From contig NZ_LELA01000043.1 of NCBI RefSeq assembly GCF_001677955.1, positions 112,861 to 176,860 on the forward strand: DNA of 64,000 nt, read 5' to 3'. The notes under the pieces are model-generated. The model did not search any database. It worked only from the letters and a program-made list of their open reading frames with translations, and was not told the origin of the DNA. The first letter of the stretch is position 1. The number at the start of each line of letters is the position of its first letter. Position numbers and translations under genes: made by a program. Positions 1-64,000 of the stretch are shown here, in pieces. The stretch comes from Chryseobacterium sp. BGARF1. Lineage in GTDB: Bacteria > Bacteroidota > Bacteroidia > Flavobacteriales > Weeksellaceae.

Positions 1-571
1 TGTAATCTTCATCTTCATCATCTCCGCCGTCACCCCAAGATTTGATTCCTGCATAAATAAGGAATAAACCAAAAAGAGTCATCACAACATTGATTCTCAC
101 TACATATCCCAAAATATCCATCTCAGGTAAATACGTTAAATCAATCAATTCAACACCTGCAAAGATAAAGATGGCTCTGAAAATCAGTGCTCCAATAATC
201 CCCCAGAATAAAACTTTATGATGTAAGAATTTTGGCACTTTAAAGAAACCAAAAACCAATATAAATACGAAGAGGTTATCTACGGAAAGTGCTTTCTCAA
301 TCCAATATGCTGCTTGATACTGTGTAAACTTTTCTACTGCTATTGCGTGGCTCTCTGAGGTACCATCTGTATTGAAAACCCAGTACACAACTCCTGAAAA
401 GACCATTGACAGCGAAATCCAGACAATTGACCAGATTGTAGCCTCTTTTGAAGAAACCTCATGACTTTTTTTATTGAATACTCCCAAATCGAGAAGCAAC
501 ATGATAACAACCGTTATCGCAAAACCCCACACCAAACCAGGGTGCAGTTCTAAAATATTGTATTTTTCCAC
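1..571 (-). CDS. TerC family integral membrane protein (3' end cut by window edge)
   Basis: This is the N-terminal part of a TerC-family membrane protein; translation runs off the left edge. It has several hydrophobic segments and the family hallmark EKALSVDNLFVF near residue 70, followed by an acidic stretch (GDGGDDEDED). No ATG fits the start, so a GTG at 569-571 (VEKYNILELHP) is proposed; an internal ATG is possible. TerC proteins act in the membrane in tellurite resistance and metal homeostasis. It lies last in a minus-strand run of Ter-type genes and is probably co-expressed with the TerD gene just upstream, about 105 bases away. The family call is firm; the transported species is unknown. 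Confidence 0.85.
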   Translation of the reverse strand, partial: MEKYNILELHPGLVWGFAITVVIMLLLDLGVFNKKSHEVSSKEATIWSIVWISLSMVFSGVVYWVFNTDGTSESHAIAVEKFTQYQAAYWIEKALSVDNLFVFILVFGFFKVPKFLHHKVLFWGIIGALIFRAIFIFAGVELIDLTYLPEMDILGYVVRINVVMTLFGLFLIYAGIKSWGDGGDDEDEDY

Positions 572-676
572 TTTAATTCTGTTTATTATATGATAAAAGC
601 AATAACCGTAAATATACAGCTATTGCTAATGATTGTTGTCTAAAATAATACTATTTCAGACATTATTTTATAATTT

Positions 677-1288
677 TTACAAATATTTTTCCTGAACAGT
701 CTTTACGGTCTGCTCCAGTTTTTTATCTGAAGTAGCATCTCCGATTGCATTGAATTTCCATTCGCCATTTCTCTTATAGAAAACTCCCATTACCATTGAT
801 ACATGCCCGCTGAAAGATTTATCATTCGCAATATCATATTTGGCAAAAACCTCTCTTACATTCGTTGGGGTTCCTTCGTAAATTCTAATTGATGCAAAAG
901 GAATCGTTCCGAAATCCTGACCTCTGTAGCTGTGCAAAACCATTGCTACATGCTCAACAGCAGGATCCAAATTAGAAAAATCTACGGTGATCACTTCATT
1001 ATCTAATCCGTCATCACCATTCACATCACCGGTTAAATCGTCACCGCTGTGTTTTACAGAACCGTTTTTAGATTTTAGATTTCCAAAATAAATCACCTCA
1101 GTTGCATTTTTGTTTGAATCATACAAAATACAGCTTCCATCTAAGTCTACTGCTTCTTTTGAAGTTCCACCGAAGAAACTTTTCTTCTCGATAGCGCCCC
1201 AGTTGATTCCTACGCAAGCCTGGGAAAGTGTAGTCCCATTTTCTTTGGTAAGGTTTATTCTCTGACCTTTTTGTAAGTTAATAGCCAT
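677..1288 (-). CDS. TerD family calcium-binding stress protein
   Basis: A 203-aa TerD-domain protein. It begins MAINLQKGQR, the usual TerD N-terminus and the same start as its paralogue at 3632-4186, so I use this ATG rather than an in-frame upstream one. Acidic Ca-binding signatures are visible: DLDGS near residue 48 and GDDLTGDVNGDD at 82-93. TerD proteins are cytoplasmic and bind calcium in tellurite- and stress-response complexes. It lies between TerC and an unknown gene. The roughly 200-base gap upstream contains a dispersed repeat, so it may have its own promoter. Family assignment is firm; biochemical role is inferred from the family. Confidence 0.9.
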   Translation of the reverse strand: MAINLQKGQRINLTKENGTTLSQACVGINWGAIEKKSFFGGTSKEAVDLDGSCILYDSNKNATEVIYFGNLKSKNGSVKHSGDDLTGDVNGDDGLDNEVITVDFSNLDPAVEHVAMVLHSYRGQDFGTIPFASIRIYEGTPTNVREVFAKYDIANDKSFSGHVSMVMGVFYKRNGEWKFNAIGDATSDKKLEQTVKTVQEKYL

Positions 1289-1338
1289 TATTTCTTTTTG
1301 TTTAGTTATTTTTTGAATCTCTGCTCCATTGCTCAATT

Positions 1339-1428
1339 TAATTTAAACGCAAAGCCCGCAAAGATTTTTGTTAAATCCGTTCTGCATATTTTCGTTCGCA
1401 AAGGCGTTTCACTCAGCTAAGAAAATTT
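1339..1428. repeat. Dispersed intergenic repeat, copy 1 (AAACGCAAAG..GTTCGCAAAGGCGTT type)
   Basis: The motif AAACGCAAAG, then CGCAAAG, an AT-rich spacer, GTTCGCAAAGGCGTT and ACTCAGC-AAGAAA recurs almost unchanged at 47971-48052. Both copies sit directly upstream of minus-strand stress genes. The half-sites AACGC and GCGTT allow a hairpin. Function unknown. Confidence 0.6.
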
Positions 1429-1492
1429 ACATACTTAAAAATATAGAGTAGAAAATAAACTTTTTACTTTTTACTTTTTACTTTTTACTTTT

Positions 1493-2416
1493 TTAATTAT
1501 TTAAATTTAAATTAAGCATTGCCCGAAGAATATTGGTTTCTTCGTTCACATCAAATATTTTACTCATAATATCGATACTTTCCAGGTTTCTAAGATAATC
1601 TTTCAGAACTGCTATTACATCTTCCGAAAGCTCTTTCTTCCTCAATTCCATTGTTTCGTTGAGGTCTTCGTTCTTTCTTTTCAGCTGATTGATGATTGAA
1701 ATCTGATTCGATTCGTTTTCATCAGTATTTAATACAGCTAAATCTTCATCATCTATCAGATACATTTTTTTTTCTTCTACATTAAAGATAAAATGCTCAT
1801 CAGACTGAAAAATTTTAAACAACTCATATTCATCTCTTTCAACACGATATCCGCAGACAAAACGTACTTTAAAATTCTGAATATTGAGTTTCCCCAACAA
1901 TTTTCTTTCAATACAGTAATCCTGATACTGGTAAAACGGAGCAGACTGAGGTTTCAGCTTATCTTCATCTACTTCTGTTCTGTAAAATTCTGCCGCATAT
2001 TTTTTATGAAAATACAGCACGTCATTCCAGTTTAGGGTTGCTCTGTTTTCAGTAAGATCTTTATACAGATTTCTCAGATGTTCAGAAAAAATTCCGCTGT
2101 AGATCTTCCTGTCGGTTTCAAAACTGTCGGTCTTTTTTTCTTCAAAAGAAGCAATGTATCGGTTGTTGATATTAATTTCGTTAATAACAGCCAGCAAATC
2201 GTTTTCCTTTTTCTTTTTTATTTTGGTCAACAATTCAATCAGACTGTCGGTATATTGCAAATGAAAAAGTTCTAACTTATTGAAATCTAACGTCTGATTT
2301 TCATTAAATAAATTATGAATGACATCAGTTTTAATATAAATTGCAATGATATCAACATTTTCAAAGAAATTAGCCAGAAGTTTAAGCCTTGTTAATCTTC
2401 TTTTACTTTGAGACAT
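1493..2416 (-). CDS. Hypothetical protein of the Ter cluster
   Basis: A 307-aa protein that I do not recognise. It is rich in Leu, Lys, Glu and Asn, has long predicted helices (residues 60-100 and 240-285 look coiled-coil-like) and no signal peptide or membrane segment, so it is probably cytoplasmic. A perfect AGGAGG lies 8 bases before the ATG at 2414-2416, so I prefer MSQSKRRLTRL over the GTG eight codons upstream. It follows TelA by 39 bases on the same strand and is therefore likely part of the TelA-TerD operon. An accessory role in Ter-dependent stress response is inferred from position only. Confidence 0.7.
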   Translation of the reverse strand: MSQSKRRLTRLKLLANFFENVDIIAIYIKTDVIHNLFNENQTLDFNKLELFHLQYTDSLIELLTKIKKKKENDLLAVINEININNRYIASFEEKKTDSFETDRKIYSGIFSEHLRNLYKDLTENRATLNWNDVLYFHKKYAAEFYRTEVDEDKLKPQSAPFYQYQDYCIERKLLGKLNIQNFKVRFVCGYRVERDEYELFKIFQSDEHFIFNVEEKKMYLIDDEDLAVLNTDENESNQISIINQLKRKNEDLNETMELRKKELSEDVIAVLKDYLRNLESIDIMSKIFDVNEETNILRAMLNLNLNN

Positions 2417-2423
2417 TATGATT

Positions 2424-2431
2424 GCAACCTC
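2424..2431 (-). promoter_or_regulatory. Strong Shine-Dalgarno site deciding the start of the 1493-2416 gene
   Basis: On the minus strand GAGGAGGTT precedes ATG at 2416 with near-ideal spacing. This is unusual here, where most genes have AT-only leaders, and it selects the internal ATG over the upstream GTG. Confidence 0.6.
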
Positions 2432-2455
2432 CTCATTCACCTTTTTACCGTCTTA

Positions 2456-3625
2456 TTACCCTCTGATGTTTGCTTTTAATTCTGATTCTAAAGTCTGAAG
2501 ATCCTGATCTAGTTTTCTTCTGCTTTCGGTACCTTGTTTCTGGATTTGTTTCACTTCATTCAAGGTATTGATCAACATTGCGGTTGTTTCTTTTAACGTT
2601 TCAGCCGAAACAATAGTCTGCTCGTTTGCTCTAGCTACATTTCTTGAATTCTGACCCAAACGCTCTGCATTTTTCTTTAGAATATCTTCAGTGGTTTGCG
2701 AAACTTTCTGCTGAATCTCAATATTCTGCTGTTGTCTGTGCATGGCAACTGCTAAAGAAAGCTGATTTTTCCAAACCGGTAAAGTTGTCGTAAGAATGGT
2801 CTGTGCTTTTTCAGCAATTGAAACGTTGTTATTCTGCACCAATCTGATCTGCGGAAGAGACTGCATCATGATCAAACGAACCACTTTCAAATCAGCCAAT
2901 CTTCTGTCTAACCTGTTGATAAAATCTCTCTTATCAGCGATTTGATAGTCAGCAAAATTCTGAACATTTGCTTCCATGTGTGCCAATTCAGCTGACGCTT
3001 TTTCCATTCTTAAATTTCCGGCGATTACCAGATCTTCAATCGCTTTAATTGAATTGACGTTGCTATCGAAAATAGTCTGTAAAACGGCATTATCTTTCGT
3101 TGAAGTAATAATTCCTGCATTTACTTTATGTGAGATCTGATCGATATTATTCGTGATCTTATCATATTTAGCGAAAAGATTATCAACCTGCGTCAACATT
3201 TTTTTCATAAAAGGAATTTTGCTTAAAAACCCTTTTACTCCACCGTTATTGATCTCGTCAACGTCAACATAGTTTAGCTCAACCAATAAATTATTGATCA
3301 ACTCTCCTACTTCACCAGAATTTGATCTTCTTACATTCCCTAAGAAACTGTCACTCTGATTAGCTAAAGTTTTCTGTAATTCAGAACCGAAATTAACGAT
3401 AGATCCTGGATTGGTCTCGTCAATCGCGTTAGCCACCATTTCGTATTTTGCACGATCAGCATCCTGAATCTGATTCAAATTTACATTACCATCCCTGTCC
3501 ATCAGAACCGGTGGCGTTGAAGGATTTGCCTGGCTCGGCTGAGACGGCATAGGAGTAGGTTCAAATGTTTTTAAAGGCTCAATTGACTGCAATGATGGGT
3601 CAATTGGCTGATTTTGATTATCCAT
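2456..3625 (-). CDS. TelA/KlaA-like toxic anion resistance protein
   Basis: A 389-aa TelA-family protein. It has a Pro-rich, probably flexible N-terminus (residues 10-45) followed by an all-helical body including KYDKITNNIDQISHKVN, typical of TelA, with heptad-rich helices to the C-terminus and no membrane segment. TelA proteins are cytoplasmic partners in tellurite and stress resistance, usually encoded beside TerD, as here: the TerD gene ends 6 bases upstream. Length fits the family. The molecular activity of TelA is not established, so the role is by family association only. Confidence 0.9.
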   Translation of the reverse strand: MDNQNQPIDPSLQSIEPLKTFEPTPMPSQPSQANPSTPPVLMDRDGNVNLNQIQDADRAKYEMVANAIDETNPGSIVNFGSELQKTLANQSDSFLGNVRRSNSGEVGELINNLLVELNYVDVDEINNGGVKGFLSKIPFMKKMLTQVDNLFAKYDKITNNIDQISHKVNAGIITSTKDNAVLQTIFDSNVNSIKAIEDLVIAGNLRMEKASAELAHMEANVQNFADYQIADKRDFINRLDRRLADLKVVRLIMMQSLPQIRLVQNNNVSIAEKAQTILTTTLPVWKNQLSLAVAMHRQQQNIEIQQKVSQTTEDILKKNAERLGQNSRNVARANEQTIVSAETLKETTAMLINTLNEVKQIQKQGTESRRKLDQDLQTLESELKANIRG

Positions 3626-3631
3626 AATTGA

Positions 3632-4186
3632 TTATTGATACATTGATACAAATTTATCCAGACCGTCTCTCTGACCGCTTCCTACAGCTTCAAATTTCCA
3701 TTCTCCGTTTCTGTTGTAGATTCTTCCGAACTCTACAGCTGTTTCGATAGAGAAATCTTCGTCTAATTCATATTTCAAAATCTCTTCATTGGTCTCAGTA
3801 TTAAAAATTCTGATGAAAGAGTTTCTTACCTGTCCAAAGTTTTGTCTTCTTGCATCTGCATCGTGAATAGTTACCACCACTGTAATTTCTTGTACTGCAG
3901 CATCAATTTTCGTTAAATCGATTTTGATTTGCTCGTCATCACCATCACCATCACCTGTCAAATTATCACCAGAGTGGATTACCGCTTTATCCGGAGACTC
4001 CAGGTTATTGTAAAAAATAAAATGATTATCTGAAACCAATTTTTTGCTGTCGTTCAACAGGAATAAAGAAGCATCTAGATCGAAAGCTCCACCTGTAGAT
4101 GTATTATTGATATCCCATCCTAATCCGATGGTAAATTTTGGTGCATTTATATTTTCTCTTTGCCCTTTTTGTAAGTTAATTGCCAT
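3632..4186 (-). CDS. TerD family calcium-binding stress protein
   Basis: A 184-aa TerD protein, canonical in length. FDLDAS (residues 35-40) and GDNLTGDGDGDDE (73-85) supply the acidic Ca-binding loops. It begins MAINLQKGQR like the second TerD at 677-1288, so the two are paralogues, this one closer to the consensus. Its start overlaps the end of the upstream phosphoribosyltransferase gene by 11 bases, indicating translational coupling in a HAD-PRTase-TerD-TelA operon. That arrangement is known from Ter-associated biosynthetic modules proposed to make a nucleoside-like metabolite; whether this cluster does so is inference. Confidence 0.93.
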   Translation of the reverse strand: MAINLQKGQRENINAPKFTIGLGWDINNTSTGGAFDLDASLFLLNDSKKLVSDNHFIFYNNLESPDKAVIHSGDNLTGDGDGDDEQIKIDLTKIDAAVQEITVVVTIHDADARRQNFGQVRNSFIRIFNTETNEEILKYELDEDFSIETAVEFGRIYNRNGEWKFEAVGSGQRDGLDKFVSMYQ

Positions 4187-5000
4187 AATAGATTTCTGTT
4201 TGTGTTAACGTGTTTATATTATTTTCGTATTCTTTTATTAAATGATAGTTATTACTGATTGCAAGTTCTAATAAATCATCAATATGATGTTTTTTTATTT
4301 TAGACGTAAGATAATCAAAATTACTTGAACCTAAGCCCAAAATATATTTTACAATTCTCGTATTAAACTGAAAACTTTCTTTAGACATCACCTTTACAAC
4401 GTCTTGCACATCTTTTACAGTATAATAATTAAAGAAATTTTCAATTTTAGGATCGATGTCAAAATTGGTAAGTTCTGCATAATACATGAACAGAAAATCT
4501 GCATTTACGTCATATTCATCAAGAATTTTATTCACTGTATATTCATGACTTCCCGTGATCTTAATATCATCGATAAAAATGCAGAGTTTTCCTCTTAAAA
4601 AATCTTTATCTAAATAGTAAGTATCATTAGCAATCAGGTTTTTACGGTCTTCAAAACTAAGATTTCCGTAATCTGTAGTGTAGGTATGATTTCTATTGAT
4701 CTTAGACAATACACTCGACTTTTTTCCTTTCTGGAAAAGATAAAAATCAAGATATTTTTTAAAATAAAAACACAGGAAATTAGATGCCGTAGGAATCGCC
4801 ATATACGGACTTGGTAAAACCACAATTTCTTTTTCGGTAGCTAAAATCTCTTGATGTTGACTGATAAATCCATCAAAAAGCTCTTTTGCAAATTTTTCTG
4901 CATAGGCTTTATCACCATACTTGAAATAGCTGTACTCTGCCGGCGAAAAAGTAAACTTCTCCGCAGAATCTATTTTATGTAAACTATAACGCTTGTTCAT
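4176..5000 (-). CDS. Ter-cluster phosphoribosyltransferase
   Basis: A 274-aa protein with a type I phosphoribosyltransferase PRPP loop: CIFIDDIKITGSHE at residues 140-153 matches the hydrophobic-strand, DD, T/S-G-x(T/S) pattern. An upstream PSPYMAIPTASN region (63-74) could form the substrate hood. No membrane segment. PRTases of this kind occur in Ter operons with TerD, HAD and ligase genes. Here the gene is coupled to TerD (11-base overlap) and lies 8 bases after the HAD gene. The base or sugar acceptor cannot be read from sequence. Family confidence is good, substrate unknown. Confidence 0.8.
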   Translation of the reverse strand: MNKRYSLHKIDSAEKFTFSPAEYSYFKYGDKAYAEKFAKELFDGFISQHQEILATEKEIVVLPSPYMAIPTASNFLCFYFKKYLDFYLFQKGKKSSVLSKINRNHTYTTDYGNLSFEDRKNLIANDTYYLDKDFLRGKLCIFIDDIKITGSHEYTVNKILDEYDVNADFLFMYYAELTNFDIDPKIENFFNYYTVKDVQDVVKVMSKESFQFNTRIVKYILGLGSSNFDYLTSKIKKHHIDDLLELAISNNYHLIKEYENNINTLTQTEIYYGN

Positions 5001-5008
5001 AATTAAAT

Positions 5009-5677
5009 TTAATATTTGAGTAGGTGCGCACTAAAACCAAAATCTATAGCACCTTTATAATCTGCGATCGGGTTATCGCCAATATGCAAAATCTGATCCA
5101 TTTGAAGTTCCTGATTTCTGATCTGATTTTTCACTTCCTGAAAAACCAAAGGATTCGGTTTAGAGCATTTGATCTCATCAGAATAAATATGAAAATCGAT
5201 GTATTGATCAAGATTTTCGTTTACCAAAAACTTACGCATGGTTTTACCTTTGATGAAGCCTGTATTGCTCAGAATATTGATTGTCTTTCCCTGGTTTTTA
5301 ATTTCATCAAAAAAATCATGCAGTTTATCAAAAATAACCACAGGTTTGTATTCTAAAAACAAATCTTCACTTTTTTGGTAAAATGTATTCAGAGTCTCTT
5401 TACTCAATTGTTTGATATCAACGTTTAATGAATTTAAAATCAGTAAATAAATCTCAAAAGTATCTACATTTCCACCGATTACTTCATTGATCGTATTGCA
5501 CAAATCATCATAATATTTTACCGATTTTGCAACTTCATCAATGGGCTTATTCACATTAAAAAAAGACGAAAAAAGCTCAACTCTTTTTGCCTTAAATTCA
5601 GGATGAGATTTTATTAAAGTGAGCCACAGATCAAACGAAAAATGATCATGCTTATGAATGTCAATATCTGTTTTCAA
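5009..5677 (-). CDS. HAD family hydrolase of the Ter cluster
   Basis: A 222-aa HAD-fold phosphatase. Motif I is FSFDLWLTL with nucleophile Asp16, but the +2 acid/base Asp is replaced by Trp18. Motif II is ILSNTG (135-140), motif III Lys173 in SKPNP, motif IV IGDNPIADYKGA (199-210). The D-x-W form of motif I resembles haloacid-dehalogenase-like members rather than the usual DxD phosphatases, so activity may differ. It is the first gene of the minus-strand Ter operon, with the phosphoribosyltransferase 8 bases downstream, suggesting a shared substrate. Fold assignment is firm; reaction unknown. Confidence 0.85.
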   Translation of the reverse strand: MKTDIDIHKHDHFSFDLWLTLIKSHPEFKAKRVELFSSFFNVNKPIDEVAKSVKYYDDLCNTINEVIGGNVDTFEIYLLILNSLNVDIKQLSKETLNTFYQKSEDLFLEYKPVVIFDKLHDFFDEIKNQGKTINILSNTGFIKGKTMRKFLVNENLDQYIDFHIYSDEIKCSKPNPLVFQEVKNQIRNQELQMDQILHIGDNPIADYKGAIDFGFSAHLLKY

Positions 5678-5886
5678 AATATTATACGTTAATTGTGTTA
5701 GCTTTTATTGAAAAAGATCTTATTAATATTTTACATTTTTTTATCATCTCAATGTGTTTTAATTTCATTTCTTTCAAAGATAAAATTTTTCATTCAATCT
5801 TGATTTTTTTTAAGATTCTTTATGAGTTTTATTTAATAGCCGAAATTAATAATGATTTTACTTTTCCTAAAAATAGTATGAAAATT

Positions 5887-5916
5887 TTTGTCATTCAAAT
5901 ATTTTTTATAATTTCG
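5887..5916 (+). promoter_or_regulatory. Candidate promoter for the 28-codon sORF
   Basis: TTTG at 5887-5890, an 18-base spacer, then TAATTTCG at 5909-5916, one mismatch from the Bacteroidota TAnnTTTG box. The start codon follows at 5937. Confidence 0.5.
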
Positions 5917-5936
5917 CAACCGATTAACAATCAACA

Positions 5937-6023
5937 ATGTCAACAAAAATGATAAATATAATTTCTTTAAGCAATCCTATCAGAGCTGTGTTCTTTGGTA
6001 GCACTAAATATTTATCTGAATAA
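5937..6023 (+). CDS. 28-codon small ORF with own promoter and terminator
   Basis: ATG at 5937 opens a 28-aa reading frame (begins MSTKMINIIS, contains NPIRAVFFG, ends KYLSE) and stops at 6023. A promoter-like element lies just upstream and a strong terminator hairpin 35 bases downstream, so a transcript of about 160 bases is plausible. The frame contains CCTATC at 5976-5981, a duplicate of the 5' arm of the terminator, which could compete for its 3' arm. It may be a leader for the EF-G gene 300 bases downstream, an independent peptide, or a non-coding RNA with a chance ORF. No family recognised. Confidence 0.45.
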   Translation: MSTKMINIISLSNPIRAVFFGSTKYLSE

Positions 6024-6057
6024 CGATCGTCCTTTATAAAACAAAAAATATAACGAA

Positions 6058-6086
6058 GGCCTATCTGTTCAGATAGGTCTTTTTTG
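6058..6086 (+). terminator. Rho-independent terminator after the 28-codon sORF
   Basis: CCTATCT, a four-base loop and AGATAGG form a perfect 7-bp stem followed by TCTTTTTT. Confidence 0.8.
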
Positions 6087-6383
6087 CTACCCTACTTTCA
6101 GCTTTTCAATTATTCGAAAAACTTCTGTTGTTCGATGATGAAAGTTGGATTTTTTCTTTAAACGCGAAGTTTCTTATAATTTAGACTGTATATTTTCAGT
6201 GAGCAAAAAATAGCGACAAAGTCGCTGATGAAGTACGCTTCTTAAAATCAATTTTATTGATTTAGTCTTTGTCCTCTTAAATTTAGCTTAAGTTTTAATA
6301 AATCTTTGTGTCAAAAAATTCAAAAAAAATATCACTCAACAATATTTCAGAAGTTTAAAAATCAACAATTTAAATTAAACAAA

Positions 6384-8450
6384 ATGAAATACAACACACG
6401 AAATATAGGGATAATAGCACACGTCGATGCCGGAAAAACCACACTCACGGAAAGGTTGCTTTATTACACAGGAATGATCCATAAAATCGGAAACGTAGAC
6501 GATGGAAATACCACGATGGATAAAGATATTCAAGAGAAAAACAGAGGAATAACGATTTCATCTGCAGCGATTTCCACACAATGGAAAAAAGATCAGAATG
6601 TTTTTAATATCAATATTATTGACACTCCAGGACACATTGATTTCGCAGTGGAAGTTGAACGTTCTTTACGAGTTTTAGACAGCGTTGTTGCCGTTTTCTG
6701 TGCTTCTTCGGGAGTTCAGCCACAAACAGAAAACGTTTGGTTCCAAGCCGAAAAACATGGAATTTCAAAAATATGTTTCATCAATAAAATGGACAGAATC
6801 GGAGCTGATTTCTTTGCCGTTTTAAATGAAATCAAAACTAAACTCAATGCAATTCCTTTGGCTTTGCAAATTCCAATCGGTTCAGAAGACAATTTTGAAG
6901 GCATTATTGATTTAATTAAACAAAAAGCTTTGTATTGGATGGATGAAAACGGTGAAACAATTATTGAAAAGGAAATTCCTAAAAATCATCAATCAGAAGC
7001 CAACGAATGGAGAATCAAATTAATGGAAACTTTAGCCGAAATTGACGAAACTTTTTTTGAAATATTCATGGATTCTGAAACTGAAGTTTCTGAAGAAATG
7101 ATAATGGAAGCCATACAAAGAACTTGTCAGTCAAGAAGTATAGTTCCTGTTTTATGTGGTTCTGCTTTTAAAAATAAGGGAGTTCAACCTTTACTTGATG
7201 CGATTGTCAATTATCTTCCTGCTCCAAATCAATTGCCTTTTGTTAAAGCAAAAGATGCGAAAACAGAAGAAACAATTGAGCTTCAAAGAAATGAGGAAGA
7301 AACTTTCTCAGGACTGGTTTTCAAGGTTGTGATTGATAAACACATGGGAAAATTGGCGATGCTCAGAATTTATTCAGGAAAGATAAAATCCGGTGATACG
7401 ATTCAAAATGTGAGAACTGGCGAAAATTTCAGAATTTCTAGGATATTGCAGATGCAGTCAGATAAAACGCTAACAATTGAAGAAGGAAAAGCCGGAGATA
7501 TTGTTGCCTTAACAGGAATAAAAGATGCGAAAACAGGAGATTCTTTATCATCCATTGAAAGACCTGTCTTGCTTGAATCTATTACGATTCCGGCTCCGGT
7601 TATTCGAGTTTCAGTTGAACCGAAAACGAATGCGGATGAAAAATCTTTCGGTTTGGTTTTAGCCAAAATTCAGGAAGAAGACCCTTCGTTGGTTGTTGAA
7701 AGAGACAAACAAACGGGAGAAACTTTATTGAGTGGTTTGGGAGAATTGCATCTTGAAGTAACTTTAGAAAAAATAAGATTGACTCATGGAATTGAAATCA
7801 ATCAGGGAAAACCTAAAGTTTCTTACCGGGAAATTTTAACCGAAACCAGAAGGCACAGAGAAAAACTTTCCAAACAAAACGGTGGAAGCGGACAATTTGC
7901 CGACATTACTTTTGAAATTGGACCTCGTGAAGACAACGAGATTGGTTTGAAGTTTATCAACCAAATCAAAGGCGGTGTAATTCCGAATGAGTTTATTCCG
8001 TCTATTGAGAAAGGTTTCAGAGAAGCGATGGAAAATGGAACTTTGAGCGGAAATCCTCTGGAAAGTATGAAAATTACACTTTTGGATGGATCTACTCACA
8101 GTAATGATTCTCATGCTTTAGATTTTGAAATTGCAGCTAGAGACGGCTTCAGAGAAGTTGCAAAACAATGTAAACCGAAATTATTGGAACCAATCATGCA
8201 GATTGAAATTCAAAGCAGTGAAGAATATACCGGAGTTGTGACCGCAGATATCAACAAACGAAGAGGAATAATTACTTCGATTGATGAAAAATCAGGAAGA
8301 AAAATCTTCGCAGCGGAAGTTCCTTTAGCTTCAACTTTCGGATATATTTCGGACCTGAGAACGCTTACGAGCGGTAGAGCATCAATCAGTATGAAATTAT
8401 CGCACTATGCTTTGGTGCCAGATTTCATAGCAAATACATTAATAACCTAA
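6384..8450 (+). CDS. Elongation factor G paralogue (stand-alone)
   Basis: A 688-aa translational GTPase with full EF-G architecture: G1 AHVDAGKT at residues 12-19, switch RGITISSAA, G3 DTPGH, G4 NKMD, then domains II-V including the domain IV segment GGSGQFADITFE. The chosen ATG gives MKYNTRNIGI, directly before G1; an in-frame ATG 26 codons upstream adds only low-complexity sequence. EF-G catalyses ribosomal translocation. No str-operon genes flank it, so this is probably a second EF-G (EF-G2 or recycling type) rather than the main fusA. Tet(M/Q)-type ribosomal protection proteins are shorter and differ in the switch region. The 28-codon leader upstream may regulate it. Confidence 0.88.
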   Translation: MKYNTRNIGIIAHVDAGKTTLTERLLYYTGMIHKIGNVDDGNTTMDKDIQEKNRGITISSAAISTQWKKDQNVFNINIIDTPGHIDFAVEVERSLRVLDSVVAVFCASSGVQPQTENVWFQAEKHGISKICFINKMDRIGADFFAVLNEIKTKLNAIPLALQIPIGSEDNFEGIIDLIKQKALYWMDENGETIIEKEIPKNHQSEANEWRIKLMETLAEIDETFFEIFMDSETEVSEEMIMEAIQRTCQSRSIVPVLCGSAFKNKGVQPLLDAIVNYLPAPNQLPFVKAKDAKTEETIELQRNEEETFSGLVFKVVIDKHMGKLAMLRIYSGKIKSGDTIQNVRTGENFRISRILQMQSDKTLTIEEGKAGDIVALTGIKDAKTGDSLSSIERPVLLESITIPAPVIRVSVEPKTNADEKSFGLVLAKIQEEDPSLVVERDKQTGETLLSGLGELHLEVTLEKIRLTHGIEINQGKPKVSYREILTETRRHREKLSKQNGGSGQFADITFEIGPREDNEIGLKFINQIKGGVIPNEFIPSIEKGFREAMENGTLSGNPLESMKITLLDGSTHSNDSHALDFEIAARDGFREVAKQCKPKLLEPIMQIEIQSSEEYTGVVTADINKRRGIITSIDEKSGRKIFAAEVPLASTFGYISDLRTLTSGRASISMKLSHYALVPDFIANTLIT

Positions 8451-8455
8451 AAAAC

Positions 8456-8490
8456 GAGGGCTGTAAATTTTATTTTGCAGTCCTTGTTTG
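8456..8490 (+). terminator. Terminator after the EF-G paralogue
   Basis: AGGGCTGTAAA and TTTTGCAGTCCTT form an imperfect stem with G-U pairs, followed by a T-rich stretch. Confidence 0.5.
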
Positions 8491-8729
8491 GTTATTAGAA
8501 GCTTTAAATTATCATTCAGATTCTACTTCACCTATTATGCATATTATTCAAGAGATTTTAGATTAAGAATAATAAATTTCTTTAAAAATCCTCCAAGCGT
8601 AAATATTATTTTAAACAAAACAATAGACAATCACATATTTTAACAAATAAATCACAATTAAAACAACTATTATTGGATTAAAAATTAAAAATAATAGCAA
8701 AAACACAACAATTACTCAAAAACTATAAG
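8491..8729. other. AT-rich intergenic stretch
   Basis: About 240 bases, very A/T rich with A-tracts. I see no ORF, RNA or repeat here. Confidence 0.5.
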
Positions 8730-8737
8730 TACATTTG
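8730..8737 (+). promoter_or_regulatory. Promoter -7 box of the LamG gene
   Basis: TACATTTG matches TAnnTTTG exactly, 23 bases before the ATG. No clear TTG -33 element is seen. Confidence 0.5.
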
Positions 8738-8760
8738 AAAAACCATTAAAATTAATACTC

Positions 8761-9696
8761 ATGAAAAGAATCTTTCTACTATCTTCAGTTCTATTTTCTT
8801 TATTCGCAAAAGCACAAACACCAAGTTATGTTCCGTTTTCAGGATTAGTTGCCTGGTGGGGTTTTAGCGGCAGTGCAATCGATTACAGTGGGAATTCAAA
8901 TGATTTAACTGTCAATGGAGCAACGTTGACGGCAGACCGTAACGGAACCGCAAATTCAGCCTACGCTTTCAACGGAAGTAGCGGACATTTAACAAGATCC
9001 ACTCTTTCTTACAATTTTGCACAAAGCGGAACTTATTCAATATCATTCTGGATGAAAAAAACCGGAAATTCTGAAGGCGTAGCAATGATGAGTGGCTCAA
9101 ACACAGGAGGCAACTTCATTTGGCTTCTACAATGCGATGCTACAAAAACTATTTTTGGAACCAATAAACAAGGAGAATCCTGGACTTGGGCAAACGGACC
9201 CAATTATTCTACCACCGCATGGGAACATTTCGTAGCCGTTTACAACGCTCAAACCATGCAGCTTTACAAAAACGGAACCTTAGTAGCAACCACTACGAAC
9301 ACCTACACCAACTCAACATCAGCCGCAATGCCTTTTTATATTGGAAGAGCGATTGGCGGTGGAAATATTGCTGCAAGTATTGATGATGTAGGAATTTGGA
9401 GCAGAGCACTTTCTACAACTGAAATTGCACAATTATACAGCAGTAATCTTTCAACAAGTGATATAAAATCTACAAAAGCCAATATCAGTATTGCTCCAAA
9501 CCCAGTAAATGATATCCTGTATGTAAATATTCCCTTAAAAGGTAAAAATACATACAAGATTATTGATGTTAACGGCAGAGCAGTATTAAAAGGAGAATTA
9601 AATGATTCAAAAAACATTAATGTTTCTCTTCTTACAAAAGGAGCCTATTTCCTTGAAGTTGAAGGCATATCTAGTTTAAAGTTTATAAAAAAATAA
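8761..9696 (+). CDS. Secreted LamG-domain protein with type IX sorting domain
   Basis: A 311-aa exported protein: signal peptide (MKRIFLLSSVLFSLFAKAQ), then a LamG/concanavalin-like jelly roll (residues about 25-225) with WWGFSGSAIDYSGNSNDL, SFWMKKTG and DDVGIWSRAL, the usual LamG_3 landmarks. The C-terminus (about 238-311) is a T9SS type A sorting domain with APNPVNDILYV and GAYFLEVEG, ending FIKK. It would be translocated across the outer membrane and released or anchored by the Por machinery; LamG domains bind carbohydrate or protein ligands. It has its own promoter and a bidirectional terminator shared with the convergent SulP gene. Confidence 0.9.
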   Translation: MKRIFLLSSVLFSLFAKAQTPSYVPFSGLVAWWGFSGSAIDYSGNSNDLTVNGATLTADRNGTANSAYAFNGSSGHLTRSTLSYNFAQSGTYSISFWMKKTGNSEGVAMMSGSNTGGNFIWLLQCDATKTIFGTNKQGESWTWANGPNYSTTAWEHFVAVYNAQTMQLYKNGTLVATTTNTYTNSTSAAMPFYIGRAIGGGNIAASIDDVGIWSRALSTTEIAQLYSSNLSTSDIKSTKANISIAPNPVNDILYVNIPLKGKNTYKIIDVNGRAVLKGELNDSKNINVSLLTKGAYFLEVEGISSLKFIKK

Positions 9697-9702
9697 CAAA
9701 TA

Positions 9703-9738
9703 AAAACCGCTTCAATTTGAATTTTGAAGCGGTTTTAT
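9703..9738. terminator. Bidirectional terminator between LamG and SulP genes
   Basis: AAAACCGCTTCAA and TTGAAGCGGTTTT form a near-perfect 12-13-bp stem with T runs on both strands. Confidence 0.85.
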
Positions 9739-9760
9739 TTTTATCAATCATAATCCTCAA

Positions 9761-11299
9761 TCATTTCTGCGGCATCACCTTATAGGTAGGATCTTCCTGA
9801 ATATTTACGTCAATTACTGCTTCAGCATTTTTCAACATTTTCCAACAATCTTCGCTAAGATATTTTAAATGTAATTTTTTGTTTTGCTGAGCATATTTTT
9901 TAGAAAGCTTGTCTAAAGCGTCGATTGCACTCATATCAACAATTCTGCTTTCTTTGAAATCAATAACCACTTCCTCTGGATCATTTTCAGGATCAAATTT
10001 ATCGGTAAAGGTGGTAACAGAACCGAAAAAAAGAGGTCCAAAAATCTCGTAATATTTTACACCATTTTCATCAATATATTTTCTTGCACGAATTCTTTTG
10101 GCATTATCCCAGGCAAAAACTAGGGCTGAAATAACCACTCCAATTAAAACAGCTAAAGCCAGATTGTGCAACACTATCGTGATTAAAGCTACTGTAATTC
10201 CCACAAAAATATCTGATTTTGGCATTTTATTGACAATCCTAATCGAAACCCATTGAAATGTACTTATTGCAACCATCATCATTACACCCACCAAAGCAGC
10301 CATCGGAATTTTTTCTATAAACGGAGCTCCGACAAGGATGATAATTAAAATAGTAATGGATGCAATTATTCCAGAAAGTCTAGCCCTTGAACCGGCATTT
10401 AGATTTACCAAAGTTTGGGCAACCATTGCACAACCTCCCATTCCACCGAAGAATCCGTTTGCAATATTAGCTAAACCCTGAGCGACAGATTCTTTATTGG
10501 CACTTCCTTTTGAATTGGTAATTTCATCGACCATTGACAGCGTCAAAAGAGATTCTATCAAACCAACACCCGCCATAATCAAAGCATAAGGAAAAATAAT
10601 CTGCAAAGTTTCTAATGAAAAAGGAAGCTTTGGGATATGGAAACTTGGTAAACTACCACTTATATTGGCAATATCGGCCACTGTCTTCGTATTAATTCCA
10701 AAGCCTAAAACGATTCCAAAAACAACTAATATCGCAACTAAAGAAGCAGGAACTACTTTTGTTATTTTTGGAAAAAAATAAACAATAACAATCGTCACAG
10801 CCGTTAAACCCAACATGATATATAAAGATGTTCCTTGAAGCCAATTGACAACTCCGTTTGCATCGACAAATTTAAACTGCTCCACTTGAGCCATAAAAAT
10901 AATGACGGCTAAACCATTTAGAAAACCATACATTACAGGCTGCGGAATGAGTCTAACAAATTTTCCTAATTTAAAAATCCCTACAAAAAGCTGTAAAACT
11001 CCGGCTAAAATTACGGTGGCAAAGAGATATTCTATTCCGTGAGATTGTATTAACGCAATTAAAACAACGATTGTTGCTCCTGCTCCGCCGGAAACCATTC
11101 CTGGACGGCCACCCAAAACCGCAGTTACCAACCCCATCATGAAAGCTGCATACAATCCGACTAATGGAGAAAGCCCTGCCAAAATTGCAAATGAAAGCGA
11201 TTCAGGAATCATGGTCATCGCAACGGTAAAACCAGCTAAAACCTCATTTTTAAGATTTATTTTTTTGGAAAAGTCAAATAAAGCTAAAGACGGCATCAT
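9761..11299 (-). CDS. SulP family inorganic anion transporter with STAS domain
   Basis: A 512-aa SulP/SLC26 transporter. The N-terminal 400 residues have the many hydrophobic helices and conserved segments of the family (MTMIPESLSFAILAGLSPLVGLYAAF near residue 30, then GGRPGMVSGGAGA). The last 110 residues form a cytoplasmic STAS domain with VIDFKESRIVDMSAIDAL. Members carry sulfate, bicarbonate or other anions in symport with sodium or protons; the short total length resembles BicA-type and related bacterial carriers, but the substrate cannot be called. It is monocistronic and convergent with the LamG gene. Confidence 0.92.
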   Translation of the reverse strand: MMPSLALFDFSKKINLKNEVLAGFTVAMTMIPESLSFAILAGLSPLVGLYAAFMMGLVTAVLGGRPGMVSGGAGATIVVLIALIQSHGIEYLFATVILAGVLQLFVGIFKLGKFVRLIPQPVMYGFLNGLAVIIFMAQVEQFKFVDANGVVNWLQGTSLYIMLGLTAVTIVIVYFFPKITKVVPASLVAILVVFGIVLGFGINTKTVADIANISGSLPSFHIPKLPFSLETLQIIFPYALIMAGVGLIESLLTLSMVDEITNSKGSANKESVAQGLANIANGFFGGMGGCAMVAQTLVNLNAGSRARLSGIIASITILIIILVGAPFIEKIPMAALVGVMMMVAISTFQWVSIRIVNKMPKSDIFVGITVALITIVLHNLALAVLIGVVISALVFAWDNAKRIRARKYIDENGVKYYEIFGPLFFGSVTTFTDKFDPENDPEEVVIDFKESRIVDMSAIDALDKLSKKYAQQNKKLHLKYLSEDCWKMLKNAEAVIDVNIQEDPTYKVMPQK

Positions 11300-12016
11300 T
11301 ATATATTATAATATTATTGAAAATTACATAAATTAATTATTAAATATAAAATAGTTCATAAATAAACTATTTTATATTTTCATTTAATCAAAAAAGAATT
11401 TTATTATTCCTTTTGCAAAAATAAGACTTCTCAATTACTATTAGGTCAACAAAGATTACTATTCATCAACTGTTGAATTGTATTGTATTGAAAATGTATA
11501 AGAAAGAAGTAATATGAATTTTGATAACATTGCATTATACCCTATTTTAACACCCTATTATCAACATAAATTAAATTTTATTAACGTACGAATAAAAAAA
11601 TAATAGTGATTTATTCGTCTTTTTTTTTTAAATTTGAAGAACAAATAAGACAAGTATTAATTATACTTGAACAATACTATATTAAATCGTCTAGTATAAC
11701 AGCGATAGAGAATTTTTAATAAATTTAAGTAAGGTCAAATTTTTATTAAATCACTCTTTAAGTAATTGTTGTAAGATATATAGATTATATATATAATTTT
11801 ATATTTTGTTTGTAAACCAATCACAAAACACAAATTGCTGAAAATCAATTTTTTACAATCAACCAAACATTAAATATTGTAAAGTAATTAGACAGCTATT
11901 TTTAAGAGCAACTCACAACCATGTAGAAATTGTTTCACAATTTAATTACAGGGCTCTCAAAATCATTCATTTACTCCACAAATACGATTAATTTAAAAAA
12001 AAGCGATTATCAATAA
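11300..12016. other. AT-rich intergenic region of about 700 bases
   Basis: The stretch separates the divergent SulP and helix-turn-helix genes. It is over 75 percent A/T with poly-A and poly-T runs. No ORF above 40 codons, tRNA or terminator was seen. TATATTTTG near 11800 is one base off a promoter box. Confidence 0.5.
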
Positions 12017-12436
12017 ATGTTATACAAAAACATACATATAGGTAAGTACATTAAGGAAATGGTAGACCACAAAAACATTTCTATAGAAAGAATCTGTAAT
12101 TTTCTTGCAAAAGATGAAGAATTTGTTGAGAACATATACGAAAGCAAATCAATAGACACAGATATCTTATTAAGATGGAGCAAACTGCTAGAATATGATT
12201 TTTTCAGGTTATACAGCTCACATTTGATACTATATGCTCCTCCAGCAGCACTAAACAAAACCGATACCTCAAAGTCTAACAAAACACCACAATTCAGAAA
12301 AAATATTTACACTCAGGAAATAAAAAATTTCATTTTAAGCAAAATCGAGTCTGGCGAAATGACCCAAGCTGAGGTAATTAGAGAATATTCTATTCCAAAG
12401 AGCACATTACACCGTTGGATTCAGAAAAAAATATAA
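12017..12436 (+). CDS. Small protein with XRE-like N-terminus and transposase-type HTH
   Basis: A 139-aa protein of two modules. Residues 1-75 look like a regulator N-terminus (IGKYIKEMVDHKNISIERIC, then SHLILYAPPA). Residues about 95-139 are a transposase-like helix-turn-helix (IKNFILSKIESGEMTQAEVIREYSIPKSTLHRWI). It has no catalytic domain, so it is a DNA-binding protein rather than a transposase. It is followed after 23 bases by another HTH protein, so the two likely work together. No inverted repeats or target duplication flank them, arguing against an intact IS. Role unknown, perhaps transcriptional. Confidence 0.65.
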   Translation: MLYKNIHIGKYIKEMVDHKNISIERICNFLAKDEEFVENIYESKSIDTDILLRWSKLLEYDFFRLYSSHLILYAPPAALNKTDTSKSNKTPQFRKNIYTQEIKNFILSKIESGEMTQAEVIREYSIPKSTLHRWIQKKI

Positions 12437-12459
12437 TCAACCAAAATCACACTATTTTT

Positions 12460-12792
12460 ATGAGACCAAATTACAACAGGATCTACCAAGATCTTTTACA
12501 ACAACAGTATCCGGAAAAGCTGGAATGCCCTAAAATTAAAGAACATTTAAGCAGATTAGACTCAACGGAAGAGATTTTAAAGCTGAATCAAAGACTTTTT
12601 AAACAAAACAAAGAGACTTCTAAAACCAACCAGCAGCTTAAAACCTACGACAAAAAAACCATGATGAAGCTTCTGACTTATCAGAAAAAGCACGATTTCT
12701 CTACCAGTTTTATGTCGAGAAAATACAACATCAGCCGAACTACTTTTTCTAAATGGAAAAAAATACTTGAAAAAGAGCTTCAGCCAATTTAA
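12460..12792 (+). CDS. Small transposase-type HTH protein
   Basis: A 110-aa protein starting MRPNYNRIYQDLL. An in-frame ATG 15 codons upstream overlaps the previous gene and is less likely. The C-terminal half (KTMMKLLTYQKKHDFSTSFM..YNISRTTFSKWKK) is an IS3-OrfA-like helix-turn-helix, as in the upstream protein. It has no catalytic domain. A strong terminator follows, so the pair forms a short two-gene operon. Possibly domesticated from an insertion sequence; function not known. Confidence 0.6.
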   Translation: MRPNYNRIYQDLLQQQYPEKLECPKIKEHLSRLDSTEEILKLNQRLFKQNKETSKTNQQLKTYDKKTMMKLLTYQKKHDFSTSFMSRKYNISRTTFSKWKKILEKELQPI

Positions 12793-12809
12793 AAAAGTAT
12801 AACAAAAAA

Positions 12810-12838
12810 AACACTACATTTTCAGTAGTGTTTTTTTA
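12810..12838 (+). terminator. Terminator of the HTH pair
   Basis: AACACTAC, a 7-base loop and GTAGTGTT are followed by TTTTT. An A-run upstream may let it serve the convergent gene too. Confidence 0.85.
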
Positions 12839-12847
12839 TCATCCTTT

Positions 12848-15800
12848 TCAATTTTTATTTAAAACATCTTTTATTCCATCGAGACCTTCGCTGAATTGAG
12901 CTAATAATGCAATCACCTGCATCATTCGGTCATTTTCACCTAAACCTTTTATTGCTTTATTCTTTACAAAAGTTTTTTTAATTTCTTGCCAACGCGAATT
13001 TTCATCTTCCGAAAGTATATTCATCAATTCCTTCAATTTAAGCATATTCGCTTCTGCTCCGGTTGTTAATGTTTGAGATTCATTTTGGTAATGATTTAAA
13101 ACAATCTGCAGTACTTCTTCCTCTTTTAAAATCGGCTGAATCTGTGTAATGAGTTTATTCATATTTCGGTAAGAACCCTGTAGTTTGAAAGATGGTTCGT
13201 TACGATAATCATCAGACATCGCTGCAGAAGTAATGTATTGTTTATTGACTTTCAAAACAATATTTCTTACTTTCAAGATGTTTTCGAGTACCTTTCTAAA
13301 ATCTGAAATTTCGTTTGAACTAAAATTTCCTGCCAAATCTACATTCGGAGAATTGGACTGAACACTGTCATACAAATGATACAGATCTTCCATTCCAAAC
13401 TGAGTCAATCGGGTAAGATAATCATTTGACATTAGTGAATTTTCAATCAAACTTAAATCAAACAACTCAGTTTTATTGCCTGAAATTTCGCCTAAATTAT
13501 AAGTATCGGAACGGTTTGCCAACATATCAGGAATTTTGAATTTCTCACCGCTTTCAGTGTAAGGATTTCCGGCCATCACCAAACAGAATCGCTTTGACCT
13601 TAAATCATAGGTTTTACTTTCACCATTGTAAATCCCTTCAATCTTTCGCTGTCCGTCTGCCAAAGAAATAAATTTCTGCAAAAACTCAGGATTACAATGC
13701 TGAATATCATCAAGATACAACATCACATTATCACCCATTTCTAAAGCTAAATTCAACTTTTCAAGTTCCTGTTTTGCTCCTGCATTTTTTGCTTCGCTCG
13801 GATCTGTGGAAACAATATCATGACCAATTGACGGGCCATTGATCTTCATGAAAACCAATCCCATTCGATCTGCCATATATTCCATCAACGTAGTTTTTCC
13901 GTAACCAGGAGGCGAAACGAGGAGCAACATTCCCATTCTGTCGGTACGTTTATCATTTCCTACTGTTCCTAATTGTTTAGCCAAATTGGCTCCAATCAAC
14001 GGAAAGTAAACATCATTAATCAATCTGTTTCGTACAAATGAACTTAAAACCTGAGATTTGAAAGTATCAATTTTCAGACTTTTCTTTTTATCATTCACCC
14101 ATTTTGCTTTCAATTCCTGAAGCTGTTTGTATTTTGGAACAACCACTCCATTGAAATGAGTTAGGCGAGCTGTAAATTCATAATAATTTAAACTATAGTC
14201 AAGATCTTTTTCTAAAGATTTCAAACCTTTAAGAATCGTTTCATAAGCGATATGAAGGATATTTTTAGCATCGAAATGCTGCGTTACAAAAAACACAGCC
14301 GTTTCTTTTTTAATATCATCTTCAAAATTGAGTTCTGAATTAAATAAAAAGGCATTCAAAGCACTTTCAGCAATAGAAAAACAAGCAGCTGGATACTTTT
14401 TCAACACATCGAGCTGATCGATAAATTCGAGGTCTTTCCCTTTTTCTTTGAGATCTTTTAAAAATGATTCATATAATAAACCTGCTTTTTCTGAAACTAA
14501 AAAGGCAGATTTGTTTTCTTTTCTTAAATAAAGTGCAGCATTCAGACAATTTACCTCAGCAAAAAGATGATTAGCCAAAGCAAATGATTTTATTTCACTC
14601 GATAATTCATCATTAAGATACTGAAAACCCCTATCCGTCGTAAATGATTTTGAAACCAATGCTGCAGCGTCAAACTGTTTCTGATAATACTCTTTTTTTT
14701 CTTCATTCAGAAAATACCATAATAATTGCGCTAAAGCCCGTTCTTTCGGAGTAAACTGCATCAACCCCAATTCATTATGCATTTGCTGAAGTTTTGAAAC
14801 TATCGTCAATGCATCTTCATCGTGAATTCCTTTCACCAAACCTTCCCCAAAATGCTCCGTCATAAACTGCTGAATAGCATTTCGGTTCAGGTCTTCTGTA
14901 TTGATATTTTTATTCAGTGAAAAAACATTCCACGCTAAATATTCGAAACGTTTTACATTAGAATTTTCAGAAATATATTCCTGATTCCAGACTTCTTTAT
15001 AATCTGAAATGGTTTCAAAATTCAATGGCTCATAAAATCCGGTTCCTGTCAAATGATAATAATACTGCGCATTTCTCAACACCAAAGTAAGATCTAATTT
15101 CTGACGGTTTACAGCAAATTTGTAATCACCTAAAGCAATCACATTGTCACCGTCGGCATAGATTTCTTTTTTATCCTTAAGCTTTCTGACCGCTTCCTGC
15201 TGAGAAGTTTTCAATAAAGTCTGAATTTCTTCCGCTTTTGCAGAATCCTCAAAATCCATCAACTGTCGGGAAATATCTCTGATTTTTTCAACCATTAAAT
15301 CAGTTGCAAAATAGCCGTGGATTTCGTTTTCAGAATCAAAAGACTCAGATTTTGTCTGAACAGATTTTAAAATTCGTTGTGCAGAATCGTATAAACTCTG
15401 CGTACGTTTGTTTCGGAATTCTGTTAACTGAACTCTTTTATTCTGAAAATGACCGTAAACCTCTTCTCTTTTTTCGCCAATTTTCTCGATAAATTCATCA
15501 AAATCAACAAATTTTGTTTCCATTTCCTCCAACTGGATGGAAAGTTTGGTTAAATATTCATCACATTTTTCCGGAGTTTGAGACAATTCAAGAAAGTTAA
15601 TCACTGATTGATCAAACAACGTCATTTGCGCCTGAAAATCTGCAGATAATTCTTTACCTGAAATTTCTCTTTTACGTTTTGAAAGCTCTAATCTTTCCTG
15701 ATTTAATCTTGCAAAAATCACCGAAATATTTTCAATAATCTGCGTAGATTGTGAAGTGTCTTCAATTTTTAAATTATTGACAATATCCACCAAAAGCTCA

Positions 15801-17659
15801 AGCTGTCCAGATAAATTATTGATTTCTTCCTCAATGGTTTTAGCATCGATTGCTTTCTGTAAATTGATGATATTTTCAGAAATCTGCTGCGCTCTGTTTT
15901 GATAAGGCAACAAAGAATCTTCCTGAAGCAGGAAATTCACACAGGCATTTGAAAGTTCTTCTGAACGCTCTGAAAGTGATTTTTCTAAAGAATCAAGAAT
16001 AGCAACATCAACATATTTCAGATCTCTTGCTCCGATAATTTCCCCGCGCAAAGCTCTGATTTGCGAAAGCATATCAATATACTCCGTCAGTTGAGAATAG
16101 TTGATTCTTTTGGTATCGTCTAAAATCTTATCAACTGCTGCTTTGATTTTTTCAACTGCTTCAGAAGTATTTTTTTTCTGCTCGACAACCTTTTCATATT
16201 CATTAATAGCAGAATGAGCGATATTCCTGATTTCCTTTAAAGGCTGATCGAGATTTTCAACCTCATCATCACCAAGGAAATAATAGGCATCCAAAATAGT
16301 AGTGGAAAGCTTGACAATATCGTCGTACAGTCCGCTGTAAGAATCTTTTTTATTTAAAAGCGTGATCAGCTCCTGGCTTTCCGCCATCACCCTTACAATA
16401 TCTTTATTCCCGATTTTATAAAGAAGCGTATCCGATTTTTCGGTATTCGGTAATAATTCTTTCGAATATGGAGTCTGCCAAATCTGAGCTAAATGATGTT
16501 TGGTAGTCTCAAGAGTTTCTCTGAGATAAATTAATCTTCCATCATTTAAAATAGAAAAACCGCTGCAACGAATCGGTGTCTCGATAGTTTGTGTAATGAT
16601 ATTGTACGAAATCAGCTGATAATTGTTGGTTTTATCATCATAAAAAACATACATGAAATTTTCACCATTCGGCTCCGGAATCGTTTTCAGATAATGAAGT
16701 CGATTCTGATCCTGAGAAATCACCTTTAAACCTCCCGTCTGCAAAGCATAACCGTTTGAGAAAAGCACCCCCTGATTTTCCGGAAGCAAAACTGCCGAAT
16801 ACTTCAAAGTATCAACTCTTGAAACTATTTTTTCTTTATGATTATAAATAAAATAACGCTCAGATTCCTGATAAGGTTTAATTTTAAATAAAACCAGATT
16901 ATCAAGATCACAAAAATGAATTTCGGCATCGTCGAGGTTCTGATCTTTATGAATAACATCTTCAGAATAAATTCCTTTTCCGCTATCGGTATTGTCTTCA
17001 ATTTTTATCGTGATGTCACCGCCAATCGACTCTACAAAAACTTTATCAGCCAAAGAAACGTGCGGAAATTTTCCACTTCGCTGCATATCTCTCGTTGCTT
17101 TCGTCCATGCGAAACCATGTTGTGGCGGATAAGTCACCTCCGAAGCACTTCGAGAATCAATATAAACCAACTTATCTTCTTTAATCAGCCATTTAAAAGC
17201 TTTGATATCGGAAGTACTTTCAGATAACTGAAAAACCATATACAGATAGTTTTCGGTAAAATGAAAGCGTGCAAAAAAAGTATTTCTGTAATATTTATAG
17301 AGGTTTTTGAACTCGTCGATAAAAACTTCATCTCCAATTAAAGAAGAGTCCTGCGGTTCAAAACGATCGTTATTAATTTTATATATTGAAAAAACATCAG
17401 TGATATTGATCTCCGTCTGTAAACCCAAATGCGCATTAGAACCAAAGATCAAAATATCTTTCAGTGAGAAAATATCTTTGGCCACGCAGTTGTGCTCCGT
17501 AGAAATTCTTTCGTTGGCAATAAGTGAAAAATCTACACCACCGAAAATTTCTTTACGGTTTTCATTAAGCTTCTGAAGCCTTTGAATGAGATCATTTTTT
17601 TGCTCATTCAAACGGTTCTGAATTATTTCGTATGTCCCTGAATTTAATTGTTCTGACAT
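12848..17659 (-). CDS. Giant AAA ATPase of the DUF3686 'DNA repair ATPase' type
   Basis: A 1603-aa protein. Residues about 1-420 form a beta-rich sensor-like region (DUF3686 type), residues about 480-830 are long coiled coils, and residues about 1225-1480 are an AAA ATPase with Walker A SPPGYGKTT (near 1250) and Walker B VMLYLDDIQ (near 1313), followed by a sensor segment with VMAGNPYTESG. No membrane segment. Such proteins are often annotated DNA repair ATPase without direct proof. Here it lies downstream of flotillin and YqiJ-type genes, a recurring association, but a terminator-like hairpin separates it, so it is likely transcribed separately. It may act as a membrane-linked remodelling ATPase (inference). 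Confidence 0.8.
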   Translation of the reverse strand: MSEQLNSGTYEIIQNRLNEQKNDLIQRLQKLNENRKEIFGGVDFSLIANERISTEHNCVAKDIFSLKDILIFGSNAHLGLQTEINITDVFSIYKINNDRFEPQDSSLIGDEVFIDEFKNLYKYYRNTFFARFHFTENYLYMVFQLSESTSDIKAFKWLIKEDKLVYIDSRSASEVTYPPQHGFAWTKATRDMQRSGKFPHVSLADKVFVESIGGDITIKIEDNTDSGKGIYSEDVIHKDQNLDDAEIHFCDLDNLVLFKIKPYQESERYFIYNHKEKIVSRVDTLKYSAVLLPENQGVLFSNGYALQTGGLKVISQDQNRLHYLKTIPEPNGENFMYVFYDDKTNNYQLISYNIITQTIETPIRCSGFSILNDGRLIYLRETLETTKHHLAQIWQTPYSKELLPNTEKSDTLLYKIGNKDIVRVMAESQELITLLNKKDSYSGLYDDIVKLSTTILDAYYFLGDDEVENLDQPLKEIRNIAHSAINEYEKVVEQKKNTSEAVEKIKAAVDKILDDTKRINYSQLTEYIDMLSQIRALRGEIIGARDLKYVDVAILDSLEKSLSERSEELSNACVNFLLQEDSLLPYQNRAQQISENIINLQKAIDAKTIEEEINNLSGQLELLVDIVNNLKIEDTSQSTQIIENISVIFARLNQERLELSKRKREISGKELSADFQAQMTLFDQSVINFLELSQTPEKCDEYLTKLSIQLEEMETKFVDFDEFIEKIGEKREEVYGHFQNKRVQLTEFRNKRTQSLYDSAQRILKSVQTKSESFDSENEIHGYFATDLMVEKIRDISRQLMDFEDSAKAEEIQTLLKTSQQEAVRKLKDKKEIYADGDNVIALGDYKFAVNRQKLDLTLVLRNAQYYYHLTGTGFYEPLNFETISDYKEVWNQEYISENSNVKRFEYLAWNVFSLNKNINTEDLNRNAIQQFMTEHFGEGLVKGIHDEDALTIVSKLQQMHNELGLMQFTPKERALAQLLWYFLNEEKKEYYQKQFDAAALVSKSFTTDRGFQYLNDELSSEIKSFALANHLFAEVNCLNAALYLRKENKSAFLVSEKAGLLYESFLKDLKEKGKDLEFIDQLDVLKKYPAACFSIAESALNAFLFNSELNFEDDIKKETAVFFVTQHFDAKNILHIAYETILKGLKSLEKDLDYSLNYYEFTARLTHFNGVVVPKYKQLQELKAKWVNDKKKSLKIDTFKSQVLSSFVRNRLINDVYFPLIGANLAKQLGTVGNDKRTDRMGMLLLVSPPGYGKTTLMEYMADRMGLVFMKINGPSIGHDIVSTDPSEAKNAGAKQELEKLNLALEMGDNVMLYLDDIQHCNPEFLQKFISLADGQRKIEGIYNGESKTYDLRSKRFCLVMAGNPYTESGEKFKIPDMLANRSDTYNLGEISGNKTELFDLSLIENSLMSNDYLTRLTQFGMEDLYHLYDSVQSNSPNVDLAGNFSSNEISDFRKVLENILKVRNIVLKVNKQYITSAAMSDDYRNEPSFKLQGSYRNMNKLITQIQPILKEEEVLQIVLNHYQNESQTLTTGAEANMLKLKELMNILSEDENSRWQEIKKTFVKNKAIKGLGENDRMMQVIALLAQFSEGLDGIKDVLNKN

Positions 17660-17870
17660 ATTTTAGATATTAGATGTTAGATGCTAGACTTTAGACTACC
17701 ATCATACTGTTAAAAACATTTATTTTTTTAATCATTAAGGCTTATTAAGTAATTAAGAGTCTTTAAGTTTAGCTTCGCTTTAAGGTTGACGCTTATAAAA
17801 ATCTAGTGATTTTCTGAACTTAACACCTTAATAATTCTTAATGATTAAATTTTTAAAATTCATATTGAAA
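17660..17870. repeat. Imperfect inverted repeat in the ATPase upstream region
   Basis: TAATCATTAAGGCTTATTAAG at 17731 onward is mirrored by CTTAATAATTCTTAATGATTA near 17828-17850. A TTAGAT-type tandem (TAGATATTAGATGTTAGA) is at 17664-17682. No gene seen. It resembles the inverted spacers in the tRNA array. Confidence 0.45.
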
Positions 17871-17914
17871 AAAACTCTCAAAGCATCATTGAAAATCACA
17901 CAATGAGAGTTTTT
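17871..17914 (-). terminator. Terminator of the flotillin gene
   Basis: AAAACTCTCA pairs with TGAGAGTTTT across a loop of about 23 bases; on the minus strand it ends in TTTTTTT. Confidence 0.6.
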
Positions 17915-17992
17915 AATTAATTTTATAGATAGGATTTTATCCTATCCTTTGTTAAATCGTCCCTTTGGGACTCTATCAGAAAATTCATTTAG

Positions 17993-20002
17993 TTATCTGA
18001 TTGGTTTTTGGTCGATGCCAAGATTTTTAGCCATATCCATTGCTCTTTCTAGGAGACCTCTTTCCTGCTGATTGGCAACACCGTTCAGTTTGAAGATAAG
18101 GCTTGCAATACTCATATTTTTGATATCTTCTGAGGATACATTGTATTTTTCAACCATTCCCACTACTTTGCCGATGATGTTTTCACCATCACCCAGTAAG
18201 TTTTCTTTTACCAAAGTTGCATTTTCACTGTGACCGATGAATTTATCTAAACCTTTTCCTGCAGAAACCTGACGAATCACATTATCAAAGAACGTATTAT
18301 CACCACCAACGATGTCAATTTTTGCAGATTTGAATGCTTCCGCAAGAACGCCAGCCTGAGCTTGAGCAATATCTTTCTGAATTGAGATTTGCGCCAATTC
18401 CACTTCTTTTTCTTTCGCCAAAGTCAATCGGAATTCTTCGTGCTCTTTTCCTGCATCGTTTAGTTTTTTCATTGCTTCGGCTTTTTCGGTAATTCCGGCT
18501 GCTTCTGCAAATGCTTTTTCTTTAATAACTTCAGCCTGTGCAATACCTTCTTTTCTCTCTGCTTCCGCTTTTTTCTCGATAACAATCGATTCTACGATTC
18601 CCTGTCTTTCGGCTGCATCAGCTTTTGCATGAAGAACCTGAGCTTCAGATAAACCAACGGTTGCTTCTTCCTTCGCTTTTGCATCAGCAATAATTTTACG
18701 AGCTTCAGCTTCTTTTTCTGCTCCGTCACGTTTTGCCTGAGCTTCGATGACGTATTTTTGAGCATCTTTTTCTGCAGATAATCTTCTCGATTCTGCTGCT
18801 CTGGTTTCCTGGATTAATTTCTTTTCAGCTTCCTGAGTTGCCAAAGTAATTTCCACCTGTTTCATTCTGTCTGCTGTTTTGAAAGCTTCCAGATCTTTAA
18901 TTCCCTGCTGCTCTTCAACTACAGTTTTCTCCATCGTCAAACGCTCGCGGATCGCATCCTGAATATTTTTCTTCTCCAATTCGATTGCTTTCTCCTTTTC
19001 AATCTGAGCCAAAGAAACAATTCTTTCTCTTTCCGTTGCTTCCAACATTTGGTCTTTCTGCACTCTTTCGGTTTCTACCAAATCGGCACGTTCTTTATTT
19101 TTCGCAGCTATAACAACTTGTCTTTGTTTATTTTCCTCGGCGATTTGAAGTTTTTCTTCGGTTGCAATTCGAACAGTTTCATATTTTAAACGTTCTTCTT
19201 CAGTTACTTTTAAAATCTCAGCATTTTCTCGGGATTTAATATTAGCAACTTCTCTTTTTTGAGATTCTTCTTTTTCAGCCAATTGTTTTTCCAGTTCTAA
19301 AATAGCTTCACGAGCCTCAACATTTTGTTTCGTAATAATTTTTTCTTCATCTCTACGAACCTGATTGGCTTTAATATTTTGATTAGCCGTTAATTCAGTA
19401 ATTTTTTTAATCCCTTCTGAATCTAAAATATTATCTTTATCTAAATTCTCGATTTTTGTCTGTTCTAAATAATCAATCGCACAGTCATCTAAAACATAAC
19501 CATTCAAATCTGTTCCGATAATATCTAAAATTTCCTGACGGAATTCACTTCTTGCTTCATACAATTCAATGAATTCAAACTTTTTACCTACGGTTTTCAA
19601 GGCTTCAGAAAATTTAGCTTCAAATAATTCCCTCAACGTATTGATATCAGAAGCTCTCTGACAACCAATCGTCTGACCCACATTCACAATATCATCCGCC
19701 GATTTATTAACTCTGATAAAGAAAGCCACCTGAATATCGGCTCTCATATTATCTTTACAAATTAATCCTGCTCTTCCTTCTCGGGCAATTTCCAGTTTTT
19801 TCACGGAAATATCCATCGATTCCATGCGGTGAATAACTGGAATTACAATCCCTGCATTGAAGAAAACTTTCGTTCCTCCATAACCGGTTCTTAAAATAAC
19901 GATTCCCTGAACGGTTTTTTTATACATTGATAAAATCCAGAAAATCAATCCGAGCGATGCTACCACAACGACAACAATCCCAACAATCAAAGGTGTATTC
20001 AT
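17993..20002 (-). CDS. Flotillin (SPFH/YqiK-type)
   Basis: A 669-aa flotillin. It has one N-terminal membrane helix (residues 4-26), an SPFH/band-7 domain (about 30-210: GIVILRTGYGGTKVFF, NMRADIQVAFFIRVN), a very long Ala/Glu/Lys coiled coil (about 215-545, including EKAEAMKK), and a C-terminal FIGHSE..VVGMVEKYN segment. Flotillins assemble at the inner membrane and organise membrane microdomains. The YqiJ-type protein encoded 223 bases upstream is the usual partner. The gap between them holds a CCCTAAAG/CTTTAGGG inverted repeat, so expression of the two genes may be partly independent. Confidence 0.92.
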   Translation of the reverse strand: MNTPLIVGIVVVVVASLGLIFWILSMYKKTVQGIVILRTGYGGTKVFFNAGIVIPVIHRMESMDISVKKLEIAREGRAGLICKDNMRADIQVAFFIRVNKSADDIVNVGQTIGCQRASDINTLRELFEAKFSEALKTVGKKFEFIELYEARSEFRQEILDIIGTDLNGYVLDDCAIDYLEQTKIENLDKDNILDSEGIKKITELTANQNIKANQVRRDEEKIITKQNVEAREAILELEKQLAEKEESQKREVANIKSRENAEILKVTEEERLKYETVRIATEEKLQIAEENKQRQVVIAAKNKERADLVETERVQKDQMLEATERERIVSLAQIEKEKAIELEKKNIQDAIRERLTMEKTVVEEQQGIKDLEAFKTADRMKQVEITLATQEAEKKLIQETRAAESRRLSAEKDAQKYVIEAQAKRDGAEKEAEARKIIADAKAKEEATVGLSEAQVLHAKADAAERQGIVESIVIEKKAEAERKEGIAQAEVIKEKAFAEAAGITEKAEAMKKLNDAGKEHEEFRLTLAKEKEVELAQISIQKDIAQAQAGVLAEAFKSAKIDIVGGDNTFFDNVIRQVSAGKGLDKFIGHSENATLVKENLLGDGENIIGKVVGMVEKYNVSSEDIKNMSIASLIFKLNGVANQQERGLLERAMDMAKNLGIDQKPIR

Positions 20003-20044
20003 ATTTTTATAGTTTATTTATTTTAATGTGTTTTTAATTTATTT

Positions 20045-20130
20045 AAATCATCAAAATCATTTCCCCAACCCTAAAGGGAGTAATTTCAGATTCTTAAGAA
20101 ACTTCGCATCCTTTAGGGACGGATAAACAA
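20045..20130. repeat. Inverted repeat between yqiJ-like and flotillin genes
   Basis: CCCTAAAG at about 20070 and CTTTAGGG at about 20111 can form a stem with a 30-base loop. No ORF in the 223-base gap. Confidence 0.4.
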
Positions 20131-20225
20131 AATTTCATCATGAGTTAATACTTTTAATTTTTAAAGAAAACAGTCTAAAATTTTAATAAAAAGTATCATA
20201 AAAAAAGCAATCATTATTTCATAGT

Positions 20226-20873
20226 TTAAAATTTTATTTCTTCTGCCACATAATAAATTCTTTTCTCCCGATCTTCATCTACAATATACACAACCGTTCC
20301 ATGATTAATCACCTCTCCATCTTTACTTCTCACCATCAAAATCATGGGGTCATTTCCTATAAAAACTTCAAGCATTCCGGTTTTAGCTCCGTGAATTGTT
20401 GATTTCATTCTTCCTTGTCTGCCAAGAAAATCGTGAGAAACTTCACCTTTATGATTAATTTCTCTGAAGAAAGGATTCAAAGGTTTTAAAATTAATTTAG
20501 TCAACAACATGCTTACTAAAAATATAGGAATCACAAGCAAAGCAGAAACCCACAATCCTAAAGATAAAAATGCTTCGATATAAAATGAACCCAACCATGT
20601 TAACAAAAGCGACAATGTGAGAAAATAGGTAATCGGCACAATATCGAGATTCAGAAACTTCAAAAACTGAAGCCAGCCAGAAGCATCATCCGGAACATGA
20701 ATATGCCCATCCGGACTGTCTATATCTGCATCAAGATCGGCATCAATCCCAACATCAATATCCAAACCTGTGATGATCGTAAAAAGCCAATAAATCACAG
20801 ACAAAATCAGCAGCACGCTCAAAACTGTATTGACCGGCGAAAAAGCTGTAGTTAAAAATTCATGATAGGTCAT
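20226..20873 (-). CDS. YqiJ-type membrane protein with OB-fold tail
   Basis: A 215-aa inner-membrane protein. Hydrophobic helices lie at about residues 13-37 and, as two further helices, 72-128. A soluble C-terminal domain (about 140-215: FLGRQGRMKSTIHGAKTGMLEVFI) is consistent with the OB fold of YqiJ/NfeD-like proteins. An acidic Asp-rich stretch (DIDVGIDADLDADIDSPDG) lies between helices 1 and 2. YqiJ-family proteins pair with flotillins, here encoded next on the same strand, and are thought to stabilise or anchor them. Family assignment rests on architecture and context. Confidence 0.82.
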   Translation of the reverse strand: MTYHEFLTTAFSPVNTVLSVLLILSVIYWLFTIITGLDIDVGIDADLDADIDSPDGHIHVPDDASGWLQFLKFLNLDIVPITYFLTLSLLLTWLGSFYIEAFLSLGLWVSALLVIPIFLVSMLLTKLILKPLNPFFREINHKGEVSHDFLGRQGRMKSTIHGAKTGMLEVFIGNDPMILMVRSKDGEVINHGTVVYIVDEDREKRIYYVAEEIKF

Positions 20874-21047
20874 ATGCGTTTTTTTTAAAATTAATCAATT
20901 CACAACAAATACCAATTTAAATAAAACATTTAAAGCATTACAATCTAAAAACTTAACTTATTTACTTAATTTTGACTGATTGTACACAAATATAATAAAA
21001 TTTAATCAAATTGCAAATATTATTAGCAAAATACTTAAAATTAATAT

Positions 21048-21055
21048 TACATTTG
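21048..21055 (+). promoter_or_regulatory. Promoter -7 box of the XRE regulator
   Basis: TACATTTG is a perfect TAnnTTTG box, 18 bases before the ATG. TTGCAAA occurs at 21011 and again at 21054, a possible autoregulatory direct repeat around the promoter. Confidence 0.5.
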
Positions 21056-21073
21056 CAAAAAAGATTAGAACAT

Positions 21074-21685
21074 ATGAGTTTTTTCGGAGCTAATATTAAA
21101 ACAATAAGACAGGCAAAAGGTTTAAGTCAACAAGCATTCGCAGATTTATTTGATTTAACCAGAGGTGTTATAGGCGCTTATGAAGAAGGAAGATCCGAAC
21201 CTAAAATATCCACCCTACTCACTGTTGTACATTACTTTAATTTGGATTTAGATAAATTCTTAACGGTTCCTTTAACTATTGATGATTTAAATAAACCGGA
21301 AAATTTAGAAAAATTCCAATTATCTTTCAATTCTGATTTACCTTATCAAGAAAATAACATTGATAATAATATTAAATATAACTCACTGCAAAAAGCGTTA
21401 GCAAATATTGATTTAATCTATGAATTTACAGAAAGTACATTGCTTTTATCAAATTACAACCTAGGAGACTTCTTGTTTTTAATAAAATCTAATATCTTAA
21501 AGCAAAACCCTGAAACGCTATTATTTTTGGAAAAAGGAAATTTGAAATACCTTTCTTCGATTGCAAAAGAAGATTATCATAAAAAAGAAGTGTATAAAAT
21601 TTCCGGCTATCTTTCTTTTGAGCAAAAAAATATCCTCTCCAGTATTTTGGAAAGGATTGAGATTTTGGAAAAAAGAGGGAAATAA
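21074..21685 (+). CDS. XRE-family helix-turn-helix regulator
   Basis: A 203-aa protein with an N-terminal XRE/Cro HTH (residues about 5-60: IKTIRQAKGLSQQAFADLFDLTRGVIGAYEEGRSEP). The C-terminal part has no known ligand domain and looks helical. The chosen ATG gives MSFFGANIK just before helix 1; 21 extra codons upstream would read through the promoter box. It is divergent from the YqiJ/flotillin genes and 19 bases from the convergent small membrane protein gene, so it may regulate itself or the flotillin locus (position only). Confidence 0.82.
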   Translation: MSFFGANIKTIRQAKGLSQQAFADLFDLTRGVIGAYEEGRSEPKISTLLTVVHYFNLDLDKFLTVPLTIDDLNKPENLEKFQLSFNSDLPYQENNIDNNIKYNSLQKALANIDLIYEFTESTLLLSNYNLGDFLFLIKSNILKQNPETLLFLEKGNLKYLSSIAKEDYHKKEVYKISGYLSFEQKNILSSILERIEILEKRGK

Positions 21686-21704
21686 AATCTAATATTCTTT
21701 TCTT

Positions 21705-21896
21705 TTATTTCTGACCTCGATGCCTGAGACTTCTGATTAAAAAGAAAACAGAAAATAGAAAAGTGCAAAGATAGACAATACTCAATGCCGTCTTGTCGAC
21801 TGTCATGGTTCTAAAATCAATTTGTTTCCATAATGCACCTCCTACAATAATGGCGATGATAGCGAAGAAAAATGTTCCTCCTTTTTTATTTTCCAT
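21705..21896 (-). CDS. Small two-helix membrane protein
   Basis: A 63-aa protein starting MENKKGGTFFFAI. It has two hydrophobic helices (about residues 8-22 and 37-54) with a basic tail (RSLRHRGQK), consistent with a small integral membrane protein. It lies 47 bases after the alpha/beta hydrolase gene on the same strand and is probably its operon partner. A longer start 10 codons upstream is less likely because it falls in the intergenic leader. No family recognised. Confidence 0.6.
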   Translation of the reverse strand: MENKKGGTFFFAIIAIIVGGALWKQIDFRTMTVDKTALSIVYLCTFLFSVFFLIRSLRHRGQK

Positions 21897-21943
21897 AGTT
21901 ATTATTTTTTTAGTTTTAATTAGCAATCTTGCGAGAACAACTT

Positions 21944-23236
21944 TTATATTTTTTCAAAAAAATCTAAAACAGCTTTATTAAATTTCTCAGGCATATTCTG
22001 GGGAGCTTCATGATCTCCGCCTTTAAAAATAAGCATTTTACCGTTCGGAATTTTATCTGCAATAAGTTTGGTGTGTTTTTCAGGCATCACATCATGTTCT
22101 CCCGCCATCACCAAAGTCGGCGCCTGTATTTTTTTCAATTCGGCTGGATCGATGTTCGGCTCTGTAAGAAGGAGCATCTTAAGGCGATAGTTCATATCAT
22201 TTTCTAAAATGCCATTTGCTTTCATTTCTTTCACCTGTTGATTGAGAATTTTATTGATTTTAGGATCTACAGAAGTTTTGTTATTGTACAAAACCGTTCC
22301 CATAATTGCCATTTTCTTGACTTTATCAGGATGTTCCATCCCTAAAATGACCGCAATGTTTCCACCGTCGCTCCAGCCTAAGACGTTTACATTTTTAAGA
22401 TTCATTTGATCTAAAAAAACATTCACATCATCCGCCATTAATTCATAAGTTAGCTTTGTATCGTTTGAAGTTGAATTTCCCTGACCGCGACTGTCTAAAC
22501 CAATTACCTGATATTTTTTGCTTAAAACTTCGAGCTGATTATTAAAACTTGCCATCGAACTGTTATTTCCGTGGATCAACAAAAGCGGTTCGCCTTGTCC
22601 ATACACTTCATAGTATAATTTCACACCATTTACATCCATCAACTTTCCGATTTCTTTATTATTACCGAAACCAGGTGTAACGACAGCAGATGAATTATCA
22701 ATAAGCAAAGACTGTTTCCCTGATAAAGATTTAGCAGTTGAAATTGACATTTTAGAACCTTCATCTTTAGAGTAAGATTGCCAAGGCATCAAAGATGCAT
22801 CTTCAAAACCACCGTTTTTTAAAGGAACTTCTATCTTATTTTTGCCTTCCAAAATGAACAATTTAAAATCATCAAGGTAATAACTTCCTTTACCCGCAAC
22901 AGAAATTCCTACAGCGATTCCTTTTGCGTTTTTAATAATTTTTCCCTTAAGTTCATATGGACTCCATTCTCCTTTTTTATAATAAATCTGTGCATCATCG
23001 CTATGAATCATGCCTTTCATTCCTGTTCCTTTTCCGTCCAGAAACAAAGCACTTAATACCATCCATGAATTATTACTTATATCACTGTTGTAAAATATTT
23101 TTCCTTCAAGAATAAAATTCTTACCCTGATATTTTTCAACATTGACCACCTGAAAAACCTGATAAAGCTGACCTGATATTTTAGAAAAAATAATAAAAAA
23201 GAGAAATAGAAAAAGTTTTAAAGTTAATCTTATCAT
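21944..23236 (-). CDS. Secreted alpha/beta hydrolase with N-terminal beta-sandwich-like domain
   Basis: A 430-aa protein with a hydrophobic signal peptide (residues 1-22). Residues about 23-190 look like a carbohydrate-binding-type beta sandwich (ending near VVTPGFGN). A full alpha/beta hydrolase follows: oxyanion loop LLIHGNNSS, nucleophile elbow GWSDGG, a late GEHDVMPE acid turn and catalytic His in GGDHEAP. It resembles proline iminopeptidase- or 3-oxoadipate lactonase-like hydrolases, but the substrate is unknown. The fused N-terminal domain is uncommon. Export to the periplasm or surface is predicted; it has no type IX tail. Confidence 0.82.
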   Translation of the reverse strand: MIRLTLKLFLFLFFIIFSKISGQLYQVFQVVNVEKYQGKNFILEGKIFYNSDISNNSWMVLSALFLDGKGTGMKGMIHSDDAQIYYKKGEWSPYELKGKIIKNAKGIAVGISVAGKGSYYLDDFKLFILEGKNKIEVPLKNGGFEDASLMPWQSYSKDEGSKMSISTAKSLSGKQSLLIDNSSAVVTPGFGNNKEIGKLMDVNGVKLYYEVYGQGEPLLLIHGNNSSMASFNNQLEVLSKKYQVIGLDSRGQGNSTSNDTKLTYELMADDVNVFLDQMNLKNVNVLGWSDGGNIAVILGMEHPDKVKKMAIMGTVLYNNKTSVDPKINKILNQQVKEMKANGILENDMNYRLKMLLLTEPNIDPAELKKIQAPTLVMAGEHDVMPEKHTKLIADKIPNGKMLIFKGGDHEAPQNMPEKFNKAVLDFFEKI

Positions 23237-23419
23237 GGTGATGTAATTTTAGTTATTAAATGATATACAGAAGACAATAAATGTTTCAATTTGGTTACAG
23301 CCTTTTTATAAAAAACTTATATTACATTTCTTTAAACTGCTTATAGCAAAGATATAAACCTTCTAATTTTATTTCACAAAATAAAGATAAAAATACAAAA
23401 TATTATTTTCCAAATAAAA

Positions 23420-23447
23420 AAATCCTTCCCGAATTTGGAAAGGATTT
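23420..23447 (-). terminator. Terminator closing the Y-RNA array transcript
   Basis: On the minus strand AAATCCTT and AAGGATTT flank an inner TCC/GGA pair and are followed by TTTTTATTT. It lies just after the last Y-RNA-like element, marking the 3' end of the whole array. Confidence 0.8.
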
Positions 23448-23464
23448 GAATAATTAATAAAAAT

Positions 23465-23602
23465 AATAAAAGGTAAAAATCAAGAAAAGAATGCGGGGCA
23501 TGTCAAGCCGGAGTCGAACCGGATAGCCTTGCCGGAGTTACCGACTTCGCTATTCCTCCCCATGAGTGAGACGAAGTATCTTTTCTCTACGACACTTTTA
23601 TT
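23465..23602 (-). ncRNA. Y-RNA-like element Y6 with atypical tRNA-like module
   Basis: Outer stem AATAAAAG/CTTTTATT, 5' loop motif TGTCGTA, inner helix AGAAAAGA/TCTTTTCT, then TACTTCG; the 3' side carries TTTTTACC, as in the sister elements. The insert has a T-arm hairpin CCGG-TTCGACT-CCGG bounded by CAAG/CTTG, an AATAGC/GCTAT pairing and GGGG/CCCC closure. This module is not permuted, unlike Y1, Y2 and Y5. It is the last element before the terminator. Confidence 0.75.
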
Positions 23603-23608
23603 TTTTTT

Positions 23609-23758
23609 AAACAAGGCGACAGTCAAAAAGTGTGTCGTGCTCTAACCAACTGAGCTACTCTCCCAATAGAAATTGTGTTTTATTGGTGGAAGAGACGGGA
23701 CTCGAACCCGCGTCCCCGTCGTGATAATCGAAGTAACACTATTCTACGGCACTTGTTT
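23609..23758 (-). ncRNA. Y-RNA-like element Y5 with complete circularly permuted tRNA including CCA
   Basis: Outer stem AAACAAG/CTTGTTT, then TGCCGTA and TTACTTCG as in the other elements. Inside, a tRNA 3' half comes first (T arm GCGGG-TTCGAGT-CCCGT, acceptor strand CTCTTCC, then ACCA), a 19-base linker follows, then a 5' half (GGGAGAG-TA-GCTC..GAGC). The acceptor strands GGGAGAG and CTCTTCC pair over all 7 positions, and the D arm is perfect. After the 5' half, CGACA/TGTCG forms an anticodon-like stem with an 11-base loop. The only permuted element with an encoded CCA. It begins 8 bases after the SMI1/KNR4 stop codon. Confidence 0.82.
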
Positions 23759-23765
23759 TTTATTT

Positions 23766-24608
23766 TTAAATTTCTTCTTCAGCAATAAACGTTTTTGTGA
23801 TAGGATGCCCTCTTGTTCCTTCTGGAAAATAATTTAGTCCAAAACCACTCCATCCGGAAGACCAATAAAGCATCATTTCTTTGAGGTAAGGAACGTCTTT
23901 TGTTTTATTATACATTATATTTTCATCAAAAATCTCTTGCACTTCTGGCAATAATTCAGGATAAAACATTTGGTCTTCTTCATCAAAAATATCAATATAA
24001 ATATCAAGATGATTTCTAATTTCATTTAATAAACCCGTTCTAAAATCCCATCCCATTATCAAAATATCAGAACCTCTAACAGAAAGAATTGGTTGCCACT
24101 CAAGATTTTCATCACTTACAACAAATACACTACCCGTCAACGGTAATAAACTTGGTACATTAGAAAACCATTTATCAAAAATTTCTTTTCTTTTTTCAGC
24201 AGATTTTGGTTTTATCCCCCATGATTTTAGCCAAACTTTATTCACAGAATCAATATCATCAAACATCCATTGATAAGGTTCTTTCATTGTTTTTAAAATT
24301 TCTTCTTCATCTTCCAACCAATTGTAAAAGAAAGTACTTTCCTCAGAAATTATTTTGCCATCTTCTTCGTATTCGACAATTTCTTTTTTATCAATTGCAT
24401 GTAGAATTTTCAGGAATTCACGATGTGCTGATGTAAATTTGATGGCATATTCTAATTCAATAGAATCAATCTGTTCCTCACTTAGCGGTTGCCATTTCGC
24501 ACCGTAAAATCCTTTGGGGTAAAAACTCTCGTCATCAACTGACCATACATTTTCTGTTCGTTCCCTTATCCAATATAAAAAATCTATAAAATTTACTGGT
24601 ATTTCCAC
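23766..24608 (-). CDS. SMI1/KNR4 (SUKH)-family protein
   Basis: A 280-aa acidic protein. Residues about 35-75 carry the SMI1/KNR4 opening pattern LSEEQIDSIELEYAIKF followed by HREFLKILHAID. Later segments (PLLPLTGSVFVVSD, SVRGSDILIMGWD) fit the family core. SUKH proteins are common immunity or regulatory partners. The gene sits between Y-RNA-like elements Y4 (ending 20 bases upstream) and Y5 (starting 8 bases downstream), so it must be co-transcribed with the RNA array. No cognate toxin is next to it; a link with RNA repair is positional only. Confidence 0.75.
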   Translation of the reverse strand: MEIPVNFIDFLYWIRERTENVWSVDDESFYPKGFYGAKWQPLSEEQIDSIELEYAIKFTSAHREFLKILHAIDKKEIVEYEEDGKIISEESTFFYNWLEDEEEILKTMKEPYQWMFDDIDSVNKVWLKSWGIKPKSAEKRKEIFDKWFSNVPSLLPLTGSVFVVSDENLEWQPILSVRGSDILIMGWDFRTGLLNEIRNHLDIYIDIFDEEDQMFYPELLPEVQEIFDENIMYNKTKDVPYLKEMMLYWSSGWSGFGLNYFPEGTRGHPITKTFIAEEEI

Positions 24609-24627
24609 GTAATTTATTTTTAATTAA

Positions 24628-24735
24628 AAAGAGGCAAATGGCAAGAAAACCACGAATAAGTTTTAACACTTATTTTCTGGATTTGAACCAATATCATAAG
24701 ATTTACCGAAGTAAGTTTTCTTTACGGCACTCTTT
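24628..24735 (-). ncRNA. Y-RNA-like element Y4 with T-arm/acceptor minihelix
   Basis: Outer stem AAAGAG/CTCTTT, TGCCGTA, inner helix AAGAAAAC/GTTTTCTT and TTACTTCGG repeat the array pattern. The insert is a T-arm-like hairpin (TTGG-TTCAAAT-CCAG) stacked on a 7-bp stem AATAAGT/ACTTATT closed by loop GTTAAA. There is no D or anticodon arm, so only the acceptor half of a tRNA is mimicked. Confidence 0.75.
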
Positions 24736-24751
24736 ATTTAAACTGAATTTA

Positions 24752-24851
24752 AAAGAGGTAACTCATTGAAAGACTTCCCAATCTTTTTCAAGATCGTTTG
24801 GACTCGAACCAAAATTATACCAAGAAGTAAGTCTTTTCTACGACACTCTTT
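24752..24851 (-). ncRNA. Y-RNA-like element Y3 with T-arm/acceptor minihelix capped by GAAA
   Basis: Outer stem AAAGAG/CTCTTT, TGTCGTA, inner helix AAAGACTT/AAGTCTTT, then ACTTC; TTACC precedes the closing strand. The insert is a T arm (TTTGG-TTCGAGT-CCAAA) followed by an acceptor-like stem CGATCTT/AAGATTG capped by a GAAA tetraloop. It is a minimal tRNA mimic without 5' half. Six bases separate it from Y2. Confidence 0.8.
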
Positions 24852-24857
24852 ATTTTT

Positions 24858-24998
24858 AAATCAAGGTAAAAATTAAGAATCTTTCAGTGCTTTTGCTCTA
24901 CCTACTGAGCTACTCTTCCGTTTTTAAGAAAAAGGCAGGATTCGAACCCGCGACCCAAAGATTAAATATCGAAGTATGATTCTAAAACGACTTGATTT
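24858..24998 (-). ncRNA. Y-RNA-like element Y2 with circularly permuted tRNA module
   Basis: Outer stem AAATCAAG/CTTGATTT is perfect over 8 bp; inner helix AGAATC/GATTCT and bulge ATACTTCG follow, with TTTTTACC on the 3' side. Inside, a T arm (GCGGG-TTCGAAT-CCTGC) and acceptor strand CTTTTTC are followed by an 8-base linker and the 5' half GGAAGAG-TA-GCTC..GAGC. The acceptor pairs 7 of 7 with G-U. AATCTTT/AAAGATT can extend the inner stem. No CCA is encoded. Confidence 0.82.
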
Positions 24999-25013
24999 TT
25001 TTATATTTTTTAA

Positions 25014-25085
25014 AACCGAGCAATTTTGAAAAAGAGTTTTGAGTTCAATGTAAAGTAGAAGGAACTCTTTTTTACGGCATCGGTT
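25014..25085 (-). ncRNA. Minimal Y-RNA-like hairpin (Yb) without tRNA module
   Basis: AACCGA/TCGGTT outer stem, TGCCGTA loop motif, inner helix AAAAAGAGTT/AACTCTTTTT and CCTTC. It has the Y-RNA-like base of its neighbours but only a simple loop instead of a tRNA-like domain, about 72 bases in all. It lies between Y1 and Y2. Confidence 0.7.
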
Positions 25086-25090
25086 GTTTT

Positions 25091-25226
25091 AAAGTAAGGT
25101 AAAAAATCAAACAGAGACTTACTAACAGAGCGATACCAATTACGCCATTCCGAATTTCGGAAACAGGATTCGAACCTGTATTGCTGTCCCTTAAACGAAG
25201 AAATTCTGTTTTACGACACTTACTTT
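25091..25226 (-). ncRNA. Y-RNA-like element Y1 with circularly permuted tRNA module
   Basis: Outer stem AAAGTAAG/CTTACTTT, TGTCGTA, inner helix AAACAGA/TCTGTTT, TTTCTTCG and TTTTTTACC. The T arm ACAGG-TTCGAAT-CCTGT is followed by the self-complementary acceptor TTCCGAAATTCGGAA, then a 5' half with D arm GCG-TAATTGGTAT-CGC. The 5' edge of the outer stem overlaps the stop codon of the 76-aa gene, so the RNA must be cut from that mRNA or made in competition with it. Confidence 0.8.
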
Positions 25227-25450
25227 TTTAAAGTTTTATATTGAGTTTTTCGATATTTTTTCCAATTTCTTTGAAACTTACTCCATTTTGAATTTACTGT
25301 TTCAAAGCCATGCGGAAAACATCTAGAACATCCCCTTTCGTCTCCATGTAAAATTCTAGAGACTTGTACATTTGAAATTTTCTTCGGGAAATCAATCAAT
25401 TCATATTCATTGATTCCGAAAGCTTGCTTTAATGACTTATTTTTTTTCAT
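25220..25450 (-). CDS. 76-aa basic Cys-containing protein upstream of Y-RNA-like array
   Basis: A small basic protein (MKKNKSLKQAFGIN..) with the central pattern HGDERGCSRCFPHGFE and a Lys/Arg/Tyr/Trp-rich tail (SKWSKFQRNWKKYRKTQYK) that looks suited to RNA binding. The CSRC pair might bind metal, but only two Cys are present. I do not know a defined function. It is the first gene of the Y-RNA array transcript: a shared island promoter lies 79 bases upstream, and its stop codon is inside the first stem of Y1. I infer a partner or processing factor of these RNAs. Confidence 0.7.
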   Translation of the reverse strand: MKKNKSLKQAFGINEYELIDFPKKISNVQVSRILHGDERGCSRCFPHGFETVNSKWSKFQRNWKKYRKTQYKTLKK

Positions 25451-25528
25451 TAGTATTGAGTATTAACCTCAATACAATGCACCTTTAAGAAATTGTTTAT
25501 AGTTATTCATAGTTGTTGTTTTGTTATA

Positions 25529-25566
25529 GCAAAATTATTGCGTTAATGCGCATTCTTTTTACGCAG
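25529..25566 (-). promoter_or_regulatory. Shared island promoter/operator, copy P1 (76-aa gene and Y-RNA array)
   Basis: Minus-strand CTGCGTAAAAAGAATGCGCA, an 18-base interval, then a TTTTGC promoter end, 79 bases before the 76-aa start. The same 20-bp element with the same interval occurs at 28049-28086 and 30308-30346. Confidence 0.65.
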
Positions 25567-25573
25567 TTGAGAT

Positions 25574-26101
25574 TTATTTTTGAAATAATAAAATTATTAA
25601 TTCAAAAAGTTTAAAAATTCCTAAAATTGGAAGTAAAATAAGTCCGCCAATAAAAAGGTAAAACCCAACTGTACTTAAAAAACTACTTTTAGATTCTGTA
25701 TAATTTCCTTTTTCTCTATTCTTTGGTTTAAAATCCGGAATCCGTTTTATTTTCTTTAAACTATCCGATTCCAAATCTTTTAAAATTGTCTTTGAATAAT
25801 CTGAAAGTTGATTTTTATCCCCACGAAAAACTATATCCTTTAAAATAGCATTTCCGGAATTACTGAATGTATTTCTGTATATTTCAACAGCTTCTCTCAT
25901 TTCAAAGTTCTGAGTTTCGGACAAAATCCAAAACTTTCCGGCTTCATCTTTAAATCCTGAATCATAATAAATCTGTCCCAATTTTTCCCTCAGCGAAATA
26001 TCATCAGGAAATTCATTGATCAGATTTCTTAATCTGTCACAGGCTTTTTTCTTCCTTCCTTCTTTTAAATCTTTTTCAATTTTACAGAAAATATTTTCCA
26101 T
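25574..26101 (-). CDS. TPR-like protein with C-terminal membrane helix
   Basis: A 175-aa protein. Residues 1-75 look like one or two tetratricopeptide-type helices (ACDRLRNLINEFPDDISLREKLGQIYYDSGFKDEAGKFWIL). A hydrophilic linker and one long membrane segment (about 143-172, FYLFIGGLILLPILGIF) follow. It resembles small DUF6584-type proteins, though I am not certain of that label. It lies between Ro60 and the Y-RNA operon on the same strand. A promoter element separates it from the 76-aa gene. Its role in the island, if any, is unknown. Confidence 0.65.
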   Translation of the reverse strand: MENIFCKIEKDLKEGRKKKACDRLRNLINEFPDDISLREKLGQIYYDSGFKDEAGKFWILSETQNFEMREAVEIYRNTFSNSGNAILKDIVFRGDKNQLSDYSKTILKDLESDSLKKIKRIPDFKPKNREKGNYTESKSSFLSTVGFYLFIGGLILLPILGIFKLFELIILLFQK

Positions 26102-26170
26102 GATTGATATTTTAAATTAAAACCGAATAACAATTTATACTTCCTTGGTTGGTTTTACACTATTCTTTTT

Positions 26171-26262
26171 TTTGTCATTGCGAGGAGCGAAGCGACGAAG
26201 CAATCACTAAAAATATTAATTGAGATTCTTCACTTCACTGCGTTTCGCTCTGAATGACAAAC
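26171..26262. repeat. TTTGTCATT palindromic repeat, copy 1
   Basis: Starts TTTGTCATTGCGAGGAGCGAAG and ends CTGCGTTTCGCTCTGAATGACAAA; the two ends are complementary. The copy at 28286-28366 shares both ends but has a different middle. A dispersed Bacteroidota intergenic element. Confidence 0.65.
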
Positions 26263-26300
26263 TTTACTATTATTTCAGAATGTGTCAATAAATGACTAAA

Positions 26301-26392
26301 TCCTAGCCCCGATTACAACGGCATCCTTTTTCTGAAATGGCTTGAAAAAAGCGCTGGCGAAAAAGATATAGTGGAAAGCGGGATCAAGCTCC
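26301..26392. repeat. Dispersed 'TCCTAGCCCCGAT..GCGGGATCAAGCTCC' element
   Basis: A recognisable flavobacterial 3'-flanking element whose ends TCCTAGCCCCG and GCGGGATCAAGCTCC are related to the GGAGCTATTTCCGTCTATCCGC piece near 63870. No ORF inside. Confidence 0.45.
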
Positions 26393-26469
26393 TAAATTAC
26401 AGTAATATTCAGTATAAAAATCACTCATCATTTATCACTTATAATTTACCCTAATTAAAGCAGTGCCTT

Positions 26470-27987
26470 TTACAGCACTACTTTTTTAATCATTTCTACC
26501 GCAGATCTTCGGTCTTCCAAAGCATTCAATACATCGAAAATTTTGTCGGACCAACCTGCGATAAGATAGACATCATTTTTTCTGACATCCAACGGTGGTT
26601 TTCCGTAACCTGCCAAATCAAACAGATACAATTTTGCATTCGGATTGATCTTTTTGTATCGGTTCCACGAGTTTTCGAAAGCGTTTGTAAATCCACCGGT
26701 ATCCCACATTTGAGTATCGGTAAACAACATAATTTTGTCAACAATTTCTCGCTTGTTGATTAAATCCTCAAGCACAAGGTGACCGTTTGTGGAATAACCC
26801 ACTTCACCTTCTCTTTTATAGAATGCATCTACGTTTCTCAAGATACCGTTTTTCGGCATCGGAACTCTTTTCCAACGGTCACCAAACATACCTGTAATCA
26901 CGTTTTTGCACTGCGACTGCAACATCATCGACATTAACAGACCAATATCGTACAACAAAATTTTAGATTTCGGAGAAATTGGCTGTTGCATTGAACCCGA
27001 AACGTCTGCTGCGATCACTACCGAAGTTTCGAAGCCAAAACCTTTGATGTTTTTTGCACTTACCATCACCGCATCTTCCAATGCTTCCAAGATTGATGAC
27101 AAATATGGTGAATCGATTGTTTTCAATTCTCTATACGCCGCCAAAAATCTGAATGGCAATTGTTTTGAGTTTCTTACCGCTTTTTCATCTGACAAATAGT
27201 TGCACACTTTGTACATTGCATCAGAAGAAACTTTGGCTTCCAAAATATTTCTAAGGTTTCGTAATGTTGCCATATAACCTAATTTGTTGCTGAAGATCAA
27301 TTCTTCCCATTTATTTTTGAAGGCTAATGTTCTTTCAGCGTCATCGGCAAATTTTGTCTGACCCAACATTGAAAGTTCAACTTCCCAAGTATAGGGAGTT
27401 TCCAACGAGTCGTTGACGATCTTGTTGAAAATTGTCTGTTGGTTTTCATCTTTTGCTTTTGGGTGAACCAAGAACAAAGCATCCTTCAAAGTCACTTCTG
27501 CTTTTCTGTTGTATTTTGCAAATTGATATTCATCAAATTTGTTGAAAGATTTCACCAAACCTTTTTGAATTTGCTTTGAAAGTTTATTCAACTTTTTAGT
27601 TTCTGTTCTTTCATTTGCCAATTGGTAATACGCCAGTAATTCTGTGATTTCATCAGCTCTTTGGATAACTCCGTCAACGGTTTTACTTATCAAGTCAGTA
27701 CCCGAAGTTTGTTTTGCTAATTCAGTCGTCAAAACCAATGGAATTGAACGCAAATACATCTCTTTTCTCGCATAAACCGCCAGTTTTGCAACGAATTCAG
27801 GGTCATTTTTCTGAATCAGAGACTGGATTCTCGCCAATCTTTCATTTCCTTTTTCATAAGTTGCGTTTGATAATCCTGTTGTAACAACAGCACTGTATAG
27901 TTCTTCTGCAGGTGTCATTTTGTAAGCTTTTGCACCTTCGTAATTCATTACTACGTTATTTGATTTTCTTAAAAAATTAAATTTCAT
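26470..27987 (-). CDS. rsr: TROVE-domain Ro60 orthologue (Rsr)
   Basis: A 505-aa Ro60-type RNA-binding ring protein. It starts MKFNFLRKSNNV; 14 extra codons upstream are leader. The TROVE helical repeats fill residues about 10-310 (AEELYSAVVTTGLSNATYE, DPEFVAKLAVYARKEMYLRSIP). A vWA domain with intact MIDAS DVSGS near residue 327 follows, with later MIDAS loops FTDTQMWDTGG. Bacterial Ro60 binds Y RNAs and aids structured RNA turnover under stress. Here an array of Y-RNA-like elements lies 1.2 kb downstream and shares this gene's promoter element. Assignment is very firm. Confidence 0.96.
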   Translation of the reverse strand: MKFNFLRKSNNVVMNYEGAKAYKMTPAEELYSAVVTTGLSNATYEKGNERLARIQSLIQKNDPEFVAKLAVYARKEMYLRSIPLVLTTELAKQTSGTDLISKTVDGVIQRADEITELLAYYQLANERTETKKLNKLSKQIQKGLVKSFNKFDEYQFAKYNRKAEVTLKDALFLVHPKAKDENQQTIFNKIVNDSLETPYTWEVELSMLGQTKFADDAERTLAFKNKWEELIFSNKLGYMATLRNLRNILEAKVSSDAMYKVCNYLSDEKAVRNSKQLPFRFLAAYRELKTIDSPYLSSILEALEDAVMVSAKNIKGFGFETSVVIAADVSGSMQQPISPKSKILLYDIGLLMSMMLQSQCKNVITGMFGDRWKRVPMPKNGILRNVDAFYKREGEVGYSTNGHLVLEDLINKREIVDKIMLFTDTQMWDTGGFTNAFENSWNRYKKINPNAKLYLFDLAGYGKPPLDVRKNDVYLIAGWSDKIFDVLNALEDRRSAVEMIKKVVL

Positions 27988-28048
27988 GGTTACTGTTTTT
28001 ATTGTTAAACATTTTTGGAGGATTATCACTTCCTCTCTGATTTCTTAT

Positions 28049-28086
28049 GCAAAGTAAGAGTGGTGTTGCGCAGTGTTTTTGCGTAG
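28049..28086 (-). promoter_or_regulatory. Shared island promoter/operator, copy P3 (Ro60)
   Basis: Minus-strand CTACGCAAAAACACTGCGCA, then TTACTTTGC at the same interval as P1, 62 bases before the Ro60 start. It preserves the CG-TAAA..TGCGCA core. Confidence 0.65.
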
Positions 28087-28208
28087 TGAAAAGATTTCTG
28101 AAAAAGTTTTCATTTTTTGTTGGAAAATCGCGAAGACGCAAAGCTTTATTTTGTTACAAACTGTTTTTAAGGCGCAAGGATTTTATCTGCGATAAAATTG
28201 ATTGATTG

Positions 28209-28244
<36 letters not shown>

Positions 28245-28285
28245 GAGGAATAATACAATGATTTTAAAAATAAATATTCACAAAG

Positions 28286-28366
28286 TTTGTCATTCCGGAG
28301 GAATCTAAGTGTGATAGGGATAAATTAGATTCCACGCTACACTGCGTTTCGCTCTGAATGACAAAC
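28286..28366. repeat. TTTGTCATT palindromic repeat, copy 2
   Basis: TTTGTCATTCCGGAGGAATCTA ... AGATTCC..CTGCGTTTCGCTCTGAATGACAAA. Same ends as the copy at 26171, with internal complementarity GGAATCTA/TAGATTCC. Confidence 0.65.
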
Positions 28367-28488
28367 ATACCGTTGAATTAAAAAAAACTAACAACAAGCA
28401 ACTATTAACAGGCAACCAAATACAATTTGTCTATTATTCATTTCAAATAAAGGAATCAACAATTTTAAATTTTTGAAAATCTCTTTTT

Positions 28489-28496
28489 TAGCTTTG
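28489..28496 (+). promoter_or_regulatory. Promoter -7 box of the VOC gene
   Basis: TAGCTTTG matches TAnnTTTG, 21 bases before the ATG. Confidence 0.5.
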
Positions 28497-28516
28497 TGTA
28501 CATTAAAATTAAAACC

Positions 28517-28963
28517 ATGATTATAGGATTATATGAAACTCACGTTCAGGTAAGGAATTTGGAAAATGCTATTCAATTTTACACTGAAGTTTTAGGATTG
28601 GAATTCGCTCATAAAGATGAAAACCGTCCCATTGCTTTTTTATGGATTGGAAAAAATAAAGAATCTATGCTTGGATTGTGGGAGCAGAAAGAAAATTTGC
28701 AGACCAGACATTTTGCTTTTTCAGCTGATAAAGAAGACATTCTGAATTATTCAGTTGAGTTTTTGAAAAATAAAAATTTAAAACCTTACAACTTTTTAAA
28801 AGACGGAATTGATAAGCCGATGGTTTTTGCTTGGATGCCCGCTTTAGCGATTTATTTTAATGATCCTGATGGAAATCAACTGGAATTTATTTCGATCTTG
28901 GAAGGTGATGCAAAGCCAGAATTGGGTGTGCTTTCTTATGAGGAATGGTTGGAGAGAAAATAA
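28517..28963 (+). CDS. VOC-superfamily (glyoxalase/bleomycin-resistance-like) protein
   Basis: A 148-aa vicinal-oxygen-chelate protein: THVQVRNLENAIQFYTEVLGLEF opens the first beta-alpha-beta-beta-beta module, and YFNDPDGNQLEFI with a metal-ligand Glu closes the second. It starts MIIGLYETHV, after a promoter box; seven upstream codons would overlap that box. Members include lactoylglutathione lyase-like enzymes and antibiotic-binding proteins; the substrate is unknown. It is the only plus-strand gene in the RNA-repair island, so it is probably an unrelated resident. Confidence 0.88.
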   Translation: MIIGLYETHVQVRNLENAIQFYTEVLGLEFAHKDENRPIAFLWIGKNKESMLGLWEQKENLQTRHFAFSADKEDILNYSVEFLKNKNLKPYNFLKDGIDKPMVFAWMPALAIYFNDPDGNQLEFISILEGDAKPELGVLSYEEWLERK

Positions 28964-28997
28964 AAAACTCCCTTTTTGAAAGAGAGCTATTATTACA

Positions 28998-29543
28998 TTA
29001 TCGTTGCAAACACCAATGCAAAATTTTCGCAATGTTCTTCACATCGTCAACTCCTCTGTGGAGCGTACCTTCCAAAGGAAATTTCAATTCTTTCAAAGCC
29101 CTATCCATTCCTACGCTTTTTCGAATCGGATGCAATTGAGCGAATAACGTTTTAACATTAATGTGGTCATCACTCAAAGGATAATCGACCCTGAATTTTC
29201 TTGCCTGATTTTGAAGCATATTCAAATCGTAGTTTCCATAGCTTGCCCAAGTCAGGTCTTCAGGATCATATTCTTCTCTAAGAATATCTAATGCATCTTC
29301 CAGCAAAATCCCTTCATCATCAAGCATTTGTTGAGTAATAGAAGTCAGTTCCGTACAAAACGGACTCACTTTTGAGTATTGAGGTTTTACTAAAATTCCC
29401 TCATTTTGCGAGATCTTACCAGTTTTTGCATCCATGATACAAACTCCTATTTCTATGATCTCGCTTTCCTGTCCTCTCGGCGGGCGGTCATTCCAACACG
29501 TGGCTTCGAGGTCTATAATTAATATGTTATCTGTTGTTTTCAT
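28998..29543 (-). CDS. DEDDh 3'-5' exonuclease (ERI1/KapD-like), copy 1
   Basis: A 181-aa DnaQ-fold exonuclease. Motif ExoI is DLEATCW (Asp11, Glu13), ExoII lies in WASYGNYDLNML with Asp, and ExoIII is HRGVDDVKNIA (His and Asp of H-x4-D). It starts MKTTDNIL; 22 upstream codons are leader from an inverted repeat. Two paralogues of exactly the same length lie at 29655-30200 and 33769-34314. ERI1/KapD-type enzymes trim RNA 3' ends, which fits end-processing before ligation; this is inference. Likely co-transcribed with copy 2 from promoter P2. Confidence 0.92.
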   Translation of the reverse strand: MKTTDNILIIDLEATCWNDRPPRGQESEIIEIGVCIMDAKTGKISQNEGILVKPQYSKVSPFCTELTSITQQMLDDEGILLEDALDILREEYDPEDLTWASYGNYDLNMLQNQARKFRVDYPLSDDHINVKTLFAQLHPIRKSVGMDRALKELKFPLEGTLHRGVDDVKNIAKILHWCLQR

Positions 29544-29566
29544 TTGTTTAAAAAAATTAATATTTG

Positions 29567-29648
29567 TGGCTGGAAGTCTGAAGCTGGAGGCTGGAAGCCA
29601 ATTTCGCACCGCAAAAACTTCCCGCTTCCATTATCCATCTTCCTGACC
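29567..29648. repeat. Inverted repeat between exonuclease genes
   Basis: TGGCTGGAAGTCTGAAGCTGG ... CTTCCCGCTTCCATTATCC forms an imperfect hairpin and resembles the element at 35957-36041 (GGAAGTTAGAAGCGGGA..CTTCCAGCTT). Confidence 0.45.
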
Positions 29649-29654
29649 AAATTA

Positions 29655-30200
29655 TTACTGCAAAATTTCTCTTAAAATTTTGGCAGCGTTGTAAGCATCG
29701 TCTGCTCCGTTGTGATGATTTCCTTCAAAATCCATATTCATATATTTCAGAGCTCTTTTTAGGCCCATCATTTTATGAAGTCCGATATGATTTTTAAATT
29801 GATACATTACATTAATATAATTTTCTGAGAAAGGATTTTCGATTCCGAGATAATCACACTGTTCCATCATTTGCTCTTTATCAAAATTTCCAAAACCTGC
29901 CCAAGTAAGCGGAGTTGACTGATATTCTCTTTTGATTTTTTCACAGGCTTCTTCGAAATAAATTCCTTTTTCTTCGATCAATTGCGGAGTTATTCCGGTG
30001 AGTTCTGTACAAAATTTATTGATCTTAGACCTTTCAGGAATTACATAGATGCTTTGTTTCTTGGAAATTGCTCTTGTTGTTCTGTTTAATTCGCAAATTC
30101 CGATTTCTATAATATCAACTTTTTGTCCGGCGGGAATTCTGTCGTTTTCCCAACATGTGGCTTCCAAATCGATGATTAATATTTCATTGGTTGTTTTCAT
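29655..30200 (-). CDS. DEDDh 3'-5' exonuclease (ERI1/KapD-like), copy 2
   Basis: A 181-aa paralogue of the previous gene: DLEATCWENDR (ExoI), WAGFGNFDKEQMMEQC (ExoII) and HHNGADDAYNAAKI (ExoIII). All catalytic acids and the motif III His are kept, so it should be active on RNA or DNA 3' ends. The inserts between motifs differ, suggesting different substrates. The promoter P2 lies 108 bases upstream, and this is the first gene after it. Conserved FCTELTGIT is typical of KapD-like exonucleases. Confidence 0.92.
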   Translation of the reverse strand: MKTTNEILIIDLEATCWENDRIPAGQKVDIIEIGICELNRTTRAISKKQSIYVIPERSKINKFCTELTGITPQLIEEKGIYFEEACEKIKREYQSTPLTWAGFGNFDKEQMMEQCDYLGIENPFSENYINVMYQFKNHIGLHKMMGLKRALKYMNMDFEGNHHNGADDAYNAAKILREILQ

Positions 30201-30307
30201 TTTACTATTTTATTACATATTTTTTCATTCATCTGCATTTGGTTTTCATTGGAGGAGAAGCGGGAAGAAATACCCTAAAGAAGAATTGGTGTTGCTGCTA
30301 AAGCTCT

Positions 30308-30346
30308 GCAAAGATAAAACCATCAGTACGCATTCTATTTACGCAG
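30308..30346 (-). promoter_or_regulatory. Shared island promoter/operator, copy P2 (exonuclease pair)
   Basis: Minus-strand CTGCGTAAATAGAATGCGTA followed, at the same distance as in P1 and P3, by TATCTTTGC, a perfect TAnnTTTG box. It lies 108 bases upstream of the 29655-30200 start. Confidence 0.7.
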
Positions 30347-30389
30347 TAAAAAATAATTTACAAAAAAAAACTCCCCGAAGGGAGCAATT

Positions 30390-30953
30390 CTAATTTCGTG
30401 GAGCAAAAGGGGGTGTCCATTTCTTTTTCTTCATCAATTCTTTGATTTCTTCGTAAGAAACAGGATAAAAATTATGACAATCAACTCCTACATCAATGCT
30501 CAAACTCATTTCGTCATCGGATAAAGTTCCGTGTGAATGACCGTATAATTGCCATGTTCCGTGATGAGAACCGTTCCAGGTGCGCATTGCGTAATGAAAA
30601 AGCATGATTTTCTGTTTGCCCATTTTATGACTTTCGTCTTCCACATAAAGCTCGTGGTAATCTTTGATCCATTCGAACCTTTCCGGAACCCGAAGCGAAG
30701 AATATTCATGATTGCCTTTTATCAGATGTATTTTTCCATTTAATCTATCTAAAATTTCTTTGGTAAAATCTGGTTTTCCTAAACTTACATCGCCCAAGTG
30801 ATAGACAGTATCATCTTTTCCTATTTTTTCGTTCCAGCGTTTGATGAGTTCTTCGTGCATTTCCTCCATCGACTCAAAAGGCCGCTCGGAGAATTTTATA
30901 ATATTGGCATGATCGAAATGATGATCTGCCGTAAAAAATATATTTGTTTGCAT
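30390..30953 (-). CDS. Calcineurin-like metallophosphoesterase
   Basis: A 187-aa minimal metallophosphoesterase with all metal motifs: ADHHFDHANI (residues 9-18), GDVSLG (about 53), GNHE (about 80), FHYAMR (about 118) and GHSHG (about 137). The HFDHxNII style is common in phage and RNA-repair loci. It may remove 2',3'-cyclic or 3'-phosphates left by ribonucleases so that the neighbouring ligases can act; that role is inferred from context. It lies 26 bases after the smaller ligase gene on the same strand. Confidence 0.92.
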   Translation of the reverse strand: MQTNIFFTADHHFDHANIIKFSERPFESMEEMHEELIKRWNEKIGKDDTVYHLGDVSLGKPDFTKEILDRLNGKIHLIKGNHEYSSLRVPERFEWIKDYHELYVEDESHKMGKQKIMLFHYAMRTWNGSHHGTWQLYGHSHGTLSDDEMSLSIDVGVDCHNFYPVSYEEIKELMKKKKWTPPFAPRN

Positions 30954-30979
30954 TTGTTTTGATTTTTAATTGTTTGTTT

Positions 30980-31570
30980 TTAAAATATAAGTTCTTTTAC
31001 TAATTTTCTACGTACACCAAAATCAGATTTTCTGATCTTGCACATACGATTATCAGCTGTGTGATGGAAAACAATACCTTCCATATTATTCTCAGGATTG
31101 CTCAAGAAGTTTTTGATAAATTCAAAATCTAAACTTTCTAAACTAAGAATATGAGTTCCGTGCTTAACCAATAAATGACCGTTAATATTTTCAGGATTTC
31201 CTTGTATTTTTTCCCCAACAAGTTCGTAAGTTCCATCTTCTACTTTGCCCAATTCAGCCAAAGCATAGAAACCTTCCCAAAAGTATTTATCTTCTTTCTT
31301 GGTAATTTCACACGCAACCCAATGCGGATGATGACCGGTAACAAAATCTGCATCCTGACAAGGAATTGCATCTTCCGGAGCTATTTTTCCTCTTTTCGCA
31401 TCGTATCTTTTGTATAATTTACCGTTGATCACTGCGCATGCAGAACCATCAAACTTTCGTGTAGCAATAGCTTTTCCATCAAAAACCCATTTGTTTTCAG
31501 CATCAATTTCGTTAATAACTCTTGCTAAATTATTTATATCTTTTTTGAATAATGTACTTATCTTTTTCAT
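30980..31570 (-). CDS. Small RNA ligase / nucleotidyltransferase (DUF5565-like)
   Basis: A 196-aa covalent nucleotidyltransferase. Motif I is TRKFDGS with the adenylated Lys39; motif IIIa/IV is NNMEGIVFHH, and motif V is MCKIRKSDF, all in order. There is no extra domain, so it is a minimal ligase core. It differs clearly from the Rnl2-type ligase upstream, giving two ligase classes in one operon. It probably seals RNA 5'-phosphate and 3'-hydroxyl ends; ATP use and substrate are inferred from motif family. Confidence 0.85.
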   Translation of the reverse strand: MKKISTLFKKDINNLARVINEIDAENKWVFDGKAIATRKFDGSACAVINGKLYKRYDAKRGKIAPEDAIPCQDADFVTGHHPHWVACEITKKEDKYFWEGFYALAELGKVEDGTYELVGEKIQGNPENINGHLLVKHGTHILSLESLDFEFIKNFLSNPENNMEGIVFHHTADNRMCKIRKSDFGVRRKLVKELIF

Positions 31571-31621
31571 TTTTTAATCAGTTTTAACGCAAAAGTTTTT
31601 ATTCATCGGTAACTATCAAAA

Positions 31622-32638
31622 CTACACTTTTGCTGAAATTAATTCTTCTTTTACAATATCAATCACTAAAGAATTCAACTTTTTGTCAATCCTTTTTTGT
31701 TCTTCTTTTTCTATAGTTTTAGAGACATCTGGAAAATCTTTTTCAAAATCTTCTAAAATATCCTGCGCAAAAAGACCGATTACTTTTCCAACCATTTTGG
31801 GCTCGAATTCGCCAATTTTACTGACAACATTATTCAATCTGTTTATAGTTGCATATTTTTGAATTTCGTCCCAAATATTTTGAGCTTTTTCGCTAAAGTT
31901 GATTTGTTTTTGAACCGATTTATTCTGTTTTCTCACCACTTTAGATTTCTCAGTCCATTTTTCATTTTTATTTTTCAAAATGACTCTTGAACCGTTTCCA
32001 AAATATTTAGTTTTCAATGTTTTGATAATCGTTCCCTCACAAATATTGTTCTCAATTTCAGGTAATCCCAACCAAGTCGGAATTTTAGAATCGAAATCAT
32101 TCGGGAATTTCAAAGCTTCTTCCAAAGTACCTTGAAACAAAATTTTCGCATAGAAAAATCCGGTTTCATCGAAAATTTGATTGACCAAATCTGTATCCAA
32201 ATAAGTAGTTCCATTTAATTTAATATCGAATGCATAAAATTCGTTGTAAGGTGCATATTCAACGCCTTTTTGAACTTTTATTGCATCTTTTACAGAATCA
32301 ACTTCTTTGTGTTTGTAACCGCCTCCGAACAATTCACCGTAGATAACCATAGTTTCAATATCCGGATAACTGGTTTTTACTTTTTCGAATACTTCAATTA
32401 CATTATTTCTGTAACGTTCTAATATTTGATGTGCATTGTAAAATTTTTCGTCCTTTTCGATGAAAGCAGTTCTTTTTGCTATTTTAATTTCCTTTCCATC
32501 GGTGAAGAAAGAGAAATTAGCACCGTGAACTTTTTCTTGCACGATGAAAATCTCCTTTCCAAAACCCTGCAATTTGATTTGGTCAATCACACGAGCTTGG
32601 TAAGCATTTTCTATAGAGTTATATGTTTTGAAAATCAT
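31622..32638 (-). CDS. T4 Rnl2-family RNA ligase
   Basis: A 338-aa ATP-dependent RNA ligase. Motif I EKVHGANF has Lys36 as nucleophile, at nearly the same position as T4 Rnl2 (KxHG). Motif III is YGELFGG, IV CEGTIIK, V RVILKNKN. The C-terminal helical domain (about 240-338) matches the Rnl2 accessory domain. Rnl2 enzymes reseal nicks in duplex RNA, such as cleaved tRNA anticodon arms or paired halves. It is encoded downstream of cREC and DinB and upstream of the second ligase. Function as RNA ligase is very likely. Confidence 0.93.
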   Translation of the reverse strand: MIFKTYNSIENAYQARVIDQIKLQGFGKEIFIVQEKVHGANFSFFTDGKEIKIAKRTAFIEKDEKFYNAHQILERYRNNVIEVFEKVKTSYPDIETMVIYGELFGGGYKHKEVDSVKDAIKVQKGVEYAPYNEFYAFDIKLNGTTYLDTDLVNQIFDETGFFYAKILFQGTLEEALKFPNDFDSKIPTWLGLPEIENNICEGTIIKTLKTKYFGNGSRVILKNKNEKWTEKSKVVRKQNKSVQKQINFSEKAQNIWDEIQKYATINRLNNVVSKIGEFEPKMVGKVIGLFAQDILEDFEKDFPDVSKTIEKEEQKRIDKKLNSLVIDIVKEELISAKV

Positions 32639-32835
32639 TTTTTTAATTTTTTATTTTTAACCACAAAAGGGACAAAAGTTTTTTAACACTTAAGAACACT
32701 TTAGTTTTTTTAGTTTACAACTTTGAAAATATTTAGTTCACATAAGAGAAAATCAAAGATTTTCAAAAACTTAAGTGGTCTTTTCCAAAATCAATTATGA
32801 ACTACAAAAGAACTTAAATGTTGAAAATTTGCAGC

Positions 32836-33393
32836 TTAAAATAGTTCTAATTCATTATTTTTCATCTGAGTAATATGTCGTTGAGCGTGAAGTGAAAGAA
32901 AATAAATGTATTCATACACATTGATTTTTCCCAATCCATTTACGGTCATTGTCATTTTGCAAAGAAGACCTTCGCCGTTTTTCATCAAGTCTAAATAATT
33001 TAAACATTGATGATATTGCTGAAAAATTAAACTTCTGATTTCATTTAAATTTAATTCTCCTTTAGGTTCCATGTGTTCCGGTCTTATCCATTCAAACGCA
33101 CCATACTCACCTACTTTTTCAAATTTTTCTGCATTGAAACTGTAGTTTTTTATTTCCAGATTTAAATCAAGACTTTGATAATTTCGCATTGCTTTTTTTG
33201 AACCTTTTTCAATAAGAATCAACAAATAAAAGTTTGTGAGATAAATATGTTCTAAAATATGTTCAATCGTCCAACCTCCATTTGAAGGTTGATAATTCAA
33301 TGTTGCTTTATCTTTTTCAAACCATTTATCAACCTCATCAAAGCTAAATTTCAAATGCGCTTTTATATCCTGAATTAATCTAAAAATATCCAT
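32836..33393 (-). CDS. DinB-family metal-dependent protein
   Basis: A 185-aa four-helix DinB-like protein. Putative metal ligands are His in WTIEHILEHIYL (about residues 44-49) and the HAQRH pair near 170. DinB-fold proteins include thiol-S-transferases and nucleases of unknown scope. The ATG overlaps the stop codon of cREC (TAATG), so the two are translationally coupled and probably work together. Its role in RNA repair is not known; genomic pairing with cREC is the main clue. Confidence 0.8.
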   Translation of the reverse strand: MDIFRLIQDIKAHLKFSFDEVDKWFEKDKATLNYQPSNGGWTIEHILEHIYLTNFYLLILIEKGSKKAMRNYQSLDLNLEIKNYSFNAEKFEKVGEYGAFEWIRPEHMEPKGELNLNEIRSLIFQQYHQCLNYLDLMKNGEGLLCKMTMTVNGLGKINVYEYIYFLSLHAQRHITQMKNNELELF

Positions 33394-33764
33394 TATAAAT
33401 TTTTAAAGTTTTTTAAAAGGTTCTTAATATTTTCCTTTCCAACAGGATTCATTGAGTGGCAATAGAATTTCGGTAAGTCTAAATAATTATCCATACAATA
33501 TTCCACCAGCCATTTTGCACAATCGTAGCCAGTCTTTTCAACAAATTCCTGAGAATCTGGTTTCAAATAATGTTCATCAGCAAGATCATGGTCAAAAGAA
33601 ATCATTTCCGGAAGTCCTTTTTCCAAAATTCTGTTGACAAACTGCTCATAATTTCGAACGATATGCCAGTCTTTTCTGAGAAAAACATCCTGTTTGGTAT
33701 AATGATATGCCTCAATCGGGTATCTTATATCATCCAGAAACAATAATCTTTTTGTGAGTTCCAT
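33393..33764 (-). CDS. cREC: cyclic-phosphate-processing receiver-like protein
   Basis: A 123-aa receiver-fold protein: FLDDIRYP (Asp11, Asp12) at strand 1, ISFDHDLAD near residue 57, and FYCHSMNP near 102. The His/Asp arrangement and lack of a DNA-binding domain match the cREC family, proposed from RNA-repair neighbourhoods to process cyclic phosphate ends. It is coupled to DinB by TAATG and lies 4 bases after an exonuclease gene. The enzymatic role is a published computational proposal, not shown by this sequence. Confidence 0.82.
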   Translation of the reverse strand: MELTKRLLFLDDIRYPIEAYHYTKQDVFLRKDWHIVRNYEQFVNRILEKGLPEMISFDHDLADEHYLKPDSQEFVEKTGYDCAKWLVEYCMDNYLDLPKFYCHSMNPVGKENIKNLLKNFKNL

Positions 33765-33768
33765 TGCT

Positions 33769-34314
33769 TTAATTTTTTAAAACTTGATGCAATAATTTTG
33801 CTGTGTTAAAAGCTTCATCTGCACCATTATGATTACTCCCTTCAAATTCTATATTTCTTGTCTGAAGTTCTTTCAATAGTCCAATTGGCTTTTCACCAGT
33901 CATTAAACTTATCAACACTTTCAAATCAAGATACGTTTCACTAAAGGGAAATTTAACATCAAATTCTTGGCATTGACTTTCCATAATTGATTTGTCAAAT
34001 CCACCATAACCGGCGTATGTTCTTCGTAATGAATTATATCTGTTTTTGATATTTGAACAGGCTTCTTTAAAAGAAACCCCTTCTTTTTCTAGTTTTCCAG
34101 AAGTAATTCCTGTCAATTTTGTACAATATTCGCTTACTTCCGATTGTGTCGGTTTTATCAAATAGCTTCTTTTATCTTCGATATTTCCGTCTGATATATT
34201 GAGTTTGCAAATTCCGATTTCAATAATTTCTCTTTTTTGATTTTCAGGAGTTTGCCCTTTTTCCCAACATGTGGCTTCGATATCTATGACAATTACTTTG
34301 TCGTATAAAAACAT
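33769..34314 (-). CDS. DEDDh 3'-5' exonuclease (ERI1/KapD-like), copy 3
   Basis: The third 181-aa exonuclease: DIEATCWEKGQ (ExoI), YAGYGGFDKSIMESQC (ExoII), HNGADEAFNTAKLL (ExoIII). Catalytic residues are intact. It is more like copy 2 than copy 1 in the ExoIII region. Four bases separate it from cREC, so it is in the long DUF458 to ligase operon rather than under P2. Three length-matched exonucleases suggest substrate-specialised 3'-end trimming (inference). Confidence 0.9.
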   Translation of the reverse strand: MFLYDKVIVIDIEATCWEKGQTPENQKREIIEIGICKLNISDGNIEDKRSYLIKPTQSEVSEYCTKLTGITSGKLEKEGVSFKEACSNIKNRYNSLRRTYAGYGGFDKSIMESQCQEFDVKFPFSETYLDLKVLISLMTGEKPIGLLKELQTRNIEFEGSNHNGADEAFNTAKLLHQVLKN

Positions 34315-34327
34315 TTTAATTTATTTT

Positions 34328-35104
34328 TTAATTGGAAAAGTAAATATTCAATGCTTTGATAATACTTTTCACATTGGTGTTTGGATAAAATCCGGAACTG
34401 TTGATACAATTTATTTCTACGATTTTCCAGCCTTCATCTGTTAAACAAATATCCATTACAAAAGCTTCTTCAAGATTAAAAATTTGAATCATTTCATTGG
34501 CGAAACTCAATCCTTCTCCTGAAACATTTTCTTCGAAAGGCGCATTATCATTAAATTTATAATATCCTGCATCGATAATCTGTCCGCCCACGATCCAAAG
34601 TCTAACTTCTTTTATTGTTAGTTTTGCTTCAGAAATCTGAACCAAAGAATCTTCTGTAATTCTGTTGGATCTATTTTTCAATCCTTCAAAAACAAAATCT
34701 TTCCATTCTGTTTCACTGAAAACTTTTCCTGTGAAAATTTTAGCTTCATTGTAAGGTTTGATGAATTTAATTTCACCTTTTTTCCAAATCAATTCTTCTG
34801 AAATTTTATGAACGGAAACTTTATGATTCAAAAGGTTTTCACCATAATATTTGGAATACACTTCATACAGGTGATTGCCTCCGTAAAAAGACCCAGGAAG
34901 CCAATCGGTATTTTGTTTTGCCAATCTTGCAATTGTTACCGACCCATACACAAAAACATCTTTTCTGTCTGTTTCGAAGTCTATTTTTTCTGAGTTTGGA
35001 GGAATATTAATTACGCTGTAATCAATATTCAATTCTTCCAAAGCATCAAAAATTTTATAATGATCGGGATCTAAATATACATTAGCCTGAACTAAAAAAT
35101 ACAT
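34328..35104 (-). CDS. ATP-grasp protein (DUF4343-type)
   Basis: A 258-aa ATP-grasp-like protein. The C-terminal VMDICLTDEGWKIVEINCINSSGFY supplies the Mg/ATP acidic motif (E-x-N-x-I/C-N), and IRLWIVGGQIIDAGYY resembles the central ATP-grasp strand pair. N-terminal residues 1-110 form a variable substrate domain (FVYGSVTIARL). It makes carbon-nitrogen or other acyl-phosphate-dependent bonds in other families; substrate unknown. Directly follows the second ATP-grasp gene on the same strand, 24 bases apart. Confidence 0.78.
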   Translation of the reverse strand: MYFLVQANVYLDPDHYKIFDALEELNIDYSVINIPPNSEKIDFETDRKDVFVYGSVTIARLAKQNTDWLPGSFYGGNHLYEVYSKYYGENLLNHKVSVHKISEELIWKKGEIKFIKPYNEAKIFTGKVFSETEWKDFVFEGLKNRSNRITEDSLVQISEAKLTIKEVRLWIVGGQIIDAGYYKFNDNAPFEENVSGEGLSFANEMIQIFNLEEAFVMDICLTDEGWKIVEINCINSSGFYPNTNVKSIIKALNIYFSN

Positions 35105-35128
35105 GGTTATTAGTTTTTAAAGGTTCTT

Positions 35129-35941
35129 TTATTTGCTTTTTACAATATTTGATAATTCCAATTTTGCATCTTCAGGAAATCCTGAAAGACCCGGAATATC
35201 ATTGTATTCTAAAATCACTTTTTCTCCGTTTTCTATTTCCAGAACATCAATGGCAACGATATTTGCTTTGATGTTATCCCGTAACAGCTTTACTTTTTCT
35301 ATCCATTCTTTTTCTGGCTCGATGATTTGATATTCCTGAGTTAATGAATTAGCTTTCCAATATTTGCCTTTTCTTTTCATTGCCCAAACTTTATCATTTA
35401 TAGCCAGATAACGAATGTCATATTTATAGTTGATAAATTTCTCTGTCGTCACATAATCCTGATGAATAAACAGCAAATCTTTCAGTTCTTCCCATTGTTC
35501 TTCGGTTGAAACCAAACTTTTCCCGTATCCACCGTGATGATTTCCAACTTTAACCACAAAAGGAAATTGCATTTCGAGATTTTTCAGTTGAGTTGTATTG
35601 GTTGCTACATTGAAATCAATAACAGGTAACCCAAGATTTCTCAATCTATTTAACATTGATAATCTATCGTAACCCATTAATAATGTTGAAGCTGAATTCA
35701 CACAAGGAACTCCTGAATATTCAATTAATTCCAAAATATTTCTGTGTTTTGCTTCTGGATTTATAGCTCCCAATCTCCAAAAAATCACGTCAGGTTTACA
35801 AACTCCATCTGCATCGATTACATACAATTCAGCATCTTTTACAATAAATTCTGAGGTCTGAACTTTTTTCTGAACCACATTAAATCCTGCAAAATAATCT
35901 TTCCAGTATTTTTCTCCGTTAATGATTAAAATTGTTTTCAT
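35129..35941 (-). CDS. RimK-like ATP-grasp ligase
   Basis: A 270-aa ATP-grasp enzyme: substrate domain 1-95, hinge YDRLSMLNRLRNLGLPV, P-loop-like FPFVVKVGNHHGGYGKSLV (about 127-145), then AIDVLEIENGEKVILEYNDIPGL with the Mg ligands. It resembles RimK/LysX-type ligases that join amino acids to carrier peptides or proteins. Next to the DUF4343-type gene, it may form a two-enzyme modification step, perhaps on RNA or on a repair peptide. That is speculation; only the fold is firm. Confidence 0.85.
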   Translation of the reverse strand: MKTILIINGEKYWKDYFAGFNVVQKKVQTSEFIVKDAELYVIDADGVCKPDVIFWRLGAINPEAKHRNILELIEYSGVPCVNSASTLLMGYDRLSMLNRLRNLGLPVIDFNVATNTTQLKNLEMQFPFVVKVGNHHGGYGKSLVSTEEQWEELKDLLFIHQDYVTTEKFINYKYDIRYLAINDKVWAMKRKGKYWKANSLTQEYQIIEPEKEWIEKVKLLRDNIKANIVAIDVLEIENGEKVILEYNDIPGLSGFPEDAKLELSNIVKSK

Positions 35942-35956
35942 TGTTTTATTTTTTTT

Positions 35957-36041
35957 GATGGAAGTTAGAAGCGGGATGTGGGAAGTTAATATTCATACAG
36001 TTAAAAAACTTCCAGCTTATTACATCTCGCTTACCGCTTTT
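35957..36041. repeat. Inverted repeat between ATP-grasp and DUF458 genes
   Basis: GGAAGTTAGAAGCGGGATG .. GAAGTTAA .. AACTTCCAGCTT .. CTCGCTTACCGCTT. Same family as the element at 29567-29648. Confidence 0.45.
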
Positions 36042-36042
36042 A

Positions 36043-36528
36043 TTATACCATCATATCAGCACAATTTGAACTTGCGAAAGCGTAAGGTTTTGCTTTAAAA
36101 ATATAACCCATTCCCAGAATATATCCCATCGCGTCTTTCAAAGCGACGTTGGATTTAAAATCAGGGTCGGTGTTAATGTCTGCGTGTACCTCCATTTCCA
36201 CATCATAAGTTTCCAGAATTGAGCAAATGGCATAGGCGATTTCTACAGATTTGTTGACTTCGTTCAACATTCGCTCTTTAATACTGATATTCTGTATTTC
36301 TCTTTCTTTTCTGATAAAGGTAAACGCTCCTTTTCCCTCACGAATAAAGACAACTGCCGTAGCATAATTAATGGCATCACCGTAAACGTGGGAGTCTGAA
36401 CCTACACACACTTTCAGTCGATATCCATTTGCCTGTTCGCGAATGATGGCTTCTTCTACCAATTGTGTGATAGAATGTTGGAAAATTTTTCCTGTCATAT
36501 TTTGCCATATTTGTTGTTGCGTTTCCAT
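36043..36528 (-). CDS. DUF458 (YkuK-type) RNase H-like protein
   Basis: A 161-aa protein of the DUF458 family. KVCVGSDSHVYGDAINYATAVVF (about residues 38-60) carries the first Asp of an RNase H-like fold; EVHADINTDPDFKSN (about 111-125) supplies further acids, and CADMMV ends the protein. RNase H-like nucleases cut RNA or transfer phosphodiesters. It is the first protein gene after the tRNA array. Start ATG at 36526-36528 is preferred; an internal ATG at MTGKIF is possible. Confidence 0.82.
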   Translation of the reverse strand: METQQQIWQNMTGKIFQHSITQLVEEAIIREQANGYRLKVCVGSDSHVYGDAINYATAVVFIREGKGAFTFIRKEREIQNISIKERMLNEVNKSVEIAYAICSILETYDVEMEVHADINTDPDFKSNVALKDAMGYILGMGYIFKAKPYAFASSNCADMMV

Positions 36529-36683
36529 TTTTTCTACATGTTTAAGTTTTATATTTTTTATAATTCATAAATGATTATTGATATTAGTAATGAGTAATAG
36601 GTAATTAGTAATATTAAAATCATATTTCAATTAGTGTTTGCAATAATTACTCATCGCTCATTACCCATGACTTATATTTTTTG
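36529..36683. repeat. Inverted spacer at the end of the tRNA array
   Basis: TAATGAGTAATAGGTAATTAGTAAT and AATAATTACTCATCGCTCATTACCC are complementary halves; a related pair flanks the Leu(UAG) gene (36851-36955). No gene. Confidence 0.5.
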
Positions 36684-36757
36684 TACCTCTCCCCAGATTC
36701 GAACTGGGACTTTACGGAGTTTAAGACCGTTTTCTCTGCCAATTGGAATAGAGAGGC
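36684..36757 (-). tRNA. tRNA-Leu(UAA)-like, short variable loop
   Basis: Acceptor GCCTCTC/GAGAGGT, anticodon loop CTTAAAC (TAA), T arm CCCAG-TTCGAAT-CTGGG. The variable loop is only five bases (AAAGT), unlike the long arm of normal tRNA-Leu. The anticodon stem has a T-T mismatch and the D stem is three pairs. The discriminator A is followed by CAAAA instead of CCA. Confidence 0.75.
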
Positions 36758-36764
36758 AATTTTG

Positions 36765-36842
36765 TACGGGAAAAGGGAGTCGAACCCTCAATATCTTGAG
36801 CCTAAATCAAGTGCGTCTGCCAGTTCGTTCCGCCATTCCCGC
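36765..36842 (-). tRNA. tRNA-Leu(UAG)-like, short variable loop and expanded D loop
   Basis: Acceptor GCGGGAA/TTCCCGT, anticodon loop TTTAGGC (TAG), T arm GAGGG-TTCGACT-CCCTT. The D loop is enlarged (GAACGAACTGGCAGA) and the variable region is short (about ATATT). The normal Leu long arm is missing. 3' tail ACAAAA. Confidence 0.78.
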
Positions 36843-36850
36843 AAGTTTCT

Positions 36851-36955
36851 ATGAGGAATAAGTAATGTGTAATTAATTATATAAATTCTTCCTTAATAAT
36901 TTATGCTGATAATAATTACTCATTGCACATTACCCATTACCCATTACTCATATTT
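36851..36955. repeat. Inverted spacer between tRNA genes
   Basis: ATGAGGAATAAGTAATGTGTAATT .. AATTACTCATTGCACATTACCCATTACCC: near-palindromic spacer like that at 36529-36683. Confidence 0.5.
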
Positions 36956-36957
36956 TG

Positions 36958-37030
36958 CACTCTATAAGGGAATCGAACCCTTATTTTCTGCTCGAAAGGC
37001 AGGCGTCCTGAACCGTTAGACGAATAGAGC
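36958..37030 (-). tRNA. tRNA-Glu(UUC)-like, copy 2
   Basis: Acceptor GCTCTAT/ATAGAGT, D arm GTCT..AGGAC, anticodon loop CTTTCGA (TTC), T arm AAGGG-TTCGATT-CCCTT. Position 27-43 is a C-A mismatch. The discriminator is G; tail GCAAAA. Related to copy 1 at 38081. Confidence 0.82.
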
Positions 37031-37039
37031 ATTTCTCTT

Positions 37040-37121
37040 GTGAATGTTGAATCTTCAATTTGCTTTGCAGTCAAGTTTTAAATTAACTTGCGTAGCAAAA
37101 TTCACTATTCATTATTCACTT
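37040..37121. repeat. GTGAAT inverted spacer, copy 4
   Basis: Begins GTGAATGTTGAA and ends TTCACTATTCATTATTCAC; shares CAATTTGCTTTGC and TTAACTTGCGTAGCAAAATTCAC with the other three spacers. Confidence 0.6.
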
Positions 37122-37127
37122 TTTTTG

Positions 37128-37198
37128 ACCACTAACCAGGAGTCGAACCTGAACAACAAGAGTATATTTCCTGCATGCTTCCTTTACATTATAAGCGG
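37128..37198 (-). tRNA. Degenerate tRNA, anticodon UAU or undetermined
   Basis: Acceptor CCGCTTA/TTAGTGG with one T-T mismatch, D arm ATGT-AAAGGAA-GCAT, anticodon stem CAGGA/TCTTG, T arm TCAGG-TTCGACT-CCTGG. The seven-base loop AATATAC lacks U33, so decoding as UAU (Ile) is doubtful. It starts one base after the CCA of the Leu gene. Confidence 0.6.
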
Positions 37199-37199
37199 T

Positions 37200-37337
37200 T
37201 GGTGGAAGTAGTAGGATTCGAACCTACTCAGCAATCAAGCAACAGATTTTAACTCTGTTACTTTTTCTTTTTTAAGGAATCGTTCAATTCGTTCCTCATG
37301 TCAGTCTGCCCCGACTCTCCAACTTCGGCGTACTTCC
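37200..37337 (-). tRNA. tRNA-Leu(UAA)-like gene with 48-base insertion
   Basis: Acceptor GGAAGTA/TACTTCC is perfect, followed by A and an encoded CCA. D arm CCG..CGG, anticodon arm ACAGA-GTTAAAA-TCTGT (TAA), then a longer variable arm and T arm TAGG-TTCGAAT-CCTA. A 48-base piece lies between D and anticodon arms and folds as AGGAA-CG/CG-TTCCT. It is the only array tRNA with encoded CCA. Confidence 0.7.
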
Positions 37338-37410
37338 TTTTTTATAGATGATAATTGATAGAAGATGAATGATTTTCATTCTAACATCTAATTTCTCATT
37401 TGAAGAAAAA

Positions 37411-37468
37411 CAAAGCCTGTCTTTTATTTTTAGTTTGATGTAAGAACTTCTTCGCTCGACAAACTTTT
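37411..37468 (-). ncRNA. Array hairpin A (GTTTGTC / GACAGGC family)
   Basis: AAAGTTTGTC and GACAGGCTTT pair; the loop holds GAGCGAAGAAGTTCTTACATC. One of three related elements between the tRNA genes; the GTCG-AG..AGAAG core recalls the Y-RNA-like elements. Confidence 0.6.
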
Positions 37469-37503
37469 ATTTTCTTCGGAACTAATCTCATTTTAGTTAT
37501 TTG

Positions 37504-37585
37504 AGATGGTTATGGGATTCAAACCCACTCAGTTTTCACAACGGTTTTGCAGACCGCCCCGACTCTTCCACTTCGGCGAACCATC
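37504..37585 (-). tRNA. tRNA-Cys(GCA)-like
   Basis: Acceptor GATGGTT/AACCATC perfect; D arm CCGAAGTGG..GTCGG of Leu/Ser type; anticodon loop CTGCAAA (GCA); 12-base variable segment; T arm GTGGG-TTTGAAT-CCCAT. The T loop has T at the usually invariant C56. Tail TCAAA. Same D arm as the interrupted Leu gene. Confidence 0.72.
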
Positions 37586-37657
37586 ATTTTTAATTAGTTG
37601 TTGGTTTCTAGTTGATCGTTTTTAGAAATATCACGTTTCTAATTTCTAATTGAAAAA

Positions 37658-37719
37658 AATAAAGCCTGTCTTAATTTTTTGTTTGATATAAGAACTTCTG
37701 CGCTTTGACAAACTTTATT
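37658..37719 (-). ncRNA. Array hairpin B (GTTTGTC / GACAGGC family)
   Basis: AATAAAGTTTGTC pairs with GACAGGCTTTATT over 13 positions (two G-U). The loop contains AAAGCGCAGAAGTTCTTATATC, nearly the same as hairpins A and C. Confidence 0.65.
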
Positions 37720-37809
37720 TTATCTAAAAATTTATATTATGTTTAAAACTTCCAACTTTCTTCATCCATCTTTCAACTTTTACTTATTAATTTTCATTTT
37801 TTGAGTTAA

Positions 37810-37876
37810 GAAAAAGCCTGTCTATATTTTTGTGTTTTTTTGGCGTAAAGATCTTCTGCTCTCGACAAACTTTTTC
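37810..37876 (-). ncRNA. Array hairpin C (GTTTGTC / GACAGGC family)
   Basis: GAAAAAGTTTGTC pairs with GACAGGCTTTTTC over 13 positions; the outer half covaries with hairpins A and B. Loop GAGAGCAGAAGATCTTTACGCC. Confidence 0.65.
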
Positions 37877-37913
37877 TTTTCTCTTTTTGAAACAATTAAC
37901 ATTTAGTTATTTG

Positions 37914-37987
37914 TAATTTCGGAAGGACTCGAACCTTCAACCTTCGGCTTATGAAACCGATACTCTAACCTATTGAGCTACGAAATC
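37914..37987 (-). tRNA. tRNA-Met(CAU)-like
   Basis: Acceptor GATTTCG/CGAAATT, D arm GCTC..GAGT, anticodon loop TTCATAA (CAT), T arm GAAGG-TTCGAGT-CCTTC. Could be elongator Met or Ile2 if lysidinylated. The body is nearly the same as the Arg and Ile genes at 38519 and 38601. Tail ACAAA. Confidence 0.82.
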
Positions 37988-37992
37988 TTTTA

Positions 37993-38076
37993 TGTGAACT
38001 GCCAATTATCAATTCCCTTTGCTATCAATTTTCAAATTCACTTACGAAGTGAAATTCACTATTGACCATTCACATT
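37993..38076. repeat. GTGAAT inverted spacer, copy 3
   Basis: GTGAACTGCCAATTATCAATTC .. ATTCACTATTGACCATTCAC. Ends are complementary and shared with copies 1, 2 and 4. Confidence 0.65.
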
Positions 38077-38080
38077 ATTG

Positions 38081-38153
38081 TACTCCATAAGAGAATCGAA
38101 CTCTTATCTACTGCTCGAAAGGCAGCCGTCCTAAACCATTAGACGAATGGAGC
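38081..38153 (-). tRNA. tRNA-Glu(UUC)-like, copy 1
   Basis: Acceptor GCTCCAT/ATGGAGT, anticodon loop CTTTCGA (TTC) on stem GCTGC/GCAGT, T arm AAGAG-TTCGATT-CTCTT. G1-U72 closes the acceptor. Tail ACAAT. A near-duplicate of 36958-37030. Confidence 0.84.
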
Positions 38154-38159
38154 AAATTG

Positions 38160-38231
38160 TCTGGAAAGCAAGATTCGAACTTGCGACCTCCCGCATCCAA
38201 GACGGGTAAACAACCACCGTTATCTTTCCAG
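38160..38231 (-). tRNA. tRNA-Pro(UGG)-like
   Basis: Acceptor CTGGAAA/TTTCCAG perfect, anticodon loop CTTGGAT (TGG) on stem CCCGT/GCGGG, T arm GCAAG-TTCGAAT-CTTGC. The D stem is reduced to AAC/GTT. Tail ACAAT. C1 is unusual. Confidence 0.82.
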
Positions 38232-38299
38232 TTTTGCAGATTCACTTCAAAAATCTTTTCCGAGAGACAGTCGGATCGGAAATTTTCCGTGAATCTTTG

Positions 38300-38424
38300 C
38301 GGTCTATGCGAGATTGTTCATCATCACATATATATATTTTCTTTTGAATTCACGAATGCTTTGCATTTCGAACTCGCAGTACCTGAGCGACAGTCAGGCA
38401 GGTTAGCCATTACCTCAATAGACC
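38300..38424 (-). tRNA. tRNA-Asp(GUC)-like gene with 53-base insertion in the T loop
   Basis: Acceptor GGTCTAT/ATAGACC perfect, D arm AGGT..ACCT, anticodon arm CCTGA-CTGTCGC-TCAGG (GTC). The T stem GCGAG/CTCGC is intact, but its loop is about 60 bases: TTCGAA starts normally and the rest is an A/T-rich insert. Tail GCAAAG. If the insert were removed the tRNA would be canonical. Confidence 0.75.
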
Positions 38425-38430
38425 TTTTTT

Positions 38431-38513
38431 ATGTGAATCGTGAATTGTCAATCCGCTTTGCTCATCAATTTTAGATTCACTTGTGAAACAAAATTCACGA
38501 TTCGCAATTCACA
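38431..38513. repeat. GTGAAT inverted spacer, copy 2
   Basis: GTGAATCGTGAATTGTCAATCCGC .. ACAAAATTCACGATTCGCAATTCAC: same family as copies 1, 3 and 4, ending at the tail of the Arg gene. Confidence 0.65.
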
Positions 38514-38518
38514 TTTTG

Positions 38519-38592
38519 TAATCTCAGAAGGATTCGAACCCTCAACCTTCGGTGTCGTAAACCGACGCTCTATCCAATTGAGCTATAAGATT
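38519..38592 (-). tRNA. tRNA-Arg(ACG)-like
   Basis: Acceptor AATCTTA/TGAGATT, D arm GCTC-AATTGGATA-GAGC, anticodon loop TTACGAC (ACG) on TCGGT/ACCGA, T arm GAGGG-TTCGAAT-CCTTC. Apart from the acceptor it resembles normal bacterial tRNA-Arg(ACG). Begins with A1. Tail ACAAAA. Confidence 0.85.
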
Positions 38593-38600
38593 ATATTTTG

Positions 38601-38674
38601 TAATCCCAGAAGGGCTCGAACCTTCAACCTTCGGCGTATCAGACCGATGCTCCAACCCATTGAGCTATGAGATT
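38601..38674 (-). tRNA. tRNA-Ile(GAU)-like on an Arg scaffold
   Basis: Acceptor AATCTCA/TGGGATT, D arm GCTC-AATGGGTTG-GAGC, anticodon loop CTGATAC (GAT) on TCGGT/GCCGA, T arm GAAGG-TTCGAGC-CCTTC. Its body matches the Arg gene nine bases downstream rather than normal tRNA-Ile. Tail ACAAAA. Confidence 0.83.
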
Positions 38675-38685
38675 ATTTTAATTTA

Positions 38686-38769
38686 GTGAATGGTCAATTA
38701 TTAATTCACTTAGCTTGTCAATTTTTAAAATCCTTTTGCGAAAAAAGATTCACTGTTGACCATTCACAT
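38686..38769. repeat. GTGAAT inverted spacer, copy 1
   Basis: GTGAATGGTCAATTATTAATTCAC .. GATTCACTGTTGACCATTCAC. The termini are perfect inverted repeats (GTGAATGGTCAA/TTGACCATTCAC). Confidence 0.7.
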
Positions 38770-38773
38770 TTTT

Positions 38774-38846
38774 GGGTATCTTCGGGGATCGAACCCTGTT
38801 CTCCGGTGCCACAAACCGGCGCTTTACCAAATAAGCTAAAGAAACC
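38774..38846 (-). tRNA. tRNA-His(GUG)-like, degenerate, no G-1
   Basis: Anticodon arm CCGGT-TTGTGGC-ACCGG (GTG), D arm GCTT..AAGC. The acceptor GGTTTCT/AGATACC has a T4-T69 mismatch, the T stem keeps only three G-C pairs, and the base before position 1 is T, not the G-1 required by histidyl-tRNA synthetases. First gene of the array. Tail CCAAAA. Confidence 0.72.
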
Positions 38847-38847
38847 A

Positions 38848-38884
38848 TAAAAAAAGCGCCTCTTTTCGGGAGGCGCTTTATATA
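38848..38884 (-). terminator. Attenuator-like terminator between sensor ORF 1 and tRNA array
   Basis: AAAGCGCCTC/GAGGCGCTTT forms a 10-bp stem followed by TTTTTTT on the minus strand, ending at the tRNA-His 5' end. Its 5' arm is also complementary to a segment of sensor ORF 1 (38917-38929), giving two exclusive folds. Confidence 0.85.
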
Positions 38885-38929
38885 TTTTGACGTGTCGCTA
38901 CATTAGCTGACCCATTTATATAAGCACCT
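38871..38929 (-). promoter_or_regulatory. Antiterminator pairing of sensor ORF 1
   Basis: Minus-strand AGGTGCTTATATA (38917-38929) pairs with TATATAAAGCGCCT (38871-38884) over 13 positions with one G-U and one bulged A. This removes the 5' arm of the terminator at 38853-38879, so the two structures exclude each other. Confidence 0.7.
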
Positions 38930-39028
38930 TTTATCCACAAATTCACTATCAAGAATACACGCAAATCCCATCGGCTCTTGTCTGTCTCGTCCTGAATACT
39001 GATTAGATATGTTATGTAATTGTTTCAT
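38903..39028 (-). CDS. Sensor leader ORF 1: 41-aa peptide sampling 19 amino acids
   Basis: A 41-codon frame from ATG 39028 to TAA 38903, with a promoter box upstream and a terminator 23 bases downstream. It begins MKQLHNISNQYSGRDRQEP and includes FACILDSEF and CLYKWVS. It uses 19 of 20 amino acids (only Thr is missing) and about 32 different codons, including several G/C-ending ones rare in this A/T-rich context (GCG, CCG, CGA, AGG, GTC, AGC). No protein family is visible. The structure is that of an attenuator leader: codons 33-37 (AGGTGCTTATATA) can pair with the terminator's 5' arm. Confidence 0.75.
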   Translation of the reverse strand: MKQLHNISNQYSGRDRQEPMGFACILDSEFVDKRCLYKWVS

Positions 39029-39353
39029 TATATTCTTGTTGTATAAAATTGTTTTTTTGAAAAGATTAAAAACGTGTTGCTTTTAATTTTCGGTTGCAAA
39101 GTAAGTACGAAAATATTTAATTCACAAATTTATTTTTCAACCAACATGCTGCAAATCAATTAATTACAACTTTCTTTTAGAGTAGAGGATTTCTGTCCGT
39201 AATATTTTACAGATACCTTAATTACCTAAATGACTGTCTCTCATTGGTTTTCCTATCACGTTTTATTTTCTTATTAGTTGTTCATTGTTGATTAAATAAT
39301 TTTTACTTTTATGGTTATTTTTTTTCATTCTAAATAATTTCTGCCCTAAAAAC
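39029..39353. other. Intergenic region between the two sensor ORFs
   Basis: A/T-rich. It holds the promoter of sensor ORF 1 near 39097-39105 and nothing else I can identify; repeated TTTTATT/TTATTT tracts at 39250-39340. Confidence 0.5.
39097..39105 (-). promoter_or_regulatory. Promoter box of sensor ORF 1
   Basis: Minus-strand TTACTTTGC, the same box as in the Ro60 promoter P3, about 70 bases before the start. No CTGCGTAAA element is present, so control differs from P1-P3. Confidence 0.5.
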
Positions 39354-39384
39354 ACAAAAAACGCCTCGATGACCGAGGCGTTTT
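39354..39384 (-). terminator. Terminator after sensor ORF 2
   Basis: AACGCCTCG/CGAGGCGTT stem, loop GTCAT, followed by TTTTTTG on the minus strand; 31 bases after the ORF 2 stop. Confidence 0.85.
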
Positions 39385-39453
39385 CACTATATTTTGATTA
39401 AATCTTTACGGGTTTACGGTAAATAATTTTCAAAGCAAGCACATTTCGCCTCA
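39375..39453 (-). promoter_or_regulatory. Possible antiterminator pairing of sensor ORF 2
   Basis: Minus-strand TGAGGCG (39447-39453, codons 30-32) can pair with CGCCTCG in the terminator's 5' arm over 7 positions (one G-U). Weaker than that of ORF 1, but at the equivalent place, downstream of codon 26. Confidence 0.5.
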
Positions 39454-39542
39454 TCCGATATCATCCATTCATATCCAAACGATCCCTTTACTACAGGGCG
39501 ATCGCATAGATTTAAACTGATATGTGCTCTTTGTATTGTCAT
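39414..39542 (-). CDS. Sensor leader ORF 2: 42-aa peptide sampling all 20 amino acids
   Basis: A 42-codon frame from ATG 39542 to TAA 39414, with a perfect promoter box 14 bases upstream and a strong terminator 31 bases downstream. It reads MTIQRAHISLNLCDRP.., VVKGSFGYEW, MISDEAKCACFENYLP. All 20 amino acids appear within the first 26 codons, most only once, which is far from ordinary composition. No membrane, signal or known motif. I read it as a ribosome-stalling sensor that tests every tRNA class; expression as a real peptide is secondary. Divergent from the RCC1 gene. Confidence 0.78.
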   Translation of the reverse strand: MTIQRAHISLNLCDRPVVKGSFGYEWMISDEAKCACFENYLP

Positions 39543-39555
39543 AATTTTATTGATG

Positions 39556-39563
39556 CAAAGATA
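39556..39563 (-). promoter_or_regulatory. Promoter -7 box of sensor ORF 2
   Basis: Minus-strand TATCTTTG, a perfect TAnnTTTG box, 14 bases before the ATG, giving a very short leader. Confidence 0.65.
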
Positions 39564-39602
39564 AATGTTTTTTGTATTTTTAAGAAAAATTCTAATAACC
39601 TA

Positions 39603-40961
39603 ATGAGAAAATTTTATCTTTTATTTATTATTTTGATTAATTCTTTAGTCTACTCACAATGCTGGAAAACTGTTACAAGCGGATATAAAACTTCTTATGG
39701 AGTCAAAAATGATGGAACGTTATGGGGATGGGGTGTAAATGAATTTGGACAACTCGGAAATGGAACTACTGTTGATTCAACTATTCCAATTCAAATTGGA
39801 AATGAAAACAACTGGACAGAAGTATTTGCAATGGATGGTTCAAGCCACGTATTAGCGATAAAAAAAAATGGAACGCTTTGGGCTTGGGGATGGAATGCTT
39901 GGGGACAAGTCGGAAATGGAAATACTACAAATGTTTACACACCCGTACAAATTGGCACTGATCAAAACTGGAAAAGTATTGCATGCTATGACACTCATAA
40001 TCTCGCATTAAAAACAGACGGTACACTTTGGTCATGGGGAAATAACTACAACGGTCAACTTGGAATGACAGGAGGACACAGATATTATCCTACACAAGTT
40101 GGTAACGATAATGACTGGGCGGTCATTGCTACAGGACTTGAAAGCTCTTATGCTATAAAAACCAATGGTACTTTATGGTCTTGGGGAGATAATAATCGAG
40201 CTCAACTGGGTAACGGAACATTCGGAATATCAAATAATCCCATCCCTACACAAATAGGAATAGATACTAACTGGAAAACTGTAAGTGCAGGACATGTACG
40301 TGCTGCAGCTATTAAAACTGATGGTACACTTTGGCAATGGGGTGAAAAATTCGATTTCCCTATTGCAGCACCGTATCAAACAACTCCGATACAAGTCGGC
40401 AATCAAAACAATTGGAAAGATCTAGAATTAGGATACCTATATGCAACTGCAATAAAAACAGATGGAACATTATGGTCTTGGGGATATGGAGAATTAGGTG
40501 ATAGTGTTTTTCATAATTTTACAGCTAATCCCATCCCAGTAAACTCGCAAAATAACTGGAAATCAATATCATCAGGCATGTATTATTCTATGGGATTAAA
40601 ATATGACGGGTCACTTTGGGTTTGGGGAAGTAATTCCAATGGCGTTTTAGGTGACGGAACTACGATCACAAAACTATATCCTATTCCTATTGGTTGCCCT
40701 TTATCTCTTTTATCAACTAATGAAACTACTATTGATTATAGTTTTGATATATATCCTAACCCTGCAAAAAGCACTGTTTTCGTAAAAGGAAATATTGATA
40801 TTGTAAACATTTCCATTTATAGTATTGATGGTAGATTAATTAAGGATTTATCTACAAACAATAAAAAAATAAATATCAGTTTTTTGGAAAAGGGAATTTA
40901 TATTCTTAAAGTTCAAGATAAAGATCATAATTTTTACACAAAGAAACTTATCAAAGAATAA
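39603..40961 (+). CDS. Secreted RCC1-repeat protein with type IX sorting domain
   Basis: A 452-aa protein starting MRKFYLLFIILINS (signal peptide, about 20 residues). Seven RCC1/BNR-type repeats with the core DGTLWxWGxNxxGQLGNG fill residues about 25-365 and should fold as a beta propeller. The C-terminus (DIYPNPAKSTVFVKG .. GIYILKVQD .. KKLIKE) is a T9SS type A sorting domain. Surface or secreted binding protein; ligand unknown. An upstream in-frame ATG would extend across sensor ORF 2 and is rejected. Confidence 0.92.
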   Translation: MRKFYLLFIILINSLVYSQCWKTVTSGYKTSYGVKNDGTLWGWGVNEFGQLGNGTTVDSTIPIQIGNENNWTEVFAMDGSSHVLAIKKNGTLWAWGWNAWGQVGNGNTTNVYTPVQIGTDQNWKSIACYDTHNLALKTDGTLWSWGNNYNGQLGMTGGHRYYPTQVGNDNDWAVIATGLESSYAIKTNGTLWSWGDNNRAQLGNGTFGISNNPIPTQIGIDTNWKTVSAGHVRAAAIKTDGTLWQWGEKFDFPIAAPYQTTPIQVGNQNNWKDLELGYLYATAIKTDGTLWSWGYGELGDSVFHNFTANPIPVNSQNNWKSISSGMYYSMGLKYDGSLWVWGSNSNGVLGDGTTITKLYPIPIGCPLSLLSTNETTIDYSFDIYPNPAKSTVFVKGNIDIVNISIYSIDGRLIKDLSTNNKKINISFLEKGIYILKVQDKDHNFYTKKLIKE

Positions 40962-40970
40962 ATCAAGAAG

Positions 40971-41003
40971 AAGGTGGCCTTATAAATTTGGCCACCTTTT
41001 TTG
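40971..41003 (+). terminator. Terminator after the RCC1 gene
   Basis: AAGGTGGCC/GGCCACCTT with a 10-base loop and TTTTTT. Confidence 0.88.
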
Positions 41004-41045
41004 TATCATTGAAAGCATCTGATCAATGATGCTATAAAGCTCATA

Positions 41046-42062
41046 TTAATTTCTAAACATTTTATTTCTCCCTGTTCTGTATCTCGAAATATCTTTTAAG
41101 ATCACCTCATCTTTTGGATTGAAATGCTTCAGTTCATTGATGATGGAAGAATGATTTTCTATATTTTCGGCAATGATCTCGTATGCGATATTCCTTGTTG
41201 TTTCCTGTAGTTTTGAATCTTTATTAAACTCATGTTTCATCGCTTCCAGATAAATTAATTTCTTATCAGAAGGAGTTTTGAGGTATAAATTTTGAATTGT
41301 ATGATTCAGGTCTTCAATAGTATTGATATTTACAAAATAGTTATTCAAGCAATTAAAAGCATCTTTATTTTCTTCCCAACCTTGTAAAAGAATTTTCTGA
41401 GCTTCTTCCGGAAAATCCATTTTTTTGCGGTAAATAAGAGAAGCTTTCACCATCTGATCGTTGTTTACATAATCATCAACAACCATTTGATAATAAGAAT
41501 TCGCATTTTTGGCATCGTTAATTTGTATATAAAGATCACCCACTTTTTCTTTTTGCTCGAGCTCTTTATACAGTTCAATCGATCTTTGATATTGCTTTGC
41601 TTTTTCAAAACAAGACGCAGCCTCCGATCTATTTTTTAATTTTTTAAGGTAGATCACGGCAGCTTCATTATACAAACCGCCATCCTCAAGTGTTTTTGCG
41701 CCACGATAATTGTCATTCAGCAAATTCATATAAACTTTTGCGGCTCTTGTATAATCTTTTTCGGCAATGTATTTTTCGGCTAATTCTTCGTATTTGTTTC
41801 TGATCCTGTCGAACAAAGAATTTTCAAGATAAAAATTTCCGCCACCGCCTTTTTTTTCTGAAGAATTCCCAGATCTTTCTTTATTCTGAAGTGCAATTAC
41901 TACAAAAAATATAATTACTAAAACAACTGTAAAAATCACCAAATTCCCAATAACGCTCCAAAATGTTTTCTGAAAAAACTCAGCAAAGATCGCAATGATC
42001 TTAATAATTGCTAAAACCACAAGTGCTCTCAGAAACTTATCGATAAACTTCTGCTTATTCAT
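41046..42062 (-). CDS. TPR protein of the MoxR-vWA-bpX operon
   Basis: A 338-aa protein with two N-terminal membrane helices (about residues 12-28 and 34-56) and then TPR-like helical pairs from 80 to 230 (YIAEKDYTRAAKVYMNLL, YNEAAVIYLKKL, YQRSIELYKELE, NANSYYQMVVDDYV). Likely a membrane-anchored scaffold. Its start overlaps the end of the 551-aa gene by 8 bases, showing coupling. It is the last gene of the six-gene operon. Confidence 0.82.
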   Translation of the reverse strand: MNKQKFIDKFLRALVVLAIIKIIAIFAEFFQKTFWSVIGNLVIFTVVLVIIFFVVIALQNKERSGNSSEKKGGGGNFYLENSLFDRIRNKYEELAEKYIAEKDYTRAAKVYMNLLNDNYRGAKTLEDGGLYNEAAVIYLKKLKNRSEAASCFEKAKQYQRSIELYKELEQKEKVGDLYIQINDAKNANSYYQMVVDDYVNNDQMVKASLIYRKKMDFPEEAQKILLQGWEENKDAFNCLNNYFVNINTIEDLNHTIQNLYLKTPSDKKLIYLEAMKHEFNKDSKLQETTRNIAYEIIAENIENHSSIINELKHFNPKDEVILKDISRYRTGRNKMFRN

Positions 42063-43710
42063 TCTCTTCAGATTTTAAAATGGTTTTATCTTCGCGAAAA
42101 AGTCTGTACAAGAGAAGAGCTACACAAATGATCAATATCCAGACAAACCAGTTATAGCCAAACATTTCGATGATCGGATAAAAAATATAACTCAACAAAG
42201 CAATCAGAACAACCATGAGGAAGATCTTGATCCCTACCGGAACATTTTCACCACCGAAATGTATTTTTTTCTTTTTAAAAAGGAAAGAATACAATCCTAC
42301 AGCACCCGCCATTAAAACAATTAACCAAAAGATCTCTGATGCCGAAACTTTTTCAGATCCATCAGCTGAGTCGTCTTTGTTTCCTTCAAGATAAGCCTGT
42401 GAATTTTCATCCATCTTAGAAACTGGCGGCTCAATAGTTCCGTAGCGTTTCCCTAAAGAGTCAGCCATCAAGATCTGTTTTTTATTGAGAACCATTTTCA
42501 CAACACCTTTATCGGCAGGTATTCCGTTGCCTTCTTTTTTGAGAGAATCTGTGATTTTATTTTGCAGTTTTTCTGTATTTTCCGTAATTACTTTTACTAT
42601 TTTTTTATTATAGATCGTTTTGAGAGAATCTTTTGTTTTTCCTTCATCAATTCTGTATTTCTCAACATCTTTCACCACATCATCCATCGATTTCCCTCTT
42701 GAATATTTCGTGTTTGCGAGGGCAAAATCATTCATCAATTTACCTCTTCGCTTCCTGTAAATAGAATCAATTTTTATATCAATATCAGTAATCCCAGATT
42801 TGAAAGCCAAAATTTTTCCGATCTTATTTTGCTGTTGAACTTTCCCTGAATTCACATGTTCCTCTGCTTCATCCTTAGTGAACTGAAACCCTACTCTAGC
42901 AACTATAATTAAAATGATAATCACAAAAAATACCCAGCGGTAATTTCCAGAACCTGAACTTTCACCTGAAGAATTATCACCACCACCAAAAAAGTTTTGA
43001 AACCAGTTTCCAAAATTGAATTTGCCAAACCCATCTCCTCTGGAAGTTCCCATAATATCTAACGGAACTCCCAATTCTACAGCTCTTTCAGGATATTTTT
43101 CAATATATTTTAAATATTTTTCTATTTCCTTTTTATTTCCTGCCATTACTTTTTTCATATCAAAAGGCAGGTTTTTCATCCACTCTTCTTCAGTTTGTGG
43201 TTTTTGAAGCGCCTCCATCACTTGGTCATCATCCATTTCCACCATAAAACTTTTAATTTCTTGGGGAATTGTTACTCCGTTTGATGGTTTTCGAATCTTA
43301 TCTTCTGACTGTTTAGGATGATCAATTAATGAGATCCAATCAATTTCTTCATTCAATTTCACCAAACCGAAATCGGGATGCATCACCATAAGATCAGCAT
43401 TGATATTTTGCCAGTCTTCAGGATTAAGCTTAGGATAAAAAGTAGTGTTTTCAGGGATGAAAAGCCTGTCTTCAACACATTGAAAATAAGAATTCTTGCC
43501 AATTTCAGAAGGTGCAAGATCTTTAAAGATCAAAAAGCTTCCGTACAAAGTATTCGGTTCATTGGAGGGAATTGGAAATGACCGAACTTCATTTAAATCA
43601 ATTCCTAAAGTTTCCATTTCGTGCAGCCACGTCAATGGTGAAGAACTTTTTATTAAAAGTCCTTTTTTAGGATAATTGTTTTTCGGAAAAGGTTTAATTC
43701 TCAGTTCCAT
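42055..43710 (-). CDS. bpX6-like protein with membrane helices
   Basis: A 551-aa protein. Residues 1-130 are a soluble domain resembling the bpX6-type module of MoxR-vWA-beta-propeller ternary systems. About 175-220 holds EEWMKNLPFDMKKVMAGNKKEIEKYLKY. Hydrophobic segments lie near residues 265-280, 462-480 and 495-540, separated by a charged helical region, so it is membrane-bound. The bpX numbering is tentative. It overlaps the vWA gene by 17 bases and is overlapped by the TPR gene, so the set is tightly coupled. Confidence 0.72.
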   Translation of the reverse strand: MELRIKPFPKNNYPKKGLLIKSSSPLTWLHEMETLGIDLNEVRSFPIPSNEPNTLYGSFLIFKDLAPSEIGKNSYFQCVEDRLFIPENTTFYPKLNPEDWQNINADLMVMHPDFGLVKLNEEIDWISLIDHPKQSEDKIRKPSNGVTIPQEIKSFMVEMDDDQVMEALQKPQTEEEWMKNLPFDMKKVMAGNKKEIEKYLKYIEKYPERAVELGVPLDIMGTSRGDGFGKFNFGNWFQNFFGGGDNSSGESSGSGNYRWVFFVIIILIIVARVGFQFTKDEAEEHVNSGKVQQQNKIGKILAFKSGITDIDIKIDSIYRKRRGKLMNDFALANTKYSRGKSMDDVVKDVEKYRIDEGKTKDSLKTIYNKKIVKVITENTEKLQNKITDSLKKEGNGIPADKGVVKMVLNKKQILMADSLGKRYGTIEPPVSKMDENSQAYLEGNKDDSADGSEKVSASEIFWLIVLMAGAVGLYSFLFKKKKIHFGGENVPVGIKIFLMVVLIALLSYIFYPIIEMFGYNWFVWILIICVALLLYRLFREDKTILKSEENE

Positions 43711-46096
43711 ATTCTACAATTTGATGAATAAACGGTTCTAAATATTCAGAATACATATGTGAGACAGTTTTAATTTTTAACAATGTACTTTCAGGAAGAT
43801 AAAATTCTGATCCTCCAAATTCTGTATCACTTGCTATTGCTAAAAAACCATCGGTTGTCGTAGCAAGATAAAACACAGGAATAGCTTTGTTTATACTTTT
43901 AAAAGTTAAAATTCCACGAGGATCTGCAATGATCTCACTCCCTTCAGAAAAAACAAATTTGTTTTTTATTTTTTGAGCGTAAACTGACATTTTAATTTTA
44001 TTCCTCTGAAGTAGTATTGAATCATACTCCGTTGTATACAATTCGTATTTTGAAATTACAATTTGATGATCATCGTTGATCCCAATTTTGTCATAGTTGC
44101 TTAGAATTTTGTCATCATAATAAGTATCCAGTCTTTGTAATTCACTCTGTGCTTTTTCATTATTTTTCTGAATTTGTCTTTCAGTTTTCACATTTTCCAA
44201 TATTACATTTCCATCAATATTAATTTCTTCAATCCAAGTTGCATCTTTTTCCCATAGATAGAATTTTTTATTAAAATAGATTAAATGAAGTGAATGATGT
44301 ATTTTTCGACCGCTTAAATTTAATTCGGAATACTCTCCAGTATTTAAGTTCAACTTTGAGATCAGCTTTTTATCTGGTTGATACTGACACAAAATATAGT
44401 GTTGTTGTTTATTTTTTGCCAACGCAAACTCTCCTCTCGGTTTGACCGAAATATCTTCAAATAAAACCTCGCAACCTCTATGCGTTTTGTATTGACTATA
44501 ATAATTCTTATTGTAATAATTATCTGAAAGATAAGTTTTCAACAATTGTTTTTTTGAACTCAAAATAAAGAATTCACCATCCAACAAAAAGCTTTCAATC
44601 TTGTTTTGTGGCATTGGAAACAACAATGGATAATTCATCGGAACATCTATCTTTCTTCCGCCCGAATCTGATCTTTGATCTTGTTGCTGTTTTTTCTTCG
44701 TTGGATTTGCCCATAATTCCTGCAACGGAAGCATGATCTTCTGAACGTGTTTTCTTGTTCCTTTATGATGTTTGTAAAAATTCAGTTCGCCTTCAGCAGA
44801 AGTTGTCACCAAAAATTTCAGTCGGTCCCGATTTTCGTGAATGACTTTCTGCAGCTTTTGATTTTCTAAATTTTCCTGATTGGTAATAAAAAAAACTTCA
44901 AGATCCTTCTCGGTATGTTCTTCACTAAAAAACTTTTCCAATGACTGAGAAACTTCCAAAACCGGACTTACGATATTAAGATGATCGATCACCTCCTCCA
45001 CTTTATCAAGCTTTATCGGAATTGAATTTTGTCCTAAAGCAAAAACTTTACACTCTGAATGCGCTTTTGGATGCTTGATAACAGCAATTGCCGATGCAAA
45101 AGCCAAAACTTTCGGAGTTCCCCAGTTTTTCAGGGAAGTATCTATTAAAATAATTCTTTCAAAAACATTTTCTTCAGGCGGAATTTCACGCTGAATGTAT
45201 AAAGCTTCATTATTCGCCACACGATTCATAAAAACCTCATCTTCATTGGCAAATTCAGACAAAAGCATTCTGCTGAAATCGCCCTTGTTGGTCATATCTG
45301 AAACTCCGCCAATCGGTTGTTCACCGGGAGAAAGATGACGCATCGGAATTTTTAGCCCGCTCCAGATTCTTTTAATTAAACTTCCAACCTGAAAAGTTTT
45401 GGGTTCTTCGATGAGTTCCTGAATAAAATCTTTACCGGTTTCTATTGTTGTTTCTTCTTCAATAACTTCTTCTTCAATATCAGCAATTTTCAAATTACCT
45501 TTCATTACTTGAATAATCATTTGACTTGAAGGAAATTTCTCATTCAAAGCAACCAAGATCCCTAAATCTTTGGAAAAATTCGAAACTGTAATTTCTATTT
45601 TTTGTGCTGAATCGGCAATTTTTCGTGAATTTCGTAAATATCCATTTAAAATATATTCCGATTGTTTTTCCGAAATATTATTGGACGCATACTTGAATAT
45701 TGTCTGTAAAAGAAGAACTCTATTTTTCCCTTTTTTATAATTGTGATGGAGAGATTTTAATGTTTCTAAAAATTGAAATGCAGGACGAATCAAATGTTTA
45801 ACATATTCATGCGCTGCCAAAGGATGTTTTCTGAGATTCGTTTTAATACCTTTTAAATCTAAATATCCTTCATTTGTTGCATATAAAGCTAATAAAAGAG
45901 GGCTCAAAATTGGCAAACCGTTAAGTTGAAGCTCCTTCAAAATCTCAATCAGATAAGGTCTATAAACAACAGCCCCAATATTCTGAAACGAAATAAGATT
46001 ATTTTCATTATAGTCGCTATCGTCCAGAACATCTTCATCCGTTGTCCATTCCCAGAAATAATCTTCGTATGATTGGAAATATTCTTTTAATTCCAT
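43694..46096 (-). CDS. vWA plus beta-propeller protein of the ternary MoxR system
   Basis: An 800-aa protein: helical N-terminal part (1-230), a vWA domain (about 270-460, starting ERIILIDTSLKNWG) and a C-terminal region with recurrent propeller-like strands (about 500-800). The MIDAS is degenerate: DTSLK instead of DxSxS, so metal binding may be lost. This is the effector-like middle member of MoxR-vWA-bpX systems. Overlaps at both ends (10 and 17 bases) indicate translational coupling. Confidence 0.78.
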   Translation of the reverse strand: MELKEYFQSYEDYFWEWTTDEDVLDDSDYNENNLISFQNIGAVVYRPYLIEILKELQLNGLPILSPLLLALYATNEGYLDLKGIKTNLRKHPLAAHEYVKHLIRPAFQFLETLKSLHHNYKKGKNRVLLLQTIFKYASNNISEKQSEYILNGYLRNSRKIADSAQKIEITVSNFSKDLGILVALNEKFPSSQMIIQVMKGNLKIADIEEEVIEEETTIETGKDFIQELIEEPKTFQVGSLIKRIWSGLKIPMRHLSPGEQPIGGVSDMTNKGDFSRMLLSEFANEDEVFMNRVANNEALYIQREIPPEENVFERIILIDTSLKNWGTPKVLAFASAIAVIKHPKAHSECKVFALGQNSIPIKLDKVEEVIDHLNIVSPVLEVSQSLEKFFSEEHTEKDLEVFFITNQENLENQKLQKVIHENRDRLKFLVTTSAEGELNFYKHHKGTRKHVQKIMLPLQELWANPTKKKQQQDQRSDSGGRKIDVPMNYPLLFPMPQNKIESFLLDGEFFILSSKKQLLKTYLSDNYYNKNYYSQYKTHRGCEVLFEDISVKPRGEFALAKNKQQHYILCQYQPDKKLISKLNLNTGEYSELNLSGRKIHHSLHLIYFNKKFYLWEKDATWIEEINIDGNVILENVKTERQIQKNNEKAQSELQRLDTYYDDKILSNYDKIGINDDHQIVISKYELYTTEYDSILLQRNKIKMSVYAQKIKNKFVFSEGSEIIADPRGILTFKSINKAIPVFYLATTTDGFLAIASDTEFGGSEFYLPESTLLKIKTVSHMYSEYLEPFIHQIVEYGTEN

Positions 46097-46830
46097 TCCT
46101 GTGATTTTTCAGTCAGACGAAATGAACTTACAGATAGTTTTCTAAAATTCTCTTTATTAATGGATAATACACTTCCGGTTTCGCTCCATAAAAGCCAGTC
46201 TTCGTTGCATTCATTATATTTTCTTTGCAATAATGAACTCAGATCTTTAAATTCAAAATCAAAACCTGTTGGTAGAAGATGATCATCTTTTAACCAAAAA
46301 GTTTTTCCGGGAAAGCCTAATAATGGAGTTCCCATAAACAATGCTTTATCATTAATAACAATCCAATCCAGTTTTTCTAATTTGAATTTTGGTGTCGTAA
46401 TAATTACTTCTTTAATTTCTGAAATTGAACAAAGCAAAGCCATTGCAGGCTGCTCTTCTTCACTAGATTTTAATTTTACATCAACCTTTTCATTAATTCC
46501 AAAAAAATTATTATTTGAAATAGGAAAAGTGAGCTTTAAAGCTTTATCAATCGGAGCCCACAACAAAGCGGTTCTCATTTTTTTACTCGGAACCAATGCA
46601 CCTTTTCTGAATAAAAGTCCATCCCCTAATTCATACAAAATAAAATTCGGCAACTGCTGAATTTCCGATGAAACAGCCTGTTCATCAGTAAAACCCTTTA
46701 GCCAAATTATCTCTTCATCAATTGCAATATGAACATTTTTCCAGTCTCGAATTGCACCAAGAAAATCTTCATCCCCTTTTGGAAGTTCTGCCCAAAAAGT
46801 TTTTATACTGTTTGAAGAATCTTCTGCCAT
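46087..46830 (-). CDS. bpX5-like protein of the ternary MoxR system
   Basis: A 247-aa soluble protein without signal or membrane segment. It is rich in beta strands and aromatic turns (WAELPKGDEDFLGAIRDW, LPNFILYELGDGLLF, LLGFPGKTFWLKDDHLLPTGFDFEF). It resembles the bpX5-type component that accompanies MoxR; the exact number is uncertain. It overlaps MoxR by 28 bases and the vWA gene by 10, so its product is probably made in fixed ratio with both. Confidence 0.65.
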   Translation of the reverse strand: MAEDSSNSIKTFWAELPKGDEDFLGAIRDWKNVHIAIDEEIIWLKGFTDEQAVSSEIQQLPNFILYELGDGLLFRKGALVPSKKMRTALLWAPIDKALKLTFPISNNNFFGINEKVDVKLKSSEEEQPAMALLCSISEIKEVIITTPKFKLEKLDWIVINDKALFMGTPLLGFPGKTFWLKDDHLLPTGFDFEFKDLSSLLQRKYNECNEDWLLWSETGSVLSINKENFRKLSVSSFRLTEKSQEWN

Positions 46831-47936
46831 AAACTTTCGATTTCTTGTTGAATGTATTGTTTTTGTTCAGGATTTCTGATCCAGTCGCATCGGGTTTGGA
46901 GATATCTTAATTTATCTTTTATCACGTTTTGTTCCTCAAAACTTAATGTTCCGCTATTCCATTTTTCGATCAGGATTTTTACATCTTTCATCACCTCTTC
47001 AGGATTGGGAATTTTATTCTGTAAAGCTTGTGGATGAGATTTCGGATGGTCGTCTTTTTCAATCGTTCTGTTGATAATTCCTTCTAAAATTTCAATCTGC
47101 TCTTCGGTATCCCAAATATGTTTCAACACCCATAAATCTGAAAGAATCGCTTCGTTTCTACCACAAATTAAAGCACTTGCCGCGATTAAATTTTGCAGTT
47201 TCACAGCTCTACGATCGGAAATCGCAATTCCTGTATTTCTAAGATTGATAATCGTATTTAAATAAACTTCATAAATCGGTTTCAGGTCTATGTTTTTACA
47301 CAAATTCTGAAGCTCTCGGATTTCATCTGAAAAGATTTCGGGAGTTTCGGTTTCCAGAATATTTTCGAGTTTTCTACCAGCTAAAAGTACTTGTTGAAGA
47401 AGATCCGGATTTACATTATCAACATTAATTCTAATTAAAAAACGGTCAAAAAGTGCATTCAAAGCTTCATCTTCAGGAAGAACGTTACTTGCACCGACAA
47501 ACATCAACGCAGGAAGCTTCCTTGTTTCTTTTCCTCTTTTGAAAATCTTTTCATTTAAAGCCATCAAAAGAGAATTCAAGATTGCCGAATTGGCATTGAA
47601 GATTTCATCCAGAAAAACCATCGATGCTTCAGGCATCATGCCTTCTGTGTTGGTTAACAATTCTCCTTCTTTTAATTTTCTGATATCAAAAGGACCAAAA
47701 ATTTCGTTTGGTTCGGTGAAACGTGTTAAAAGATATTCAAAGTTTTTACCGTCTGTTACCGTATTTGCCAATGTTCTTACAATGGCAGATTTTGCGGTTC
47801 CGGGAGGACCATACAAAAATGCATTTTCTCTTGCCAACAAGCAGATTCCGAGCAAATCTACAACGTCATTTTTCCCGACAAAAGTGTCTTTAACAAAGGC
47901 GAGAACTTTGTTTAGTTTTTCTATATTTTGAGTCAT
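46803..47936 (-). CDS. MoxR-family AAA ATPase (RavA-like)
   Basis: A 377-aa AAA ATPase. Walker A GPPGTAKS (about residues 42-49), Walker B MVFLDEIFNANS (about 106-117), sensor 1 FVGASN and arginine-finger region NALFDRFLIRI, all typical of MoxR/RavA. The chosen ATG gives MTQNIEKLNKV; 17 upstream codons fall in the leader. MoxR ATPases remodel vWA partners, here encoded two genes downstream. It is the second gene of the operon. Confidence 0.93.
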   Translation of the reverse strand: MTQNIEKLNKVLAFVKDTFVGKNDVVDLLGICLLARENAFLYGPPGTAKSAIVRTLANTVTDGKNFEYLLTRFTEPNEIFGPFDIRKLKEGELLTNTEGMMPEASMVFLDEIFNANSAILNSLLMALNEKIFKRGKETRKLPALMFVGASNVLPEDEALNALFDRFLIRINVDNVNPDLLQQVLLAGRKLENILETETPEIFSDEIRELQNLCKNIDLKPIYEVYLNTIINLRNTGIAISDRRAVKLQNLIAASALICGRNEAILSDLWVLKHIWDTEEQIEILEGIINRTIEKDDHPKSHPQALQNKIPNPEEVMKDVKILIEKWNSGTLSFEEQNVIKDKLRYLQTRCDWIRNPEQKQYIQQEIESLWQKILQTV

Positions 47937-47970
47937 TTTTTCTTTATATTTTTTCTTGCTTCTGCTTTTT

Positions 47971-48052
47971 AAACGCAAAGAGCGCAAAGTTTTTTTTAAC
48001 AGCTAACCGTTTTTAAGTTCGCAAAGGCGTTCTACTCAGCCAAGAAATACAA
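47971..48052. repeat. Dispersed intergenic repeat, copy 2 (see 1339-1428)
   Basis: AAACGCAAAGAGCGCAAAG .. AAGTTCGCAAAGGCGTT .. ACTCAGCCAAGAAA, upstream of MoxR. Nearly the same as copy 1 upstream of TerD. Confidence 0.6.
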
Positions 48053-48057
48053 ACAGA

Positions 48058-48696
48058 TTAGTTTTCTACTATTTTTAATTCTTTCCAAAAAGTATCTTTA
48101 TACATTCCAAATTCTGCGATCAGCAATTGGTTGATGTAGGGAATTTCTGCCAGTTTATAGGCTTTCTTTTCAACGATTCTTTCAAGATATAATTTTCGGT
48201 AGGTTTTGTCTTTTAATTCTTCTTCCCAATTGATTTTTTCAAGATTTAAATCTAATCCAATTCCTGAATAATGAAACTGATGTAAAATATTTTCCAGCAA
48301 TTTCACCAAAGGATCTGTAGAGTCTGCAACCTGAAGTGCATCGAATAATTGTGGTAAAAACCTCAACGACAAATCTGCAGATAAAATTGCGGAAACATCT
48401 TTTTCACCTTGATATTGAGGAATCAGTTTTTCTAAATCTTTCGCCGTATCTTTTCTTATTAAATACAACTGTGCACTGTGATACAAAATTTTAGCAGCCC
48501 AAATGGCAGCTTCTTTATTGAATGGAATCTTATCGGATAAAAAATCTAATCTTTCTTTTTCAAATTCAGATTCAAAAAAATCTTCCGCCTCATTTTCTTC
48601 TTTTTTAGTCAATATTTTAAGATCTGAAAAAATAGTCAGTGCGCCTTCTTTTCTAAGAAGAAACAAAGTATCTAAAAACGGGGATTTATTTTCCAT
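48058..48696 (-). CDS. Helical protein of the MoxR-vWA-bpX operon (bpX4-like)
   Basis: A 212-aa soluble helical protein: DTLFLLRKEGALTIFSDL, AAIWAAKILYHSAQLYLIR, ILHQFHYSGIGLDLNLEKINW. It has no catalytic motif or membrane segment. It is the first gene of the minus-strand set, 121 bases before MoxR; a dispersed repeat lies in the gap. It resembles the small helical partner (bpX4-type) of these systems, but I assign that by context. Confidence 0.6.
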   Translation of the reverse strand: MENKSPFLDTLFLLRKEGALTIFSDLKILTKKEENEAEDFFESEFEKERLDFLSDKIPFNKEAAIWAAKILYHSAQLYLIRKDTAKDLEKLIPQYQGEKDVSAILSADLSLRFLPQLFDALQVADSTDPLVKLLENILHQFHYSGIGLDLNLEKINWEEELKDKTYRKLYLERIVEKKAYKLAEIPYINQLLIAEFGMYKDTFWKELKIVEN

Positions 48697-48840
48697 TATC
48701 TAACAAAAATAGAATTATTTTCTTTAATTATTAATGAATTTTTAAACCTAAAATAAGAATTTGCTTCTTCAACGAACAAATAACTGCAGAATTCTCATTA
48801 AATTTATATAAAAATTAATTTCTTATCCTAAGTCAATGAA

Positions 48841-48867
48841 TTGGAAATCATTCTTGTCTTAGATTTG
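48841..48867 (+). promoter_or_regulatory. Promoter of the YceI gene
   Basis: TTG at 48841, a 16-base spacer, then TAGATTTG at 48860-48867, a perfect TAnnTTTG box; start at 48899. Confidence 0.65.
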
Positions 48868-48898
48868 CATTATAAATAACAACAAAAAAATACATACA

Positions 48899-49411
48899 AT
48901 GGCTACAAAATGGAATTTAGACCCAGCGCACAGTGAGATTACTTTTAAAGTAAAACACATGATGATTTCTAACATCAAAGGTAATTTCACAAACTTCAAT
49001 GCAGAAATCGAAGCTGAGGACGATACTTTTGCCAATGCAAAAACTACCGCAACCATCAATGTAGATTCTATCTCTACTCACAATACAGACAGAGATAATC
49101 ACTTAAAATCTGCCGAATTCTTTAATGCAGAAGCTAACCCAACCATTACTTTTGAGTCTAATGCTCTTAACAATTCTGTAACTGGAAATCTTACTGTAAA
49201 TGGTATTACAAAACCAATTACTTTGGATGTAGATTTCGGAGGAATCAACGTAGATCCTTGGGGAAATACAAAAGCAGGTTTTTCTTTTGAAGGAAAAATC
49301 AACAGAAAAGATTTCGGTCTTAACTGGAATGCAGCTCTTGAAGCAGGAGGTGTAATGGTAAGCGATGAAGTGAAAATTGCAGGTGAATTGCAGTTTGTAA
49401 AACAAGCTTAA
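48899..49411 (+). CDS. YceI family lipid-binding-like protein
   Basis: A 170-aa YceI protein: WNLDPAHSEITFKVKHMMISNIKGNF at the start, then STHNTDRDNHLKSAEFFNAEANPTITFES and FGLNWNAALEAGGVMVSDEVKI, the usual signatures of this lipocalin-like beta barrel. There is no signal peptide, so it is cytoplasmic, unlike E. coli YceI. The family binds isoprenoid lipids. It has a good promoter of its own and no operon partner within 100 bases. Confidence 0.94.
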   Translation: MATKWNLDPAHSEITFKVKHMMISNIKGNFTNFNAEIEAEDDTFANAKTTATINVDSISTHNTDRDNHLKSAEFFNAEANPTITFESNALNNSVTGNLTVNGITKPITLDVDFGGINVDPWGNTKAGFSFEGKINRKDFGLNWNAALEAGGVMVSDEVKIAGELQFVKQA

Positions 49412-49528
49412 TTTTAAAATAAATTTCTGCAAGCCACAAAAACGTGGAATAATGAAATAATTAGTTTTTTAAATCAGAAGGTTCAGGGATTATTATTTAA
49501 CCTTGAACCTTTTTTAATCTAAATATAA

Positions 49529-50353
49529 ATGAATCTCAACGATTTACAGAATATAAGCAGCCAGTTTAAAAATTCACAGAAAATGCCGGTTCTTTTTCTT
49601 GGTCACGGTTCTCCGATGAATGCCATTGAAGAAAATCAGTTTGTACAGGGTTTTAGAAATGTGGCAAAAGAAATTCCGAAACCTAATGCGATTTTGTGTA
49701 TTTCTGCACACTGGTTCACCCGCGGAACAAAAGTTACTGCGATGGATATGCCCAAAACGATTCATGATTTTGGTGGTTTTCCGCAAGCTTTGTTTGATGT
49801 GCAATATCCTGCTCCCGGAAATCCTGAATTAGCACATGAAGTTGCAGATATTTTAAATCTAATCGTTGAAGAAGACCACAATTGGGGGCTTGATCATGGA
49901 GCTTGGTCTGTAATTAAACACATGTATCCCAATGCTGATATTCCCGTGATTCAGTTAAGTATTGATTATACAAAACCACCGCAATATCATTTTGATTTGG
50001 CTAAAAAATTAGAGAAATTAAGAGAAAAAGGTATTTTAATTATCGGAAGCGGCAATATTGTGCATAATCTAAGATTAATTGACTGGCGAAACATTGATAC
50101 TGTTGGCGCGGGTTGGGACTGGGCAATTGAAGCTCGTGAAAAAACCAACAACTGGCTTCTTGACGGAAATTTTCAGAACCTTATTGATTATCAAAAACAG
50201 GGAACTTCTCTGCAATACGCCATTCCTACACCCGATCATTATTTGCCATTGATCTATTCTTTAGGTTTAAAAAATAAATCGGAAGACCTGGTTTTATTTA
50301 ATGATGATTTAATTGGCGGTTCGCTAAGTATGACAAGTGTGAAAATCGGTTAA
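49529..50353 (+). CDS. ygiD: YgiD-like 4,5-DOPA extradiol dioxygenase
   Basis: A 274-aa class III extradiol dioxygenase of the YgiD family. Metal ligands are His in FLGHGSPMNAIEEN, the ISAHWFTRG region and the later PTPDHYLPLIYSLG His; GLDHGAWSVIKHMYP is also conserved. It may cleave catecholic substrates such as DOPA with a nonheme metal. The start ATG gives MNLNDLQNISSQ; an internal start at MPVLFLGHG would match E. coli YgiD more closely and is possible. Confidence 0.9.
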   Translation: MNLNDLQNISSQFKNSQKMPVLFLGHGSPMNAIEENQFVQGFRNVAKEIPKPNAILCISAHWFTRGTKVTAMDMPKTIHDFGGFPQALFDVQYPAPGNPELAHEVADILNLIVEEDHNWGLDHGAWSVIKHMYPNADIPVIQLSIDYTKPPQYHFDLAKKLEKLREKGILIIGSGNIVHNLRLIDWRNIDTVGAGWDWAIEAREKTNNWLLDGNFQNLIDYQKQGTSLQYAIPTPDHYLPLIYSLGLKNKSEDLVLFNDDLIGGSLSMTSVKIG

Positions 50354-50412
50354 ATTAAATTTCTTTTAGCCTTCTTTTTTTTATCACTATAAATTTAGTA
50401 ATATTGTTTACC

Positions 50413-51576
50413 ATGAAAAAAACAGTATTGCTTTTCTTAATGATTTGTCCTTTTTATGTGCTTCTGTCACAAACCATAAATGGCACAGTCGTTAATGATA
50501 TCGGCAAACCGATTGCCGATGTCAATATTTATTTAGACGGAACAAAGACCGGAACTATTTCTGCAGCAGACGGAAGTTTTAGCCTCAATTCAACAAATAA
50601 TAACAACCTGGTTTTTCAGAAAGATGATTACGAAACTTTTACTGTAAACACTTCGGAGCTTTTAAATAAAAAACTGAAAGTGGTTTTGATAAAAGCGAAG
50701 AAAATTGAAGAAGTTGTCATCATTCCGTTTACAGAAGCCACGTATAAAAATTACATCAATTTCTTTCTGGATTCTTTCATTGGATATGATAAAGAAAATG
50801 TAAGGATTAAAAATCAACGTTCGCTAAAATTTTCTTACGATAAAACGAATAAAGTTTTAAGGGTAAAAGCGCCACAAACTTTAATCATTGAAAATAAAAA
50901 CTTAGGATACACTATAGAATATAATCTTGTAGAATTTTCTGCAAATTTTGATGAAAACACAACCCGATTTGTGGGCACCAGCTTCTTCAAAGAAACAAAA
51001 AGCAACGATAAAGTAAAGTTGAATAGAATGAATGCCTATGACGGCAGCCAAGTACATTTTTTCAGAAGTGTTTTTGCAAATAAAGTTGCTGATGAAGGAT
51101 TCATTGTGAATCAGATCACCAAGTTTCCGAACTCAAAATATCCGACTGAAGAAGAATTACAACGTCTCAAGGATTTTGCACAAATGTTTAAATCTAAAGG
51201 GACAATGAATGTTCCAGAAGATATTTTAGATATTGGTACCCGTAAAAGAAATGAGCCACCTTATAAAATTGGAGTTACAAAAATCAAAATTCCTGAAATT
51301 GATTATACTAAAAAAACAGACAATAAATTATACCTGGATTATGATCATATGATGCAAATTAATTTCAAGAAGTATTTTTATGAGTTGAAAAAAGGACAAT
51401 TTGTAAAAGCCACGATCCCAATTGTACAGACCTCTTTTCTTCATCCCGAAAATGACAGTTATGAGATCTATGCCAACGGAAATACTTCAAACCCAGGCAT
51501 GCTTACCAATCAGGGAGAATTTGCTAAAAATAAAATTGAATTTCTTTTGCCTTTAGATTATCAGTTGGGGGATTGA
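50413..51576 (+). CDS. Exported CarboxypepD_reg-like domain protein
   Basis: A 387-aa secreted protein: signal peptide (MKKTVLLFLMICPFYVLLSQ), then a carboxypeptidase regulatory-like beta sandwich (INGTVVNDIGKPIADVNIYLDGTKTGT, 21-100). The rest (110-387) is mostly beta/helix with no enzyme motif. Such proteins are common in Bacteroidota, often as TonB-linked or surface factors; no plug or barrel is present here. The start at 50413 is preferred to an ATG three codons upstream. Confidence 0.82.
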   Translation: MKKTVLLFLMICPFYVLLSQTINGTVVNDIGKPIADVNIYLDGTKTGTISAADGSFSLNSTNNNNLVFQKDDYETFTVNTSELLNKKLKVVLIKAKKIEEVVIIPFTEATYKNYINFFLDSFIGYDKENVRIKNQRSLKFSYDKTNKVLRVKAPQTLIIENKNLGYTIEYNLVEFSANFDENTTRFVGTSFFKETKSNDKVKLNRMNAYDGSQVHFFRSVFANKVADEGFIVNQITKFPNSKYPTEEELQRLKDFAQMFKSKGTMNVPEDILDIGTRKRNEPPYKIGVTKIKIPEIDYTKKTDNKLYLDYDHMMQINFKKYFYELKKGQFVKATIPIVQTSFLHPENDSYEIYANGNTSNPGMLTNQGEFAKNKIEFLLPLDYQLGD

Positions 51577-51644
51577 TCATTAAAATTATTGCATAAAAAA
51601 ATCGGAAGATAAGATCTTCCGATAACAATATGGATATGCTCTAA

Positions 51645-51917
51645 TTAGATCCTTGTAATAGAAACTACATGTGGTACGCCTTCGATCGGGCAATAAACTT
51701 CCACAATAGCTTCCCAAATTACATCTGAAGGAGGCATAGAAGCATCACATTTGAAACGGTAGTTAGTTCCGTTAACCAATTGTGTAGATACTAATTTAGG
51801 AGAATATTTTACTCCTACGAATCCTCTCATTGCTTCGTCAAATACTTTTTGATCTTCTGCTGTAAGAGCGTGATACGCTGTCCATCCTCCTACTAATGAT
51901 TTTTGTGCTGTTGTCAT
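51645..51917 (-). CDS. Cystatin-like small protein
   Basis: A 90-aa protein without signal peptide. Residues 45-56 read STQLVNGTNYRF, the QxVxG loop and following strand of cystatins; a GGW near residues 10-12 fits the N-terminal cystatin glycine and ALTAEDQKVFDEAM the single helix. It would fold as a stefin-type inhibitor of papain-like proteases. The subtilase gene 490 bases upstream is a serine protease, so it is not the obvious target. Family call is by motif. Confidence 0.72.
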   Translation of the reverse strand: MTTAQKSLVGGWTAYHALTAEDQKVFDEAMRGFVGVKYSPKLVSTQLVNGTNYRFKCDASMPPSDVIWEAIVEVYCPIEGVPHVVSITRI

Positions 51918-52330
51918 GATTAATATTTTGTTTTTTTCCTACTCTTGTGGCTTTTCGGATTACGCCCCGTTTTGAATGGTTTCTGGTCTCCAAGGTTAAA
52001 GTTTTTTATACAGATCGTTTTTTGAATGTATTGAATAATTTAAGAATTAAATCACCAATTTTATTTAAGATAGATCTTGTATTTGTTTGTGATCACATGA
52101 CAAAGCTACATCAGATCAAACAAAATCAATAGCGTATAAATACGTATTTTAATTTTTAAGTATAACTACTAAATATATAATTATATGAAATTTTTCACAT
52201 ACATATCACTAATTTAGAGTCATTTTAATAAAAATAAACAAGATTCAATATCACATACAAATCAACAAAACAGTTAAGTTTTCAAACTGCTCAAAGCTAT
52301 AATTACCTATTGAAGTACAATTTTTAAAAT
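51918..52330. other. A/T-rich intergenic region
   Basis: About 410 bases between cystatin-like and subtilase genes. I see no gene; a strong hairpin marks its right end. Confidence 0.5.
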
Positions 52331-52366
52331 AAAAAGTAGCGTCATTTATAATGACGCTACTTTTTC
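52331..52366. terminator. Terminator of the subtilase gene
   Basis: AAAAAGTAGCGTCATT/AATGACGCTACTTTTT, a near-perfect 14-16-bp stem with T runs on both strands. Confidence 0.88.
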
Positions 52367-52408
52367 AATTTTAATTTCTAGATCTTGATCTTTCAAAAAT
52401 GATAAGAT

Positions 52409-53914
52409 CTATTGTACTGCTTGTAAAACATTAATATTTCCATATCCATAATCTGCATTCTTGGTTGGATAATAGGTTGCAGACTGTCTCATTTTATTTA
52501 AAACCTGATCTCTCGTCCATGACGGATTTTTAGACCAAACCAAAGCTGCAATTCCCGCAGTAGAAGCAGTTGCCACAGAAGAACCACCTACATAATCGGT
52601 TTGTGCATTATAATAACTTAAAACAGGAATATTATTTCCGGAAGCTCTTTCCATTTGATAGGTAAAATCGATCTCACTTCCAGAGTGGCAAACGTCACAC
52701 TTCTGATTAGATGTATTTTCTTTTACACCTGTTATTGCTTGTGTTTCTGGCATCCAAGCTGGGAAAATTACCCCGACAAATGTTGTAAAGCTTGTAGAAG
52801 TTCCACCTGCGCAGAATATTAGTTTTCCTTTAGAATAAGCATATTTTACACCATCTTCAATTTTTCCGACTGAGAAAATATGTCCCATTGACATTGAAAT
52901 TATTTTCACACTTGCCGTATTTCCAAGATTGGTAAAGGCAATTTTCACTCCTTCTTGCTCGTGATAACCATCCAAAACAACGTTTGAAGCTGCACGATAA
53001 GAGATCAAGTTTGCATTATAGGCAACACCAACCGGTTGTCCCTGATTGTTTCTCGGAGCCGCCATTGCAGAAGCCATACTCGTTCCGTGACCGCATTTAT
53101 CATCCGCTCCGTCGTAACCAGAACTCCAAGGCCAAACAGAATCTACATACACTCCGTTTTTACTGATTGTTCTTCCCGAAGACGAACCGTTATTAAAACT
53201 GCCACTCAACAAACTTTGATTAAAAGAAACTCCTGAATCGATCAATCCGATGGTAACTCCCGCTCCGGTGCTGTAATTCCATGCGCTTGTAATATTATGT
53301 TTTGCGAATGACCAAGGTGCTTTTGCGTTTGGAGTTACGGTAGTGTAATCTGAAGCACTCAGAGCAGTTGACTCTAATCCACAACCTGAAGAACTTCCAC
53401 TTGATTTAGCTACGGTTCCATTGATTTTATTTTCATTTTCAAAATAGCGGTAATCTGCAGGCTCGAAATAGCGGATTGATTTTAATTTTCGCAAAGCAAT
53501 TACTGTTTCCTGCTTTTCGATATAAACATCGATTTGATTTAAATATTCATCAGAAGCTAACAAAACTCGCTCGTTTTTCCCTTCATATTGCTGAATGATA
53601 TCTAAAATTTCCTGTTGTAAAGCCTCAGAATTTGAAGATTTACTTCTATCAAAATCATCTTTCGAATCTCCGAAACCGATAGAAGCTATTTTATTTCCCT
53701 GAACAATTCCGCTCCACAAAAAGTGTGATGAAGCTTCGTTCCAGGAAAATCTTCCTTTCGTTTTGGTCGTTTGATTAATTTGTTCGTTGATTTGTCTTGC
53801 ACTCAAAGGCTCTGTCTGTACAATTTCTGCTTCGATAGCATTGGTCTGCATGTCTTCTGTGGAACAAGAGCTCAGCGCAAAAACTGCCAATACGTAAAAT
53901 ACACATTTTTTCAT
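52409..53914 (-). CDS. Subtilisin-like (S8) serine protease lipoprotein
   Basis: A 501-aa lipoprotein: lipobox ALSSCS (Cys17) gives a lipid anchor. A propeptide follows (about 25-165), then the S8 catalytic domain: Asp in TIGLIDSGVSF (about 225), His in CGHGTSMASAMAAP (about 274), Ser in GGSSVATASTAGIAALVW (about 457). The triad is complete, so it should be active, outside the cytoplasmic membrane. Own terminator downstream; upstream is the divergent pfkA. Confidence 0.92.
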   Translation of the reverse strand: MKKCVFYVLAVFALSSCSTEDMQTNAIEAEIVQTEPLSARQINEQINQTTKTKGRFSWNEASSHFLWSGIVQGNKIASIGFGDSKDDFDRSKSSNSEALQQEILDIIQQYEGKNERVLLASDEYLNQIDVYIEKQETVIALRKLKSIRYFEPADYRYFENENKINGTVAKSSGSSSGCGLESTALSASDYTTVTPNAKAPWSFAKHNITSAWNYSTGAGVTIGLIDSGVSFNQSLLSGSFNNGSSSGRTISKNGVYVDSVWPWSSGYDGADDKCGHGTSMASAMAAPRNNQGQPVGVAYNANLISYRAASNVVLDGYHEQEGVKIAFTNLGNTASVKIISMSMGHIFSVGKIEDGVKYAYSKGKLIFCAGGTSTSFTTFVGVIFPAWMPETQAITGVKENTSNQKCDVCHSGSEIDFTYQMERASGNNIPVLSYYNAQTDYVGGSSVATASTAGIAALVWSKNPSWTRDQVLNKMRQSATYYPTKNADYGYGNINVLQAVQ

Positions 53915-54172
53915 ACTAAAATATTTAAAATTTGGTACTCCAAGATATTAATTTCTAATGATATAGAAATATTAAAATTTTATTTTGAACAGAAAAAACT
54001 ATGTTATAAATACTTTACAATAATCACAATTTCAAATTTATTTTTCATAATTAAACTTCATCACAAAAGGAATTAATAATCCCCAGATTTAACATAATAA
54101 TCCCAATCAATAGTAAAAACTTAATACTTAAAGTTATTCTTAAAATCCTACAGTTATCTGAACTTGTTTTCG

Positions 54173-54180
54173 TAAATTTG
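54173..54180 (+). promoter_or_regulatory. Promoter -7 box of pfkA
   Basis: TAAATTTG matches TAnnTTTG, 20 bases before the ATG. Confidence 0.55.
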
Positions 54181-54200
54181 TGTTTGAAATTTTTTACTAG

Positions 54201-55187
54201 ATGAAAGAAAGTGCTGTAAAAAAAATTGCAGTTCTTACTTCAGGAGGAGATTCTCCTGGTATGAACGCAGCATTAAGAGCGGTTGTAAGAACCGCAAATT
54301 ATTATAATATCGAATGTTACGGTGTAAGAGAGGGCTACAATGGTCTGATTCACGATGATTTCCTGAAAATGGGGCCTCGTTCCGTAAAAAATATAATCAA
54401 TCAGGGTGGTACGATTCTTAAATCTGCCCGTTCCGTAGAATTCAGAACCAAAGAAGGTCGCCAAAAAGCGTATGACAATTGCATGAAATATGGAATTGAT
54501 GCTTTGGTGTGCATTGGTGGTGACGGTACTTTTACCGGAGCTAAAATCTTTAATGAAGAATTTGGCATCAGAGTAATTGGTGTTCCCGGAACTATTGACA
54601 ATGATATTTTCGGAACCGATAATACTATTGGGTATGATACCGCTTTGAATACAGCAATGGATGCGATTGACAAAATCCGTGATACGGCGACTTCTCACAA
54701 CAGAGTTTTCTTTGTTGAGGTGATGGGGCGTGATGCAGGTTTCATCGCCTTAAACAGTGGTTTGGCAACCGGAGCTTTAGACATCCTTATTCCTGAGAAA
54801 AAAGACAGTATGGATGAGCTTTTTGCTAACTTCAGAAATGCTGAAAAAACAGGAAAAGCTTCAAGTATTGTTGTTGTAGCTGAAGGTGAAAAACTTGCAA
54901 ATATCTACGAACTGGCTGAGCAAACTCAAAAAGAATTCCCGGATTATGATATTCGTGTAGCTATTTTAGGTCACATCCAAAGAGGAGGTTCACCAAGCTG
55001 TGCCGATAGAGTTTTGGCAAGCAGGCTGGGTTATGGAGCTGTGGTAGGATTAATGGAAGGTCAAACCAACGTAATGGCAGGAATGCGTTCTAACGATATT
55101 GTTTATACAGAGATCGAGGAGGCAATCAAAAAACACAACGAAATCAATAAAGATCTTTTATTAATTTCAGAAATTTTAGCAATCTAA
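54201..55187 (+). CDS. pfkA: ATP-dependent 6-phosphofructokinase
   Basis: A 328-aa group A phosphofructokinase: GGDSPGMNAALRAVVR (ATP loop, about residues 16-31), GGDGTFTGA (about 107), PGTIDND catalytic loop (about 130), and FGHIQRGG-like substrate site GHIQRGGSP (about 255). It phosphorylates fructose 6-phosphate in glycolysis. Glycolytic partner gap lies 35 bases downstream in the same direction, so the two form an operon. Confidence 0.95.
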   Translation: MKESAVKKIAVLTSGGDSPGMNAALRAVVRTANYYNIECYGVREGYNGLIHDDFLKMGPRSVKNIINQGGTILKSARSVEFRTKEGRQKAYDNCMKYGIDALVCIGGDGTFTGAKIFNEEFGIRVIGVPGTIDNDIFGTDNTIGYDTALNTAMDAIDKIRDTATSHNRVFFVEVMGRDAGFIALNSGLATGALDILIPEKKDSMDELFANFRNAEKTGKASSIVVVAEGEKLANIYELAEQTQKEFPDYDIRVAILGHIQRGGSPSCADRVLASRLGYGAVVGLMEGQTNVMAGMRSNDIVYTEIEEAIKKHNEINKDLLLISEILAI

Positions 55188-55216
55188 TCTATTTAATATA
55201 ATTTTTAAAAAAGTAA

Positions 55217-56227
<1,011 letters not shown>

Positions 56228-56250
56228 TTGATTAATCTTTTATGATATAA

Positions 56251-56279
56251 AAAAACCTTCCGGATGGAAGGTTTTTTTG
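56251..56279 (+). terminator. Terminator of pfkA-gap
   Basis: AAACCTTC/GGAAGGTTT hairpin followed by TTTT; the run of A on the left could serve the convergent gene. Confidence 0.85.
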
Positions 56280-56301
56280 TTGAATATATACATAGGGGTA
56301 A

Positions 56302-57204
56302 TTACAAATCGCCGGTATTGTCTTCTTGACCGCTAAAAGAAATATTAATTCCTATTCCTAACCAACCTTTTCCATTATATTTCCAGTTGTAATTATTCTG
56401 ATCGTTTTTACTTATATTATCAAAACCATATGTAAGTCCAACATTAATAGCGTTTGTAATATGAATCAAAACACCTGTATTAATCGTAAATGCACTTACA
56501 TTTGTAGCTGACTCTGTACTGCTATTAGACTCATCTAATTGTATGCTTGCCAAGCCAAATCCAAAAATTGGTTCTAAGGCAAGACTATTTTCTATTTCTC
56601 TATTCCATCTGATTTTTGCACCAATGTTAGCTCCTAAATTAACGTTAGCATCGAAATTAAAATCACCAAAGCGTAATTTAAAAGGAACAGTAAAAACTCC
56701 TACTCGCCAATCAACTCTGTTATATAATGGTTTTGTACTCAGTAAAAATTTATCTAAAGGTAAAGAGTAGACTCCTTTTTTTTCTTTTACAACTTTGGAA
56801 GAATTATTTGATAATTCCCCCATTAATTTTTTTAAACCTTCATCATTTTGATGATTTGAGAATATTTCTTCTAATCGTTTTAAATAAGTACTTTCTCTAT
56901 TGCCGAGCTTAGATTGATTATTAATTTTTTCTTGTAAATCTGATCCGTCAAAATCTCCAAAAATAAAATTAACAGTTCCATCCGTAATCGATATTACTTT
57001 TACTCTAAATCTTGATCCTTCAATTTCTGATTGAATTTGTGGAAGTGTAGTTTTTTGATTCAGGTCTGTTTTATTGCTAAAAGCATTTAAGTTTTCTTTT
57101 GAAGGATAATTAAAATAATAATTTCCATCAACTTTAATTTCTTCTTGTCCAAAAGCCATCCCCACCCATCCGAGTAGAAACAGCAATAAAATTTTTGTTC
57201 TCAT
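56302..57204 (-). CDS. Outer-membrane-type hypothetical protein
   Basis: A 300-aa exported protein: signal peptide (MRTKILLLFLLGWVGMAFG), then a helical/mixed region (25-170) and a C-terminal stretch of alternating strands (about 170-300: VNLGANIGAKIRWNREIEN, LGIGINISF) that look like porin strands. It may form a small beta-barrel or periplasmic sandwich. No conserved family recognised. Convergent with gap. Confidence 0.65.
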   Translation of the reverse strand: MRTKILLLFLLGWVGMAFGQEEIKVDGNYYFNYPSKENLNAFSNKTDLNQKTTLPQIQSEIEGSRFRVKVISITDGTVNFIFGDFDGSDLQEKINNQSKLGNRESTYLKRLEEIFSNHQNDEGLKKLMGELSNNSSKVVKEKKGVYSLPLDKFLLSTKPLYNRVDWRVGVFTVPFKLRFGDFNFDANVNLGANIGAKIRWNREIENSLALEPIFGFGLASIQLDESNSSTESATNVSAFTINTGVLIHITNAINVGLTYGFDNISKNDQNNYNWKYNGKGWLGIGINISFSGQEDNTGDL

Positions 57205-57377
57205 GATTACATTAGTTTTTATGGTTAGTTTTTAAAAAGCGAAAAAGCAACTACCAAAATATTGGCAGCCGAGTTTTCAGGTATTAGTTTACACAAATAT
57301 CTGTAATTTTTTAACGCAAAAATGATTTTATAGAATAATTTTTTAAGAATTATTAACAATAATTAAGAAAAGATTAA

Positions 57378-58241
57378 TTAATCTAAAGTTAAGCTTTTCA
57401 GCGACCAAACTCCGCCGTTATAGATATTCAGATCTATTTTAGAATTGATTCCGTACACAATTCCGTTTTCTGTAAATTGCCAGAAATCCCAATGATCTTC
57501 AGGTGAAGGTTCGGGAACATCGTTGTAATTGGCAAGCCAGATCGGGTAACCTTCAAACTCACCTCTCAAAAAATCTTTGTAATAATGATAATACGTGTAA
57601 ATAATAGGTTTTTCACCGTAGGTTTCTTCTACAATTTTGCACCAGACTTTTAAATCTTCAATTAGTTTTTCTTTCGACTTACTTTTGGGAATCTTTTCAA
57701 TATCTAAAACCGGAGGCAAATCTCCACTTTCAAGCTTTACATTATCCAAAAAATTATTTGCCTGGATTACCGGATCTTCATCAGCTCGGTAAAAATGATA
57801 TGCTCCACGGATTAGATGATGCTCTTTTGCAGAAGCCCAGAATTCATCAAAATTTTTATCTGCATTTCGATTTCCCATTGTTGCTCTCATCACCACAAAT
57901 TCCAGAGGAATTGTTTTATTTCCGATACTCAGACTATCCCATTTTATATCTTCTTTATTTTGGTAATGAGAAATGTCAAATCCATACGTTTTATCCAAAT
58001 TATTTGAAATAATTTTCTGAATTCTTAGAGTTTCAGATTCGCTGTTTTTTAGCTTCTTATGAGAGAATTTATTAAAATATAAAGCATAATAGTAACTGAT
58101 TGATTGCTTTAGATATAAACCTGTTCCGATAAGCGCAATCACCAAGATGAGCAATACAATTTTACGACGCAAAAAATAATTCTTTCGTCTTGTTTGATGG
58201 ATGTTTTTGGCAGTTTTTTTGGTGTACTTTTTAGTGCTCAT
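57378..58241 (-). CDS. Membrane-anchored GH25 lysozyme
   Basis: A 287-aa protein: basic N-terminus, one membrane helix (about 27-44), then a GH25 muramidase domain from about 85 with YGFDISHYQ (catalytic Asp) and LPPVLDIEKIP (the DxE pair), plus PIIYTYYHYYKDF and WDFWQFT. GH25 enzymes cleave the beta-1,4 bond of peptidoglycan. The chosen ATG gives MSTKKYTKKTAK; a longer frame upstream overlaps the divergent ndh gene and is rejected. Confidence 0.9.
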   Translation of the reverse strand: MSTKKYTKKTAKNIHQTRRKNYFLRRKIVLLILVIALIGTGLYLKQSISYYYALYFNKFSHKKLKNSESETLRIQKIISNNLDKTYGFDISHYQNKEDIKWDSLSIGNKTIPLEFVVMRATMGNRNADKNFDEFWASAKEHHLIRGAYHFYRADEDPVIQANNFLDNVKLESGDLPPVLDIEKIPKSKSKEKLIEDLKVWCKIVEETYGEKPIIYTYYHYYKDFLRGEFEGYPIWLANYNDVPEPSPEDHWDFWQFTENGIVYGINSKIDLNIYNGGVWSLKSLTLD

Positions 58242-58293
58242 AAAGTTTTGTAAAACTAACTTTTTAAGCCTTAAAAATACTAAATAAAATAAG

Positions 58294-58301
58294 TAAATTT
58301 G
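58294..58301 (+). promoter_or_regulatory. Promoter -7 box of ndh
   Basis: TAAATTTG lies only 7 bases before the ATG, so the ndh mRNA may be nearly leaderless. Confidence 0.5.
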
Positions 58302-58307
58302 TGTATT

Positions 58308-59570
58308 ATGGAAACACGCGAAAAGGTTATCATCATTGGAGGAGGTTTTGCGGGATTGCAGCTTGCAAAAACGCTGAACAATAAAAATAAAAAGGTAATT
58401 GTTCTCGACAGAGTAAATCACCACATGTTTCAACCCCTTTTTTATCAGGTTGCATGCGGACGAATCGAGCCTTCCAATATTTCTTTTCCTTTCAGAAAAA
58501 TCTTTCAGCAATCCAGAAATACACAGTTTCGTTTAACAGATGTAAAATCTATTGATCCGGCCAATAATAAGGTCATTACTGACGAAGCAGAATTCACTTA
58601 CGACAAATTAATTATCGCGACTGGTTGTAAAACCAATTTCTTTGGTAATAAAGATTTAGAAAGTAAAGCTTTCGGAATGAAAAATACTCAGGAAGCCATT
58701 AGCATCAGAAATCATGTTTTATTGACCTTCGAAAAACTGATTCTTGAAAAAAGCCGAAGCGACGACGGAAACTGGAATATCGTTATCGTAGGAAGTGGGC
58801 CAACCGGAGTAGAATTAGCCGGAGCTTTTTCAGAAATGAAAAAAGAAATCCTTCCGCGAGATTATCCTTATATGAATTTTGATCAGCTTCAAATTATTCT
58901 CGTAAGTTCTACCGAAAAACCACTTGCCGTAATGAGCCCAGAAGCTCAGGAAAAGTCAGAAAAATATTTAAAAGAACTAGGCGTAAATTTTCTGAGCGGT
59001 GAAATTGTAACCGACTATGACGGAAATAAAGTCTACATGAAAAGTGGCAAAGAAATTCCGTCGAATAATGTAATCTGGGCTGCAGGAGTTACAGGAAATG
59101 TCATTGACGGATTTCCTTCAGAAAATTTAGTCAGAAATCGATATATCGTTGATCGTTTCAATAAAGTAAAAGGCTACGACAATATTTATGCAGTTGGAGA
59201 TATTGCCTACATGGAAACTCCGAAATATCCTCAAGGTCATCCTCAAGTTGCGAATGTTGCCATCAATCAGGCAAAAAATTTAGGCAAAAACTTTCTGAGG
59301 AAAAATAAAAACGAATGGGTTGAATATGAGTATAAAGACCAAGGTTCATTAGCAACCATCGGAAAGCATAGAGCCGTTGTTGACTTGCCATTTATAAAAT
59401 TTCAGGGATTTTTAGCCTGGTATTTTTGGATGTTCTTACATTTAATGCTTATTTTGAGCGTTCGAAATAAACTGGCGATATTTTTTAATTGGATGTGGAG
59501 CTATTTTAATAAAGATTCTTCCTTACGTCTGATTATTTCGCCATCTCAAAAAAATAATACGCAGCAATGA
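58308..59570 (+). CDS. ndh: Type II NADH:quinone oxidoreductase (NDH-2)
   Basis: A 420-aa flavoprotein with FAD-binding [15 protein letters not shown] near the N-terminus and NAD-binding [19 protein letters not shown] near residue 160. NDH-2 transfers electrons from NADH to quinone without pumping. The hydrophobic C-terminus ([30 protein letters not shown]) is a membrane-binding segment. ATG at 58308 gives METREKV; upstream TTG is not preferred. Its stop overlaps trmD by four bases (ATGA). Confidence 0.94.
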
Positions 59571-60241
59571 GAATTGACATTATAAGCGTGCTTCCAGAAT
59601 TAATGGAAAGTCCGTTTCAAACTTCTATTTTGAAAAGAGCAGTTGATAAAGGTATTGTAGAAGTACATTTTCATCAGTTGAGAGACTGGTCAATCAACAA
59701 ACACCGCCAGATTGACGACGAACCTTACGGTGGTGGCGCAGGAATGGTGATGATGATTGAGCCTATAGATAAATGTATTTCTGAACTTAAATCTCAGAGA
59801 GAATACGATGAGATCATTTATTTAACACCCGATGGAGAAACTTTGAACCAAAAAATTGCCAACACCCTTTCTATTAAAAATAATTTAATCTTTTTGTGTG
59901 GTCATTACAAAGGAATTGATCAGCGTGTAAGAGATCTACATATTACCAAAGAAATATCAATCGGAGATTTTGTTTTAACTGGTGGTGAATTGGCAGCCTG
60001 TGTTTTGGCAGATTCTATTATCCGTCTTGTTCCTGGGGTTTTAAATGACGAGCAAAGTGCTTTAACTGACAGTTTTCAGGATGATTTACTTTCTCCTCCT
60101 ATTTATACTAGACCAGAATCTTATAAAGGTTTGGATGTTCCAAAAATTCTTTTAAGTGGGAATTTTGCCAAAATTGAAGAATGGAGACATGATCAAGCCG
60201 TAAAAATAACTACCGAAAAACGTCCTGATCTTTTAGAATAA
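59567..60241 (+). CDS. trmD: tRNA (guanine37-N1)-methyltransferase
   Basis: A 224-aa TrmD of the SPOUT class. Knot segments [13 protein letters not shown] (about residue 112) and [29 protein letters not shown] (about 133-160) form the AdoMet trefoil knot. [16 protein letters not shown] near 47 is the other hallmark. It methylates G37 next to the anticodon to hold reading frame. Coupled to ndh by a four-base overlap. The usual rpsP/rimM/rplS neighbours are absent. Confidence 0.96.
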
Positions 60242-60526
60242 GCCCTAAAAAACTATGCAATAGATAGTTTTGGTGAAAATTTCACATTATTTATTGTTTT
60301 TTACTGGATTTTCTTACCATATATTTCACATACATATGTATTGTTTTTAATTGAACAATACATCGTTTTTTTTGAAATTTATATCGTAAATTTGGAGAAT
60401 AATTATTATTGTAATTGAAATTTAAGATTTTACAAATCAATTTGATTGAAGCTTTTTTTAAGAGTTAAAATTTTGTTATATTTAATAGTAAATTCGAATT
60501 TGAAATTTTATTAGAATTAGAAAAAT
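60242..60526. other. A/T-rich intergenic region
   Basis: 285 bases before the EEP gene. No ORF or RNA seen; TACATATGTATTG near 60332 is a short palindrome. Confidence 0.4.
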
Positions 60527-61474
60527 ATGTCGATGGAGCTTTTTGCTTTTTACAATGTTGAAAATTTATTTTTGCCCGATCCGCCGCAGATTCATAAACT
60601 CGACCCCACAAAATCAGGATTACGAAACTGGGATGATAGAAAGTACAGAACTAAACTCTCAAAAATTGCACATGTTTTTCGTTTAATGAAAGAAGAAAAC
60701 GGAATTTTACCTGCCCTTATAGGCTTATGTGAAATTTCTGGAAAAAAAGTATTAGAAGATCTGGTACAGCTTGATCCCTTCAGCTCACAATACGGAATTG
60801 TACACTACAATTCTCTCGATGAGCGAAAAGTGGATGTTGCTTTGCTCTATGATAAATCTAAAATAGAAATTATAGATTCTGAAGCAATCACTTTCTTTTT
60901 TGAAATTGTAGACAACAAACCTGATAATTATGATACAACAAGGGATGTACTCTTTGCCAAAGTAAAATTTAAAGAAGAAATAATGAATGTTTTTGTAGCT
61001 CACCTTCCTTCGAAGAGAGAAAAAGACATTAATCAGCCCAAAAGAAACTTTATAATAGATGAAATTCGTGGAAGAATTTTAAATATTATTAATGAAGATA
61101 AACAACATGTAATTGTATGTGGAGATTTTAATCAAAACCCGGATGATGAAAATTTGATAAAAATTCTTTACGACAATACACAGAAAAAGGTCTTACACAA
61201 TCCTTTTCAGAAACTATTTTCAAATAAAAAATATTCTACTTTTCATTACAAGTCCGGATTATTATTTGACCAGATTATGCTGTCTGATTCTTTTTTTAAA
61301 GCAGATGCTCCATTATCTTTTCAGGACGCAAAAATTTTTAATCCTGAAAGTATGAGTACCCAAAATAGAGGTTTCGAAGGCAGACCTTTCAGAACTTATG
61401 CTGGAACTAGATATTTAGGTGGATTTAGTGACCATTTTCCGGTGTTAGTGACTTTTAAAAGTAAAACATATTGA
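60527..61474 (+). CDS. Endonuclease/exonuclease/phosphatase (EEP) family protein
   Basis: A 315-aa EEP-fold hydrolase. ALIGLCEISGKKVLEDL carries the metal-ligand Glu, VFVAHLPSKR, VCGDFNQNPDDE (Asp-x-Asn) and GGFSDHFPVL (catalytic Asp-His) follow in order. It has no signal peptide, so it acts in the cytoplasm. Substrate is unknown: DNA, phospholipid or RNA 5' ends are all possible in this fold. One base separates it from the Lrp gene. MSMELF or the internal MELF are both plausible starts. Confidence 0.9.
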   Translation: MSMELFAFYNVENLFLPDPPQIHKLDPTKSGLRNWDDRKYRTKLSKIAHVFRLMKEENGILPALIGLCEISGKKVLEDLVQLDPFSSQYGIVHYNSLDERKVDVALLYDKSKIEIIDSEAITFFFEIVDNKPDNYDTTRDVLFAKVKFKEEIMNVFVAHLPSKREKDINQPKRNFIIDEIRGRILNIINEDKQHVIVCGDFNQNPDDENLIKILYDNTQKKVLHNPFQKLFSNKKYSTFHYKSGLLFDQIMLSDSFFKADAPLSFQDAKIFNPESMSTQNRGFEGRPFRTYAGTRYLGGFSDHFPVLVTFKSKTY

Positions 61475-61475
61475 G

Positions 61476-61949
61476 ATGAAAAATACAGACGACGGTACAA
61501 GCTACCAACTGGATGCGCTAGACAAAGAGATTATTTATATGCTGATGGACAATTCTAAAAGTTCTTTAGCGTATATATCTAAACAAGTAGGGATATCTAC
61601 CACCGCTGTGCATCAGAGAATCAAAAAACTCGAATTGGCAGGGGTTATAGAAAATTCTATATCATTTTTAAACCCAAGAAAAATAGGATATAAAGTAGTA
61701 TCATACATCGGTATGTTTCTTGACCAACCCAGTCATTATCCTGAAGTGGTAAAAGCTTTAAAAGAAGTAAATGAAGTAGTAGAAGCACATTACACAACAG
61801 GAAACTACACTATTTTTCTAAAAGTTTTGTGTAAAGACAATGACCATTTGATGCAGATATTAAGCAAACTTCAGAAGCTGAAAGGGGTGACAAGAACCGA
61901 AACTTTCATATCTTTGGAACAAGGTATTTACAGACAATTGAAAGTATAA
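61476..61949 (+). CDS. Lrp/AsnC family transcriptional regulator
   Basis: A 157-aa regulator with N-terminal HTH (LDALDKEIIYMLMDNSKSSLAYISKQVGISTTAVHQRIKKLELAGVI, about residues 11-57) and a C-terminal RAM ligand domain (VVSYIGMFLD .. VVEAHYTTGNYTIFLKVLCKDNDHLMQ). Lrp regulators respond to amino acids. It lies 2 bases before deoC, so it may be co-expressed and could control it. Confidence 0.93.
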   Translation: MKNTDDGTSYQLDALDKEIIYMLMDNSKSSLAYISKQVGISTTAVHQRIKKLELAGVIENSISFLNPRKIGYKVVSYIGMFLDQPSHYPEVVKALKEVNEVVEAHYTTGNYTIFLKVLCKDNDHLMQILSKLQKLKGVTRTETFISLEQGIYRQLKV

Positions 61950-61951
61950 TC

Positions 61952-62698
61952 ATGATAAACATTGCTCAATATTTAGATTCAACTTATTTAAAAACACCAC
62001 AACAGGCAGGAATTTCCGAACAGGAAACATTGCAAATTGTAAAAGATTTAGCTCAGGAAGCGATAAATCATCAAATTCTTGCCGTGATGATTCGCCCTGA
62101 CTATGTCGCAGAAATTAAACGTTTTTTAAACGAAAAAAATTCTAATGTAATCGTAGGAACGGTAATTGGGTTTCACGAAGGAACAGATTCTATTGATGAA
62201 AAATTAGCTGAGGCAACCCAAGCAATTAATGACGGAGCTGATGAATTGGATTTTGTAATTAATTACGAAGCTTATCTTAAAGGAGATTTAGAACTTGTAA
62301 AAGATGAGTTTTTAAGATGTACGAAACTATGTATTCAACATCAAAAAATTTCAAAATGGATTATTGAGATTGCTGCTTTGACAGATACACAAATTGCAGA
62401 CCTTACCAAGAATATTTCAACTTGGGCAGAAGAAAATTTTGATGAGAAAGATTTAGAAAATATTTTCGTAAAATCTTCAACAGGTTTTTTTCAAACAGAA
62501 AACGGAAAACCAAACGGAGCAACCTTTGAAGGAGTTCAAATAATGCTTGATAATGCGGGCAAACTTCCCGTAAAAGCAGCAGGTGGGGTAAGAACTCCGG
62601 AAGATGCAGAAAAGATGATTAAACTAGGCGTAAAAAGGATTGGAACTTCTTCTGCATTAGCTCTTATAAAAAATAATTCTTCTTCAGAAGGATATTAA
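61952..62698 (+). CDS. deoC: Deoxyribose-phosphate aldolase
   Basis: A 248-aa class I aldolase. The Schiff-base Lys lies in IFVKSSTGF (about residue 173) and a second Lys in PVKAAGGVRT (about 209); DGADELDFVINYEAYLKGD is typical. It splits 2-deoxyribose 5-phosphate into acetaldehyde and glyceraldehyde 3-phosphate, feeding glycolysis. Operon with the EEP and Lrp genes; a terminator follows. Confidence 0.95.
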   Translation: MINIAQYLDSTYLKTPQQAGISEQETLQIVKDLAQEAINHQILAVMIRPDYVAEIKRFLNEKNSNVIVGTVIGFHEGTDSIDEKLAEATQAINDGADELDFVINYEAYLKGDLELVKDEFLRCTKLCIQHQKISKWIIEIAALTDTQIADLTKNISTWAEENFDEKDLENIFVKSSTGFFQTENGKPNGATFEGVQIMLDNAGKLPVKAAGGVRTPEDAEKMIKLGVKRIGTSSALALIKNNSSSEGY

Positions 62699-62723
62699 TT
62701 TAAACAAAGCTTCTAAAAATAAT

Positions 62724-62755
62724 AAAACCCATCAGATTTTGATGGGTTTTAATTT
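62724..62755. terminator. Bidirectional terminator between deoC and dusB
   Basis: AAAACCCATCA/TGATGGGTTTT, 11 perfect pairs and T runs on both sides. Confidence 0.88.
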
Positions 62756-63753
62756 TATGCTTGTTGAGCTTGATATTCTTCATAAAACTCCTGAGTTTCA
62801 TTAATCACAGCATCCATTTCTTCCAAAGTATAAACTTCTAAGAATTTTCTTCTGAAATCTTTAAAATGTGGAATTCCTCGGAAATAATTGCTGTAATGTT
62901 GTCTCATTTCAATTAATCCTAATTTTTCACCCTTCCATTCAGCGCTCCATTCAGCATGTTGACGAACGGCTAATAATCTATCTGAAATAGTTGGAGCAGC
63001 CAAGTTTTCACCTGTTTTAAAGAAATGCTTTATTTCATTAAAAATCCAAGGATATCCAATTGCTGCACGACCAATCATAATACCGTCGCACGCATATTTA
63101 TTTTTATATTCTAAAGCTTTTTCAGGAGAGTCTATATCCCCGTTTCCGAAAATAGGAATCTCTATATTAGGATTTTGCTTAATTCTTGAAATATGTTCCC
63201 AATCAGCTTCACCTTTATACATTTGTCCACGCGTTCTTGCATGAATAGTCAAAGCTTTAATTCCTGTCTCTTGAAGACGTTCAGCAACTTCATCAATATT
63301 AATTGAATTACTGTCCCATCCCAAACGGGTTTTCACCGTTACAGGAAGACTTGTAGAACTCACTACAGCCTTTGTAAGACGTACCATCATATCAACATCC
63401 TTCAAAACACCTGCACCGGCTCCTTTACAAACTACTTTTTTTACAGGACAACCGAAATTGATATCTACCAGATCAGGATTCACCGTTTCTACAATTCTTG
63501 CAGACATTGCCATAGCCTCTTCATCACCACCAAAAATCTGAATTCCTACAGGTCTTTCATAATCGAAAATATCCAACTTTTTTCTGCTCTTCATTGCATC
63601 ACGAATTAAACCTTCAGAAGAAATAAACTCCGAATACATCAAATCTGCTCCATGCAATTTACACAAACGTCTGTATGGAGGGTCACTCACATCTTCCATC
63701 GGAGCCAACAACAGCGGAAATTCCGGCAGTTCTATATTGCCTATTTTTATCAT
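62755..63753 (-). CDS. dusB: tRNA-dihydrouridine synthase (DusB-type)
   Basis: A 332-aa FMN enzyme: LLAPMEDVSDPPYRRLC start, DINFGCPVKKVVCKGAGAGVL (catalytic Cys near residue 109), TVKTRLGWDSN, TIHARTRGQMYKGEADWEHI and IPIFGNGDIDSPE flavin sites. It reduces uridines in the tRNA D loop. Convergent with deoC, own promoter upstream. With trmD, it is the second tRNA-modifying enzyme in the right end of the window. Very firm. Confidence 0.95.
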   Translation of the reverse strand: MIKIGNIELPEFPLLLAPMEDVSDPPYRRLCKLHGADLMYSEFISSEGLIRDAMKSRKKLDIFDYERPVGIQIFGGDEEAMAMSARIVETVNPDLVDINFGCPVKKVVCKGAGAGVLKDVDMMVRLTKAVVSSTSLPVTVKTRLGWDSNSINIDEVAERLQETGIKALTIHARTRGQMYKGEADWEHISRIKQNPNIEIPIFGNGDIDSPEKALEYKNKYACDGIMIGRAAIGYPWIFNEIKHFFKTGENLAAPTISDRLLAVRQHAEWSAEWKGEKLGLIEMRQHYSNYFRGIPHFKDFRRKFLEVYTLEEMDAVINETQEFYEEYQAQQA

Positions 63754-64000
63754 GGTGCAAATTTACGAATTTCTAAACTTTAAACAATTTAATAATATCT
63801 ATTATCTTGATACTTAAATGTGTTAGTATACAAAATAAAAGATTCTTATATCATAAATTCAATTTTCAGGAGCTATTTCCGTCTATCCGCTCATACTCCT
63901 CACGCCAACGCTCTCCAACACCAAATCCCTCCTACTCTCCAACTCATGTTCCGGGGTAACCGCTTCTATACGGGCTAGGATATCCAGCACAAAACATAGA
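63754..64000. other. Right-end intergenic sequence
   Basis: The first 100 bases are A/T-rich. From 63868 on it is unusually G/C-rich (GGAGCTATTTCCGTCTATCCGC ..), related to the dispersed element at 26301-26392. No complete ORF can be called before the window ends. Confidence 0.45.

Follow-up and report, generated by a model that had tools for sequence, protein, structure and literature searches.

Tandem leader ORFs with near-complete amino-acid repertoires as putative attenuators of a divergent tRNA array in Chryseobacterium

Organization of the locus

The window analyzed here is a stretch of 64,000 nucleotides from Chryseobacterium sp. BGARF1 (NZ_LELA01000043.1, positions 112861-176860), located on a 177-kb contig of a 4.7-Mb draft genome in 260 contigs. 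On its minus strand, the elements follow one another in the order P1, leader 1, terminator 1, a conserved spacer of 250 nt, P2, leader 2, terminator 2 and a tRNA array. The features, in window coordinates, are as follows:

39556-39563, minus strand: P1, putative promoter -7 element TATCTTTG, fits TAnnTTTG
39414-39542, minus strand: leader 1 ORF, 42 aa, all 20 amino acids, all 20 within codons 1-26
39447-39452, minus strand: antiterminator segment 1, GAGGCG, codons 31-32 of leader 1, from the consensus fold
39357-39385, minus strand: terminator 1, from the search for terminator-like sites, helix kept in 106-109 of 109 sequences per pair
39096-39103, minus strand: P2, promoter-like TACTTTGC, fits TAnnTTGY
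38903-39028, minus strand: leader 2 ORF, 41 aa, 19 amino-acid types (no Thr), 32 distinct codons
38917-38929, minus strand: antiterminator segment 2, AGGTGCTTATATA, codons 34-38 with the start Met as 1
38871-38884, minus strand: antiterminator 2 partner, TATATAAAGCGCCT, overlapping the 5' arm of terminator 2
38853-38879, minus strand: terminator 2, 10 bp, with 6 nt between the stem and tRNA-His
36683-38846, minus strand: accessory tRNA array, from ARAGORN, Rfam and comparison with core tRNAs
36765-36842, minus strand: probable Leu(TAG), a covariance-model match only

The peptides of leaders 1 and 2 are MTIQRAHISLNLCDRPVVKGSFGYEWMISDEAKCACFENYLP and MKQLHNISNQYSGRDRQEPMGFACILDSEFVDKRCLYKWVS, respectively. 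An earlier sequence-only reading had described leader 2 as a 41-codon ORF with 19 amino acids, lacking Thr, and about 32 codons, and had taken it for the second of two such leaders. Both descriptions hold: the ORF runs from 39028 to 38903 with 32 distinct codons, and the first leader lies at 39542-39414, followed by its terminator at 39385-39357. The antiterminator had been assigned to codons 33-37; the segment itself (38929-38917) was recovered, while its numbering shifts to codons 34-38. As proposed, it pairs over 13 positions with TATATAAAGCGCCT (38884-38871), forming 13 base pairs with one bulged A, and the right part of this partner is the 5' arm of the 10-bp terminator (38879-38853) that precedes tRNA-His, which starts at 38846. 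Since they share this arm, the terminator 2 and antiterminator 2 folds exclude each other, in agreement with the same reading. Beyond it, the locus is found to comprise tandem units at a near-fixed distance, a divergent second tRNA set, a conserved spacer with no conserved ORF and a loop match between the spacer and the array.

Leader 2 is a short ORF directly 5' of an intrinsic terminator, as expected of an attenuator, and this arrangement is kept in 107 of 107 distinct leader-2 sequences. The region 36400-39800 contains six terminator-like sites against 1.8 expected. A search of the window's own genome with the leader-2 DNA returned only short chance matches and no further copies, and an Rfam search of the window at gathering scores returned tRNA, Flavo-1 and DUF805 RNA, with no T-box match.

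Leader 1 was found in 142 and leader 2 in 140 of 148 sampled Chryseobacterium genomes, the window's own counted. Part of the loci was retrieved (140 oriented, with some genomes present twice), yielding 109 distinct leader-1 and 107 distinct leader-2 sequences; the leader-2 set omits locus L146, from genome G066, where leader 2 is truncated, and L147, from genome G020, has no leader 2. The two leader start codons are 498-531 nt apart in 107/107 distinct loci, and tRNAs lie 3' of leader 2 in all 92 distinct loci that extend more than 1.5 kb from the leader-2 start (L146 left out).

The accessory tRNA array

The array reads His, Ile(GAT), Arg(ACG), Pro(TGG), Glu(TTC), Met(CAT), Cys(GCA, 83 nt), Ile(TAT), Glu(TTC), a probable Leu(TAG) and Leu(TAA, 75 nt). 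Where a core tRNA of the same anticodon exists, its members share 61-69% identity with it (Arg-ACG 69, Cys 61, Glu 65-69, His 69, Pro 64, Met 61-65), and for 9 of the 11 the best identity to any core tRNA is below 70%. Leu(TAA), Ile(TAT), Ile(GAT) and the probable Leu(TAG) have no core copy with the same anticodon among the 60 tRNA places of the draft, a count from which core copies in unassembled rRNA operons could be missing in an assembly of 260 contigs. Being clustered, anticodon-redundant and divergent from the core, these genes correspond to an accessory (spare) tRNA array, and by these comparisons the array is a spare, divergent second tRNA set.

Across the 92 loci, ARAGORN called 883 tRNAs, 1-17 per array, with 20 assigned anticodon kinds plus one SeC and one unassigned; the composition varies between arrays and isotypes recur. 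Unusual architectures recur as well: tRNA-Cys(GCA), which has a long variable arm, measures 83 nt in 69/74 cases, and Leu(TAG/TAA), without a long variable arm, 74-77 nt; an Ile tRNA with a UAU anticodon is a further unusual member. Furthermore, several anticodon loops differ between array and core tRNAs (Glu CUUUCGA vs UUUUCAU, Pro CUUGGAU vs UUUGGGA, Arg-ACG UUACGAC vs UUACGGC). The array tRNA-Asp loop is CUGUCUC in 49 of 60 cases, CUGUCGC in 9 and UUGUCUC in 2; the CUGUCUC form stands one base, U37, from the CUGUCAC of core tRNA-Asp. In the window, the His loop differs from the core only at position 38, and the Met loop equals that of one core tRNA.

These peculiarities could also mean that the array encodes decoys or regulatory tRNA-like RNAs that do not serve in decoding and are induced under stress, for example to titrate a nuclease. 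The long variable arm of Cys and its lack in Leu, U37 in Asp, the low core identity of 9 of the 11 tRNAs and anticodon-arm-like hairpins in the array that are uncalled as tRNAs would all suit such RNAs. The recurrence of isotypes among 883 called tRNAs with 20 assigned anticodon kinds argues for decoding instead, as does the spare array of Anabaena, which, according to the available part of PMC10272220, favours survival under translation stress. On balance, we regard decoys as unlikely and decoding tRNAs as the preferred reading.

Long inverted repeats of the type GTGAATGGTCAA...TTGACCATTCAC were seen by eye between the array tRNAs (36683-38846, minus strand), and a short piece of array DNA (query 1896-1932) recurs elsewhere in the genomes of several relatives. 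A second odd tRNA-like cluster lies 3' of protein genes at L400:3600-4025 (G000:C5, about 52600-53020, minus strand), consisting of Asp-ATC, Ser-GCT of 71 nt, Gly-TCC, Val-CAC and one unassigned tRNA, most with low covariance scores.

Promoter-like elements, the conserved spacer and loop complementarity

In 109/110 loci, the motif TAnnTTTG lies 19-22 nt upstream of the ATG of leader 1. In Flavobacterium psychrophilum, this consensus is placed at -12 to -5 (PMC9723704, available part); if P1 acts at the same distance, the 5' UTR of leader 1 would be about 9 nt. For P2, TAnnTTGY, reported as motif SM5 in the available part of PMC9723704, is present somewhere in the 70 nt searched in 110/110 loci, and ACTTTG(C)A in 109/110. 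As a short motif in A+T-rich DNA, the P2 motif is weak alone; P2 could drive leader 2 by itself. Between P2 and leader 2 (39029-39095, minus strand), a conserved starting sequence, CCGAAAATTRAAAGCAACA, which in some species could fold into an A-U-rich hairpin, was noted by eye.

The spacer (39096-39357, minus strand) is highly conserved, with two hairpins, no conserved ORF and no Rfam match at gathering scores. A small spacer protein (MKKNNHKSKNYLINNEQLIRK) was ruled out by stops and indels in homologues, and the spacer is likely an RNA gene or a regulatory element. The hairpins of the spacer and of the array are the following:

39229-39245, minus strand: spacer hairpin AATGA-GAGACAG-TCATT, 5-bp stem and 7-nt loop
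39192-39213, minus strand: second spacer hairpin, with paired stem changes TCTGTAA..TTACGGACAGA / TCTGCAA..TTGCGGACAGA, seen by eye
38259-38275, minus strand: array hairpin TCCGA-CTGTCTC-TCGGA, resembling the anticodon stem-loop of array tRNA-Asp

The GAGACAG loop on its 5-bp stem is present in 107/107 loci, and the spacer motif, allowing up to two mismatches, in all genomes of the genus searched except G063, G066, G078, G098, G134 and G142. Its exact complement, CUGUCUC, occurs in the sense strand of the array region in all 106 loci with at least 800 nt. Array regions hold 156 copies of CUGUCUC against 6 of GAGACAG; the density of CUGUCUC is 0.57 per kb there vs 0.025 per kb over the remainder of the window. 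Among the 92 tRNA-annotated loci, 86 intergenic copies were counted, one per locus in 86, and array tRNA-Asp carries 49 further copies as its anticodon loop. Where no intergenic copy exists (six loci), the tRNA-Asp loop is present, and no locus thus lacks both. A stem of 4-6 bp encloses 85 of the 86 intergenic copies, with paired stem changes (UCCGA/UCGGA 42, UCCGG/CCGGA 24). Genome-wide, the array hairpin pattern was found 29 times in 21/21 genomes with the module, always no further than about 1 kb from leader 2. It occurs in 0/9 genomes without the module, including six of the genus. The spacer loop and the array loops are therefore considered a candidate loop-loop contact.

Distribution in Chryseobacterium and other genera

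Leader 2 was missed in G020, where leader 1 lies at a contig end, in G038, an assembly of 410 contigs that is 87% complete, in G066, and in the near-complete G063, G078, G098, G134 and G142. In the latter five, which have no leaders, matches to the window's array were merely scattered and never exceeded 66 bits, and no array hairpin was found. The array places of the most distant positives score at least 71 bits (71 in G204) vs at most 66 in the leaderless genomes, a small gap. In G066 (L146/L182), leader 1 is partly kept, leader 2 is reduced to 9 codons with no tRNA following, and searches gave no array match, no array hairpin and no GAGACAG motif; this genome has the look of a decaying module, a natural half-loss.

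In Epilithonimonas (g9), both leaders were found in 4/4 genomes of a chosen set, three of which had been picked for the spacer motif, and a wider search of the order found leader 1 in five g9 genomes, with at least two (G212 and G229) giving no match. Order-wide, the leader-1 profile at E <= 0.001 matched 34 of 296 genomes and 2 of 90 genera, in a search with first-look filters that may miss diverged copies; other families gave no sequence relative at this threshold among the 296 genomes. The leader-2 profile matched outside Chryseobacterium in g9 only, because the peptide turns over.

Within the family, the chosen set of 40 genomes revealed leader 1 in three further genera (E 4e-13, 1e-12 and 2e-7), represented by G159, G237 and G204, the last two included because of the spacer motif. 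Their leader-1 peptides, MTLQRTHIARNLWESPSIKGLFCYDVMLKSEAKSVFSEIFTD, MILQRVHITRNLWESPSIKGLFCYDAMLINEAKYISLDKIHV and MKLQRIHIAGNQWESPSTVGSLRFDVILSHEAICIFFRYFME, hold 20 types each, of which 20, 20 and 18, respectively, fall in the first 26 codons. Their second leaders, of 37-39 codons, are MQKLKNISHTEKWDDCPQFIEMNLFGSDDFQRWLYKTFS (G159, 18 types), MKCTLNISMQFWGQHPERNLAVYRDFILKRCLYNYVN (G237, 20 types in 37 codons) and MQNTRHISSKTEWMQDPQCLEANFYGRKNFQRWLYLAFS (G204, 19 types), and none of the three is matched by the Chryseobacterium profile at E <= 1. In each, AGGTG stands opposite a CACCT arm, with tRNAs 3' of it, and the array hairpin is present as well; it is absent from the 2.0 kb covered of L240.

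An exact scan of species genomes for the spacer motif found at least 118 stretches, and almost all of the 80 matches listed belong to Chryseobacterium or Epilithonimonas. Three assemblies assigned to Flavobacteriaceae/Flavobacteriales are also among the listed matches; those at L241, L297 and L300 are probably chance occurrences. No such leader unit was observed at ordinary tRNA operons (20 stretches among the tRNA places listed for 7 genomes without the module). ORFs with 17-19 types lie 5' of several of these stretches, none with a suitably placed intrinsic terminator, and the sole terminator-like call (L349, at -90) accompanies ORFs resembling gene ends. A phage or plasmid origin found no support: the spacer motif has no exact match in viral contigs, the leader region none in plasmids, and phage records gave one match of 64 nt at 81%.

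Amino-acid repertoire of the leader peptides

Natural 41-residue segments drawn from 48 long ORFs in the window reach 19 types in 1.3% and 20 types in 0.007% of cases. Among the 109 distinct leader-1 sequences, 57 hold 20 types, 49 hold 19 and 3 hold 18, and among the 107 of leader 2, 32 hold 20 types, 43 hold 19, 28 hold 18 and 4 hold 17; 19-20 types are thus present in 106/109 and 75/107, respectively. Taken together, the two leaders cover 20 types in 105 loci and 19 in 2 of 107. All 20 types are reached by codon 26 in 36 of the 109 leader-1 sequences, and at least 19 types in none of 15,387 natural 26-mers. The coding frame is richer than the other two frames in both leaders (19.5 types vs 16.4 and 17.5 in leader 1; 18.9 vs 16.5 and 16.6 in leader 2).

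Shuffling residues within alignment columns lowers the mean number of types from 19.50 to 19.13 in leader 1 and from 18.96 to 18.72 in leader 2, with 0/500 shuffles as high as observed. As this shuffling ignores relatedness, a tree simulation was also run, in which each column changes independently; its tree covers 110 loci and derives from this same region. The observed means again exceed the simulated ones (leader 1, 19.50 vs 18.93, 7/400 runs as high; leader 2, 18.85 vs 18.10, 5/400 runs as high).

The part of each leader 5' of the antiterminator, where stalling would be sensed, holds 17 types in leader 2 and 20 in leader 1 of the window. Across homologues, this zone is less complete in leader 2 (13-19 types): Trp is absent from it in 101/107 leader-2 and 53/109 leader-1 sequences, Val in 47/107 and 47/109, and Thr in 79/107 leader-2 sequences. 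In this general form, with nearly all amino acids represented, the regulatory codons fit the mixed tRNA product of an attenuator. Distinct codons exceed the synonymous expectation, computed with the codon usage of the window, in 97/109 leader-1 and 95/107 leader-2 sequences; the window's leader 1 shows no excess (30 vs 30.2 expected), and its leader 2 a mild one (32 vs 28.6; 138/2000).

A leader for a single amino acid was ruled out, since no residue run in the window's leaders exceeds two and the repertoire survives the change of the peptide. More broadly, the leaders might sense one thing, either a single amino acid or the arrest of a nascent peptide by a drug or metabolite, with the wide repertoire incidental. 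The start regions MTIQRAHI and MKQLHNIS are kept within the genus, as those of an arrest peptide could be, and one E. coli uORF answers many ribosome-targeting antibiotics by stalling at different positions, as stated in the available part of PMC12121999. Against a single signal, the commonest residue of the window's leaders appears only three (leader 1) or four times (leader 2), the C-termini are frame-shifted in two species, the leader-2 peptides of other genera lie beyond profile recognition while the repertoire stays, and the repertoire surpasses the tree-aware null. We therefore judge a single signal very unlikely and favour the general reading: across these homologues it is the repertoire, not the peptide sequence, that is conserved in the leaders. 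In database searches, 4 of 19 matches among the leader-1 peptide relatives carry the label 'penicillin-binding protein', apparently a misannotated 42-aa leader.

The terminator/antiterminator switch

The switch was folded using the RNA beyond an assumed ribosome footprint, cut at the position of RNA polymerase before the 3' arm of the terminator, with the A site placed at even-numbered codons and at the stop codon. With the A site at codon 28 or earlier, the leader-2 antiterminator forms with a probability of about 1, and from codon 30 on it is absent, matching the switch near codon 28 that the sequence-only reading had predicted; in leader 1, the corresponding positions are codon 26 and codon 28. 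In full-length equilibrium folds, the terminator is favoured at every ribosome position tried (probability 0.88-1.00). Leaving the antiterminator segment free does not change this outcome, so that any effect of the antiterminator has to be kinetic; co-transcriptional kinetics are usual for attenuators.

Consensus folds cut before the 3' arm of the terminator contain the antiterminator as the sole structure in both leaders. The consensus folds that end at the terminator showed no conserved 1:2 anti-antiterminator hairpin further upstream, and the full-length consensus fold of leader 1 has other helices inside the ORF too. The single-sequence leader folds are stronger than their shuffles (z -2.0 in leader 2, z -4.0 in leader 1).

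The antiterminator core AGGTG[CT] and the terminator are both kept in all 107 distinct leader-2 sequences. A homologue retaining the terminator without the antiterminator, which the earlier reading had named as the case that would count against it, occurs in 0 of these 107, a set gathered by DNA similarity to the window's leader in which losses of the element would be under-sampled. In 21/107 sequences, the 5' arm of terminator 2 is GCACCT and the 3' arm is altered to match; almost all the rest have GCGCCT as the 5' arm, and the antiterminator U pairs with both forms. A compensated change from G-C to A-U is found in terminator 2 in 11 of 42 aligned rows. In leader 1, the consensus of 109 sequences keeps each of the five pairs of the antiterminator helix in 108-109, with G-C/A-U replacement; one pair is G-C in 102, A-U in 5 and G-U in 2.

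In sets of 42 diverse rows, antiterminator cells are paired in 92.1% for leader 2 vs 18-64% when the segment is slid, and in 95.6% for leader 1 vs 35-46%. Compensatory change had been suggested as a check, and the outcome is mixed: the pairing is conserved, but two-sided changes are scarce, affecting one of 13 leader-2 and one of 6 leader-1 pairs in one cell each (42 rows each), values reached by 45/500 and 27/500 shuffles, respectively. The shuffle controls are mildly favourable, 26-45 of 500 reaching the observed change and covariation values. Two of the 13 leader-2 pairs are unpaired in 13/42 and 14/42 rows. Covariation support for the antiterminators is thin.

Leader 2 varies between 35 and 45 codons across homologues, and the antiterminator stays in frame, at a distance to the stop codon that is a multiple of three, in 105 of 107. 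Synonymous changes are enriched in the leader ORFs, and the dN/dS-like ratio is 0.75 in leader 1 and 0.59 in leader 2, indicating weak constraint on the peptides. The length changes in frame and the excess of synonymous change suggest that the leader ORFs are translated. The antiterminator nucleotides of leader 2 are kept in L084 and L129, with a frame shift at the 3' end, and in L131, with an early stop, so that the RNA element, more than the peptide end, appears to be selected. That the ORFs are untranslated or irrelevant, within a conserved structured RNA with plain terminators and an array set by a promoter or protein, is highly improbable: nucleotide conservation is high outside the ORFs too, the leader-1 peptide is weakly constrained and a comparable Anabaena array is under the protein repressor TrcR (PMC10272220, available part), but the frame maintained despite length change, the synonymous enrichment and a repertoire that beats natural proteins and both other frames speak for translated leaders.

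Proposed mechanism and significance

We consider it likely that the tandem leader units, with their 19-20 amino-acid types and an antiterminator overlapping the terminator, release the divergent tRNA set when ribosomes stall at almost any codon. The mechanism is most likely ribosome-mediated attenuation made general. The sequences themselves show the anatomy, its conservation, the keeping of the repertoire, the exclusive folds and the association with divergent tRNAs; we infer translation of the ORFs, the direction and generality of the sensing, the tandem action, the role of the spacer hairpin and the purpose of the tRNAs.

A ribosome would load on the leader soon after the RNA emerges. When translation is fast, it would cover the antiterminator near codons 31-38 while the terminator is being synthesized, according to the geometry with the assumed footprint, and transcription would stop before the tRNAs. 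When any tRNA is short, the ribosome would stall upstream, the antiterminator would pair with the 5' arm of the terminator and the polymerase would read on; the pairing and the exclusion of folds behind this step come from the sequence and its homologues. Stalling would accordingly be the condition that turns the array on. Leader 1 may gate the conserved RNA with the GAGACAG hairpin and, via readthrough, leader 2, which, with its own promoter-like site, may gate the array. The released tRNAs would refill the pool and, because their anticodon loops are changed, might, speculatively, escape tRNA-cutting toxins.

A further, tentative possibility, which we hold to be less probable than not being realized, is a two-stage alarm for all codons in which the two leaders, each sensing nearly every amino acid, jointly release the spare tRNAs with their changed anticodon loops, and the GAGACAG hairpin, present only in the leader-1 readthrough RNA, docks by loop-loop contact on the CUGUCUC loops of the array transcript. 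Its targets would be anticodon-arm mimics or array tRNA-Asp, one base from ordinary tRNA-Asp (CUGUCAC), and stage one would license or feed back on stage two.

If the proposed attenuation is true, a leader that senses nearly all amino acids is a direct gauge of translation speed made from one short ORF and a hairpin, and the release of spare tRNAs is a repair response to tRNA damage or shortage. The combination of an all-amino-acid leader with a spare tRNA target makes two questions testable, namely the purpose of accessory tRNA arrays and how a cell detects the loss of any tRNA. Additionally, the module may be usable as a ready-made reporter of tRNA stress.

Comparison with known systems

In attenuators of the trp, his and ilv type, the position of the ribosome on a short leader ORF chooses between terminator and antiterminator. 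To our knowledge, the leader-peptide attenuators of amino-acid operons sense one or a few amino acids, and a theoretical study of attenuation reportedly dealt with leaders carrying codons for the operon's own amino acid. The Chryseobacterium units resemble these attenuators in their short leader ORF, the arm shared by antiterminator and terminator and the predicted decision by ribosome position. They differ in holding codons for nearly all amino acids, in their tRNA-array target, in the two tandem units and in an antiterminator inside the 3' end of the ORF, a position from which the absence of translation would mean ON. T-box riboswitches bind uncharged tRNA directly, with no translation, and control a terminator and antiterminator. 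The leaders would be like them in tying an intrinsic terminator and antiterminator to tRNA supply and unlike them in being read via translation, and the window has no Rfam T-box match at gathering scores. A literature search, to which subscription papers and bioRxiv preprints were mostly outside scope, returned no pan-amino-acid leader and no leader-peptide control of a tRNA array.

The E. coli toiL uORF, described in the available part of PMC12121999, controls a toxin-antitoxin mRNA via the ribosome-binding site and Rho. It is similar in that one short ORF reports many translation stresses; here, in contrast, the predicted target is tRNA genes and the means an intrinsic terminator. The anticodon loops of phage tRNAs bear changes by which these tRNAs are predicted to escape nucleases (PMC10264068, available part). 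The array loops likewise differ from those of the host core tRNAs, and unlike phage tRNAs the module is without viral or plasmid matches beyond the single phage match noted above. The tRNA array units of Mycobacterium are clustered, anticodon-redundant and divergent, with a suspected antidefence role, according to the available part of PMC12803027. They share redundant anticodons and divergence from chromosomal tRNAs with the Chryseobacterium locus, from which they differ in that the same part of PMC12803027 places them on plasmids or phages and mentions no leader unit.

The trn operon of Anabaena sp. PCC 7120, as presented in the available part of PMC10272220, encodes 26 accessory tRNAs on a megaplasmid, is repressed by TrcR and is silent until induced by translation-blocking antibiotics. 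In both systems, a spare tRNA array exists beside the housekeeping tRNAs. Unlike the protein TrcR and the megaplasmid of Anabaena, the predicted sensor in Chryseobacterium would consist of RNA and the ribosome, encoded on a 177-kb contig immediately upstream of the tRNAs that it is proposed to release.
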